Positions 1 to 50,152 of a stretch of DNA of 50,152 nucleotides are shown in pieces. This DNA comes from Planctomycetota bacterium. GTDB lineage: Bacteria; Planctomycetota; J058. The position numbers were made by a program, and so were the translations under genes. Location: contig JAESQQ010000351.1 in the NCBI GenBank assembly GCA_016765095.1, positions 1-50,152 on the forward strand, written 5' to 3'. Under the pieces are notes generated by a model. It did not search any database and was not told where the DNA came from. It was given only the letters and a program-made list of their open reading frames with translations. Numbering within the stretch: the stretch's first letter is position 1; every line of letters starts with the position of its first letter.

Positions 1-1
1 A

Positions 2-808
2 GCGCTCGGCCTCGGACTCGGCTGGCAACACACGTTGACGCGCCACCGACTCCTCCTCGTCTGGACTAGCGTCGAGCGCAGGCTCTCGAACACGCCGGGG
101 GCGCCCGCAACGAGCGGGGACGCGCCCGTCGGTCACTGGGCTCACGCGGGCTGGGCCTCGCTCGATACGGTCGCCAACAGCGGGGCCAGCGCGCGGGCGG
201 CTTGCGCTCGATTCCGCGGCGTCGAGGTCGACGTGACATTTTCAAGCGACCTCGTCCCCTACCTCAGCCATGACTTCCCGTGGGTCGGTGACGGCGCTGA
301 GGGGCGGCTCAGCCTGACAAGCGCCGCCGAGATCGAGGCGCGCGCAGACCCTGCCCTGCGACTGGCCGCCTTGATTCCCGACGCGGCCTGCGAGGTCCTG
401 GTTCTTGACGTTAAGACCGACCACAGGCGAGTGGGTCGCAAGGCCGCCGCGCTGGTCGCCGCCTTGGGCGAGCGCCGGAGCGGGGTCTGGGTCCTGAGCC
501 TCTCAGGTCCCTTCTTGACGGCGCTTCACGCCTTGGCGCCAGAGCTGAGGCTTGGTTGTGAGGGTTACCTTCCGATCGGCAACTCCCTGGCTGGGTTCGA
601 CGTCTCGAGCTTGGCCCTCGACCAGCTCACGCCGACCCGAGATGCCTGGGCCCGACGCTACGGTCTGTCGCGGCTTTACTGGTCCGCGCGGAACGAGGCG
701 GAGGTCGAGGAGCTGCGGGCTTGGCAGCCCGAGGCGATCTTGATCGACATGCCCCGCGTTCGAATCAGCACCCTCCCGCCGGGCACGCTCTCTGAGGACG
801 GCTCGTGA
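2..808 (+). CDS. GDPD-like (glycerophosphodiester phosphodiesterase family) protein, 5' end cut by window
   Basis: The frame is open from the first bases of the window, so the gene probably starts upstream; a TTG at 35 is the first possible start inside the window. The visible protein has an HAHAG motif, a GVEVDV segment about 20 residues later, and SHD shortly after. These match the His, Glu-x-Asp and His-Asp positions of the GDPD TIM barrel, which hydrolyses glycerophosphodiesters with a metal ion. The usual ENT after the first His is replaced by ANS, so activity is not assured. A later DVKTD resembles the family's acidic/Lys metal-site strand. The segment before the motif is hydrophobic and could be a membrane anchor. 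The stop overlaps the next start (GTGA), suggesting translational coupling to the sulfatase-fold gene, and a joint envelope-lipid role is inferred. Confidence 0.6.
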   Translation, partial: ALGLGLGWQHTLTRHRLLLVWTSVERRLSNTPGAPATSGDAPVGHWAHAGWASLDTVANSGASARAACARFRGVEVDVTFSSDLVPYLSHDFPWVGDGAEGRLSLTSAAEIEARADPALRLAALIPDAACEVLVLDVKTDHRRVGRKAAALVAALGERRSGVWVLSLSGPFLTALHALAPELRLGCEGYLPIGNSLAGFDVSSLALDQLTPTRDAWARRYGLSRLYWSARNEAEVEELRAWQPEAILIDMPRVRISTLPPGTLSEDGS

Positions 809-992
809 GCGAGGGGGCCCCCGAGGCTGTGGGCGATCCACCGAGCGAGGGAGCGCCAAGCCTGGTTTCAGCGGGCGAGGCGCTCAGCTGGCGGGCGCGC
901 CTCGGGGCGCGGCTCCCGCCCTGGCTGTTCTGGCCATTGGCGCTGCTCGCCCTGAGCGGACGGCGCGCGCCTACCGCTTTCGGCTGGCGCTC
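805..992 (+). other. Probable N-terminal part of the next gene, in a different frame (apparent frameshift)
   Basis: A GTG at 805 overlaps the stop of the upstream gene in a GTGA arrangement, the coupling style used elsewhere in this window. The frame gives a plausible soluble leader and then a hydrophobic stretch (LPPWLFWPLALLAL) encoded near 915-955. After about 960 this frame turns into Arg/Ser/Cys-rich shadow sequence. At the same place the frame of the 993 gene becomes sensible (AYRFRLALVEVPTFL). Moving from frame 1 to frame 3 fits loss of one base between about 950 and 970. It may be a sequencing error, a real mutation, or, less likely, coincidence with a true start at 993. Confidence 0.5.
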
Positions 993-2720
993 GTGGAGGT
1001 GCCGACTTTCTTGCTTCAGGACCTCGCCGTCGGGCTCGCGTTCGGGCTCGGGTTGTTCCTCGTCTGCCGGCGGGGGCGCCCCCGAGACGACCTCGTCCTG
1101 CCGCTCCTGGGCCTCGCGTTTCTGCTCTGGCTCGCGCTCGCCGGAATTGTCGTGACAGGACTCTTGGCGCTCCCGGTCGGCGCCAAGCTCTTGCTCCAGG
1201 CGCCGAGCCTGATCTTTCTCGAGACGGCGCTCAACGCGGGGTCGGTCCAGAGTTCGGTCAGCAAGCTGGCGGCGTTTGCGCTCGTGGGGCCTTTGGCGGC
1301 GCTGGGCGGAGCACTTTGGCTCCGGCCGGGCTGGGGTCGCGAGCCTCCGTGCCCCCGCCCGTGGCTGGCGCTGGCCCTGATCCCGCTTGCGCTGAGTCCC
1401 TGGGCGAGCTTCGACGCTCGCTACCGCGACACGCACCCCGCCGTGACTTTGCTCAGCTCAGCGCTCTCGCTCGGGCTGCACCAAGACCCCCCCGATCCCG
1501 GGATCCCAGCCGAGCTCTTTCGAGCCAATGTCAGCGACTTAGGTGAGGGCCTCGCGCCGATCGACTCTCGCCTCGCGGCGCTCCACTGGGACGGGCAGAG
1601 CCGCTACGACGTGCTCGTGGTCGTGCTGGAGACGGGCGTCGCCCCGGTCCTCGACCTCGGCCGCGACATCACTCACGAGGGGCGGCCTTGGCTGCCGGTG
1701 CTCCGGCGTCTCGCTCGGCGCAGCGTGTGGGGCCAGCGCCACATTGCCCCTTTCCCAGGGAGCACCAAGTCGATCTTCTCGCTCGTCGCGAGCCGCTACC
1801 CCTACCCCGACTACCGGAGCCTGATTCGAACTCGCCCCGAGGCTCCGCTCGAGACCCTCCCGGGGCGGCTCGCGGCCCGGGGGTATCGGACGGGGTCCTA
1901 CGCTTCGATCGAGGGCGACTACGACCGAATGGACACTTTCCTTAGCGCTCACGGGTTCGCTGAGCTCGGCGACAAGGAGAGCCTCGGGCTGACTTCGCTC
2001 AGCAATCCGACCTTCGGCAGCGACCGCGACCTCTACGCGGCCTACCAGCGCTGGCTCGTGAAGAGCGAGGACCCGAGCTTGTTTGTGCTCCTCCCAAGCA
2101 ACAGCCACTGGCCCTTCTACGCTCCGCCCGAGGACACGCTCTTCCCAGGCCAGGACCGCCTCAGCCGCTACAAGAACGCCCTCGAGCACCAGGATCGGCT
2201 CTTGGGCGAGCACTACGCTTGGCTCGCCGCGCAGGGGCGTCTCGAGCGCACGATCGTGATCGTCGTGGCGGATCACGGGAGCTACTTCGACTTGGCCGGC
2301 GCGGCCGACGACGCGAGCCCGCTCGGGCTCCTCGAGCACCACGTCCCGCTCCTGATCGATCACCCCAGACTCCGCCACGGCGCAGGCGTCGTGATCCCCG
2401 AGGCCACGGCCCACGTCGACCTCGGGCCGACGCTGCTCGGAATGCTCAGCGACCAGATGCCCCCCGCGGACTGGCAGGGGCTCTCGCTCCTCGAGCCTCG
2501 CCCGGTGCAGCGGCTGGTGTTCTTCTACCAGGACTTCGCCGAGGGACGTCTCGCGGCGACAGACGGCCGCTGGGTGATCGCCTGGAATCGCGAGCGCGAC
2601 GTGATGAGCCACGCCGAGTGGGCGGGCGGCCCAGCGCTTTTAGCGCCGGGTCAGGCCGGCGAGGAGCGCCTGCGGACTTTCTTCGCCTATCAACTCACGA
2701 GCCTGGGCAGGGCCCGTTGA
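993..2720 (+). CDS. Membrane sulfatase-fold enzyme, LtaS/phosphoglycerol-transferase-like
   Basis: The first 150 residues form several hydrophobic helices. They are followed by a large soluble domain of the alkaline phosphatase/sulfatase superfamily. Visible landmarks are VLVVVLETG (first metal-binding strand), PGSTKS (candidate Thr nucleophile as in lipoteichoic acid synthases), VVADHG (metal-binding Asp-His) and EHHVPLLI near the end. Such proteins sit in the cytoplasmic membrane with the catalytic domain outside and transfer or hydrolyse phosphoglycerol or similar head groups; the substrate here is unknown. GTG at 993 is the first start in this frame, but the true N-terminus probably lies at 805 in another frame. 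The stop overlaps the TTG start of the next gene. Confidence 0.7.
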   Translation: MEVPTFLLQDLAVGLAFGLGLFLVCRRGRPRDDLVLPLLGLAFLLWLALAGIVVTGLLALPVGAKLLLQAPSLIFLETALNAGSVQSSVSKLAAFALVGPLAALGGALWLRPGWGREPPCPRPWLALALIPLALSPWASFDARYRDTHPAVTLLSSALSLGLHQDPPDPGIPAELFRANVSDLGEGLAPIDSRLAALHWDGQSRYDVLVVVLETGVAPVLDLGRDITHEGRPWLPVLRRLARRSVWGQRHIAPFPGSTKSIFSLVASRYPYPDYRSLIRTRPEAPLETLPGRLAARGYRTGSYASIEGDYDRMDTFLSAHGFAELGDKESLGLTSLSNPTFGSDRDLYAAYQRWLVKSEDPSLFVLLPSNSHWPFYAPPEDTLFPGQDRLSRYKNALEHQDRLLGEHYAWLAAQGRLERTIVIVVADHGSYFDLAGAADDASPLGLLEHHVPLLIDHPRLRHGAGVVIPEATAHVDLGPTLLGMLSDQMPPADWQGLSLLEPRPVQRLVFFYQDFAEGRLAATDGRWVIAWNRERDVMSHAEWAGGPALLAPGQAGEERLRTFFAYQLTSLGRAR

Positions 2721-3244
2721 GCGAACCCGGCGAGCAATCCGTAGACCCGGATCGTCCGATTCGGATCTACGGACTGAGCCCGACCGGCCAGGGGCCCCGC
2801 ACGGCGCGGGGGTGTGTGACCAGCGCCGGCATGGGGATGATCGCCTTCTGGGGCCTGAGCATGCTCGTCAGTCGGCTCTTCCCAGCGCTTGAGGAATACG
2901 CGAAAGGGCTGCCTTGGTATCGCCCCGAGTTGGCCTGGCTTGGGCTCGCCGTGTTCCTGGTCGCGGTCGTGATCGCGGTGATCCGGATTCGCCGCGTCCA
3001 GCTCGTCCGCGGGGTCCGGGTCGACCTCTATCCGGATCGGTTGCGGATCGAGCAGGGTGGCCAGGTCCACGTGTTTGCGCCGGCTGAGCTGAAGGGGTTC
3101 TCGGCGGAGGCTTCAGACGCGGTCGTGGTTACAGACGAGGGCGACCGCCAGTTCATGATCCCGACGCCCAACGAGGCCGTGCGCGTGCTGGTCCTGGACT
3201 GGCTCGCGGGCCGCGAGGTTCACTACCTGGGCGACGACTCCTAG
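2717..3244 (+). CDS. Small two-helix membrane protein of unknown function
   Basis: The start is taken as the TTG at 2717, which overlaps the upstream TGA (TTGA), because the open frame further upstream is only a shadow of the sulfatase-fold gene. The 175-residue product has a short hydrophilic leader containing DPDRPIRIYG, two hydrophobic helices at about residues 35-55 and 70-92, then a soluble C-terminal part (VRVDLYPDRLRIEQGG onward). That part resembles the beta-rich cytosolic domain of PH-like membrane proteins, but I cannot assign a family. It is the third gene of a coupled run with the GDPD-like and sulfatase-fold genes. Confidence 0.65.
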   Translation: MSEPGEQSVDPDRPIRIYGLSPTGQGPRTARGCVTSAGMGMIAFWGLSMLVSRLFPALEEYAKGLPWYRPELAWLGLAVFLVAVVIAVIRIRRVQLVRGVRVDLYPDRLRIEQGGQVHVFAPAELKGFSAEASDAVVVTDEGDRQFMIPTPNEAVRVLVLDWLAGREVHYLGDDS

Positions 3245-3264
3245 TCCGCAGCGCACTGCTCGCC

Positions 3265-3783
3265 TTGCCCGGGGGCTCGTCTTGCACGACGGAGTCTGAC
3301 GATCGAAACTCGTGCAGCTGCGCCGCCCTCGGCGTGGAGGCGGCGTTTGCGTCCTTGCGGCCGGCGGCAGCGAACTCAACCCCGGTCACTCCTGCGAGAT
3401 CGGCCCCAGCGAACACCCCCAGGCAGGTAGAGCCGACGGCTGCCATTGACGGTCGGCTCGTCGGCCGCTGGCGTTGTACGCAGTCGGGCGGCGGCCTCGT
3501 GTCTGACGTCGTCATGATGCTGGGCGCAGACGCGCGCTTCGTTCGCGCGTCACGGTCCATTGCCAGCTTTGAATTCAGCGACAGCATGGGCAACTGGGCC
3601 GGGTCGAGCAGCGTTGACAGCGGGCTCTCCCCGGACGAGCGCGGCAGCTGGAACGCCGACGGCAGGCATCTCCACCTGCGCTTCGACGACGGGACGACGC
3701 TCTCGCTCCGAGATTACGAAGTCCATCCTGGCGACACACTCTTCTTTCCCCAGGCAAGCCAGCGAATCTGGAAGCCTTGCTGA
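3265..3783 (+). CDS. Small protein of unknown function, possibly exported, lipocalin-like C-terminal part
   Basis: The reading frame encodes a poorly conserved-looking Ser/Ala/Pro-rich first 60 residues, then a compact domain beginning around DGRLVGRWRC. This has the rhythm of small beta-barrel proteins: GxW near the start, strands with alternating hydrophobics, and a closing LSLRDYEVHPGDTL segment. The TTG at 3265 is only the first available start; the frame is open further upstream with no good start codon, so the N-terminus is uncertain. A start closer to the domain is possible. Codon third positions are GC-rich in the C-terminal half, supporting coding. No function is assigned. Confidence 0.45.
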   Translation: MPGGSSCTTESDDRNSCSCAALGVEAAFASLRPAAANSTPVTPARSAPANTPRQVEPTAAIDGRLVGRWRCTQSGGGLVSDVVMMLGADARFVRASRSIASFEFSDSMGNWAGSSSVDSGLSPDERGSWNADGRHLHLRFDDGTTLSLRDYEVHPGDTLFFPQASQRIWKPC

Positions 3784-3805
3784 CCCGCTTCGGAAATCAG
3801 CTGAG

Positions 3806-4978
3806 CTAGGTGATGACAGCCTTCGCCTGGAGGAAGAGCCACCAGAGGAGGACTAGCGTCCCGATCAAGAGCGGCGCGCCGATCGAGGCCGCGAGGCCGA
3901 GGTGGCAGATCTTAAGGAGCGCCGTCTTGAGCATCCGCGGTCCGTCGGAGAGCCGACCGTAGGCCTCACCGAGCTTCCAGATCGCGTGCTCTCGGGGCGG
4001 GTCAGCGAGGAAGTGGAGGACCTCGCCCGTGTGCAGGTCGCCGACCACCATGTCGACTTGCGACTGGTTTCGCTCGCTGGCGTAGCCGTAGGCGAAGGCC
4101 GCCATGAACATGGAGCGGGGGACGATCGCGAAGGGCTCGAAGAAGGCTCCCAAGGCGCCCGCTCGCTCCCAGTTGCCGAGCTCGTACTCGACCATTAAGT
4201 GAGTCGGGAGGGGCGGCAGCTCCTCGACGCCGCGGCGGGCTTCGATCGGGAGCGAGTGGTAACTGGGGCTGAGCACGTAGGGCTCGGCGGGGTTGAAGGT
4301 GTGGCCGAGGTTGAACCGGTCCCAGATCAACTCCTTCATGAGCATTGGGAAGCGAAGGCCGACGTAGAACCCGTGGCGGATCGAGCCGAGCGGGAAGATC
4401 ACCGCGAAGTCGGGGACGGTCACCTTGCGTCTGGGCTTGTAGTAGTAGCCGACACCGTTCTCGAACAAGACCTCGCCCAGCTCCCGGAGCGGGGCCCTGA
4501 CGAACTCCTTGTATTCACAGTCGGAGCCGCCCCACATGCCGTGGAACAGGCCCCACACACGGACCGTCACACCGTCAAGGGTTCCGCAGTCAGGCTCGAA
4601 GCGCTCGGGCACGGTCTCGACGGCTCGCGCGTGGGCGAGGGCCGCCAGATACCAGTCGTGCTGGACTCGGGCCAGGACGGCCTCGCGGTCGCCTTCGACG
4701 CCCGAGGCGCGGTAGCGCTCGACGAGCGGGTCTAGGCCCTCGATCGCGAGGAACTCGTCGTAGTTGAGGAGGGGCGTCTCGGGCGCGCCCTCCGCCTGAG
4801 CCCCCTCGCTCGGGGGAGGAGCCTGGGGGGAATCCGGAGCGGGAGGATCCGGAGCGGGAGGATCCGGAGCGGGAGGATCCGGAGCGGGAGGATCCGGTGC
4901 GGGAGGATCCGGTGCGGGAGGATCCGGTGCGGGAGGATCCGGTGCGGGAGGGTCCGGTGCGGGAGGCGTGTCCGCCAC
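3806..4978 (-). CDS. Pro-rich repeat, C-terminally membrane-anchored protein of unknown function
   Basis: The product is 390 residues. Residues 5-49 are nine perfect PPAPD pentapeptides encoded by a 15-bp tandem repeat. A Gly/Ala/Pro linker and a roughly 280-residue conserved-looking domain follow, rich in aromatic residues and containing DCEYKEFVRAPLRELGEVLFE and GFYVGLRFPML segments. The last 30 residues contain one strong hydrophobic helix (IGAPLLIGTLVLLWWLFL), suggesting a C-tail anchor with the bulk of the protein in the cytosol. No signal peptide is seen. The start ATG lies 7 bases downstream of the preceding gene's stop, so it is probably the last gene of the minus-strand run from 7699. 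I do not recognise the main domain. Confidence 0.7.
   Translation of the reverse strand: MADTPPAPDPPAPDPPAPDPPAPDPPAPDPPAPDPPAPDPPAPDPPAPDSPQAPPPSEGAQAEGAPETPLLNYDEFLAIEGLDPLVERYRASGVEGDREAVLARVQHDWYLAALAHARAVETVPERFEPDCGTLDGVTVRVWGLFHGMWGGSDCEYKEFVRAPLRELGEVLFENGVGYYYKPRRKVTVPDFAVIFPLGSIRHGFYVGLRFPMLMKELIWDRFNLGHTFNPAEPYVLSPSYHSLPIEARRGVEELPPLPTHLMVEYELGNWERAGALGAFFEPFAIVPRSMFMAAFAYGYASERNQSQVDMVVGDLHTGEVLHFLADPPREHAIWKLGEAYGRLSDGPRMLKTALLKICHLGLAASIGAPLLIGTLVLLWWLFLQAKAVIT
4831..4965. repeat. Nine tandem 15-bp units encoding PPAPD
   Basis: The plus strand shows nine consecutive 15-mers of the form gatccggNgcgggag. On the plus strand the first four carry A at the variable position and the last five carry T. 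The outermost units begin aatcc and ggtcc instead of gatcc. The block arrangement of the A and T variants points to expansion by slippage or unequal recombination of neighbouring units. It encodes the Pro-rich N-terminus of the gene at 3806-4978. Confidence 0.95.
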
Positions 4979-4981
4979 GCG

Positions 4982-5311
4982 CTAGCTCTTCTTGTTGAGC
5001 GTGGCTGGCCCCTCGAGGTCCTTGCGCGTGAAGCCGCTCGCCCAGGCCTCAAGCGCCATTGTGAAGCCGACGGTGTCCTTGAGGTCGCCTTTGTCGAGGA
5101 CGGCCACGAACGTCGACCAGGCCGCCTGGATCTGGGTGTCACCCGAGGCCTGGCTCGCGGCGGCGCCTTCGGCGCGCAGGGCGCGGGTCAGGACCCGAGT
5201 CGCCTCTGGCCAGCGGCCGTCACGAGCGAGCTCGACTCCTTCGAGGAAGACCTTGGCGCGCCTCGGCGTAGCTCCCGTCCGCGAGGCCTTGGCGGGGGCT
5301 CTGCCAGCCAC
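4982..5311 (-). CDS. TPR-like C-terminal part of the lipoprotein gene upstream (separate frame)
   Basis: The 109-residue product begins in a weak-looking stretch. From about residue 18 it becomes clearly protein-like (AKVFLEGVELARDGRWPEA), with the spacing of a tetratricopeptide helix pair, and ends KDLEGPATLNKKS. It overlaps the 3' end of the lipoprotein gene 5220-5876 in a different frame. That upstream frame loses coding character just where this one gains it (about 5245-5265). The simplest reading is one gene running from 5876 to 4982 with a one-base insertion-type frameshift. The alternative is two overlapping coupled genes with a GTG start at 5311. It lies 3 bases before the repeat-protein gene. 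Confidence 0.5.
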   Translation of the reverse strand: MAGRAPAKASRTGATPRRAKVFLEGVELARDGRWPEATRVLTRALRAEGAAASQASGDTQIQAAWSTFVAVLDKGDLKDTVGFTMALEAWASGFTRKDLEGPATLNKKS

Positions 5312-5876
5312 TAGACGTGAGCACGAGCCGCGCTTGGCCCATCTCGCTCGCGTCGGCGAGGAGCAGGAGCGCCGCAGCGACGGGGCTGTCCTGCAACATG
5401 TGTGAAGCGAGGTAACCCTCCTCGGAGTAAAGACGCTTGAGGCGGTGGTCGAAGCGAGCGGCGTGGGCCAGGCCGGGGTCGTAGCAGGGGAACGCCCGCG
5501 CGAATGAGATCAGCCGGAGCAGCTTCGGGCTCGGCGCTTGGAAGTGTCGGAGGAGCGCCTCGCGCTCGGCCGTCTGCTTGAAGGCCTTGGCGATTCCAAC
5601 GCGCCAATTCTGTTGCTTGGTCGCGGCCCGCTTCCACGCTTCGGCCATGTTCCGGGGCTTGGGCATCGGCGGAACGACGTTGTCGGGGTCCGCCCCCGGC
5701 TGGGGCCGAACCGCTGCCGCCGGACCCTTGAGCGGGACTTGCTGCTTCGCGGATGGCGAGCTCGCCGGTGGCGGCGAGCTGACGACCGCCGTCGATCCGC
5801 TCGGGCACCCAAAGGCGAGCGGCACCCAGCAAGCGAGGGCCAACGCTCGGGGGAGAGTTCGCTTGGCTCGACTCAC
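5220..5876 (-). CDS. Lipoprotein of unknown function, probably frameshifted at its 3' end
   Basis: The GTG at 5876 overlaps the stop of the acyl-CoA dehydrogenase gene (GTGA). It is followed by a lipoprotein signal: basic start, hydrophobic core and a LAFGC lipobox with Cys at about residue 24. The mature part has a Ser/Pro-rich linker, then a helical domain (residues 80-180) containing AEAWKRAATKQQNWR and RFDHRLKRLYSEEGYLASHML, which look like helical repeats. After about residue 205 the frame becomes Arg/Ser-rich and ends at 5220. The helical, TPR-like sequence continues in another frame down to 4982. Exported and membrane-tethered; function unknown. Confidence 0.6.
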   Translation of the reverse strand: MSRAKRTLPRALALACWVPLAFGCPSGSTAVVSSPPPASSPSAKQQVPLKGPAAAVRPQPGADPDNVVPPMPKPRNMAEAWKRAATKQQNWRVGIAKAFKQTAEREALLRHFQAPSPKLLRLISFARAFPCYDPGLAHAARFDHRLKRLYSEEGYLASHMLQDSPVAAALLLLADASEMGQARLVLTSSGWQSPRQGLADGSYAEARQGLPRRSRARS

Positions 5877-7699
5877 AGGGCGGCGGTCAGGGGCGAGCGA
5901 TCGCTCGTCTTGATCTGAGCTGCGCGCCAGTGATTCTCGGTCAGGAGCTGGTGCACAAAGAACCGCGCCGTCTCGACCTTGCTTGTGTAGAAGGCGCGCT
6001 CGCTCTCGTCCCCGGCCCAGGTTTGGCGCTCCTCGGCGCTCGCGGGCGCGCCGAGTTCGGCCAGCTTGGCCTCGGCCACGAAGGCTTGCTCGAGGATCAA
6101 GTGGGCGGAGACCAGGTTCCCGACCAAGGTCAGGAAAGGCGTCGCGCCGAGCGCCGCGCCCTCGTAGTCGGACTCTGCGAGGCGTCCGCCGAGGTGCTTG
6201 GCGACGCTCCCCACGATGCCAGCGTGCTCGCCGAGGATCTTGAGTTCGTCGGCGAGGGAGCCTCCGGCCTCGCCGGCTTGAGTCTGGCAAAAGGCTCCGA
6301 TCTCGGTCACGAGCTTGGTCAGTTCGGCGCCTTGGTCGGCACCCACCTTGCGGAACAGGAGGTCGATCGCCTGAATCCCGTTCGTGCCTTCGTAGACGGC
6401 AGCGATCCGCGCGTCGCGCACGAGCTGCTCGACTCCGTATTCGCTGCAATAGCCGTAGCCACCAAAGACCTGCATTGCGGTCGAGCAGGCTTGGAAGCCG
6501 ACTTCGCTGCCGTAGGCCTTGCAGATCGGCGTCAGGAAGCCGATCCGGCTCGAGAGGGCCTGGCGGGCTTCGCCTTCGGCTTGATTCTCGGCGTCGATCA
6601 GGAGCGAGGTCTTGAGCAGGAGCGCGCGGCAGGCCTCGCTCTGGGCCTTAACCGTGAGCAGCATTCGGCGGACGTCGGGGTGCTCAATGATCGCGACTTT
6701 CTCCTTGGTGATCGACTTGCCGGCCTTGATCGAGGAGCCCTGGATTCGCTCCTTGGCGTATTTGAGCGCGAGTCCGTAAGCCGTCGCCGCGAGGGCTTGG
6801 CCCTGCTGGCCGACCACGATCCGCTCCTCGTTCATGATGTCGAACATGATCCGGATCCCGTGACCCTGCTCGCCGATCAAGTAGCCCTCACAGCCGCCCT
6901 TCTCGCCGTACTTCATGGTCGTGGTGACCGAACCGTGGATCCCCATTTTCTCTTCGATGCCCGCGCAGAACACGTCGTTCTTGATCGTGGGTTGTCCGCT
7001 CTCGTCGAGACGGAACTTGGGCACGATAAAGATCGAGAGGCCCTTCACGCCGGGGCGATCGCCGTCAACGCGCGCCAAGACGATGTGCACGAAGTTGTCG
7101 ACCATGTCGTGGTCGCCAGACGTAATGAAGATCTTCTCGCCTTCGATCTTGTAGCGGTCTCCCTCGATCAGGGTCGCCTTGGTGACCGAGGCGCCAACGT
7201 CGGATCCGGCGCCGCTCTCGGTCAAGCACATCGTGCCCTGCCACTGGGCGTTCACGAGCGGCTTGGCCCAGGTCTCTTTCTGCGCTTGGCTGGCGCGTCG
7301 GAGCAGCATGTTGGCGCAGGCCCGCGTCAGTCCGGTGTAGTTGTGGAAGGCGCAGCAGGAGCCAATGATCATTTCGTCCATGGAAGACGCGAGCACTTGC
7401 GGGAGCTCTTGCCCGCCAAACTCCTCGGGGTGAGTCATTCCGCCCCAGCCGTCCTCTTGCCACTGAGTCAGGGCCCGCTTGTAGCCGGGGGCTGTCGTGA
7501 CGCTCCCGTCTTCGTGGCGGGTGCAGCCGACTTGGTCGCCCTTGGCGTTCATAGGCGCCAAGAACTCGCTCACGTAGTTGAACCCAGCCTCGAGGAAGGC
7601 CTCGGTCGTGTCCTGGTCGAGGCCCGTCGTCTCCTCGATCTGGAGGTGCTCGAACAGAACGAAGCGCAGGTCGCGCATTTGGAGGGGTGAGTCAGCCAT
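5873..7699 (-). CDS. Acyl-CoA dehydrogenase, long DmdC-like form
   Basis: The protein is 608 residues, longer than the usual 380-residue acyl-CoA dehydrogenases and matching the long type that includes 3-methylmercaptopropionyl-CoA dehydrogenases. The start is the ATG at 7699, with GGAG 6 bases upstream; the frame continues further upstream but without coding character. Visible are MCLTESGAGSDVGA (FAD/substrate loop), KIFITSGDHD, QVFGGYGY and AAVYEGTNGIQAIDL, whose Glu (about residue 436) is the expected catalytic base. The C-terminal extension (about 450-608) is helical. It would oxidise an acyl-CoA to the enoyl-CoA, passing electrons to ETF in the cytosol. The substrate cannot be told from sequence. 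The downstream lipoprotein gene overlaps by 4 bases. Confidence 0.88.
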   Translation of the reverse strand: MADSPLQMRDLRFVLFEHLQIEETTGLDQDTTEAFLEAGFNYVSEFLAPMNAKGDQVGCTRHEDGSVTTAPGYKRALTQWQEDGWGGMTHPEEFGGQELPQVLASSMDEMIIGSCCAFHNYTGLTRACANMLLRRASQAQKETWAKPLVNAQWQGTMCLTESGAGSDVGASVTKATLIEGDRYKIEGEKIFITSGDHDMVDNFVHIVLARVDGDRPGVKGLSIFIVPKFRLDESGQPTIKNDVFCAGIEEKMGIHGSVTTTMKYGEKGGCEGYLIGEQGHGIRIMFDIMNEERIVVGQQGQALAATAYGLALKYAKERIQGSSIKAGKSITKEKVAIIEHPDVRRMLLTVKAQSEACRALLLKTSLLIDAENQAEGEARQALSSRIGFLTPICKAYGSEVGFQACSTAMQVFGGYGYCSEYGVEQLVRDARIAAVYEGTNGIQAIDLLFRKVGADQGAELTKLVTEIGAFCQTQAGEAGGSLADELKILGEHAGIVGSVAKHLGGRLAESDYEGAALGATPFLTLVGNLVSAHLILEQAFVAEAKLAELGAPASAEERQTWAGDESERAFYTSKVETARFFVHQLLTENHWRAAQIKTSDRSPLTAAL

Positions 7700-7991
7700 G
7701 GGGACTCCAAGGGCAGGAGGGCCTCGGGAGGGGGGATCCCCTCCCTGATCGGGAGAGGTTACCCCATGGGCGGAGTCCCGTATCGGCTGAGGGGTGCCCG
7801 CACGCGGCCTCCGACTGGCCGCGCTCCTCCGCTCTCTCCAGTCCCTGCAGGGGGCCTCGAGAAGGCTCCTAACTCCTTGCCTGGCAGGGCTGGACCCCCG
7901 TCGGCTCGGGAACGGGCTCGCGCCGCGCTTCGCCAGGGGGCAGCCTGCTCGGTATCCTGTTGGCCGTGGCCTAAGCGGCCTCGGAGCAGCA
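7700..7991. other. Divergent intergenic region
   Basis: This 292-bp stretch separates the acyl-CoA dehydrogenase and the FHA-like kinase, which point away from each other, so both promoters should be here. GGAG sequences precede both starts. I see no convincing paired -35/-10 boxes, no RNA gene and no repeat. The long open frames across it are low-complexity high-GC shadows. Confidence 0.5.
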
Positions 7992-9260
7992 ATGACCCGA
8001 CCCGATGGAGTCATGGTCCAGGAGGACCGACGCGGCCGCGTGGCGATCTGCCCGTATGGCCTCGCGCTCAGTGTGGGCGGCGACCGCGATCAGGTTCACT
8101 TCGCGATCCGGGGTGACGAGACCCTCCGCCCGATCCATGCCTGGCTCCGCGCCAACTCGGACCGCTCGGTTCAAGTCGTCGCGGAGGGCGAGGCTGAGGT
8201 GTTCGTCAACGGAACCCGAATCACGGGTCCCGTGAGCGTCCCCCTGGGGGGCAAGATCCGGTTGGGTCCCCGGCGGACATTGACCAACATTGGCGTCCTG
8301 GATAGCGGGGGGGCCAAGCGGAGCTTCGGGCTGCTCGCGATCCCGATCCGGATTCAGGACTACGTGTTTCTGCGGCTGGTCGGGCGCGGCTCGTCGGGCC
8401 TGGTCTATGAGGCCTACGACGAGGCCAACGACCGGCGCTGTGCGATCAAGCTTCTGACCGCGGGCGGTCGCGCCTCGGACGGCGTCCAGGATCGCTTTCG
8501 CCGCGAGGTCGACCTCCAGAGCCGGCTCGGGGATTACCCGGGGATCGTCACGATGTGGGCGCTCGACACGGTACCGGGGACAGGCGAGCTGTTCGCGATC
8601 ATGGAGTTCGTCGAGGGGAAGACGCTCCGCGACACCTTCAAGGCGGGTCTCGAGCGTGTGGCCGGGGTCCGTCTCTTGGCGCGCGTCGGACGAGCAGTCC
8701 ACTATGGACACGAGCGGGGACTGCTGCACCGAGACCTGAAGCCGGCAAACGTAATGGTCACCGAGTCGGGCGCCGTGCGCCTGACTGACTTCGGGCTCTG
8801 CAAGGCGCTCGAAGAGGACGACGGGATGACGGCCACGGGGATCATGCTCGGGACGCCGAGCTACATGTCGCCCGAGCAGGTCGAGGACGCCAAGCGGGTC
8901 GGGACCCCGACCGACATTTACGCCTTGGGAGCCATGCTCTACGTCCACCTCTGCGGCCGACTGCCTTTCCTGGGCAAGGGCGTCAGCGAGGTCCTCGACG
9001 CGGTCGTGAGCGGCACCAAGCCTGCCCCTCTGAGCGTGGATCCCACGATCCCAGTCGAGCTCTCCGATCTGGTCGTCGAGTCCCTGTCCCTCGATCCCGC
9101 CGCGCGGCCCAAGACCGCGCTTGAGTTCTCGGAGCGGATCGAGCGCTGGGTCAAAGCGGCGGTGCCCCCTGAGCAAGTCAGCCTTTCGGCGCCGAGCACC
9201 GCTCCGACTCAGACCGCCGTCCGACCGGTGTCCGACAACCGGCCGCCCCTGACACGCTGA
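7992..9260 (+). CDS. Ser/Thr protein kinase with FHA-like N-terminal domain
   Basis: The ATG at 7992 follows GGAG 6 bases upstream. Residues 1-115 look like a degenerate forkhead-associated domain: an IHAWL strand, VFVNGTRI and GGKIRLG match the FHA end strands, but the GR and Ser-x-x-His phosphothreonine-binding residues are not evident. Residues 120-395 are a Hanks kinase with GRGSSGLVYEA (P-loop), AIKLL (Lys), LHRDLKPANVM (catalytic loop), LTDFGL (Mg-binding) and MSPEQ (APE-like motif). No transmembrane helix is seen, so it is probably cytosolic. The C-terminus is a short Thr/Pro tail that could be an autophosphorylation site. The kinase call is firm; the FHA call is tentative. Confidence 0.88.
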   Translation: MTRPDGVMVQEDRRGRVAICPYGLALSVGGDRDQVHFAIRGDETLRPIHAWLRANSDRSVQVVAEGEAEVFVNGTRITGPVSVPLGGKIRLGPRRTLTNIGVLDSGGAKRSFGLLAIPIRIQDYVFLRLVGRGSSGLVYEAYDEANDRRCAIKLLTAGGRASDGVQDRFRREVDLQSRLGDYPGIVTMWALDTVPGTGELFAIMEFVEGKTLRDTFKAGLERVAGVRLLARVGRAVHYGHERGLLHRDLKPANVMVTESGAVRLTDFGLCKALEEDDGMTATGIMLGTPSYMSPEQVEDAKRVGTPTDIYALGAMLYVHLCGRLPFLGKGVSEVLDAVVSGTKPAPLSVDPTIPVELSDLVVESLSLDPAARPKTALEFSERIERWVKAAVPPEQVSLSAPSTAPTQTAVRPVSDNRPPLTR

Positions 9261-9268
9261 GCGAACCC

Positions 9269-10339
9269 GTGAACGAGCCAAGCGCGATCGCGACGACGGA
9301 GTCGGCTGCTGAGTTCGCAGTGTGGCGGACTGCTCTCCGCGGGCTGGCGGCGTCGGTTCAGGCTCGCGTCCGAACCAAGCTCCGAGACGCCCTCGCCGCT
9401 GACGAGCTCGAGGGCCTCGCTCGCGGGGTCTCCGAGGGGGTCGGCGACACGACCTTCGCGCTCGACGTGCCAGCCGAAGAGGCGGTCGAGGAGTGGTTCT
9501 GCGCTCATGCCTGTCGGGGGCCGCTGAGTCTTCTGACCGAGGACGCAGGCTGGCGGCACCGAGGGCCGGACCCTGCCAAGCCTGGCGGCTGGCGCGACTT
9601 GGCCGACTTCGCTCACGGCGGACCGCGGATCGTGATCGACCCGATCGACGGAACTCGGCCGCTTATGCACGACCTCCGCTCGGCTTGGGTCGTGATCGGG
9701 TTCGCGCCGCCTGGCCCCGCTCAGCCTCGCCTCTCGGCCCTGCGCGGCGGCTTGCTGGTCGAGCTCCCGCCCAGCTCCCAGGGGGTCGCGCGTTGGCTCG
9801 AGGCGGAGCACGGGGGCCCCGCCGAGGAGCGCCTGCTCCCCGTCGGCGCGAGCGTCAAGCAAGTCGCCGCGGCGTCGGTCCGAACCCTGAGCGTCGACAG
9901 CGACGCTCGCTGCGACCGGGGTTACTTCACGTTCTTCCGCTACCACCCGGCCCAACGGCGTCGCCTGGCGACGCTCGAGGAGTCTTTCTTCGCCCGGCTC
10001 GCCGAGCGAGAGGGGGCGGACCTGCTCCAGGTCTACGAGGACGGATACTGCTCCAGCGGAGGCCAACTCGCCCTCCTTGCGCTCGGTCGTTATCGCTTCG
10101 TCGCCGACTTTCGGGCTCGGCTCGGCGGCGTCGAGGGTCCGTTCTGTAAGCCCTACGACGTCGCGGGCGCGGTCGTCGTCGCGCGCACGGCAGGCGTCGA
10201 GATCAGCGACGCGTTCGGGGCGCCGCTGGACTGTCCCCTCGACGCCTGTACGCCGATCGGGTTCGTGGGCTACACCAACGCTGGAACTCGCGCGCGCCTC
10301 GAGCCGCACCTCGAGGCCGCCTGGGAGGCCCTCTCGTGA
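9269..10339 (+). CDS. Inositol monophosphatase / FBPase superfamily enzyme
   Basis: The 356-residue product carries VIDPIDGTRPL, the signature second metal-binding motif of the Li-sensitive Mg-dependent phosphatase superfamily. A possible first motif is LLTEDAGW, and FCKPYDVAGAVVVARTAG corresponds to the C-terminal W/YDxAAG motif. The family dephosphorylates inositol phosphates, PAP or sugar phosphates; this member is too divergent for a substrate call. GTG at 9269 lies 8 bases after the kinase stop, and the next gene overlaps by 4 bases (GTGA), so all three are probably co-transcribed. Confidence 0.75.
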   Translation: MNEPSAIATTESAAEFAVWRTALRGLAASVQARVRTKLRDALAADELEGLARGVSEGVGDTTFALDVPAEEAVEEWFCAHACRGPLSLLTEDAGWRHRGPDPAKPGGWRDLADFAHGGPRIVIDPIDGTRPLMHDLRSAWVVIGFAPPGPAQPRLSALRGGLLVELPPSSQGVARWLEAEHGGPAEERLLPVGASVKQVAAASVRTLSVDSDARCDRGYFTFFRYHPAQRRRLATLEESFFARLAEREGADLLQVYEDGYCSSGGQLALLALGRYRFVADFRARLGGVEGPFCKPYDVAGAVVVARTAGVEISDAFGAPLDCPLDACTPIGFVGYTNAGTRARLEPHLEAAWEALS

Positions 10340-11025
10340 GGGAGCGCCGGCTCCGGATCGCTGCGCTCTTTTTGGGAGCGCTCTTGCTGACGGGCTGCTA
10401 CCAGGCCCACTACCTCGTGCAGATCGACCAGCTTCCGCTCTACGCCGCTCCTGGCAGCGACCAAGTCGTGGCGCGCCTGCCTCGCTTTCATCACGAGGCC
10501 CTCGCGGGCGGGCTCCCCGCCGAAGGGGCCGAGTTCGTGGCGCTCTCGTTTCGGGGTCGGGAGGGGTTCGCGCCGCGGGCCGGACTGGTCTTGTTCGAAT
10601 ACCTCGAGCCCGAGGCCTTCGGGGCTGGGGATCGCAATCGTAAGCTGCGATCTCGCCTGCGCACGGCGCAGGTCGAGGCCTTCGGACGTGACTGGCCCCT
10701 CGAGGTCGCGAACGCGGTCCGGGAGGGACGTGTCTTTAGGGGCATGACCCCGCACCAAGTCGAGGTCAGCTGGGGGTGGCCGGATCAAGTCCTGCGGGGC
10801 CCCGGCGGGCTTCAAAGTTGGGTCTATACGCAGGAGCGCACTCACGTCGTGCAGACGTATCGCGCCGGCGCGGCCTACTACTACAGCGGCCCGCTCCTGG
10901 GGCCGAGGTGGGGCTCGAGCTCCGGCTGGCAGTCCCGCAGCGAGCGCTACCTCGAGCGCCGCGTGGTCACGATCGGCCCCGGGGGAACGGTCGTGGGGAT
11001 TGAGATCACGCAAACCCGGATTTGA
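10336..11025 (+). CDS. Outer-surface or periplasmic lipoprotein, possibly BamE/SmpA-like C-terminal fold
   Basis: A short signal peptide ends in the lipobox LLTGC (Cys at about residue 21). The mature protein has a region that may be SH3-like (VQIDQLPLYAAPGSDQVVARL). A later part contains GMTPHQVEVSWGWPDQV followed by LQSWVYT. This Gly-Met-x-x-x-x-Val, Gly-x-Pro and WVY spacing is typical of the small SmpA/OmlA alpha-beta fold. The final 60 residues contain YYYSGPLLGPRW. The GTG start overlaps the upstream stop by 4 bases. The assignment to the fold is by motif rhythm only. Confidence 0.65.
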   Translation: MRERRLRIAALFLGALLLTGCYQAHYLVQIDQLPLYAAPGSDQVVARLPRFHHEALAGGLPAEGAEFVALSFRGREGFAPRAGLVLFEYLEPEAFGAGDRNRKLRSRLRTAQVEAFGRDWPLEVANAVREGRVFRGMTPHQVEVSWGWPDQVLRGPGGLQSWVYTQERTHVVQTYRAGAAYYYSGPLLGPRWGSSSGWQSRSERYLERRVVTIGPGGTVVGIEITQTRI

Positions 11026-11129
11026 GGGCGGCCGTCGGTCGTGGGCTTGTGTTGCAGCCGGGTCGCCTTGCTGCGAAGGGAGCGTGCGGGCTCGTGGCCT
11101 GAGTAGTAGGCTTCTTCGCGGAGGCTCCC

Positions 11130-12029
11130 ATGAAGCTTTGGATTCCCCTCGCGATCACGCTCGCGCTACCCCTCATCGCCGAGGCCCAGGCCTCCAAGCC
11201 CGCTCACGAGGTCGGGGACCAAGCCGAGACCAAGCAGATCCTTGAGGAGTCTCGAACCCAGCTCCAAGCCGGCGATTTCTACGCGTCGTGGGACCTGGCT
11301 CGGACGGTCTTGCTTGCCCAGGCGAAGCACCCTCTCGCGTTGCGCTTGGAGCGCGCAGCGCGGATCCTGGCTCCTGAGATCGACGCCCATGTCGTAGAGG
11401 TCAAGGGAAAGCAGGTGCGGATCTCGGTTGGTGCCGACGACCTGGTCAAGGCCTCTACGGTCATGACGGTCATGTCGAAGAAAAAGCCGATCGCGCTGAT
11501 TCGGGTCGTGGAGGTTTCGCGTGACTCCAGCCTCTGCGAGGTCCTGGAGAGTAAGGGAGCGATTCAAGCTGGCTGCCGGGCCACGAGCGCCTCAAGCAAG
11601 TGGCCGTGGTTTCACGGAGGCAAGCAGAAGGTCCTGCCCCAGACTGGCAAGCCGCACAGGCTCAGGGCGGCTCGGTTCCTGGCGCTGACCCGCAAGTTCT
11701 ACGGGCTCTTTGGCCTCAGCAACACCGAGGCCGAGGATCCGTGCCTCAAGCTCTTCGCCGACGCCGCTCGGCTCGCCCAGCGACCCGTCCAAGGCAAGAT
11801 TGTGAAGCTCGACGGCGCCGCGATCACGGTCGGCATGGGTTCTCAAGACGGCGTCAACGCGCATGACCAGGTGTTCTTCCTCCGCGACGGGAAGGTCCTC
11901 GGCAGCGCCCAGGCGCGCTCCGTCAAGAACACCTCGACGCTATGTGTCCTCGCTGGACCGAAGCTTAAGGTGGGCGACGTCGCGACCACGGACTCGAAGT
12001 ATTGGCGGAAGGTCAGACGCGGCAACTGA
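11130..12029 (+). CDS. Secreted protein with duplicated beta-rich domain of unknown function
   Basis: The start ATG is preceded by GCGGAGG at good spacing. Residues 1-21 are a clean Sec signal peptide ending AEAQA. A helical segment follows (residues 30-75, TPR-like). Two related modules come next, each of the pattern V-x-G-K-x-V-x-I/V-x-x-G then hydrophobic strands ending with a GD-x-x pair. One begins VVEVKGKQVRISVG and the other IVKLDGAAITVGMG, the latter with GVNAHDQVFFLRDGKVLG. This resembles the C-terminal domain of FlgT-like proteins. Exported; function unknown. It stands 104 bp after the lipoprotein gene and may have its own promoter. Confidence 0.7.
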   Translation: MKLWIPLAITLALPLIAEAQASKPAHEVGDQAETKQILEESRTQLQAGDFYASWDLARTVLLAQAKHPLALRLERAARILAPEIDAHVVEVKGKQVRISVGADDLVKASTVMTVMSKKKPIALIRVVEVSRDSSLCEVLESKGAIQAGCRATSASSKWPWFHGGKQKVLPQTGKPHRLRAARFLALTRKFYGLFGLSNTEAEDPCLKLFADAARLAQRPVQGKIVKLDGAAITVGMGSQDGVNAHDQVFFLRDGKVLGSAQARSVKNTSTLCVLAGPKLKVGDVATTDSKYWRKVRRGN

Positions 12030-12100
12030 TCCGACGCTACGAGCGCTGACCCTCGCTACAGACTGCGGGCTGGAGGGGCGAGCGGCAAGGTCTGGGCGCT

Positions 12101-12121
12101 GGGCGGGGGTAAACCCCGCCC
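12101..12121. repeat. Short GC-rich palindrome (REP-like) in the gap before the AAA+ gene
   Basis: An 8-bp perfect stem, gggcgggg / ccccgccc, encloses the loop gtaaa, followed by ctacatt. On the minus strand this reads aatgtaggggcggggtttac, a form that, from memory, recurs as dispersed palindromes in many genomes. Only one copy is seen in this window. There is no T-tract on the plus strand, so it is not an obvious terminator for the gene ending at 12029. The rest of the 271-bp gap holds nothing recognisable except the AGGAGG at 12290-12295 serving the next gene. Confidence 0.55.
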
Positions 12122-12300
12122 CTACATTCACCTTTACCGGTGTTTCCGGGTCCAGCCACTGGTAAACGGGAGCGCACGATCGGGAGGGGTCACTCTCGAC
12201 CCGCTCTTATGCCGGCAACAACGCTCCACGTGACCGCTCATGATCGTGAACTCCCGTTTAGGGTTAGATTGCCCCCGCGCGAACCGCGCAGGAGGCACCC

Positions 12301-14358
12301 GTGACGAAGCTCCCCACCTGGGCCTCCGATCTCGCTGAGCAGTACTTCGGCGGGACCTTGATCGAGTTCGTCGTGTTTGGGAGCGTGAACGATCGCGTCG
12401 CCTCCGAGGACGCCAACGGCAACCGCTCGTACGTCAGTCTGCGACGGTTTCTGGCTCAGAAGCTGTTCCCCCAGCGCGACGCGGTGATCTACTACGACCC
12501 CAGCGGGGGCGTCAGCTTTAGAGACGACTCGACGCACGCCGACTTCATGAAAGTGATCAAGGCGCTCGACGCTCAGCAGGGGACGAACTACGCCAAGAGC
12601 GGGCTCCCGCGCGACGCGAGCCGCGCGCTCTATCTGGTCGAGAAATACATGCGGAGCAAGGTCAACCCACGCGGGAGCCACAAGGCGCAGAGCGTGGCGT
12701 TGATCGTTGAGTACGCCGACCTCGTGTTTCCCGCAGGGGATCCGGGGCACCTCAGCATGAGCCAGCAGTCGAGCTTGGTGACCTTGCTGCGCTGGGCCAA
12801 GGACCCGGTGTTTCTCGACGCGAACCTGACCGTCGTGCTCGTGGCCGAGAACCTCGCTCAGCTCAACAAAGCCCTCGTCGAGAGCCCTTACATCGGGCGG
12901 GTCGAGATCAAGCTCCCGACCGAGTCCGAGCGCCTCGACTACATAAGCGACCGGTTCGCCGAGCATCCCGAGCTCGCCAAGGCCAGCGAGGTCGAGGCTA
13001 CGCAGTTTTCCAAGCTGACGGGTGGGCTCTCGCGCGTGAACCTCGACCACATCACCTCACAGGCGCGGGCGAACAAGTTCCCGATCACGGCCGAGTACGT
13101 CTCGAAGATGAAGCGGGCCCTGATCGAGAAGGAGTGCTTTGGAATGCTCGAGTTCCTCAGCTCGCCCTACGGCCTCGAAGCGGTCTGTGGCCACGAGCCG
13201 CAGAAGGCCTGGCTGCGGGCAGACGCGCGCTTGATCAGCGAGGGGCGGACGGACGCGCTGCCCATGGGCTATCTGATCTGCGGACCTGTCGGGACCGGCA
13301 AGAGCTTCATGGCGCAGTGCTTCACCCATGACATTGGGATCCCTTGCGTTCGGCTCAAGAACTTCCGCAGCCAGTGGTATGGAGCGACGGAGGCCAACTG
13401 GCAGAAGATTCTGAGCGTGCTCAAGGCCGCAGGGCCGGTCGGCGTCGTGATCGACGAGGCCGACGCGGCGGTCGGGGATCGCAGCTCAGGCCACGAAGTC
13501 AGCAACCGCGTGTTCTCAATGCTCGCGACTGAAATGGGGGACACCCGCGATCGCGGTCATATCCTCTGGTTCCTGCTCACGAGCCGCCCCGACTTGTTGC
13601 CGGTCGACATTAAGCGTCAGGGTCGAGCAGAGATCCACATTCCGCTCTTCTATCCCCACAGCTCGAGCGAACGCCGCCAAATGCGCGAGGTCCTCGTCCG
13701 CAAGTGCGGTCTGGATCTCGAGCCAGAGGCTCTCGACCTCGACGTGGCGATGCTGGGGGACTGCGCCTCGCAGCGCGAGGAGACTCGCGCCGTGGGCTAC
13801 GTCGAGGACGCGTGCGGCGCGCTCCAAGACGCGATCGGGAACGCGAGCGGCGAGGCGACGGCCTCCCTCGTGGACGCCGCGACGCAAGCCCTCGCGAGCC
13901 TCGAGGAGGCCGTCGAGGCCTACGCCAAGCTTCGCGCCGACGACCCTCCCCTCGCGGACGACGCCAGCGAGGACGGGCAGGAGGAAGGGCAAGAGGAAGG
14001 GCAGGAGGACGAAGAGGAATACGAGCCGGACGATCCCAGGTGGGTCCAGGTCTACATGGATCGCGCCGGGCTCTCAGGCGCGGAGATCGAGTCGATTCTG
14101 ATCCGCGCAAAGCGTCACGCCGTCCTCGACGGTCGGGAGCGGATCACGCGGACCGACCTTCAAATTGAGGCCGAGGCCTACACCCCGAACCTCTCCAAGG
14201 AGGAGATCGAACTCCAGATCCTGGCTGCGATCCTCGAGTGCAGCGACAAGCGTTTCCTCCCCCCGGTTTTGGCTGGCCTCGATCGCGGACTGGCGAGGAG
14301 TCGGATGCTCTTGATCCTGCGCGCCATGACGTCGAACACCGACATTCGCAACAAGTAG
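12301..14358 (+). CDS. Two-module AAA+ ATPase, first module degenerate
   Basis: The GTG start has a near-perfect AGGAGG 5 bases upstream. The second half holds a full AAA+ core: GPVGTGKSF (Walker A, about residue 329), VVIDEADAA (Walker B, about 382), FLLTSRPD (sensor 1) and a downstream KRQGRAEIHIP that may hold the arginine finger. The first half keeps the AAA-like outline, with LIVEYADLVFP in the Walker B place and IKLPTESERLDYI like the lid entry. Its P-loop position (VVFGSVNDRVAS) lacks Gly-Lys-Ser/Thr, so it probably does not bind ATP normally. An acidic EDGQEEGQEE repeat linker and a C-terminal helical domain follow. Cytosolic remodelling ATPase; substrate unknown. Confidence 0.8.
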   Translation: MTKLPTWASDLAEQYFGGTLIEFVVFGSVNDRVASEDANGNRSYVSLRRFLAQKLFPQRDAVIYYDPSGGVSFRDDSTHADFMKVIKALDAQQGTNYAKSGLPRDASRALYLVEKYMRSKVNPRGSHKAQSVALIVEYADLVFPAGDPGHLSMSQQSSLVTLLRWAKDPVFLDANLTVVLVAENLAQLNKALVESPYIGRVEIKLPTESERLDYISDRFAEHPELAKASEVEATQFSKLTGGLSRVNLDHITSQARANKFPITAEYVSKMKRALIEKECFGMLEFLSSPYGLEAVCGHEPQKAWLRADARLISEGRTDALPMGYLICGPVGTGKSFMAQCFTHDIGIPCVRLKNFRSQWYGATEANWQKILSVLKAAGPVGVVIDEADAAVGDRSSGHEVSNRVFSMLATEMGDTRDRGHILWFLLTSRPDLLPVDIKRQGRAEIHIPLFYPHSSSERRQMREVLVRKCGLDLEPEALDLDVAMLGDCASQREETRAVGYVEDACGALQDAIGNASGEATASLVDAATQALASLEEAVEAYAKLRADDPPLADDASEDGQEEGQEEGQEDEEEYEPDDPRWVQVYMDRAGLSGAEIESILIRAKRHAVLDGRERITRTDLQIEAEAYTPNLSKEEIELQILAAILECSDKRFLPPVLAGLDRGLARSRMLLILRAMTSNTDIRNK

Positions 14359-14376
14359 ACCGCGCTCGGGCCTAGT

Positions 14377-15621
14377 TCAGCCGCCGACCTTGATCGCGAG
14401 CACGAGGCAGATCACGACCGCGATCGCGGCCACTGCGGCGACGCCCCAGAAGAGCTTGGTCATTCGGTTGAGCTGCGTCTTGAACTCCAAGGCCTCTCGC
14501 TGACGGTCGCGGGACTTCTCCTTCTCGAGCTTGAGGAGCTCCTTGAGCTCGTTGGTCCGGAGGCTGTCGACGCCGCCGCTCTTGCCCTTCTCCTTGAGCT
14601 TGATCGCCTCGAGGGCTTCGAACACCTGGCCTATGTCCTGGTAGCGATCGTTGGGGTTCTTGGCGGTCATCTTCGCGAGGACGCCGACCATGGCTTGGGG
14701 GACCTGCGGGTTGACGTCGCGCAGGTTGGGGAGGTCGTCGCGGATGTGGCTGCGCATGATCGTCGAGACGGTCCCGTCGAAGGGCGGGCGCTTGGCGAGC
14801 ATGTGATAGAGCGTGATTCCGAGCGAGTAGAGATCGGAGCGCCAGTCGACGTCCTTGCCCATGGCCTGCTCGGGGGCAATGTAGTCCGGCGTGCCGAGGA
14901 CCGAGCCCTCCTCAGTGACCTCGACTTCAATGTTCGACTTGACGAAGCCGAAGTCGCCCAGCTTGGCGACGTTGTCGCTCGTCAGCATGATGTTGCTGGG
15001 CTTTATGTCGCAGTGCACGATGTCGAAGCGCGAGATGTACTTGATTGCGCGGAGGATCTGGATCGTGAGGTCGATCGCGTCTTCGAGCCCGAGCGCGCCC
15101 TCGCGCTCAATGACTTGCTCGACCGTTTCCCCCTCGACGTATTCCATAGAGAAGTAGAGCTTCCACTCCTCCCGACCGACGTCGTAGACCTTGATCAGGT
15201 TCTGGTGACTCAGCTTCCCGACGAGGCGAGCCTCGACCAAGAAGCGCTGCTTGAACTCCTCGTCGTCGAGCCAGCGCTTGTGGAGGATCTTGAGCGCCAC
15301 GAGCCGGTTCATGCTCGTCTGCTTGGCCTTGAGGACGACACCCAGGCCGCCCTCGCCGAGCTTGCCGTAGATCTCGTAGCCCTTGATCGACCAGCGCTTC
15401 TTCTCGGAGTCCTTCTTGAGACGCCGGTAGGCGACGCCGACGGCGGTCGCCTGGTCGTTGGTCAGGTAGCGCGTCTGGACGGCAATGTCCTCAAAACGGC
15501 TTAGCCCCGACTCCTCGTTGCGAAGCTGGCGAAAGCACTCCTTGACCTGTTCACGGGTCAGGAATTCGTTCTTGAGCGCCAATCGTGCAAACGCCCGATC
15601 CTCGCTAGTGATTTCGCCCAC
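14377..15621 (-). CDS. Membrane Ser/Thr kinase with HCD catalytic loop
   Basis: The order is an N-terminal helical region (residues 1-75, with REQVKECFRQL and YLTNDQATAVG), then a Hanks kinase: GEGGLGVV, ALKIL, IVHCDIKPSNIM, LGDFGF and IAPEQ. A charged coiled-coil-like stretch rich in Lys/Glu/Arg follows, and then one C-terminal transmembrane helix. HRD is HCD here, making it a non-RD kinase, which may affect activation-loop control; Asp, Lys and Asn are kept. I chose the GTG at 15621 because a GGGG run lies about 12 bases upstream. Another GTG at 15669 would add 16 residues. The gene converges on the AAA+ gene with an 18-bp gap. Confidence 0.85.
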   Translation of the reverse strand: MGEITSEDRAFARLALKNEFLTREQVKECFRQLRNEESGLSRFEDIAVQTRYLTNDQATAVGVAYRRLKKDSEKKRWSIKGYEIYGKLGEGGLGVVLKAKQTSMNRLVALKILHKRWLDDEEFKQRFLVEARLVGKLSHQNLIKVYDVGREEWKLYFSMEYVEGETVEQVIEREGALGLEDAIDLTIQILRAIKYISRFDIVHCDIKPSNIMLTSDNVAKLGDFGFVKSNIEVEVTEEGSVLGTPDYIAPEQAMGKDVDWRSDLYSLGITLYHMLAKRPPFDGTVSTIMRSHIRDDLPNLRDVNPQVPQAMVGVLAKMTAKNPNDRYQDIGQVFEALEAIKLKEKGKSGGVDSLRTNELKELLKLEKEKSRDRQREALEFKTQLNRMTKLFWGVAAVAAIAVVICLVLAIKVGG

Positions 15622-15751
15622 GACTAGCGTCCCCTTCGCCGTTCGACTGGCGGATTGTAGCGGCGCCACCCCCCATGCGCCCGCATAGGAACCGAATGAC
15701 TGGCCGTCCGCTGAAAAACCTCTCCTGAGCCCCCAGAGTGGCTTTAAACAA

Positions 15752-15781
15752 AGAACCCGGGACCTGCGGGTCCCGGGTTCT
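15752..15781 (-). terminator. Rho-independent terminator of the metalloprotease gene
   Basis: A 13-bp perfect stem (agaacccgggacc / ggtcccgggttct) with a 4-base loop lies 20 bp past the stop of the gene at 15802. On the minus strand it is followed by ttgtttaaa, giving the T-rich tail expected for intrinsic termination. Confidence 0.8.
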
Positions 15782-15801
15782 GGAGTTTGTCTGCGTCCGG
15801 G

Positions 15802-18042
15802 TTAGTAGACCTCGCGCTTCTTGGCCTTGACGACCTTGAAGCCGGCGATCAGGGTCCCGAAGCTGGCCCGGAGTCCGTCGAAATCAGCCTCTTGGGCGCT
15901 GCAGGAGACGGTCCAGAGCCGCCCTCCGGCGAGGACCGTCAGCTGACGGTAGTGGCGCCCCTTGCGGCGGAACTCGACTTCGAAGCCGTCGCGCTTGCCG
16001 CGGGCGGTGACGCCAGCCGCGAGGAGCTGAACGCCGCTGCGCTCGAGCTGCTTGGTCAGCCGGCGTCCAAAGACGTCCAAGTTCGCGCCGCGCGCGGGAC
16101 GAACCGTCACGATCGCTCGCGAGCGCTTGGAGAACTGGCCGTGAACGACCCCCTTCTTGGGGTCGCCGGGGACCGTGCCGTCGAGGACCTGAGTCACGCT
16201 GAGCTGATAGCCGGCGTGAATCAAGCGGTGCACGGCAGCCTTCGAGGCGCTGCCGGGCTGATCGACCCAGGGAGCGAGCTCGGCGAGCTCGTCGCGCATG
16301 GCCTGGACCTGGCCCTTGCGGGCCGAGAGGACGATCGCCACGGTCTGTCCCTCGCCGCCGCCGACGAAGTGAATCAGGGTCCGATCCCCGTTCTTCTCGT
16401 CCTTGGCCTCGAGGCCCTTGCCACGGGCCACCTGAGCGTCGCTGACGGTCCAGCCTCGGCCCTCCATCTCACGGCGAGCCTGGGTGACCGCTTGGCCGAG
16501 GTCGAAGGGCATCGCCATGATCCGAATCGCCTTGTCTTTGCCCTTCTGATAGAAGGCCGCCGTCATCTCGGCGAACTCGGCGATCGGCTCTTCCTTGGCC
16601 TCGTAGCCGCTCGGGAGCGCGAAGCTCAGGCCGAGAGATTCGACTCGGACCAGGCCACCCGCGCCCGAGGACGCCTTTGAGGAAGTCCGCGCGGGTGCCG
16701 GCGCCTCTTCAGCGGTCGTGCTCGGGGTGAAGTCCGAGAGGGGGGGCTTCTTGGTCATGGCCGGCATTGGAGCGTAGCGGGTCTCTAGCTTGAGGGACTT
16801 GAAGGCCTTGGTGACGAGCTTCTTGAGCTCGGCGCCCTTGCTCCCATAGACCCAGAGGACCTCGGTCCCGCGCCGGACGAGGTGGCTGCCGGGGCGCTTC
16901 TTCTTGAGGGCGGTCCGATAGGTGTTTTCGAACACAGCTGCCTGAGTTTCGCTGTCCCAAGTGCTCAACCAGATCACCACGACTCGCCCGTCTGCGGTCT
17001 CGAAGCCTGCGAAGCGATCGCCGTCCCAGCCGTGCACGGCCTTGTTGGCGACGCCCTTGGGCGTTCCCAGGGCGCGCAGAAGGAGGCTCGCGCTGAACTC
17101 GCCCAAGGTGTTCTCGTAGAGCTCGGTCGGCTTCTTGCCGAGGATCTTGCTCAGGCTGCCGGGGAGGGAGATCTCGAGGGGCTCGTCCCGCTCACCAAAG
17201 TACTTCTCGGGGTGAAGGATCTGCTCGGTCGAGCTGGGGGGGTCGTTGAAGAACTTGTTGAGCCCCTGCCAGCCGAACTTCCGCTGAAGGTCCTGAACGA
17301 ACTCGGCGCCCTGGGTGTAGGGGAACATCATGTTTTCGATCAAGTAGGGCGGGATCTTGCGGAACTTCGCGCCTTCCGGGCTCATCTTGAGCATCATCTC
17401 CTGCATGCGGTTCAGCTGGCGCATGTCGGCCTTGCCGCGGCCCATTTTGCCGAACAGGTGACTCATTCCGATCAGCTGGGCCTCGCCCTCGATCAGTCCC
17501 TTGTAGGCCTGAAGGCGATCCTCGTGATCTCCGAGCACGTCGAACCAGCGGTCGAGCGCGAAGTTCTGGTCTTGGAGCGCGTGGTGGAGCTCGTGGGCCA
17601 TGACCATTTGGTCGTTCAGCTTCTGCTCGGCGCCGCCGCCCATCGGGCGCTCGATCAGGAACAGCTCCTTCTTCTCGGGGTCGTAGAACCCACCAATCTG
17701 CTCGCTCATGAACTTGATCAGGGCCGCACGCAGCTCATAGTCCTGGGGGAGGAGGCCGAAGGCCTTGATCACCTTCTCTTGCTTGGCCATTTCCGCTGCG
17801 GAGGCTTCCTCGTCGAAGCTCTCGCGGATCATCTTCTTGAGGACCTCCGGCTTTTGGACGTCTGCCTTGACGGGGGCTTGATACTTCAGCCCGCGCATTT
17901 CGGCGACTTCCTCCATGATCTGGCGGACGTCCTTGAGAATCGGGTGTTCGCTCTGGGCCTGGGCCTGAGGGGCGGCTATGAAGCCAGCGCCGATCAGGCA
18001 GGAGCCAAATACGAGGGTCGGGATGATGGTTGGGGTGCGCAT
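15802..18042 (-). CDS. Secreted HELHH zinc metallopeptidase
   Basis: The ATG at 18042 is followed by a Sec signal peptide (residues 1-27, ending APQAQA), and AGAGGAGG lies about 10 bases upstream. The catalytic part holds VMAHELHHALQDQ (about residue 147), giving the two His ligands and catalytic Glu of an HExxH zinc protease. LIEGEAQLIG about 40 residues later probably supplies the third ligand, as in gluzincins. The protease region ends near residue 450. The last 300 residues form two beta-rich modules (from LGLSFALPSGYEA and from HAGYQLSV) that look like substrate-binding or envelope domains. It is exported; the target is unknown. A strong terminator follows the gene. Confidence 0.75.
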   Translation of the reverse strand: MRTPTIIPTLVFGSCLIGAGFIAAPQAQAQSEHPILKDVRQIMEEVAEMRGLKYQAPVKADVQKPEVLKKMIRESFDEEASAAEMAKQEKVIKAFGLLPQDYELRAALIKFMSEQIGGFYDPEKKELFLIERPMGGGAEQKLNDQMVMAHELHHALQDQNFALDRWFDVLGDHEDRLQAYKGLIEGEAQLIGMSHLFGKMGRGKADMRQLNRMQEMMLKMSPEGAKFRKIPPYLIENMMFPYTQGAEFVQDLQRKFGWQGLNKFFNDPPSSTEQILHPEKYFGERDEPLEISLPGSLSKILGKKPTELYENTLGEFSASLLLRALGTPKGVANKAVHGWDGDRFAGFETADGRVVVIWLSTWDSETQAAVFENTYRTALKKKRPGSHLVRRGTEVLWVYGSKGAELKKLVTKAFKSLKLETRYAPMPAMTKKPPLSDFTPSTTAEEAPAPARTSSKASSGAGGLVRVESLGLSFALPSGYEAKEEPIAEFAEMTAAFYQKGKDKAIRIMAMPFDLGQAVTQARREMEGRGWTVSDAQVARGKGLEAKDEKNGDRTLIHFVGGGEGQTVAIVLSARKGQVQAMRDELAELAPWVDQPGSASKAAVHRLIHAGYQLSVTQVLDGTVPGDPKKGVVHGQFSKRSRAIVTVRPARGANLDVFGRRLTKQLERSGVQLLAAGVTARGKRDGFEVEFRRKGRHYRQLTVLAGGRLWTVSCSAQEADFDGLRASFGTLIAGFKVVKAKKREVY

Positions 18043-18231
18043 CTCGCGTAGTCCTCCTCTGAGGCCGCACCTCTGCACCCCAGGGGGGGTGCGCGCAGCC
18101 GAGACATGTGGGATCTACGGAGATGGAGCGCGGACCGTTTGCTCTCTGCCGCGGCGCGTCAAAAACGCGATCTCGCGTGGCGACCGAATCACGAACTCCG
18201 CTCTACTGAGGAATTGACTTAGTAAGCGGAG

Positions 18232-18309
18232 CACGATTCTGACCGAGGTCGCCCTCCTGGCGAAGGGGAGTCGTGAGACCCCACTCGCGGGCGACCTCTC
18301 AGAATCGTG
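18232..18309. other. Large imperfect palindrome / cruciform-capable hairpin
   Basis: The left arm (18232-18254) and right arm (18289-18309) are complementary over 21 bases with only a 2-base bulge. The inner 34 bases can pair further through gcga/tcgc and gggg/cccc. It starts 9 bases after the stop of the 18319-18900 gene and 190 bases upstream of the metalloprotease start. It has no T-tract on either strand. It could be a Rho-type or bidirectional terminator, a structured leader or small RNA, or a dispersed palindromic element. Confidence 0.6.
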
Positions 18310-18318
18310 GCCTCCGGT

Positions 18319-18900
18319 TTAGAAGCTGCGGATCACGCAGCGCTTGATGCCGGCCTCACCCGCGAGCTGCCCCACCGAGTCGTCAGGCCACATGTTCGCC
18401 AAGCAAACGTAGATATGCGCGGCGATTGGGTAGTTATTGCCCTTTCTGTCTTCGAGCATGATGCCGTAGAGGTCGAGGGCCTCGGCCACAAGATCGTCAG
18501 AGGCAGCGACCCTTGCGTCGGGTTTGCTGCCGTCTGGGAAGAGCCAGGGGGTGAACCCCTCCTCCTGCAGGCCTTCTTTCATGTCGTACTTCTTAATGAC
18601 CCATTCGCCGTCGGCTTCCATGACCCCGCTGAAGTCGTAGGCGTCTTCGTCGACGAAGAGTTCGATCCACTTCTCGAGGTTCTTTTTCGCCGCGTCTCCG
18701 CGCATCGTCTCGTTCTGAATCACAATGCAGGTCAGCATGTTCTTGGCCGCGTCCGGTTGGAGCGGATCGGCTGCGTACTTCTTTATTTGTCGCGGGACGC
18801 CAGGCCCAAGGACGACGACCGGGGCTGCGAGGATGAGGAGGAACACAACCACATAAGCCCTGAACTTGAGGTCCTTTTTCGACTCTTCGCTGCGTGCCAT
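18319..18900 (-). CDS. Single-helix anchored protein of unknown function
   Basis: The ATG at 18900 has CGGAGG 5 bases upstream; the open frame upstream of it is a shadow. The product is 193 residues. It has a charged 12-residue N-terminus, one hydrophobic helix (YVVVFLLILAAPVVVLG, about residues 15-32), then a soluble domain of about 160 residues with NMLTCIVIQNETMRGD and EKWIELFVDEDAYDFSG. It lacks a cleavage site, so it is probably a membrane-anchored protein facing the periplasm. No family is recognised. Confidence 0.7.
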   Translation of the reverse strand: MARSEESKKDLKFRAYVVVFLLILAAPVVVLGPGVPRQIKKYAADPLQPDAAKNMLTCIVIQNETMRGDAAKKNLEKWIELFVDEDAYDFSGVMEADGEWVIKKYDMKEGLQEEGFTPWLFPDGSKPDARVAASDDLVAEALDLYGIMLEDRKGNNYPIAAHIYVCLANMWPDDSVGQLAGEAGIKRCVIRSF

Positions 18901-21470
<2,570 letters not shown>

Positions 21471-21501
21471 GGTGGGGGTGAGTGGGCAACATTCAAAGCG
21501 G

Positions 21502-21530
21502 GAGACAGAGGTCGGGAGTCGGGCTATAGT
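21502..21530 (+). promoter_or_regulatory. Possible promoter for the gene at 21555
   Basis: A TATAGT hexamer at 21525-21530 sits 17 bp downstream of gagaca (21502-21507), which resembles a weak -35. It lies 24 bp before the likely TTG start and 31 bp after the ligA stop. Position and spacing support a sigma-70-type promoter, but the -35 match is poor. Confidence 0.3.
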
Positions 21531-21554
21531 CTGGAGACCTTCGGGAGCCACTTT

Positions 21555-22244
21555 TTGCAGTACTACGTAGGCGTCGACGACGACCGCCACATGGTCGATC
21601 ACCCACCTCTCTTCGCATGCGAATGGGAGGGGCGTAAGACTCTGCTTACGCTCAACGCGTCGTTTGTCGACGCGCTCCTGGCCACCGCTGAAGACATCAT
21701 GCCTGGGAACCCCGGCGAGATCGCGGGGATCTATTTCAAGCCTGTAGAGGCGACGTTCACGCTCCACAGCTTCCTGATTCCGCCCAAGATCGTTCTCTAC
21801 AACCCAGACAGCATTCGCGGGCCAGAGGCGCTGCCGTATCTGGTGGTCTTGATCGACAAGAAGTTCTTTGGGATCCCGGCCGTCTATCTCACGCCCGATC
21901 GTTTCGAAGGCTGCGACGGCCTCAAGCACATGAAGGTCAAACCGCGGCAGGCGCGTCGCCCGCCCGGGAGTTCGATGGCTCAATCCGGCAAGCGGCGGGC
22001 CGCTCAGCCCACCCAGGATCGCCCGAAGCGTCGCCCTCAAGGCCAGGGTCCTCAAGGCCAAGGCAAGGGACCTCAAGGCCAAGGCAAGGGACCTCCCAAG
22101 GGACCTCCTCGCCAGGGCGGCCGCCCTCCCCAGCAGGGACGCCCCGATCCAGATCGACGGCCTCCGGGCAAGCAGCGTCCTCGTCGTCCGAACGAGAGCG
22201 GCAGCCGTGGCGAGGCAGCCGGTCGACGCCCGCCTCCTCGTTAG
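21555..22244 (+). CDS. Unknown protein with disordered basic Gln/Gly/Pro-rich tail
   Basis: TTG at 21555 has CGGGAG about 8 bases upstream. Residues 1-130 look like a folded alpha/beta domain (YYVGVDDDRHMVDHPPLF, TLLTLNASFVDALL, ALPYLVVLIDKKFF). Residues 130-229 are low-complexity and strongly basic, containing repeated PQGQGKG heptads and many Arg, Lys, Pro and Gly. Such tails often bind RNA or other nucleic acid. The last 38 bases overlap the shikimate kinase frame if that uses its GTG start. I do not recognise the folded domain. Confidence 0.6.
   Translation: MQYYVGVDDDRHMVDHPPLFACEWEGRKTLLTLNASFVDALLATAEDIMPGNPGEIAGIYFKPVEATFTLHSFLIPPKIVLYNPDSIRGPEALPYLVVLIDKKFFGIPAVYLTPDRFEGCDGLKHMKVKPRQARRPPGSSMAQSGKRRAAQPTQDRPKRRPQGQGPQGQGKGPQGQGKGPPKGPPRQGGRPPQQGRPDPDRRPPGKQRPRRPNESGSRGEAAGRRPPPR
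22050..22091. repeat. Two perfect 21-bp tandem units encoding PQGQGKG
   Basis: Units at 22050-22070 and 22071-22091 are identical, preceded by a degenerate partial unit. They expand the disordered tail of the 21555 gene. Confidence 0.9.
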
Positions 22245-22827
22245 GTTGCCCGCTTCGCACGGCCCCCAGGCGTTCCCGCGCGAGCGCCCTCTCCCGCCCC
22301 CACCTTGGGTCCTCGTCGGTCTCCGCGGCGCTGGCAAGACGACCGTTGGGCGGGCCCTGGCGACGCTCAGCGGACGCGCCTTCGTCGACTTGGACCAAGT
22401 CCTCGAGCGTCGAACGGGGAGTTCGATCGCGACCCTCCTCGACGAGGGAGAGGCTCGCTTTCGTCAGCTGGAGGCCGACCTCCTCCGAACCTCGCTCGAA
22501 CTGCTCTGTCTCGGGACTCCCCAAGCCGCTGTCCTCGCGACGGGCGGGGGCGTCGTGCTCGACCCCGAGAGCCGGAGGCTGTTGGCGGCGCTCCCCGTGA
22601 TCTACCTCGAGGCGAGTCCGGCGCTCCTCGCGAGCCGAGTCGGGGCGGACGCACAGGAGCGACCGGCCCTCGTTTCGGGCGGGCCCCTCGCCGAGGCCGA
22701 GGCCCTCCTCGCCGTGCGAGGGGCCTTCTACTCGGAGCTCGCGACCCACGTCCTCGACGCTTCCCTGCCCCCAGACGAGGTCGCCGCCGCGGCCTACGCC
22801 TGCCTGGGAGGCGAGGCTGCAGGTTGA
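22207..22827 (+). CDS. aroK: Shikimate kinase
   Basis: The enzyme phosphorylates shikimate to shikimate 3-phosphate in the chorismate (aromatic amino acid) pathway in the cytosol. Visible are VGLRGAGKTTVGRAL (Walker A), FVDLDQVLERRTGSSI (substrate-binding Asp region), EARFRQLEADLL, VLATGGGVVLD (Gly-rich shikimate site) and an Arg-containing lid around QERPALV. The GTG at 22207 overlaps the upstream gene by 38 bases. A TTG at 22246, just after the upstream stop, gives a protein closer to the usual 170 residues and is an equally good start. Operon partnership with the basic-tailed protein is inferred from the overlap. Confidence 0.92.
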   Translation: MARQPVDARLLVRLPASHGPQAFPRERPLPPPPWVLVGLRGAGKTTVGRALATLSGRAFVDLDQVLERRTGSSIATLLDEGEARFRQLEADLLRTSLELLCLGTPQAAVLATGGGVVLDPESRRLLAALPVIYLEASPALLASRVGADAQERPALVSGGPLAEAEALLAVRGAFYSELATHVLDASLPPDEVAAAAYACLGGEAAG

Positions 22828-22860
22828 CACCAAGGCGCGTGAGCGGCGAAGCTCTCGCTC

Positions 22861-23280
22861 ATGAGTGAACTCCTCGTCCCCTCCCATTTCGTCGCCAACA
22901 AAGAGCGCCCGTACGGTCCCTTCGACCGCGACTTCTTCGCGAGTCAGTTCAACGCCGGTGTCGCTCCCCGCTGCGATTTGTTCGCCGACGGCGAAGTCCC
23001 CGTCGTCGAGCTCCAGCTCGCCAACGGAGAGACCTGCGACGTGTTCGCCTTCCAGGCCTTCGAAGAGGACCACATTGTTGCGCAGCTCTTCGACGACCCC
23101 CCAGATTGCAAGAGCTTCTACGTGAGCTTCATTCGCTACGAGACGGTGTTTCGGGTCAACATTCGCTACTACGAGCCGCCCAAGCGACCCTTCGGATTTA
23201 AGCCCGTGCCCGCGCTCGTAAAGGGGAAGCCAGCTGCTGCCCTGGGCATGACGCAGGCCGAACCTGACCCCGAAGAGTAG
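22861..23280 (+). CDS. Small cytosolic protein of unknown function
   Basis: The 139-residue protein starts at ATG 22861 and has no signal peptide or membrane helix. It is compact and aromatic-rich (PYGPFDRDFFASQFN, KSFYVSFIRYETVFRVNIRYYEPP), consistent with a small beta-rich domain with an acidic C-terminus (AEPDPEE). It lies between aroK and the beta-propeller gene with short gaps (33 and 4 bases), suggesting one transcript. I do not recognise it. Confidence 0.6.
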   Translation: MSELLVPSHFVANKERPYGPFDRDFFASQFNAGVAPRCDLFADGEVPVVELQLANGETCDVFAFQAFEEDHIVAQLFDDPPDCKSFYVSFIRYETVFRVNIRYYEPPKRPFGFKPVPALVKGKPAAALGMTQAEPDPEE

Positions 23281-23284
23281 TCAG

Positions 23285-24901
23285 GTGCAGCGGTTCTTGG
23301 CGCTGGCCTTGGGCGTCGGCCTGGTGCTTGGGGTCGCAGGGCGAGCCAACGCCCAGTCGCCGACACCAGCCACGGCCCGACCCGATCTCAAGACGCTGCG
23401 GGCCCGCGGGGTTCGGACTCGAGCCCGACTCGAGAAGGAGTTCGCGCGCTGGACGCTTCTGTTCCCGACTCGGCAGGGCGCTCAAGTCGAGGTCGAAGTG
23501 GTTCGGACTCCCTTTGCGGTTCGGCGTGTGATTCGCCTCCGCCTCCCCGAACGTCCGGCGCGCGAGGTGTTGCGCGTGATCGAGCGCGAGGGCTCTTGGT
23601 ACGTCAGCGAGGCCGGCGGGACGCGCGGAGTCTACGCCCCCCGGACGGCGCCCTTCCTGTTCTCCCGTGCCTATCGCTATCTGGACGCGGCGCGGCTCCC
23701 GCTCGTGAGCGCACAGCTAGGGACCGCTGCCGGGCGCGAGGGCGAGCGCCTCGCCTACCGGCGCCCGTTGACTCCCTTTCAGCGGCGCGGCCTCGAGCGC
23801 GTGGTCGCCGTTCTCCGCCGGCGAAGGGGTCTCGGGAAGACCCCCCAGGTCAAGGCCAGGCTCCGCCAGGCTCTCCACGCGCTTGAAGAGGGCGAGCGGG
23901 TCCTCGTGGATCCTGTCCTCGGGTTTGAGGTCGCGTTTGGGCCTCCTGGCTTTCGGGCTCGGTTGGCCGCCTTCCAGTGGGTCAAGGACCTCGACTTGGG
24001 CGTGTTCGCGACCGACGGTCCCGTCTTGGTCGATCAGCGGAAGCTCACCTTGGCCAAAGGGCTCAAGGCTGAGTGGGTCCAGTTCGCTCACGCCGGACTT
24101 TGGCGAGCGGGCATGCGCCGGATCGACCTCGACCTTCGCGAGATCGAACTCTCGAGCGGGACGGTTCGGCGTCCCCCCGTCTCGCTCTCCTATGCGCTCC
24201 CCGGCCCGCGCCTGCCCGATGGGGGCCGTCTCGTGCGCGCCAGCGACGTTCACGGTCTCGGCCTCTACCGAGTCAGCCCGACGGGCGTAGCCCGTCGCCT
24301 CGGGGGGACTGCGCTTCGGGCGGGAGCTTGCCAAGCCAGCACGCTCAGCCCGGACGGAAAGACCGTGGCTGTCCTTCACGTGCGCGACGAGGAGCGGGGG
24401 GAGGCCCAGTTAACGCTGATCGACCTCGCGACTGAGCGCGTGAGCCGGATCGGCGTCCCCTTTCACGCTGGCGAGACCTTGAGTTGGTTCCCTGACGGAA
24501 AGTCGCTCCTCGTCGCCCGCCGCGAGCGAATCCTCCCCGACGCTCCGCCCTACTCGGCCGTGCTCCGCGTTCACGTCCTCGGAGGACGGTTCGAGAACCT
24601 CCGTCGCGGCGACGCGCCCGTGTTCATTCTGGAGGGCAAACGAATCCTCTACCGAGACAAGCGCGGCCGCTGGAACTACTGCCAGGCGGACGGGACGGGC
24701 CCCCGCCAGTTCGGAAACGGCCTCAGCGAGCACGGGAGCCCCGCTCCCGGTCCCCGCGGCGAGCGGCTCCTTATGATCGAGGCCAACTCCGAAGGCCCTC
24801 GCCCCGTCGTGGTCGACGCTCGCACTGGGCGCAGCACCCCGCTCCCACTCGACGAGGTCCAGAGCGAGGGGCTCTGGGGCCTCCCGACTTGGGGGTCGTA
24901 G
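23285..24901 (+). CDS. Secreted TolB/WD40-like beta-propeller protein
   Basis: The GTG at 23285 lies 4 bases after the previous stop and is followed by a Sec signal peptide ending GRANAQ. Residues 30-320 form an unrecognised, Arg-rich, mainly beta domain. Residues 325-530 show repeated blade motifs: STLSPDGKTVAVLHV, LSWFPDGKSLLVARR and a final GPRGERLLMIEANS, the S/G-PDG-x-x-hydrophobic pattern of TolB/PD40 propellers. Such domains bind proteins or carbohydrates in the periplasm. The stop is 6 bases from that of the convergent YyaL-like gene. Confidence 0.7.
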   Translation: MQRFLALALGVGLVLGVAGRANAQSPTPATARPDLKTLRARGVRTRARLEKEFARWTLLFPTRQGAQVEVEVVRTPFAVRRVIRLRLPERPAREVLRVIEREGSWYVSEAGGTRGVYAPRTAPFLFSRAYRYLDAARLPLVSAQLGTAAGREGERLAYRRPLTPFQRRGLERVVAVLRRRRGLGKTPQVKARLRQALHALEEGERVLVDPVLGFEVAFGPPGFRARLAAFQWVKDLDLGVFATDGPVLVDQRKLTLAKGLKAEWVQFAHAGLWRAGMRRIDLDLREIELSSGTVRRPPVSLSYALPGPRLPDGGRLVRASDVHGLGLYRVSPTGVARRLGGTALRAGACQASTLSPDGKTVAVLHVRDEERGEAQLTLIDLATERVSRIGVPFHAGETLSWFPDGKSLLVARRERILPDAPPYSAVLRVHVLGGRFENLRRGDAPVFILEGKRILYRDKRGRWNYCQADGTGPRQFGNGLSEHGSPAPGPRGERLLMIEANSEGPRPVVVDARTGRSTPLPLDEVQSEGLWGLPTWGS

Positions 24902-24907
24902 CAGGCC

Positions 24908-26977
24908 CTACGCGAGCGCGCGCTCCATGGCGTCGGCGACTTGAGCTGGGTCGCGGACAGGGCTCAGGCACGTCCCCTGGCGGCATATGTAGAGGGTCGC
25001 TCCCTCCGGGCTCGGGGCGCGGCCGCGGAGGAGCGGGAGCTCTTCGTCTCCGGCGTCGGGGGCCGTGGCGTGGGCCACGACTGTGTTCGGGAGGTAGCGC
25101 GAATTGAAGGCCCGCCACAGGTCGCGGCGCGTGGGGTCCTCCTTGTCACCCGAGAGCACGACTTCGAGCGGGCTCTGGGCGAGGAAGTCGGCCGCCGCGA
25201 GGGCTGTGCAGAATCCTCGCGGCTGCTCCTGTACCTGGAGTCCGTAGCCTTCGAGTGCGCTCTTGGCGACCTCGTGCAAGTCGGGCGACTCGAGGTGGAC
25301 CGCGAGCCGGGCCAGGGCGTGGGCCGCGACTGAGTTTGGGCTCGGCGTCGCGCCGTCGTGGCCCTCGCGATAGCGAATGATCAACTCCCCGTGCCCGAGG
25401 GGGGTGTGAAAGAAGCCGCCCCCGTCCGGATCGGCGAAGTCTTGGAGCATTCGCTCGGAGAGGACTGCGGCGGCGGCGAGGTTGCGCCTGGCTCCGCCGG
25501 CCTCGTAGAGGTCGAGCAACCCAGCGCAGAGGTAGGCGTAGTCCTCTAGGACTGCAGCCACGTGGGACTGGCCCGCTCGGTAGACGCGAAAGAGCCCCGC
25601 GTCGGGTCGGACCATTCGCTCGAGCAAGAACCCGGCGGTCTTCTCGGCGGCTTCGAGGTAGCGCTCCTCGCCGAGGACTCGGGCGCCCGCCGCGAAGGCT
25701 GAGAGCGCGAGGCCGTTCCAGCTCGTGAGGATCTTGTCGTCGAGGCTCGGGTGGACTCGGTGGAGGCGTGCGCCGTAGAGCTCCTTGCGAGCCGCGAGGA
25801 CCGTGCGACGGAGGTCCCGCGGTTCAAGCCCGAGCTCGCTCGCGACTTCTTCGAGGCTGCGCGGAGTGTGGAGGACGTTGGTCCCCTCCCAGTTGCCCGC
25901 TTCGGTCGCCCCGTAGTAGGCCGCGACCTGCGGGGTCCGCTCGGGGCCGAGGACCGCCTCGAGCTCGGCGATCGTCCAGCAGAAGAACTTGCCCTCGACG
26001 CCCTCTGAGGCCGCGTCGGTCGCTGAGTAGAAGGCGCCCTCCGGCGAGAGCATTTCGCGGAGGAGGTAGTCGAGCGTCTCTCGAGCGACTTCGCGCAGGC
26101 GTCCCTCGCCTGAGGCCTGGTAGCCAGCGAGGTAGGCGGGGATCAGGAGCGCGTTGTCGTAGAGCATCTTCTCGAAGTGGGGGACGAGCCAGGCGGCGTC
26201 CGTCGAGTAGCGCGCGAAGCCCCCGCCCAGGTGGTCGTAGATTCCGCCCGCGCCCATGGCGAGCAGGGTCTGGGTGGCCATGTCGAGGGAGGCCTCGTCT
26301 CCGCTCTGGGCGTGGTGGCGGAGCAGGAGCTGAATCGCCTCGGCGCGAGGGAACTTCGGGGCGGGGCCAAACCCTCCCCGCTTGGCGTCGTAGCGCGCCG
26401 CGAGCGCGGTCCGCGCAGCCTCGAGCAAGGCGGGGGCGAGGGGCCCTTGCTGGGAGCGCTCGGTCCCTTCGCGGAGGAGCCTCGTGAGGGCCTCGGCCGT
26501 CTTGCCGACGTCGGTCCGCTTGGTCTTCCAGGCCTCGGCCAGGGCGCGACAGACGCTCTTCCAGGCGGGCATTTGCCCGTCGGTCGGGGGGAAGTAGGTG
26601 CCGGCGAAGAAGGGCTCGAGCTTGGGGGTCAGGAACACGTTCATGGGCCAGCCTCCGTGGCCCTGATTGAGGGCGAGGGTGGCCTGCATGTAGATCTCGT
26701 CCAGATCGGGGCGCTCCTCGCGGTCGACTTTAATGCTCACGAAGTGCTCGTTCATGAGCTCCGCGGTTGATTCGTCCTCAAAGGACTCGCGCTCCATGAC
26801 GTGGCACCAGTGGCAGGCGCTGTAGCCGACGCTGAGCAGGATCGGTTTGTCTTCGAGGCGGGCCTTGGTCAGGGCCTCTTCGCCCCACGGATACCAGTCG
26901 ACGGGGTTGTGGGCGTGCTGGAGGAGATAGGGGCTCGTGGAGGCCGCGAGGCGGTTGGTGTGGGGGGCGTCGCTCAT
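24908..26977 (-). CDS. YyaL/SSP411-type protein: thioredoxin-like (DUF255) domain fused to (alpha/alpha)6 barrel
   Basis: The protein begins with the family signature [14 protein letters not shown], then a thioredoxin-like fold with the CxxC motif SACHWCHVM (about residues 53-61) and [10 protein letters not shown] at the cis-Pro region. From about residue 190 it is an N-acylglucosamine-epimerase-like helical barrel ([37 protein letters not shown]). Length (689) matches the family. The bacterial members' reaction is not settled; a redox or sugar-related function is proposed in general. I chose the ATG at 26977 over the GTG 9 bases upstream. It lies 28 bases after the kinase gene and is probably co-transcribed with it. 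Confidence 0.9.
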
Positions 26978-27005
26978 GTCGCGCACCCTACCCGGCTCGT
27001 CTGGC

Positions 27006-30000
27006 TCAGCGACCCTCGAGGTCCCGGAGCTTGGCCTCGATCCGGCCTCGGAGGGGGTGGCCCGGGCGAACGTTCGCGAGGAAGCGACGGAAGTGGAGCT
27101 TTGCGTCCTTGCTTCGGCCGCCCGCGAGCGCGACCTCTCCTAGCGTGCGGTGGGGTGCGCCGGCCTTCGGATCCAGCCCTAGGGCCGCTTGCGCGAGGCG
27201 GTTCGCCGGCTCCAGGCGCCGCAGCGAGAGGGCAGCGTCGGCGCCCAGCCAGCAAGCCTGGGCCTGGCTCCTGGCGGGAAGTCCGCCTGCTTGGTGAAGG
27301 ATCTCCGCGTCACGGAGGACCATCTCGTGGGCGCGGAAGCTCCGAGCGAGCCTGAGGCGGTAGAGGCGAATCCGCGGTCGGTTGGGCTTTCGCGAGAGCA
27401 CCCGCGAGAACTCGACGATCGCCTCGAAGGGGCGGCGGAGCCGCTCGTAGACCTGAGCTCTCGCCAAGAACATCCGAACCAGGGCCGGTCGAAGCGCGAG
27501 GACCTTCGTGATCAGGTCCAGCGCTTCGGGGAGTCGCTTCAGAGTCATGAGCGCGAGCGCGCGCTTCTCCAGGACGAGGGCCGCTTCGTGGCGCCAAAGC
27601 TGCTGAGGGAGGTCGAGGGTCGCGACCGCGAGCATTTCTTTGTCTCCGGCGCGGTTCAGGATCGCCCTCACGTAGGACGCTGCCGGCCAGGTGCCGCTAC
27701 GAGCGAGCGCGTCTTCGGTCGCGGCGCGGTCTCCGCGGTTGGCTTCTAAGCGGGCCCTGGTGCGCTGAAGCTGAAGCGCCTTTGGCCAGCGCCGCACGCT
27801 CTCCTTGAGCAATCGAGCGCACTCGTCCAATCTCTGGGTCTCGAGGTAGGCGCTGGCCTCGATCCAAGGGGCGCGGTGGTCCTCAGGTCTCGCCCGCGCC
27901 ACCGCCTGGGCGTCTTCTATGGCGGCGCTGAAGCGACCCGCAACGAGGTTGTTGTTGGCCCGCTCGAGGCGCGCTAGCCAGTTGTCTGGGTCTAGGTCCA
28001 GGGCGCGGTCTAGGTCCGCGATCGCGCCGAGCAGGTCGTCGCCGTGGGTCTGAGAGCTGAGCGCGAAGGTCCGTGAGCTGAATGGGGCGAGCTCCTGCGC
28101 GCGGCGCGCGGCGGGTCGTCCCTCCACACCGGTTCCGGCGAGCAGCCACCCCTGCATGATCAGGGTCAATACGCGGAGGGAGTTGGGGAACTCCCCGCGT
28201 GCCTGTTGCCCGAGCGCGATCGCGTCGAGGAGTGGGCCTCGCCCCTTGAGGCCCACGCCCTCCTGGTCGGACCCGCGGCGCATTAGGCCGACCTCCGCCA
28301 GCGCGAGCTTGGCCTCGATCCGCGCCAGGAGCTTCGTCGCGGCCTCCCGCCCCGGAGCGGGGTAGGCGCCAAAGGCCTGCTGGTATTGGCGGGCCGTGGT
28401 CGCCGTCGCCCAAGAGCCGTCGAAGAGCTGGAAGGCGACGAGGAACGCCTTCTGGGCGTCGGGGGTCCCGATTTGAGCCAGCGCCCTAAACCCGAGCGCA
28501 GCGATCTCTTGGGACCAAGCGAGGCGGGTGAAGCGAGCCAGGGAGGGGATCGCGAGCTCGGGGTGCGCGCCACCCGCGCGGCCGAGAAGGTCGCAGAGAA
28601 GGCGAGTGCGGAGATAGGCGTCGCCCAGCACCTTCTCGCGGAGGACGTCCGCGACCTGCGGTCCCCGCTTGAGAAGGCCCGGCGTGCGAAGCAGGCGAAC
28701 ACGCTCAGCCGGGGTCAACACGACCAGGCCGGGGCCCGTCCAGCGCGCCACGAGCTCGGTCCCCCCAACGGGCTGAACCGCCCTTCGGCTGGTCTCGGCG
28801 ACCAGGTCGCTGATGGTGTCCAGCTCGCGCGCGAAGAGCGCGACTCGCGCTGGCGAGGAGCCCCGCGTCAGCTCCAGACTGAGCTTGAGGAGCGTGGACG
28901 GTGGCGCTCCTGACTGGGTCGCGGCGTCTATGGCCTGAGCGTCGGCTTGGAGGGCGGCTTGCTTCGCCGCTTCGACGTTCGCCGAGAGGCGCTCAACGAC
29001 TTCGGCGAGTCCTTCCCGGCGCTGAGCCGTGGCCAAGGTGCGTCCAACTTCGGTCCACTCGTATCGCTCGCTGAGGAGCCCGACGAGTCGCTCGAGCGCG
29101 CGCGCCATGCCCGTTTGAGCGAGCGGGTCGTTCGGGTCGATCGCGTGCCAGCGCTCGGCCGCGACGAGCGCCTCGCGAGCTTCGAAGAGCGTCGCTTCGG
29201 CCGCTGCAGGGTCTGGGGGGAGCGCGGGAGGGACGTTGACGATCGCGCGGGTGAACGCGTCGCGTGTCCGCTGGGTCAGTTGCTCCTGGGCTTCTTCCCG
29301 GGTCTGGGCCGCCCACGCCAGGGCGACCAGGGAGGAGAGCGCTAGCCCTAGGATCGCCGCGACCCCAAGGCTCGCCCAGGTTCGGTTTCGGGCCAGCCAC
29401 TTGGTCGCGCGGTCGAGGAGCGTGGGTGGGCGGGCGGTGATCGGTCGGTTCTCCAGCCAGCGCCCGAGGTCGTCGGCGAGGGCCTGAGCGCTTGGGTAGC
29501 GCTCGAGCGGGTTTCGAGCGAGGCAGGTCAGCAGGATCGTCTCGAGGTCCTTGGGCAGCTTTGGCTGGAGGGAGCGCGGCGAGGGAGGGGATTGGGTCAG
29601 GACCGCGTTCAGGATGTTGATCGTCGTGCTCCCGCTGTAGGGAGGTTGTCCTGTGAGGGCATGGTAGAGCGTCGCGCCCATGCCATAGACGTCGCTTCGG
29701 CGATCGACGAGGTCGAACTCCCCTTCGGCTTGCTCGGGCGGCATGTAGGCCGGGGTCCCCATGATCTGACCCGTCTCGGTCAGTCCTTGCGCGCCCTGGA
29801 CGTCTTTGGCGAGGCCGAAGTCGGTCAGGTAAGCGTGGTCGGCGCCGTCTAGGAGCACGTTGTGGGGCTTGAGGTCGCGGTGGAGCACCGATTGTCGGTG
29901 GGCGTAGGCGAGGCCTTCAGCGAGGCTCCGACCGAGGATTGCGCCCGCGCGCGGCGCGAGGGGCCCGTCGCGCTTGAGGCGCTGGGCCAAGCTCTCGCCT

Positions 30001-30485
30001 TCGATCAAGTCCATGACTAGGTAGTGATCGTCGCCGTCTTGGCCGACGTCGTGGATCGCGACGATGTGCGGGTGGCGAAGCCGCGCCGAGACATGTGCCT
30101 CGCGCCGGAAGCGTTCGAGGTCGTCGCCCTGGGCGCCGCCCAAGAGGAGCTTGAGCGCGACGTCCCGGTCCAGACCGGGTCGGCGCGCGACATAGACCGC
30201 GCCCATTCCGCCTCGGGCGATCTCGCGGAGCAATGCGTAGGGGCCGACCTGACGCTGGGGAACCACAGCCCGTCGCCCGCTGGGGAGGGTGTCCTGATGC
30301 TGCGGCTTCTTGGGCGCCGTCCGAGCGCGCCTCAAGAGCTCGCGCCCGGTTCCCTGCGCGTGGGCTTGCTCGGCTTCAGCCCGGGTAATCAGCCCGAACT
30401 CGAGCGCCTCGCGAAGCGCGGCTTCCTCGGGATCGCTCACGAGGGGGGGTATTCGGGGGGGGTGGGGCGTGTTTTCCACTTCCAC
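27006..30485 (-). CDS. Membrane Ser/Thr kinase with large TPR sensor region
   Basis: The product is 1159 residues. The N-terminal 75 residues are helical and probably regulatory. The Hanks kinase (about 80-350) has [34 protein letters not shown] and MPPEQ. A transmembrane helix at about 372-395 follows a [12 protein letters not shown] segment, the arrangement common in planctomycete kinases. The extracytoplasmic part is a long helical region whose last 400 residues are tetratricopeptide repeats ([43 protein letters not shown]). The TPRs probably bind protein partners. The start GTG at 30485 has no clear ribosome site; a GTG two codons later is an alternative. Confidence 0.87.
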
Positions 30486-30601
30486 AGGGATACCCGAATC
30501 CGGGCGGCTAAGCGACGGTCTCTTGCCCGAGCGGGGCTGCGGCGGCAGCCGAGACCGCCCGTGGCGCTGGCTGACTCTGACCTTTCCCTTAGGATCCGCC
30601 C

Positions 30602-31213
30602 ATGCGGATAACGAAGGTCTATACCAAGACGGGGGACGGCGGCGAGACCGGTCTCGGGGGCGGTCAGCGGATCCCCAAGGACCACCTCAGGATCGAGTCC
30701 TACGGAACCGTGGACGAGCTCAACTCGGCTCTCGGTGTGGCTCGGCTCCACGTCGCGGATCCGGCGCTCGCGAGCACCCTGGTGCGGATTCAGCATCAGC
30801 TCTTCGACCTCGGGAGCGACCTCGCCGTGCTGGCCCCCGACAAGAAGCGCTTTGGTATGCCGCTCTTCCCGGGGGTGGCTGTGACCTGGCTCGAGGAGCA
30901 GATCGACGCTGCCACGAGTGAGCTTCCGCCGCTCGAGGAGTTCGTTCTCCCCGCAGGTGAGCCGGGGGCCGCCCACCTTCACCTCGCGCGCTGCATTTGC
31001 CGGCGCGCCGAGCGGCTGGTGGTTGGCCTCGCCCGTGAGGAGGAGGTCTCCGAGCACGTCGTCCCCTACTTGAACCGACTCTCGGACGCGCTGTTCTGCT
31101 TCGCGCGCCTCGTCAACCTCCGCGAGGGGACGGGAGACGTGCTTTGGGTCAAGGGCGCCGCGGCCGGGGGTCCCCTCACGCCGGCCGAGGAGCCTGGCGG
31201 AGACGAGTCATGA
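30602..31213 (+). CDS. PduO-type ATP:cob(I)alamin adenosyltransferase
   Basis: The enzyme moves the adenosyl group of ATP to cob(I)alamin, giving coenzyme B12. The signature N-terminus KVYTKTGDGGETGL is present, followed by SYGTVDELNSALG, HQLFDLGSDLA, LPAGEPGAAHLHLARCICRRAER and LNRLSDALFCFAR, all typical of the trimeric PduO/MMAB family. Length (203) is normal. AGGA lies 8 bases before the ATG. The C-terminus carries a short Gly/Pro/Glu tail that overlaps the next start (ATGA). Its presence implies B12-dependent enzymes elsewhere in the genome. Confidence 0.95.
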   Translation: MRITKVYTKTGDGGETGLGGGQRIPKDHLRIESYGTVDELNSALGVARLHVADPALASTLVRIQHQLFDLGSDLAVLAPDKKRFGMPLFPGVAVTWLEEQIDAATSELPPLEEFVLPAGEPGAAHLHLARCICRRAERLVVGLAREEEVSEHVVPYLNRLSDALFCFARLVNLREGTGDVLWVKGAAAGGPLTPAEEPGGDES

Positions 31214-32043
31214 GCGAGATCAAAGTCGAGAGCGGGATCCTCGTCGCTGGACCCATGACGCCAGACGCGACGGCGATTCTCAGTGAGGCCCTGGCCTACG
31301 ACCCAGTCGTCCTCTCCGAGCACGTGGTGTGCGTTCGCACTGAGGACCCGCGCAAGGGCTACGACCTAACGGCGGTCTTGTTCCAACTCAGCTCGCTTTG
31401 CCCTGAGTGCGCGGTGGTTGGTTTCTTCTGCGACAGCGTGGCCGGCGCCGAGGGCGCTCGCCTGTTCCAGGGCGGTCGCGAGGTCGAGCGCCGTGAGATG
31501 GTCTGGGCCGAGGCTGAGGGGAGCGACTCGCTCTCTTGGCCGATCGGGAGCCTGGCCATGACGCTGGGAATTCAGGCGAACGAGTTGACTCGCGTCGTGC
31601 GTCCGGAGCGTCCGCCCCTGGCTCAGTCCTTGGAGGGTTTGTTTCGCAACGAGGAGCCGACCGACCCCGAGCTCCTGCGTCAGGCGATCGAGCTCCTCGG
31701 TCAGCTGCCGATGCCCGAAGTGACCGAGGTCTTGGTCCGCTACTTGACCCACCCCGACTGGATCACGCGCTATCACGCGGCGCGGGCCTACTCCCGGATC
31801 GATCGCGGCGCTGGCCTAGAGGGGCTGCCCCGGCTGGAGTCGATCCTCGAGGACGAAGACGAGGGCGTTCGCGAGGCGGCGCTTCAGGGTCTGGCTGAGT
31901 TGATCCCCGAGACCTCCTTCAGCAACGTCGAGTTGATCAGCCAGATCGACGCCGCGCTCGAGATCGGGCTCAAGGACGAAGACGAGGACGTTCGGACCGC
32001 GGCCGAAGAGGCCGCCGAGCTCCGCAAGCGTCTGATCGGGTAG
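31210..32043 (+). CDS. HEAT-like repeat protein of unknown function
   Basis: The start is the ATG at 31210, which overlaps the adenosyltransferase stop (ATGA). Residues 1-120 form a mixed domain with LTAVLFQLSSLCPECAVVGFF. Residues 145-277 contain HEAT-like helical pairs: TEVLVRYLTHPDWITRYHAARAY, LESILEDEDEGVREAALQGLAEL and ALEIGLKDEDEDVRTAAEEAAEL. The D-x-x-V/I-R-x-x-A-A pattern is typical of HEAT_2/PBS lyase-type repeats that mediate protein contacts. It is cytosolic and sits between two cofactor genes, but a cofactor role is not shown. Confidence 0.72.
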   Translation: MSEIKVESGILVAGPMTPDATAILSEALAYDPVVLSEHVVCVRTEDPRKGYDLTAVLFQLSSLCPECAVVGFFCDSVAGAEGARLFQGGREVERREMVWAEAEGSDSLSWPIGSLAMTLGIQANELTRVVRPERPPLAQSLEGLFRNEEPTDPELLRQAIELLGQLPMPEVTEVLVRYLTHPDWITRYHAARAYSRIDRGAGLEGLPRLESILEDEDEGVREAALQGLAELIPETSFSNVELISQIDAALEIGLKDEDEDVRTAAEEAAELRKRLIG

Positions 32044-32047
32044 CGGC

Positions 32048-32716
32048 GTGTTCACCGGGATCGTCGAGGGAATGGCTCGAATCGTGGCGATCGTTCCTCA
32101 GGGCGCGGCCTATCGCTTCACTCTGGATCTGGGGCCCGTGGTCGAGGGCCTCAAGATCGGGGACAGCGTGGCGGTCGACGGGGCCTGCCTGACCGTGGTC
32201 ACCCTGCGCGGGACCCAGGCCGACTTCGACGTGATCCGCGAGACCGTTGAGCGGACGGCCTTTGCGCAGCTTCGCCCTGGGCAGAGCGTCAACGTCGAGC
32301 GCCCCATGCGAGCCGACGGGCGCTTTCACGGGCACATGGTCTCGGGCCACGTCGACGGGACGGGACGAATCACGGTCTTGCGCAAGGAGGACGGCCAGAC
32401 CTGGTTCACGGTCGAGGTCCCCGCTGAGTTGACCGCATACATGATCGAGAAGGGCTCGATCACCTTGAGCGGCGTCAGCCTGACTTTGACCGAGGTGACC
32501 GAGACTTCGCTCTCCGTGGCCCTGATCCCGCACACGTTGGGAGTCACGACCTTGGGTGCGAAGTCCTGCGGGGATTTGATCAACGTCGAAGTCGATCAGC
32601 TCGGAAAGTTCGTTCACAAGCTGCTGCGGGGCTACTTGCCTTCCGCTCCTTCGGGCTCAGGCCCCAGCGCAGGGGTCACGATCGAGCAGCTTCGTCAGAG
32701 TGGGTTTGGGGGCTAG
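32048..32716 (+). CDS. ribE: Riboflavin synthase alpha chain
   Basis: The enzyme dismutates two 6,7-dimethyl-8-ribityllumazine molecules to riboflavin plus a pyrimidinedione. The two lumazine-binding repeats are clear: VFTGIVEGM, GDSVAVDGACLTV and GRFHGHMVSGHVDGTG for the first, GSITLSGVSLTLTEV and LIPHTLGVTTL for the second. Length (222) is normal with a short Gly/Ser-rich tail. The GTG start at 32048 is 4 bases after the HEAT-like gene stop, so the three genes are likely one operon. No FMN riboswitch is seen upstream of the operon. Confidence 0.95.
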   Translation: MFTGIVEGMARIVAIVPQGAAYRFTLDLGPVVEGLKIGDSVAVDGACLTVVTLRGTQADFDVIRETVERTAFAQLRPGQSVNVERPMRADGRFHGHMVSGHVDGTGRITVLRKEDGQTWFTVEVPAELTAYMIEKGSITLSGVSLTLTEVTETSLSVALIPHTLGVTTLGAKSCGDLINVEVDQLGKFVHKLLRGYLPSAPSGSGPSAGVTIEQLRQSGFGG

Positions 32717-32772
32717 CCCGCTCTGGGCGGCGAGGGGGCGCGCTTCCTTGCTATGCTCAGCGCCCCCCCGAG

Positions 32773-34160
<1,388 letters not shown>

Positions 34161-34170
<10 letters not shown>

Positions 34171-34233
34171 CTCAATTGGTAGAGCACTTCCTTTACACGG
34201 AAGGGGTTGGGGGTTCGAGTCCCTCTTCGCTCA
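34161..34233 (+). tRNA. tRNA-Val (anticodon TAC)
   Basis: A full 73-nt cloverleaf can be drawn. The acceptor gggcgaa pairs with ttcgctc (one G-T pair); the D stem is gctc/gagc with loop aattggta. The anticodon stem is cttcc/ggaag with loop tttacac, giving anticodon TAC. The T arm is ggggg/ccctc with loop ttcgagt, and the discriminator is A. No CCA is encoded. The first ten bases are shared with the end of the upstream CDS, whose TAG stop is formed by tRNA positions 8-10. Confidence 0.96.
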
Positions 34234-34425
34234 TGACTTAGGTCAACGGGTGAGGCCGAAACTAAGTTTAGGGGGTAGGGGGCCCCTGGGTCGACGTGAT
34301 TGCCCGAGCAAGACGAAGCCGACTTCGGAGTCGTGAGCCACGGATTGCGGGAGGCGTTGAAGTGCTCAGCTTGGCGGGATCCGAGTCTCTTGACGCGAAG
34401 AGACTACCTACGTAGCGTACGCCGC

Positions 34426-35043
34426 ATGGTCGAATCCGCGATCTCCCTCAATTGCCTCCAATGTCGTCACGCCTGGCAAGTTCCTCCCTCGAGCGCAGGC
34501 CTAAAGTTGGCCTGCCCAGAGTGCGGCCAGCCCAAACGAGCGCCCGGCCAGAGCTTCGAAGAGCGCGCAATCCAGAGAGGAGAGCATTTCGACCGAGTCG
34601 GGGTAGAGCAGGAGGAGTCGCGATTCGTGGTGGCCAACCTCTTCTTGGGGATCGGTGCCCTCGTCCTCGGACTGACCTACTACGCCTGGGGCGAACCTCC
34701 CGAGATGGGGCTCGCGGCGGGTCTCTACGTCCTCCGCCACGCCTTCCTACTCTTCGGAGTCCTGTTCACAGCCTGCGCCCTCTGGTATCGCTTCACTCGG
34801 AGCCCGGCGGCGATCTACTTAGGCGTCGGAGCCTGGGCGCTCTTCGCTCTCCTGCCCGCCGCTGTGTTCGTTTTGGGATCCTTCTTCCACCTAGAGTCTG
34901 CGTTCGACATGGTCCTGGCGGTCGGCTTCTTCCCGATCCTCATGGGCCCGATCTGCGCGGCGCTCCCGCTCCAAGCTGCCTATGTGATCGTCCGCCAGCG
35001 CAAGCGCGTCGACGAGCGGGCCCATCGCGACTTCGAAGGCTAG
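34426..35043 (+). CDS. Zinc-ribbon membrane protein of unknown function
   Basis: The ATG at 34426 is preferred, giving 205 residues; the frame is open back to a TTG at 34300 but that stretch looks non-coding. The N-terminus has a CxxC...CxxC zinc ribbon (NCLQCRHAW, then about 15 residues on, CPECGQ) of the short MJ0042-like type common in Planctomycetota. It is followed by about four transmembrane helices (VVANLFLGIGALVLGLTYYA; HAFLLFGVLFTACALWY; IYLGVGAWALFALLPAAVFVLG; MVLAVGFFPILMGPICAALP) and a basic C-terminus. The ribbon should face the cytosol. A TTGACG at 34390-34395 could be a -35 box, but no good -10 follows. Confidence 0.65.
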   Translation: MVESAISLNCLQCRHAWQVPPSSAGLKLACPECGQPKRAPGQSFEERAIQRGEHFDRVGVEQEESRFVVANLFLGIGALVLGLTYYAWGEPPEMGLAAGLYVLRHAFLLFGVLFTACALWYRFTRSPAAIYLGVGAWALFALLPAAVFVLGSFFHLESAFDMVLAVGFFPILMGPICAALPLQAAYVIVRQRKRVDERAHRDFEG

Positions 35044-35242
35044 CGACATGGCTTGGGACGAGGTCTCCAAGCGCGCATGCAGAAGACGATCGACGCGAGC
35101 GGCCAGGGGGCCAGGGTCACTTGCGCGAGTACGGAGCGGATTCCCGCTCCAGGGCGCGAACGTCTCAGCCAAGCCGGTCCCAGGGCAATGCACTGAATCA
35201 CCCTCGGTCGGGTTCGCCTGAAAGATCCCGCCTTGGCCCGGG

Positions 35243-35293
35243 CACGCGTAGCCTTCCGCCCCGGGCTACACGCGTAGTCTTCGCCCCGGGCTA
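35243..35293. repeat. Two imperfect 25-26-bp direct repeats in an intergenic gap
   Basis: The gap 35044-35332 (289 bp) between convergent genes contains cacgcgtagccttccgcccc... and cacgcgtagtcttcgcccc..., each ending gggcta. A partial third unit (cacgcg) follows, and a related fragment precedes them. No gene or hairpin with a T-tract is seen. The rest of the gap shows nothing recognisable. Confidence 0.6.
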
Positions 35294-35332
35294 CACGCGC
35301 TCTAGGGAGCAGGCTTGTACGGGTCTGCGGGG

Positions 35333-36208
35333 TCAGCCCTGAGCCACAGGTGCGCCCGCCCTCGGAGTGAGAGGAACTCTGAAGGACTGGCGACAGCTAG
35401 CACAGCGCCCTCGGCGCCGCTCGCTGTGTCGAGGGACGCGGTATTCCTTCTTGCACCGCGGGCAGGCGAATCGAATCTGGTCCGTGTCGCATGAGAAGAG
35501 GCAGCCATAGGTTGCTTCTTGTCGGCGGCTGAGTTCTGCACCCCGACGCCTGCGCAAACTGCTGCGACTCCTCTCCAGACAGCGCTGAGCCTCTTCGATC
35601 GTCGTTCGGCCGAAGGCTACGTCGACCGCGGCGCTGAATGCCGGCTCGCTAATTTCCTCCGCCAACGCGAGTGCGCGCGAGTAGCTCGCCCGACCATTGC
35701 GCAAGACGAGGAAGGCAGTGAGGGAGGCCAGTCCAAGGAGCAGACCCAGGCCGAGGGGAATGGCTAGGAGCGGCTCGAGGAAGCCACCCCAGCCCAGCTC
35801 GATCCCCATAAGGAGAGCGCTGATGGCTGTTACTGGGAGGAAGATCAACCCGAAGACGGACATCTCCGCCCACACGGAAGCCAGGTCCTCTTCGACTTCG
35901 ACGGCCCCCTGCGCGGGCAGCCCCAAAGACCGGGACTCAGGAGAGGTCTCGTAAACGAAGTAGGTGGCCACCGCCTCAGGTGCGCTTCCTACCCCTGGAA
36001 CCTCAACGGTGAGGAACGCTGTGCGAACGCTTCCTACTCCAGGAACCACCTGCGCGCGAGGTCCGTAGAAGGTGCCGCGAAGTGGGGGCAAGTCGAGGCC
36101 GCTGAAGTCTTCGAGGAGGCTACTGAAGTCGTTGATAAAGCTGTTCACGCACGAACAAAAGCGAAGGCTGGACCACCTGACCAAGGACGACCGCGTCGTG
36201 GTGTTCAC
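35333..36208 (-). CDS. Membrane protein with C-terminal MJ0042-like zinc ribbon
   Basis: The central part has two hydrophobic helices (FGLIFLPVTAISALLMG; LLAIPLGLGLLLGLASLTAFLVL). These are followed by a charged helical stretch and a C-terminal zinc ribbon, FACPRCKKEYRVP then RGRCASCRQSFRVP, matching the CxxC...CxxC pattern of MJ0042-type fingers, which normally sit at the N-terminus. The N-terminal start is uncertain. The GTG at 36208 is the first in frame, but the frame is open further up with a hydrophobic stretch (GGLALGVLVVN) that may belong to the protein. It shares the zinc-ribbon plus membrane design with the convergent gene at 34426. Confidence 0.6.
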   Translation of the reverse strand: MNTTTRSSLVRWSSLRFCSCVNSFINDFSSLLEDFSGLDLPPLRGTFYGPRAQVVPGVGSVRTAFLTVEVPGVGSAPEAVATYFVYETSPESRSLGLPAQGAVEVEEDLASVWAEMSVFGLIFLPVTAISALLMGIELGWGGFLEPLLAIPLGLGLLLGLASLTAFLVLRNGRASYSRALALAEEISEPAFSAAVDVAFGRTTIEEAQRCLERSRSSLRRRRGAELSRRQEATYGCLFSCDTDQIRFACPRCKKEYRVPRHSERRRGRCASCRQSFRVPLTPRAGAPVAQG

Positions 36209-36276
36209 GACGAGGACACCGAGCGCCAGACCGCCGGCTCGCAGGTCGCGTGCCGAGGGCGAGCGGCCCGGACGCC

Positions 36277-37338
36277 CTATCGGCGCTCGTCATCGAGAAC
36301 GAAGGACGGCGTGGAGTTCGTCTCGGCGTCGCTCCAAGCGGACCGTGGTTCACGACGCTTCCAGTGAATGAGGAGGCGAAGGCCGAGAACGGCAGTCACA
36401 GCGAGAGCGGCTGCAGGGACTAAGTCGGGGGAGATCAGCACGTGGGTGAACGCTGAGACCGCCATGATGACCGCCAGCAACCCCCATAGCTTGTGAAGGA
36501 ACGAGTCGTCGCCGCGCCCCGCCCAGCAGGCATCGTCCTGGAGCGAGATCTCTCCCTTGGAGGGGCAGCCAAGAGTGGCGCAGCCGCCGAGCTCCCAGAA
36601 ACAGGACTGGTGATAGACAGTCTGGCAATCGCGGCAGTGGCCACAGAGCTCTGCACGACTCGACTCTCGACAGAGAGGGCAGACTTGCTCCCCACGGCGT
36701 TGGACGAGTTGGAGCTCCGTCGTTCGAACTCGGGTCGAGGCGATCGGGGTGACTTCGATCCGGCGGGGCTGTCGAGGCGTTTCCACCGCGACAGGGCGAG
36801 GCGATTCGACGGCTACCTGGGGACGGGGCAAGGCGCCGACCACGGGCCGAGTTGCAGACCCTCGATCCGGGGGAAGCCCTCGGCCGGGAGCCGAGAAGAC
36901 CAGCGTCGCTGTCCCGACTTGGATCAAGTCGCCGGGTCGGAGGGCGGCCCGTCGCGCGACGGGACGTCCATTGAGGCTGATTCCGCCCGCTGAGCCGAGA
37001 TCGACGACCCAGAACCGACCTGCGCGGTCTTCGACTCGGCAGTGAACGGGCGAGATCGAGTCGCAGTCGACGTTGATCTCACACTCCGACGACCTTCCGA
37101 CTCGAATCGGCCACTGTCCGAGCGGCATTTCCTGGGTGGGGGGGCCCGCGACGGCTCCCTCGGGGAAGAGTGAGAGAACCGCGGTCGATGCGGCTCGTTG
37201 ATCCCACCAGCCGTCGGCCTCGCCGGGTCTCAGCCCGTGAGAGGGGTTGAGCACGAGGCTGTCGCCAAAAGATCTCACGGGCGTCGTTACCAGGGTGGAC
37301 TCCTTACTGGCGCTTCCCTGGCGCAATCGGGCGCCCAA
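36277..37338 (-). CDS. FHA domain / RING-like zinc finger / transmembrane protein
   Basis: The FHA domain (about residues 73-140) has IRVGRSSECEI, SISPVHCRVE and GGISLNGRPV, keeping Arg, Ser and His used to read phosphothreonine. After a Pro/Arg linker, residues 219-258 carry CPLC, CGHCRDC, YHQSC and GGCATLGC. This eight-ligand cross-brace spacing matches the prokaryotic RING finger family 1. Two hydrophobic helices follow (LWGLLAVIMAVSAFTHVLI; AAALAVTAVLGLRLLI). The start is weak: TTG at 37338, or GTG near 37276. It may dock on targets phosphorylated by the local kinases; a ubiquitin-like ligase role is not shown. Confidence 0.78.
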   Translation of the reverse strand: MGARLRQGSASKESTLVTTPVRSFGDSLVLNPSHGLRPGEADGWWDQRAASTAVLSLFPEGAVAGPPTQEMPLGQWPIRVGRSSECEINVDCDSISPVHCRVEDRAGRFWVVDLGSAGGISLNGRPVARRAALRPGDLIQVGTATLVFSAPGRGLPPDRGSATRPVVGALPRPQVAVESPRPVAVETPRQPRRIEVTPIASTRVRTTELQLVQRRGEQVCPLCRESSRAELCGHCRDCQTVYHQSCFWELGGCATLGCPSKGEISLQDDACWAGRGDDSFLHKLWGLLAVIMAVSAFTHVLISPDLVPAAALAVTAVLGLRLLIHWKRREPRSAWSDAETNSTPSFVLDDERR

Positions 37339-37460
37339 GCGCCAAATGGTCTAACTCTATTGAATCCAAGCCCCTCGCCTCCGTTACGTAGCAGCCCGAA
37401 CCGAGGGTGCCAACACCGTTCGCAGCCGAGCTTGTCGACGTGCCCAAGGGCCGTCGCTAG

Positions 37461-38294
37461 GTGAGCGCTCACAGCCTTGAAGGTGGAGACGGGTCGAGGA
37501 CCGACTTGCGGAGGGAGAGGAAGCAGCTAGCCCTAATACTCGCCGGACGCCTGGGAGCGCTCCTCCACCTCTGGAGCGCCCCCCAGCGCACGGAGCTCGT
37601 CTTGGTGGCCGGGCTCGCGCTGAGCGCGTTGATCGTGCCGGGCGCGTCTCGACTCTGGAGGGCAGCGATCGTGGGTGCCGTCGCGTTGCTCGCCCTGGGC
37701 ATTGCCTGGGCACCTCTGGTGACTTTCGTCACGCTCTCCTTGACGCACAACCTGACTCCCTTGGGCTTCCTGGCTGAGCGCCTCTCTGGCCGACGGCGGG
37801 GGGTCGCTCTCGCGATTGGCGCGGGGCTGTTCCTCCTCCTCCCGATCGCGATCCTCCTCGGGCTCCCGCAAGCGCTCTTGGGTTGGACAGCTGCGGCACC
37901 CTTTGAACTCGAGCTCTCCCAACAGCTCCGTGTGTTCGTGTTCCCCGGGTGGCGGGAGGCGAGCTGGGCCAGCCGTCTCTTCTCCGCGGCGGTGTTCACC
38001 CAGTGCCTGCACTACCTCTACGTGATCGTCGTCCTCCCTGCCCTCGACGGGCGGGCGGCCTGGTGGGGCGGAGGCGAGGAGCGCGGAACCCTCGCGCCCT
38101 GGCCGGGACCGCTCGGGACCGGGCTCTTGCTCTTGGCGCTGGTCGCGGTCTCATTGAGCCTGTTCTTTACGATTGGCTTCGAGCGCGCGCGCAGCTGGTA
38201 TGGGCTCTCGGCGGCGCTGCATGCCTGGATCGAGCTCCCTCTCTTGCTCGCAGCTCCTGCCCTCCTCCGGGCCGCGCGACCCGCTACCAGCTGA
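37461..38294 (+). CDS. Polytopic membrane protein of unknown function
   Basis: GTG at 37461 gives 277 residues with about seven hydrophobic segments: ELVLVAGLALSALIVPG; AAIVGAVALLALGIAWAPLV; GVALAIGAGLFLLLPIAILLG; LYVIVVLPAL; GTGLLLLALVAVSLSLFFTIG; WIELPLLLAAPALL. LPQALLGWTAAAPFELELSQQLRVF and FTQCLHYLYVIVV are the most distinctive stretches. No family is recognised. Its stop overlaps tail-to-tail by 11 bases with the next gene on the other strand. Confidence 0.65.
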   Translation: MSAHSLEGGDGSRTDLRRERKQLALILAGRLGALLHLWSAPQRTELVLVAGLALSALIVPGASRLWRAAIVGAVALLALGIAWAPLVTFVTLSLTHNLTPLGFLAERLSGRRRGVALAIGAGLFLLLPIAILLGLPQALLGWTAAAPFELELSQQLRVFVFPGWREASWASRLFSAAVFTQCLHYLYVIVVLPALDGRAAWWGGGEERGTLAPWPGPLGTGLLLLALVAVSLSLFFTIGFERARSWYGLSAALHAWIELPLLLAAPALLRAARPATS

Positions 38295-38613
38295 GGAAGC
38301 CGACCGCCGTCGAGACCGCGTTCGCGAGCAGCGAGGCGAGCAGGGCCCGGCGCCAGGAGAGGCGCCCCACCCAGCGATACGCGAGCGCCTCTGTGGCGAT
38401 CACCGCCAGCTCGACTCCAATCACCACCACGGGAACCGGGGCGTAGGCGTAGCCCGCGAGCGCTCCATGCCAGGCGAAGGGGTGCGTCAGGAGGGTCGCC
38501 CCCACAGCGACCAGCGCCAGCCGCAGACGATCGGCCTCGAGGCGACGTGCCGCGAAGGCGACGACCGTCGCCTCGACGCCGATCGAAAGCACGAGTCCAA
38601 GGAGCTGTTGCAC
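38284..38613 (-). CDS. Small membrane protein of unknown function
   Basis: GTG at 38613 gives 109 residues with three to four hydrophobic helices (LLGLVLSIGVEATVVAFAA; LRLALVAVGATLLTHPFAW; PVPVVVIGVELAVIATEALAY; ALLASLLANAVSTAVGFL). Acidic residues inside the helices and the HPFAW motif suggest a real integral membrane protein. It overlaps the convergent gene by 11 bases. No clear ribosome site is seen. Function unknown. Confidence 0.6.
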   Translation of the reverse strand: MQQLLGLVLSIGVEATVVAFAARRLEADRLRLALVAVGATLLTHPFAWHGALAGYAYAPVPVVVIGVELAVIATEALAYRWVGRLSWRRALLASLLANAVSTAVGFLSW

Positions 38614-38673
38614 GCCGAGAGCCTGACCCGAAGTCGAGCTAGGGTCCAGGCCACACGGGAGCGAAGAGCCGCG

Positions 38674-40371
38674 CTAGTGCGTGTGGACGCGTGCGTAGCG
38701 ATAGTAGGTTTCGAGCGTCAGGGCGTTCATCGCGGTCGCGTAGACACGACCCCCAGCGAGACTCCACTCACCCACCGGCGGCCACGAGCCGTCCTCTGGA
38801 CCGCCGACGCACTGGTTTGGGAGGAGGGCGGCCTGCATGTCTTTGTTCCATTCCTTCCACTTGTTTCCGCCATTTTGGAACATGGCGTTGGTCCCGTAGT
38901 ACCAGTAGTAGAAGTTCACCTTCTCGCGCCGCCCCTTCTTCCACGTCGGCCGCGCGTCCGACAGGATCCGGGTGCCCTTGCGAATCGCGTCGTCGCTCCG
39001 CCGTTCACCCGACAGGATCCGGCAGAGCACCGAGACGCCCGTCATGCAGGGGACTGGATCGTACTTCCCCTCGTTTGCGGACAGATAGGACGAACCGCCT
39101 CCCGGCAGTGCGTAGCCTACGCCACCGTTACTCGCCGTCGCGCGCGTCAACCAGCGTCGGGCGCCAATGAACGCCTTCTCAGGGACTTCGAGGCCAGCCG
39201 CCTTGCCTGCCTTGAGCGCGAGGATCATCCAGCCGGTGACCGAGGTGTCGTTCTTCCCCGTCTTGACTCCGTACTGCCAGCCAAGGTTGGGATTCTGAGC
39301 TTTGAGGCAGAAGGCGATCGCCTTCTCAGCGTAGCGCTTCAGTTCCGGGTCTCCCGTTAGGGCGTAGGCCTCACAGAGCGCTGTCGTGCTGATCGCATGG
39401 TTGTAGATCGTCTCACCCCCCTCAAACGAGATCGCGCCGTTCGCTTTCTGTCGGCGCTTCAGCCAGGCCAGCCCCCTGCTCACGGTCCGCTTGAAGGTCC
39501 CCGAGCGCGGGGACTGGCCGTTGCCCAAGAAGGCCAAGAGCGCGAGCGAAGTCACTCCCGGATCGTAGCGACCGTCGCCGGCGTTATGCCCGTTGCGAGG
39601 GTGGTTCTCCAGGTCTCGCCAACCGTCGGAGTCCCACTTCCCGTCTTCGGACTGCGCTCGCTTCAGCCACCCGAGGGCGGCCTCGACGGCCTTCTCGGTC
39701 CCTTGACTGCCCCCTTCTCTCGCGAGCGGGGCCTTGTCGATCCGCCCCCTGAAGGCGAGAGCGAGCTTGACGGGAGGCAGCGGCGCCTCTGTCTTGACGG
39801 TCACCGTTCCGCGCGGGAAGTTGACCATCACGGTCATGACCTCGTCCTGGCGGACTTCGACGACCTTCGTGAGCGTCTTCCCCATTCCAGCGAAGGAGAA
39901 CTCATGACGACCGACGGGAACGTCGGCGAGCTCCGTCTCGGGCGTGGTCTTCTTGTAGGAGCTGAGCCCCAGGCTTTTGCACCTGAACTCGCACGTGGTC
40001 GGGACGCTCCAGATCTTGAGTCCGCCGACCTTGGCTTCAGCCTTGAGCTCCTTGGGCGCCCCTCGGTCAATGATCCTGATTTTGCGCTTGAGGACCTTGA
40101 CCCGCCAGGAGACCACCTCTCCGCCAACGACTTGTATCTTCTCCTCCTGATTCAGGAAGCCCGCCTTGGAAGCCCTCAGGACATGGTGTCCAGGGGTGAC
40201 GTCTTGAATGATGTAGCCCTTGAGTTCAGAGCTGGTGACACCCTGGAGCCTCCCGTCAAGGTAGACCTGAATCCCGGGGGGCCCCAAGACCTCAATGAAG
40301 CCCTTCTCGTCTTCCGCCACAGCGAGCGAGCAAATCGAGGCAATCAGCAGGAACGAGAGCAGGATTCGCAT
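38674..40371 (-). CDS. Secreted PEGA-domain / terpenoid-cyclase-like (alpha/alpha barrel) protein
   Basis: ATG at 40371 follows GGGGAG and starts a Sec signal peptide (ends LAVA). Residues 24-100 form a PEGA-type domain (IQVYLDGRLQGVT, TPGHHVLRASKAGF). A second, looser PEGA-like repeat is at about 125-200 (DVPVGRHEFSFAG). Residues 230-565 resemble the prenyltransferase/squalene-cyclase barrel repeats: ALGWLKRAQSEDGKWD, GLAWLKRRQKANGAI, AIAFCLKAQNPNLGW and ARRWLTRATASNGGVGY. These QxxDGxW-like motifs occur in many exported planctomycete proteins that are not cyclases. Its place after the VWA and propeller genes suggests a shared envelope function. Confidence 0.78.
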   Translation of the reverse strand: MRILLSFLLIASICSLAVAEDEKGFIEVLGPPGIQVYLDGRLQGVTSSELKGYIIQDVTPGHHVLRASKAGFLNQEEKIQVVGGEVVSWRVKVLKRKIRIIDRGAPKELKAEAKVGGLKIWSVPTTCEFRCKSLGLSSYKKTTPETELADVPVGRHEFSFAGMGKTLTKVVEVRQDEVMTVMVNFPRGTVTVKTEAPLPPVKLALAFRGRIDKAPLAREGGSQGTEKAVEAALGWLKRAQSEDGKWDSDGWRDLENHPRNGHNAGDGRYDPGVTSLALLAFLGNGQSPRSGTFKRTVSRGLAWLKRRQKANGAISFEGGETIYNHAISTTALCEAYALTGDPELKRYAEKAIAFCLKAQNPNLGWQYGVKTGKNDTSVTGWMILALKAGKAAGLEVPEKAFIGARRWLTRATASNGGVGYALPGGGSSYLSANEGKYDPVPCMTGVSVLCRILSGERRSDDAIRKGTRILSDARPTWKKGRREKVNFYYWYYGTNAMFQNGGNKWKEWNKDMQAALLPNQCVGGPEDGSWPPVGEWSLAGGRVYATAMNALTLETYYRYARVHTH

Positions 40372-40393
40372 GGAGAGACTCCCCGGGTTGGGT

Positions 40394-40885
40394 CTAGACG
40401 CTCGGTGAGGGGCCGAGGGTAACAGCCTGGCGCTGTTCACCGGTCCGAGCGTCGACCCAGAGGATCGAGCCGTCTCGAAGGCCCACGTAGAGGTGGCGCT
40501 TGGAGATCGCGAGCGCGTTGACCTGTTCCGGGAATCGAATCGAGACGAACTCTGGCAGCCCGCAGAGGTGGACGAAGGCCGCCCCGCCTAATTGGTCGGC
40601 GGCGGCGCAGCGCCAAAAGCCAGCGCTTCCGTAGCCGGCGAGAGGCCCAGGGTCCGAGAGCCGGACGAGCCCTCGGTCCACGAGCTCCATGCGCGAGGCG
40701 GCTGGCAGGCTCTCTCGGACACGATCGAGCGGCAACGAGAGGATCCCCCCCTGAAGGTTGACCAAGTCGTCACCCAAGTAGGCCACTCGGTCGTAGCTGT
40801 CGCCAGGAAGGGTCGTGACGGTTCGAATCTGACCGACGTCGCGACCCATTCCCATCGTCGACTCCGGATCCTCCCAGGTCCGCAC
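40394..40885 (-). CDS. Beta-propeller fragment, possibly the remnant of a larger gene
   Basis: The 163-residue frame opens at GTG 40885 in the middle of what looks like propeller sequence. It has blade-like strands (RVAYLGDDLVNLQGGIL, VNALAISKRHLYVGLRDGSILWVDARTGEQ) resembling the end of PQQ/WD40 propellers such as that of the kinase at 45504. There is no signal peptide, ribosome site or full set of blades. Only 82 bases separate it from the VWA gene stop, so the missing N-terminal part is not nearby. It lies 22 bases before the PEGA gene. It is either a small single-domain protein or a truncated gene. Confidence 0.45.
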   Translation of the reverse strand: MRTWEDPESTMGMGRDVGQIRTVTTLPGDSYDRVAYLGDDLVNLQGGILSLPLDRVRESLPAASRMELVDRGLVRLSDPGPLAGYGSAGFWRCAAADQLGGAAFVHLCGLPEFVSIRFPEQVNALAISKRHLYVGLRDGSILWVDARTGEQRQAVTLGPSPSV

Positions 40886-40967
40886 GCTGACTCGCTCCTC
40901 CGATTCGGGGATCTCATGTTGCCTCCCGGCAGGAGCCGCGCTCCGCGTGCAGCCCTTGGATCGTTAG

Positions 40968-42926
40968 CTACTTCGTGACGTCAACGAACGTCCCATGGCC
41001 ACGCTCGGCGATTCCCTTGAGGAGAGCCTTGCGGGTCTCGCCCAAGCTGATCGTGTGAATCGTGACTTTGCGGATCAGGTTGAGGCGTTCGAGTTCGAGC
41101 AAGAAGGGCCCGTCGGCAACGTAGGGCCCTTGGCTATAGGGGGTCCGACGTCGCTCCGTGATGGTGTTGACGGGAATGTGGTCGTAGGTCGGGACCGTGA
41201 CAGGCGGCCGCTCGATCAAGGCACCGGTCTCGGGATCTCGATAGTCCCCACTGATCGTCTGCTCGCCCGTCTTGACGCGTTTGTAGATCGTGCGGGAATG
41301 CTCCAGCTCTGGCGAGTAGCCGGTGAACCCGTCTTGGTTGGGGGCGCCGTCGGAGAGCAAGAAGATCATGTCGGCGCCGAACCGAACGAGGTTCCGATTG
41401 ACCTCGGGGTGGTCGGTTTTGAGCGCCCCCTTGAGGCTGTGGCTGAACCCAGCCCAGAAGGCGCGGTAGTAGTTGGTCTGTCCGAGCAGGTAGCCAATCG
41501 GCTTGTTGGCGTTGGGTGGCTTGGCGTTGAACGCCTGGAGCGCTGCGATCGCGGCGCGGACGTTCCCCTTGCTCGCCTTTACGAATCTCTGCGTGGCGGG
41601 GCAGACCCGGGCCCGGTCGCCGAACCAGACGATCGCGAAGGTCTGTCTCCGCCCGAGCTTCTTGAGCGTCGCGATCAAGTGCAGTCTCGCGGCGTCGAAG
41701 CGAGTCCTGACCCCCTTCCAAGCGCGGTCCCGGGTCTTGCCTGAGTCCTCGCCTGAGAGCAGCTTCATGAAGGCGGCCCGCTCGGCCTCGGTCAGGGGTT
41801 TGAGCATTGAGTCCGAAGCGTCGAGCAGGAAGAGCAAGCGATCTCCGTCGGCCTCAATGCTCATGAAGCGCGCTCCGCGCTCACGAGTCCCAGACTCGCG
41901 TCGGGGCGGAGCGATCTGGGCGCTCCCCTCGAGCACCGAGCGCCAGGTCCCTGAGTCGAGCGGCGCGGTCTTGGCATAGAACAGGAACTTGAGCGCGGCG
42001 GCGATCTTGCGCTTGGCCCGCTTGGAGAGCTTCTTCTCGTCAAGGAGGGCAATCACCCGCTCGACGGCCGGTCGGTTCTTCTCCCGCACGGCTTCGATTC
42101 GCTTGCGGCTCTTCTCGGCAGCCTTGAGCCGCGCCTCCTCAGCTCTCTTCTTGGCGGCCTTCTTGGCGGCCTTCTTGGCGGCCGCTTGGTCGGGAGTCTC
42201 GCGGCGAGGCCTAGCGCCGGGGTCACCGGGGCGGGCTCGCCTTGGCTCGACCCCGGCCAGAGGCTTGCGTTTCGACTTAGGACTCGGCCGATACCCTTCC
42301 CGACTGAACCTGGCCACGCTCCAGGCCAGGGACGCACAGACGGAGTCACGGGAGCTGGAATCGAGCGCGAGCGCTGGCTTGACCCAGCCCTCGATCTTGC
42401 TGAGCCAGTCCCTGTTCCCGGAGCGACCCAGGCCCTCTAGGACCGCCACCTTTCGCCAAGCGCGCTTCTCCTTGAGCAGGACGTGGTCGAGCAAGTCGAG
42501 GTCTTGGCCGTGGAACGCGAGCACCTCCGCGCAGCGCATGCTGACCCAGCTGTGGCGATCGTCCTTGGCGATCGCAGCGAAGAGCTTGCGAATCCGCTCG
42601 AGGCCAGCCGCGTCGCTTCTCCCCAGCCGCCCGATCGCGTTGGCCAGCAGCCCGCGGAGCTGTGCAGGGTGAGCCTTTCGGTTGGTCAGGTAGGCCGTGA
42701 TCAGGTGTTCGAGAACGAAGGGCTCGTCGACTCGCTCGAACGAGCGGATCGCCTGGTAGTCCCAGCCCAGCGCCGTCGACTCCTTGAGGCGGGCGAAGTT
42801 CTCGATCGCCTGTTTCTTCGCATAGGTGGCTCGCTTCTTGGCCTCTTCCTCGGGGCTCTGGGCTTGGGCGAGGGCAGGGAACAGGACGACCGCCAGCGCT
42901 ACGGTTCGAAGAGCGCGAGGGAACAT
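40968..42926 (-). CDS. Secreted von Willebrand factor A protein with HEAT-like N-terminal half
   Basis: ATG at 42926 with CGGAGG upstream begins a Sec signal peptide ending AQAQ. Residues 30-200 are helical HEAT-like repeats (LVLEHLITAYLTNRKA, RGLLANAIGRLG, VLEGLGRSGNRDWL). A Lys/Ala/Glu/Arg-rich coiled-coil-like stretch (about 225-290) follows, including KKAAKKAAKKRAEEA. The VWA domain starts near residue 360 with LLFLLDASDSM, the DxSxS metal-dependent adhesion site, and MIFLLSDGAPN supplies the later Asp. Unusually long inserts sit inside the domain. It is exported and probably involved in protein binding. It may share a transcript with the downstream propeller fragment and PEGA gene. Confidence 0.82.
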   Translation of the reverse strand: MFPRALRTVALAVVLFPALAQAQSPEEEAKKRATYAKKQAIENFARLKESTALGWDYQAIRSFERVDEPFVLEHLITAYLTNRKAHPAQLRGLLANAIGRLGRSDAAGLERIRKLFAAIAKDDRHSWVSMRCAEVLAFHGQDLDLLDHVLLKEKRAWRKVAVLEGLGRSGNRDWLSKIEGWVKPALALDSSSRDSVCASLAWSVARFSREGYRPSPKSKRKPLAGVEPRRARPGDPGARPRRETPDQAAAKKAAKKAAKKRAEEARLKAAEKSRKRIEAVREKNRPAVERVIALLDEKKLSKRAKRKIAAALKFLFYAKTAPLDSGTWRSVLEGSAQIAPPRRESGTRERGARFMSIEADGDRLLFLLDASDSMLKPLTEAERAAFMKLLSGEDSGKTRDRAWKGVRTRFDAARLHLIATLKKLGRRQTFAIVWFGDRARVCPATQRFVKASKGNVRAAIAALQAFNAKPPNANKPIGYLLGQTNYYRAFWAGFSHSLKGALKTDHPEVNRNLVRFGADMIFLLSDGAPNQDGFTGYSPELEHSRTIYKRVKTGEQTISGDYRDPETGALIERPPVTVPTYDHIPVNTITERRRTPYSQGPYVADGPFLLELERLNLIRKVTIHTISLGETRKALLKGIAERGHGTFVDVTK

Positions 42927-43022
42927 GGGTGCCTCCGGGTGGGCCGCGCCCGAGGGAGCGCGAGGCGCCTCAGAGCACGCCCATTGTCGCCGCGTCGCGG
43001 TCGCGGCGCAACGCGATCCTCC

Positions 43023-45470
43023 TCAGCGCTCCGAGCTCCCTCGCTCGGCGGCGATCGTCTCCTCGAGCGTCTCCAGTCGCTCCCTGGCTGTGGGGACTTC
43101 GCGTCGGATCGCCTCAATGATCCAGCGGCGGGACTCTTGAAAATCGCGCTCTCCGCCCAGCCCGAGGCGATAGAGGTTCGCGAGCGGGAGCATCGCCTTC
43201 GAGACATGGGCCTTGGCCGCGATCTCGTAGTGGAATCGGGCTCGGGAGAGATCTTGGGGCAAGACCTTTCCGCTCAGTCGCAGGTTCCCAAGCGTGCAGT
43301 GGGAGGCGGGGTCGCCCTCCTTGGCGAGGGCCTCGAACACCTCGAGGGCGTGGGCTTGGTCCTGGGGGAGTCCCTTGCCCTCTAGCTCGGCCATGGCCAA
43401 CCCATGGCGCGCTCGAGGCGATCCCTTGGCCGCCGCCCGGCGAAACCACTTCACGGCCAAGGCGTAGTCCGTCCTTGCGCCGGCGCCTGTGTAGTAGACG
43501 GTCGCCACGTTGTGAGCGGAGTCGAGGTCGCCGTCCTCGGCGGCAGCCAGGCCCCAGCCCAGCCCTACCTCCCAGTCGGACGGGCTCCGCGCGCTGTCGA
43601 GGAGGTAGCGGGAGTAGTTGGCCATGGCCTCGAGGTTGCCGAGGCGCGACGCGCGGAGGAGCCAGGCCAGGCCGAGTTGCTCGTCGCGGGGGCGGCCGAA
43701 ATCGCCTCGGAACGAAATCCAGGCCAGCTTGACCATGGCGTCGGTGTCAGCCCGCTTGGCCAAAACGAGCAGGAGGGCCAGCCCCCGCCGTTGATCCTGG
43801 CCGCTTGATCCTGGCGCCATTAGCTGCCGAGCCCGGATCGCAAGCGCGTCGATCCAGTCGGCGTCTGCGGCGCGCTTTAAGTAGAACCCCGCCCGCTCCT
43901 CGTTCTTGGACCGGCCCAGGCCGTGGCGGTGGAGCAAGCAGAGCACAAGGTCTGCCCCCGCGTTTCCGGACCGAGCCAGGCGCTCGAGCTGGGTGTTGGT
44001 CTTGGCGATCTCGCCGGCTCGTCGCCTGAGCACCTGGTCCTGGATCAGCGAGTAGAGCGCCATGGCGTCTCCACCCTCGCCCGCAGAGCGGTAGAACTCG
44101 CGCGCGCGCCTGGCGTCTTTGCGCAGGCCGCCAAAGCCCGACGCGTGAAAGTGGCCCAGGCCTCGCAGTGCCCGGGCGGATCCCAGGCTCGCCCCGCGCT
44201 CGAGCCATACCAAGGCTTCGGCTTGGTCCATTGTTCGGTCGTAGCTTGCGCCACGGCGGCGCATGAAAAGTCCAGCCAGGACGGAGTGAGCCTCGCTGTG
44301 GCCGCCCTCCGCGGCTCGCCTGAGCCAGGCGGCTGAGGCGTCTAGGTCCTGCTCCAGCTCGACTCCGACCATCAGCGCCTCCCCGAGCTCGAAGCAGGCC
44401 TCGGCGTCTCCCCTCTGGGCGCGCTGGAGAAGTGCTGCGAGCGGGCTCTGAGGGGTCTGGCTCGGAGTCGGCGTCGCTGTCGGCGAGACCGGAGCGTGTG
44501 TGTTGGCGCGGGAAGCGGAGGGGGGTCCTGCGCTCGGGGTCAGGACGAGAGCCACCGTGACGGCGGCTCCTGCGAGGAGGGCCGCTCCCCCGGCGATCCA
44601 GATCAGCGGGGCCCTCGACGAAACGGACCCGCCCCCGAGCGCGCTCAGCGCGCGTTGGACCTCGGCTCCGTCGGCGAAGCGGGCCTGGGGATCCTTCTCG
44701 AGGCAACGCAGGACGAGCGCTTCGAGCTCTGGGGGGACCTCAGGGCGCAGCTCGCGGATCGGGAGGGGCGGTTGGTTCTCGGTCGCGACGACTGTCTCCC
44801 AAAAAGTCGCGCCGGTCACGGGGGGCTCGCCGGTGAGGGCGGCGTAGAGGAGGGCCCCCAAGCCGTAGACGTCGGTGAAGGGGCCGCTCGGGCGCCCTGC
44901 CGCTTGCTCGGGCGCCCAATAGCCTGGCGTCCCGAGCATGGCTCCGGTCTTAGAGAGGGCTTGGCTCTGTTGGACCTCGAGGTCCTTGGTCAGTCCGAAG
45001 TCAGTCAGGACCCAGTGGGCGAGGCCTCCTCCCTTTTGGAGGAGCACGTTGTCGGGCTTGAGGTCGCGGTGGATCAGGCCTTCGCCGTGAATGTGACTCA
45101 GCGCGGCCGAGAGCTGCTCGGCGAGGTCCCAGGCTTCGTCGATCGGGAGAGGGCCCGTGCGGGACAGGCGCTGCGCCAGGTCCTCGCCGCTCATGAGCGG
45201 CATCGCGTACCATGGGGCCCCGTCGGGTTCTTCGCCAGCGTCGAGGACGCTCAGCACGTTGTCGTGGCGCAGCCGCTGGAGCGCGCCCAGTTCGCGACGG
45301 AATCGCTCGCGCTGGGTCGCGCCGGCGCGTCCACCCGCGAGGAGGACCTTGATCGCGACTTCGACGCCCGTCTTGTGTCGGGCCCGATAGACCGCGCCCA
45401 TGCCGCCCTTGCCGATCTTGGCCAGGACCTCATAGGGGCCGATCCAACGCGAGGCTTGGGGTGCGTCCAC
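43023..45470 (-). CDS. Membrane Ser/Thr kinase with Sel1-like repeats
   Basis: The kinase occupies residues 10-275: GKGGMGAVYRA, VAIKVLL, LIHRDLKPDNVLL, LTDFGLTK and WAPEQ. One transmembrane helix (about 283-305, IWIAGGAALLAGAAVTVALVL) and a Pro/Thr linker follow. About twelve Sel1-like repeats (SLRs) then make up the extracytoplasmic part, for example AECFELGEALMVG..., AEALVWLERGASLGSARALRGLG and AVKWFRRAAAKGSPRARHGLAM. SLRs are helical protein-binding repeats. GTG at 45470 is 33 bases after the preceding kinase gene's stop, so the two kinases are probably co-expressed. Confidence 0.9.
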   Translation of the reverse strand: MDAPQASRWIGPYEVLAKIGKGGMGAVYRARHKTGVEVAIKVLLAGGRAGATQRERFRRELGALQRLRHDNVLSVLDAGEEPDGAPWYAMPLMSGEDLAQRLSRTGPLPIDEAWDLAEQLSAALSHIHGEGLIHRDLKPDNVLLQKGGGLAHWVLTDFGLTKDLEVQQSQALSKTGAMLGTPGYWAPEQAAGRPSGPFTDVYGLGALLYAALTGEPPVTGATFWETVVATENQPPLPIRELRPEVPPELEALVLRCLEKDPQARFADGAEVQRALSALGGGSVSSRAPLIWIAGGAALLAGAAVTVALVLTPSAGPPSASRANTHAPVSPTATPTPSQTPQSPLAALLQRAQRGDAEACFELGEALMVGVELEQDLDASAAWLRRAAEGGHSEAHSVLAGLFMRRRGASYDRTMDQAEALVWLERGASLGSARALRGLGHFHASGFGGLRKDARRAREFYRSAGEGGDAMALYSLIQDQVLRRRAGEIAKTNTQLERLARSGNAGADLVLCLLHRHGLGRSKNEERAGFYLKRAADADWIDALAIRARQLMAPGSSGQDQRRGLALLLVLAKRADTDAMVKLAWISFRGDFGRPRDEQLGLAWLLRASRLGNLEAMANYSRYLLDSARSPSDWEVGLGWGLAAAEDGDLDSAHNVATVYYTGAGARTDYALAVKWFRRAAAKGSPRARHGLAMAELEGKGLPQDQAHALEVFEALAKEGDPASHCTLGNLRLSGKVLPQDLSRARFHYEIAAKAHVSKAMLPLANLYRLGLGGERDFQESRRWIIEAIRREVPTARERLETLEETIAAERGSSER

Positions 45471-45503
45471 GCGCCCAGCTTCCCATGTCGCGGAGGTCGC
45501 GGG

Positions 45504-47582
45504 CTACTCTGCCGCCGTGGACCAGAGCTCCCACTTGCCGGTTCGAGTCCCCCTCAAGAGGAGCAGGTCGTCGGCTGAGATCGTGAGGCTCTCGGTCTCG
45601 TCGGAGAGTGGAATCGTTCGCCGCAGGACTCGCTGGCCCCAGTCGATCTCGAGGAGTGAGCTCCCGACCTCCTGGCTGTTGAGCGCCACGTAGAGCGTCT
45701 CGCCGCTGGAGTCGAACGCCAGCGCCTGAACGCCAGCGGTGAAGGTTCGGTTCAAGATGTCGCCCGTGGCGAAGGCGGGCACGCTCTCCTGGGTCTGGAG
45801 GTCCAGGTCGAAGCGGACCAGATCGCCCGAGGACACGCCGAGCAGGATTCGATCCTCGAGGCGCTCGAGCACGAGGGTCAGGGGAGCGCTCGGGGCCTTG
45901 AGCAGCGAGCGGACGCTCAGCTCGCCGGTCGCAGCGTCGAACCCAAGGACTTCGCTCCGGAGCGTCGTGAAGGAGTTCGCCACGCTGTCCCCGACCCCCA
46001 CGAACACCCGCTCGCCCTTGGAGCCGAACACGACTGAGTAGGGCCGCGCAGGCAGCGGGGAGGTGTGTTCGAGCGGCCCGACTGGCCAGCGAACGAGGAG
46101 GAGCTTCTTGTCCGCAGTGATCACGGCGAGTCGATCGCCGCGGGGAGAGAGCGCGACCTGGTAGGGAGCCTGGTCTGCGAGTTCGAGGAGAGGCGGGGCG
46201 TCGGCTCCCTGAGGTCCCAAGGAGAAGAAGCGCAGCGGCGGCGTCGACCACCAGGTCGGGCCGCCTTTGCTCGGCAGGACGCCGCACAGGACAGCCACCT
46301 CGACGGTCCACTCGAGTCGAGTTCCCAGCCAAGCCGTGACGATTGCCTTCCCGGCGCCCTGGCCGACTCCCATCCGCACGCTCTGACTCGACGCGAGCAC
46401 GCGACCGTCGGGAGCAAAGGAGGCCTTGACGTGTCCGAAAGGGCGGGCGAGGTCTCCACTCCTCAGAGGACGCTTCCGCCCTCGGCTCAGACTCCGAAGG
46501 ATTCGACCGGCCGAGGCGTGCTTGGAATTGCGCGTCAGCCAGCGTCGGCTGGCCCGGTAGCGCTCGAGCGGGTCGGAGAGGCGGGCCAGGTCTTCGTAGG
46601 TCTGGACCGGTGCGATCGGAGAGGCAGTCGTCGAAACGAGCGGAGAGGCAGTCGGCGACGCGCGGGACGTGCGCTGAGGCGTGGGCGAGGAAGCTGTCGG
46701 GGGAACGAGCTGAGCGGCCGTGACCCCCACGATCGCGAGCACGGCGAGGGCCCCTAAGCCCAGGAGCGCCAGGGGAGGCCTCGACTCTCGGCGGTCACCC
46801 GCGAGATACGCGTCGAGGGCGTCGGCGAACGCGTCGCCGTCCGCGTAACGACGGGCAGGGTCTTTCTCGAGGGCCCGCCGGGCGATCTCAACGAGAGCCT
46901 TGGGGGCCTTTCGCTCGGGGGCGATCCGCGGGAAGGGAGCCTCCAACACCTGGACGCTGAGCGTCACGAGGGACTCGCCGGTGTAAGGGGGGAGGCCCGC
47001 GAGGACTTCGTAGAGCATGGCCCCCAGCGCCCACACGTCCGTCGCGGGCCCAACTCGATCGCGCTGACCGCCGAGGGTCTCGGGGGCCATGTAGAGGGGC
47101 GTCCCCAAGATCGTGCCCGTGACCGTGAGTTGGTCGAGGCCCTTGCAGCCGGCGATGCCGAAGTCGGCGACCTTGGCTTGGCCGTGCACGTCGACCAAGA
47201 CGTTCTCGGGCTTCACGTCTCGGTGCACGATTCCCCGGGCGTGGGCGTGGCCGAGTCCGCGAGCCGTGTCGCGGAGGAGCTGCACGGCGTGGGGGAGGGG
47301 ACAGCTCGCGCGGAGCAGGTCGTCGAGGGTCTGCCCCCCTTCGATCAGCTCGTAGACCAAGCAAGGGCGCCCCTCCCGGACTCCGCTCGCGTGGACCCGC
47401 ACGATCGAGGGGTGGTCGAGGCGCGCGGAGAGGACACCCTCGCGCTCGAAGCGCTCGACGGAGCCAGAGTTGAGGATCTTGAGCGCGACGTCGCGGCCGC
47501 TGGCCGGGTCAAAGGCCCGATAGACGGTGCCCATGGCACCTCGGCCAAGCTCCTCGAGCAGCCTGAGAGTCGCTAGGTCCAT
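45504..47582 (-). CDS. Membrane Ser/Thr kinase with beta-propeller sensor
   Basis: The kinase covers residues 5-265: GRGAMGTVYRA, VALKIL, IVHRDVKPENVLV, VADFGIAG and MAPETL. A transmembrane helix (about 268-292) and a Ser/Thr/Pro-rich linker lead to a roughly 330-residue extracytoplasmic domain. Its repeated strands (VALSPRGDRLAVITADKKLLLV, YSVVFGSKGERVFVGVG, VQALAFDSSGETLYVALN) indicate a WD40-type propeller. The ATG at 47582 has only a weak AGG upstream. It is the first gene of a two-kinase operon with 43023-45470. Confidence 0.9.
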   Translation of the reverse strand: MDLATLRLLEELGRGAMGTVYRAFDPASGRDVALKILNSGSVERFEREGVLSARLDHPSIVRVHASGVREGRPCLVYELIEGGQTLDDLLRASCPLPHAVQLLRDTARGLGHAHARGIVHRDVKPENVLVDVHGQAKVADFGIAGCKGLDQLTVTGTILGTPLYMAPETLGGQRDRVGPATDVWALGAMLYEVLAGLPPYTGESLVTLSVQVLEAPFPRIAPERKAPKALVEIARRALEKDPARRYADGDAFADALDAYLAGDRRESRPPLALLGLGALAVLAIVGVTAAQLVPPTASSPTPQRTSRASPTASPLVSTTASPIAPVQTYEDLARLSDPLERYRASRRWLTRNSKHASAGRILRSLSRGRKRPLRSGDLARPFGHVKASFAPDGRVLASSQSVRMGVGQGAGKAIVTAWLGTRLEWTVEVAVLCGVLPSKGGPTWWSTPPLRFFSLGPQGADAPPLLELADQAPYQVALSPRGDRLAVITADKKLLLVRWPVGPLEHTSPLPARPYSVVFGSKGERVFVGVGDSVANSFTTLRSEVLGFDAATGELSVRSLLKAPSAPLTLVLERLEDRILLGVSSGDLVRFDLDLQTQESVPAFATGDILNRTFTAGVQALAFDSSGETLYVALNSQEVGSSLLEIDWGQRVLRRTIPLSDETESLTISADDLLLLRGTRTGKWELWSTAAE

Positions 47583-47654
47583 GCCTGTTGGGTCCTCGTC
47601 CTCGGCGACAAGGCTACCAACCTCTCGGGCAGGGGAGCCGAGTCGCGGGACGAC

Positions 47655-48668
47655 CTATTTTGGCTTGGTCGCGCCCGCCAGAACCTTGTTGAGTCCAGTG
47701 CTCTCGCTGCGGGGGAGATAGGTCCGGCTGAACTCGCCGCGGACCTTGAACAGCTCGGCCACGACTCGGGCGGGGTCCTTCTGGAGGGCGCCGGTCGGGA
47801 AGCCCGGAGCGGGCACCTTCCAGGCGCCGGGGAGCTGCGCCTTGCCGCTCTTGCTCCCCAGAATGTGCGTCTTGCTCTCGTCTAGGTTCTGAACTTGGTC
47901 GAGGTCGCTGAGGGGGAGGAGGGCGTAGCCGACGACCACGGCGCCAGGCGTCGGGCTCCGGTGGGGGACGGTCGAGTGGGGGTGGTAGACGATTCCGCGA
48001 CCGGTGAAGAAGGGATAGGGGCGGTCGTCGAAGCGCGAGGTCGGGCGACGCCGGACGCCTGCCTTGTGATCCCAGGGGTCGACCGCGAGGCGCGGGTGGT
48101 TTTGGTTGGGGTCAATGTCCGCGTCGTCGAAGGCCATCGTCTTCTTGACGCTGACCTTGCGCTTCCTGCCGTTGCGCGGGTTCTCGATCTTGCGCCGGTC
48201 CCACTTCTTGGCGTTTTCGGTCTGGATCAGGGAGAGCTTGTCGCCGCTCCCAGTCGTAAAGAAGAGCTCGATCTCTTGGCCGGCCTTGGCGTTCTTGCGC
48301 GCGACGACCACGCAGCCCGCGCTGTGGTTCTCGCTCTTAATGTTGAAGATGATCGCCTTCCTCGCGTAGTAGAGGTAGTAGGTCACGAAGTAGTGAGTCT
48401 CGGTCTCCTTGACCTCAAAGTAGACGTAGCCTCGGTTGTCGACGTCTGAGCGCTCGGCGTTGTCGAGGTTGTTGCGCGTGTTCCAGTCGCCGTCGAAGTC
48501 GACCCGACGGAGGTAGTCCAGGGGCTGATCGTCGTAAATGCTGAACTCCTGATAGATCACTGGCGCGTAGCGCGCGGCGACTTCAGCGTCGCTCAGCGCG
48601 AACGCGGTCCCGGCGAGGCCCAGGAAGGCGAACAGAGTCAGGAGGAGCGGTTGGGAGGTGCGTGTCAC
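47655..48668 (-). CDS. Secreted Vps62-like protein
   Basis: GTG at 48668 begins a Sec signal peptide (LLLTLFAFLGLAGTAFA). The mature protein starts AEVAARYAPVIYQEF, then DYLRRVDFDGDWNTRNNLDN, YVYFEVKETETHYFVTYYLYYA and a block with HSAGCVVVARKN. This order (ARYAPV, a DYL/VDFDGDW motif, aromatic strands) recalls the Vps62/DUF946-related proteins found in fungi and many bacteria; the resemblance is by motif only. The remaining C-terminal half is Pro/Arg-rich. Function is unknown. It is transcribed divergently from the selenoprotein gene. Confidence 0.65.
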   Translation of the reverse strand: MTRTSQPLLLTLFAFLGLAGTAFALSDAEVAARYAPVIYQEFSIYDDQPLDYLRRVDFDGDWNTRNNLDNAERSDVDNRGYVYFEVKETETHYFVTYYLYYARKAIIFNIKSENHSAGCVVVARKNAKAGQEIELFFTTGSGDKLSLIQTENAKKWDRRKIENPRNGRKRKVSVKKTMAFDDADIDPNQNHPRLAVDPWDHKAGVRRRPTSRFDDRPYPFFTGRGIVYHPHSTVPHRSPTPGAVVVGYALLPLSDLDQVQNLDESKTHILGSKSGKAQLPGAWKVPAPGFPTGALQKDPARVVAELFKVRGEFSRTYLPRSESTGLNKVLAGATKPK

Positions 48669-48787
48669 GTGTGGCTCGTTTCTTGACCTTCAAAAAGCAA
48701 GCCCCTGCCCAACCCAAACGCGCCATAAGTCGTTGCCCTGCATGACCGGCCATTGAAGTGACCAGATCGGTCAGGGATTGCGTGGCG

Positions 48788-48891
48788 GCTGAGACCCATT
48801 GGGACGGGTCTCGTCTCAGCAATGTCACGATCGAAACTGCCCTCGAACAAGGTCGAGGGCTAGGCCGGCTCCCCCTATGCTGCTAGCCCTC
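48788..48891 (+). promoter_or_regulatory. Inverted repeats in the region between the Vps62-like and selenoprotein genes
   Basis: The 261-bp divergent gap holds two notable inverted repeats. At 48788-48820 gctgagac/gtctcagc and gagaccc/gggtctc can pair alternatively. At 48855-48863 and 48883-48891 gagggctag pairs perfectly with ctagccctc. A TATGCT at 48876-48881, 49 bases before the ATG, could be a -10 hexamer, but no good -35 is found. These could be operator or leader structures; no known regulator site is recognised. Confidence 0.3.
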
Positions 48892-48929
48892 TGGGGCAGC
48901 CCCCCCAAAATTTCATTGAAAGGACTCAC

Positions 48930-49862
48930 ATGAGAATGCAGGCGTTGGCCGTTTCGGCGGCCCTCCTGGTGTGCACAGGCGCACCCGCCTCCGCGCAAGA
49001 CCTCGAGAAGAAGCTCGAGAAGAAGCTCGCGGAGAAGTGGATCAACAGCCCCAAGTGGCACACCGACTACGACACGGCCAAGGCCGAGGCCAAGAAGAGC
49101 GGGAAGATCATTTTTGGCTACTTCACCCGCTCCTATTCCTACTGACCCCCTTGCGCAAGTCTGGAGAGCGGTCCGCTCTCCAGCCCCGAGTTCAAGGAGT
49201 TCGCCAAGGAGGTCGTGCTCTTCTGCAGCATCATGAGCAGGGTTCCAGGTCGGAAGAACGACGCTCTTCTCAACGAGAAGGGTGGGCGCGGCTTCCCCTA
49301 CTTGGTCTACATGGACGCTGCGGGCGAGGTGATCGGCAAGCCGTCTGGCCGCACGGTAGGGGCCTTCCGGAAGACCGCGCGCTACTTGACGCTCAAGAAC
49401 AAGAAGGACCGCAGCACGTCTGAGGAGGTCGAGCTGATTCAGCTCGGGCTCGCTATGGGCAAGCTCGACCCCGACAAGGCAAAGGAGCAGGCCGCAGCGC
49501 TCAAGCTCAACGGCGCCCAAAAGGCTTTGATCAAGAAGGCGATCAAGGTCGCGGTCGGCCAGAACAAGGCTCGGGCCTTGCTCGGGCAGGTCAAGTCTCA
49601 ATCGGACGTGCAATCCAAGGGCGCCCAAGTCGGCGAGAAGCTCTGGGCTCTCTATCAGGAGGGCGTTCGCTTCGGTCCGGGAGCCCGCGAGGGCATGTCC
49701 ATGGCTCAGTTGATCATGACCTACGGCCTCAGCAGCAAGAAGCTTGAGCCGGCGGAAGCCGGGCTCAAGGACCTGAAGATCGCCCTCGCCGGCAACCGCC
49801 GCGCGCAGGGATTCCTGAAGCAAATGGAGCAACAGGTCGAAGCGTTGCGGGGCTCCAAGTAG
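48930..49862 (+). CDS. Probable selenoprotein: secreted thioredoxin-like protein with Sec-Pro-Pro-Cys motif (TGA at 49143-49145 read as Sec)
   Basis: The start ATG has AAAGGA about 6 bases upstream. A Sec signal peptide (residues 1-23, ending ASAQ) and a helical DLEKKLEKK lead follow. KSGKIIFGYFTRSYSY is the thioredoxin first strand running into the active site. The next codon is TGA (codon 72), then CCC CCT TGC: Sec72-Pro-Pro-Cys75. The same frame continues without a break through GPLSSPEFKEFAKEVVLF, GGRGFPYLVYMDAAGEVIG (cis-Pro region) and a 170-residue helical C-terminus. The total is 310 residues. The hairpin after the TGA fits a bacterial SECIS. Without readthrough, the first 71 residues would end at the active site and the rest would lack a proper start. 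The likely role is thiol/disulfide or peroxide chemistry outside the cytosol. Confidence 0.85.
49143..49183 (+). promoter_or_regulatory. Sec codon and putative bacterial SECIS hairpin
   Basis: TGA at 49143-49145 is followed 15 bases later by a perfect 9-bp stem: ctggagagc (49161-49169) and gctctccag (49175-49183). The apical loop is ggtcc (49170-49174). The loop begins 24 bases after the TGA, inside the 16-37-base window used for bacterial SECIS models. It opens with GG and contains GGTC, the same core as the SelB-binding loop of E. coli fdhF. Confidence 0.85.
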
Positions 49863-49910
49863 AAGTAGTCCAACTCAGCCGCCTTTAGCGGCTGCGTTTC
49901 GAACAGAGAT

Positions 49911-49935
49911 AGGGCGCGCCTGTTGGGCGCGCCCT
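49911..49935 (+). terminator. Rho-independent terminator after the selenoprotein gene
   Basis: agggcgcgcc (49911-49920) pairs fully with ggcgcgccct (49926-49935) around a 5-base loop, followed by ttctc. A second small hairpin (agccgc/gcggct, 49877-49893) lies just upstream, 15 bases after the stop codon. Confidence 0.8.
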
Positions 49936-49958
49936 TTCTCGTGGTTGCTAGACGCTAC

Positions 49959-49985
49959 GAGGGCCGCCGACTATCGGCGGCCCTC
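49959..49985. other. Perfect 12-bp hairpin before the transposase gene
   Basis: gagggccgccga (49959-49970) pairs with tcggcggccctc (49974-49985) around cta. There is no T-tract. It lies in the 150 bp between the selenoprotein terminator and the transposase start and could be part of the insertion element's left end or an outward-facing transcription barrier. The element's terminal inverted repeats cannot be defined because the window ends inside it. Confidence 0.5.
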
Positions 49986-50086
49986 ATGCACAGCGATAGT
50001 GGGCCTCCTCCGTTGAATCCATCAGTTGGCGGGCCGAACTGCCGATGAGCCTCCTGGGCGCAAAGAACGCGCCGAAGGAGGCTGTC

Positions 50087-50152
50087 GTGAACAAGAAATA
50101 CGTCGTTCGTCTGTCCACGGAAGAGCGAGACATGCTCTTGGGACTGATTCAT
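50087..50152 (+). mobile_element. IS630-like transposase, N-terminus only (cut by window end)
   Basis: GTG at 50087 is preceded by AAGGAGG at ideal spacing. The 22 visible residues (VNKKYVVRL, STEERDML) match the start of IS630-family transposases, whose N-termini run K-K-Y-x-V-R-L-x-x-E-E-R before the helix-turn-helix domain. The gene continues beyond the window. The family call rests on this short stretch only. Confidence 0.55.

Follow-up and report, generated by a model that had tools for sequence, protein, structure and literature searches.

A conserved in-frame TGA and a SECIS hairpin point to a thioredoxin-fold selenoprotein family in Planctomycetota

The window, that is, the whole stretch of 50,152 nucleotides of a Planctomycetota genome analysed here, harbors close to its end a plus-strand frame (48930-49862) that, with TGA translated as U, encodes 310 amino acids and contains one in-frame TGA (49143-49145), corresponding to codon 72. 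In the protein context ...YFTRSYSY-U-PPC... this TGA occupies the first position of a U-P-P-C thioredoxin motif. The features of the locus are the following:

48919..48924, plus strand: Shine-Dalgarno-like AAAGGA, 5 nt before the ATG, from sequence inspection; a plausible candidate
48930..49862, plus strand: complete gene of 310 aa, almost certainly for a selenoprotein, with selenocysteine (Sec) at residue 72; TGA=U translation and alignment with full-length orthologues having TGA at the same codon
48930..48995, plus strand: probable Sec-type signal peptide, residues 1-22, with a hydrophobic core and A-S-A before Q23, read by eye
49056..49319, plus strand: thioredoxin-fold domain, residues 43-130; Pfam Thioredoxin_7, relatives and PDB matches
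49143..49145, plus strand: in-frame TGA, most probably read as selenocysteine (U72); TGA in 90 and TGC in 3 of 93 distinct relatives
49152..49154, plus strand: Cys75, presumed resolving cysteine of U-x-x-C; invariant in the 34-member alignment
49161..49183, plus strand: SECIS hairpin with a 9-bp stem and the loop GGTCC at 49170-49174; folding, conservation against a codon-preserving null, and covariation
49296..49298, plus strand: Pro123, presumed cis-proline facing the active site; invariant within G-F-P in 34 members, the cis geometry being suggested by the thioredoxin fold
49356..49856, plus strand: C-terminal helical domain, residues 143-309; predicted helices and weak profile matches to helical-repeat chains
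49911..49935, strand not assigned: 10-bp inverted repeat shortly past the stop codon, a possible terminator; the terminator-like call is on the minus strand only, and the number of such calls in the window is near chance

Read with translation table 11, the frame is split into an ATG-initiated part (48930-49145, 71 aa) and a GTG-initiated one (49215-49862, 215 aa), exactly the stub and the downstream portion that a first-pass annotation of this DNA had expected from a gene caller. Codon-position GC content amounts to 0.48/0.44/0.89 upstream of the TGA, 0.62/0.42/0.85 downstream of it, and 0.61/0.52/0.83 in the stretch from the TGA to the GTG at 49215; the third-position values are thus high before the TGA, after it and up to the GTG, so that the frame looks coding through the TGA. 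Translation and codon-position GC therefore bear out the first-pass description of a TGA at the first position of a UPPC motif with coding sequence on both sides. That annotation had also regarded TGA as a normal stop elsewhere in the window: TGA terminates 8 of the 15 long ORFs and, among the examples given, the TGA is on the plus strand at 806 and 31211 and on the minus strand at 5873-5875.

The orthologues repeat the N-terminal hydrophobic stretch followed by AxA-Q, and the protein is probably exported, as judged from a signal peptide recognized by eye. Upstream of the selenoprotein gene, on the minus strand, two large protein-kinase-like genes lie next to each other (43023-45470 and 45504-47582), one of which continues, by eye, into Sel1-like repeats. 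The inspection of 23 loci of the family revealed no conserved neighbour gene or operon partner; the neighbours that recur are the family itself, kinase-like genes and an opposite-strand ORF overlapping the gene.

A scan of a sequence collection extending beyond Planctomycetota, which used a one-protein query and thus reaches close relatives alone, retrieved two full-length relatives (45-46% identity) from Planctomycetota contigs; in both, the same codon is TGA. The class to which the window belongs comprises 12 genomes, seven of which, the window's genome included, harbor a full-length TGA copy. When 392 Planctomycetota genomes were probed with a seven-sequence profile, 139 matches were obtained from 86 genomes; only 10 of the 139 are free of any internal stop codon, and all the others contain TGA. 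Most of these matches could be read at the Sec column, seven fragments gapped there being left out of the count, and after the removal of copies the column holds TGA in 90 and TGC (Cys) in 3 of 93 distinct genes. The first-pass annotation had proposed checking whether homologues align Sec or Cys at position 72, and this is what they do; in addition, the family extends through the phylum and hardly ever has the Cys form. Three further members have Tyr, Ser or Leu at this column and look like dead paralogues from their sequences.

The relatives are 22-47% identical to the window protein and the median length of the end branches is 0.54 changes per column. The length after Sec is constant across the family (about 230-280 residues). 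The columns invariant in 34 members are Y64, F65, residue 72 (Sec or Cys), C75, E79, P123 and G132, which thus include the active site, the resolving cysteine and the proline expected opposite the active site. Tandem copies, two or three in a row and mostly all with TGA, were observed at several loci (L104/L091 in G121:C29, L099/L130 in G382:C77, L110 in G212, L115 in G072 and L133 in G115); at L133 the Sec copy adjoins a copy with Tyr at the Sec position. Moreover, one genome with the Sec form also harbors a full-length paralogue (L036, G001:C231) whose active site is lost (SDRPSAYC compared with SYxYUPPC).

Downstream of the TGA lies the hairpin CTGGAGAGC-GGTCC-GCTCTCCAG (49161-49183), with stem arms at 49161-49169 and 49175-49183 and the loop at 49170-49174. 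The stem starts 15 nt and the loop 24 nt after the TGA, and the perfect 9-bp stem, the loop and both spacings are present as first described. The 23-nt hairpin alone folds at -16.9 kcal/mol (z -4.6), with no shuffle as good; in its minimum free energy (MFE) fold the loop has 3 nt, compared with the 5 of GGTCC, and the stem 9-10 bp. The published model of the bacterial SECIS has a loop of 3-9 nt, a stem of 4-16 bp, a distance of 16-37 nt from the UGA, G in the first two loop positions and an MFE of -7.5 kcal/mol or lower (PMC13188914), and the window hairpin lies within all four constraints of that model.

The hairpin is shared by the family. The loop, taken at a constant spacing from the TGA, begins with G in 80 of the 90 TGA genes and has G as its second nucleotide in 88 of them. 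Loop size varies, the stem closing on 5 nt in some genes and on 3 nt in others; a single 5-nt register, in which 510 of 630 inner pairs are formed across the 90 TGA genes, thus understates the pairing, because many genes use the 3-nt loop instead. Both registers were therefore allowed, in the data and in the null alike, the null consisting of synonymous codons redrawn from each gene's own usage (1000 draws). On this basis 607 of 630 inner pairs are formed against 424±9 under the null, and all 7 bp of the stem are present in 73 of the 90 TGA genes, against 3.9±1.9 expected (maximum 11 in 1000 draws), with fewer than six of the seven pairs in only four genes. Furthermore, in a gapless alignment of 48 sequences four pairs of the 5-nt register have changed on both sides; double-sided change cells number 18 against 4.0±1.8 in shuffled data, and none of 500 shuffles scored as high. 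A shift of the 3' side by -2 likewise gives a good score in the covariation analysis, because it corresponds to the 3-nt-loop register. The three Cys (TGC) genes pair 4 or 5 of nine positions in the 5-nt register, and the stem thus seems not to be kept where the TGA is absent, as far as so very few sequences can indicate.

These data bear on the idea that the TGA is a nonsense mutation in a pseudogene, or a TGC or TGG misread in the assembly. The window's genome is a fragmented draft in which selA and selC were not found (see below), which would suit such an origin; the same codon, however, is TGA in 90 distinct genes, nearly all from separate genomes and coding at full length beyond it, and the hairpin follows the TGA at a constant spacing. 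We consider a pseudogene or an error very improbable, the 90 aligned TGA genes ruling out both as explanations of the family.

As for the decoding machinery, whose genes the first-pass annotation had suggested looking for, the window's genome is a draft of 8.57 Mb in 987 contigs, 84% complete. It contains selB over the cut-off and selD over the cut-off, the latter partial and running off a contig end, whereas neither selA nor tRNA-Sec (selC) was found in this 84%-complete draft; the matches to the tRNA-Sec model are weak and correspond to ordinary tRNAs, mostly tRNA-Ser. The expectation of a full set was thus borne out for selB and in part for selD, and not for selA and selC, though most sister genomes possess the latter two: within the class, selA is present in 9 of 12 genomes and a true tRNA-Sec with the anticodon TCA in 8 of 12. 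The incompleteness of the assembly is the simplest explanation for the two missing genes. The gene neighbouring selC in a genome of the same genus has a homologue (51% identity) in the window's genome with no tRNA-Sec beside it, which settles nothing, because the compared genomes do not share a common arrangement of genes around selC. Across the phylum, selA was found in 78 of 86 family-positive and in 163 of 306 family-negative genomes (odds ratio 8.6, p = 2e-11), a p-value that is too small because the genomes are related, although the direction is clear. Moreover, the window's genome encodes one more selenoprotein, which belongs to the catalogued VPGUxxT type 2 (285 bits, cut-off 275); this member (L009, G000:C518, 2-1078, minus strand) has an in-frame TGA and a C-terminal part that is weakly MsrA-like.

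The missing selC would also be compatible with a UGA that does not specify Sec but has been reassigned, or at which an ordinary tRNA allows readthrough. Against this, TGA closes over half of the long ORFs of the window, the alternative residue at the column is Cys in a CxxC and not Trp, the SECIS hairpin is conserved and selB is present. The first-pass annotation had judged codon reassignment unlikely, and the aligned TGA genes and the normal TGA stops lead us to reject it; any remaining chance is slight. The frame 48930-49862 thus almost certainly encodes a selenoprotein in which UGA is read as selenocysteine, and the original proposal of a thioredoxin-like selenoprotein with an embedded SECIS is supported by the aligned TGA, the conserved hairpin and selB.

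Residues 43-130 match Pfam Thioredoxin_7 (PF13899; 28.8 bits, cut-off 27), a domain also matched by 30 of 34 relatives at E 0.001. By profile, the nearest solved structures are DsbH (2ju5, E 2.4e-8) and DsbD-gamma; these two are also the top fold matches of a predicted model of moderate quality (pLDDT 77, built from three sequences), no Foldseek match reaching E 0.001. The C-terminal portion had been called unfamiliar, and no Pfam family was found for it when the window protein and 34 relatives were scored; this description can now be refined, since a helical, repeat-like domain of roughly 160 residues is conserved across the whole family. In the window protein residues 143-309 are predicted as helices (block pLDDT about 78-95), with weak profile matches to designed helical repeats only and weak fold matches to TPR-like proteins. 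On this basis, a repeat-like domain for binding is no more than a fair guess.

Starting from the recoding signals and their conservation, the fold family and the DsbD-type transmembrane domain encoded in the window's genome, we infer export, a direction of electron flow, a partner and a substrate as follows. SelB with Sec-tRNA-Sec, bound to the hairpin at 49161-49183, would decode the UGA at 49143 as selenocysteine, giving an active site in which U72-P-P-C75 would face Pro123. The selenolate of U72 would then, most likely, attack a partner protein in the periplasm at a disulfide or some other oxidised sulfur; the mixed selenenylsulfide formed with the partner would be resolved by C75, and a DsbD/CcdA-type electron carrier in the membrane would re-reduce the resulting Se-S bond. 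The DsbD-type membrane domain encoded in the genome could be the electron source. The helical C-terminal domain would probably recognise the partner or the substrate.

In principle, a genuine selenoprotein of this fold could perform another job, as a selenol peroxidase, a methionine-sulfoxide reductase, a selenium or metal carrier, or an isomerase/oxidase. Several activities are represented among selenoproteins with a thioredoxin fold (PMC13188914), and the lack of a conserved gene partner leaves the direction open; on the other hand, the nearest solved relatives are DsbH and DsbD-gamma, and a resolving cysteine three residues on, together with the invariant Pro123, fits a reductase of the dithiol type. 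Such another job is a possibility to be kept in mind, at a chance of roughly one in three, and a role as periplasmic disulfide reductase, as far as it can be read from sequence, is favoured with modest confidence.

As regards the history of the family, in an unrooted tree of 95 rows the three Cys forms lie on separate branches among Sec forms, and each of the three dead forms lies beside a Sec relative. This suggests an ancestral Sec with repeated losses, the events being two to three and too few for statistics. For nearly all selenoenzymes, Cys homologues are described as far outnumbering the Sec forms (PMC13188914), so that the prevalence of Sec over Cys in this family (90 to 3) is unusual. 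Taking these observations together, we think it likely, if well short of settled, that this is an unnamed family, widespread across Planctomycetota, almost exclusively of the Sec form and with an ancestral Sec lost repeatedly. If so, methods requiring Cys homologues could miss such a family. Any gene caller that stops at TGA splits or truncates the genes, and the family, present in about a fifth of the sampled planctomycete genomes, would thereby be mis-annotated. It also lends itself to a clean test of the reasons for which Sec is retained in some lineages, and can serve as a marker of Sec use in Planctomycetota.

The question is then whether the window protein belongs to an already named UxxC family. 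A UxxC selenoprotein of thioredoxin fold is a well-known kind, which limits the surprise, and the thioredoxin domain resembles those of DsbD-gamma and DsbH. Moreover, marine surveys include Trx-like 2 (cd02953) and Trx-like 3 among the UxxC selenoprotein families (PMC2398784), so that membership in one of these, or in a similar family, would make the present one not new. However, the members scored individually (P0001, L033 and L034) remain below the NCBIfam cut-offs, and 34 members match other families only, with weak E-values, the best being 1.5e-11 (DsbH). Trx-like 2, with its thiol:disulfide interchange proteins (cd02953), has UxxC in a thioredoxin-like domain but is mostly Cys, with 22 Sec and 2,098 Cys proteins in PMC2398784, a ratio far from that observed here; this comparison was made by description only. 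The constant length after Sec also speaks against a named family, which we regard as unlikely. The window family is probably unnamed and set apart from Trx-like 2 and Trx-like 3, as far as their descriptions go.

The inventory of 2026 comprises 119 prokaryotic selenoprotein families, several of which are UxxC proteins of thioredoxin fold (PMC13188914), and none of its entries was identifiable as the window family by domain or motif. Planctomycete selenoproteins were listed earlier in PMC4807772, whose candidate list lies outside this comparison, and no description of the family was found in the accessible literature on the motif and on planctomycete selenoproteins. NCBIfam and the 2026 inventory therefore support, within their coverage, the first-pass suggestion that the family may be undescribed.

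Other thioredoxin-like frames with internal TGA codons were seen in the genomes analysed. Two large ORFs of G007 (L040 and L043) have heme-binding-like CxxCH motifs (CMACH and CMGCH) in frame with a thioredoxin-like domain that holds an in-frame TGA (WFT-U-PFC and WFV-U-PFS, respectively); L040 has no NCBIfam match. L035 (G009:C69) is probably a secreted thioredoxin-like protein with an in-frame TGA in W-U-GPC, similar to the DsbD-like part of TsoB.

Among the known systems, the best NCBIfam and PDB matches of the window protein are DsbH (NF043050; 2ju5) and DsbD-gamma, with which it shares the thioredoxin-fold domain. DsbH and DsbD-gamma are Cys proteins, whereas the window protein has Sec and a long C-terminal domain, and its score against DsbH (NF043050) is 34.9 bits, under the cut-off of 190. 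A weak and partial similarity to the Trx7/PDZ domain (seleno)protein (NF041199) was detected in 12 of 34 members; that protein has a CxxU motif in the 2026 inventory (PMC13188914). The closest catalogued selenoprotein is VPGUxxT type 2 (NF041383; OS_HP5), which is homologous in the thioredoxin domain: the profile comparison gives a probability of 96.6% (E 6e-10), the match ending within the thioredoxin domain, and the two share Sec at the same place and the segments W..DYD.A..AK and GPLS. The window protein scores 16.4 bits against it, under the cut-off of 275, and the motifs differ, being VPGU in VPGUxxT type 2 and FTRSYxxUPPC in the window family (SYSYUPPC in the window protein itself).
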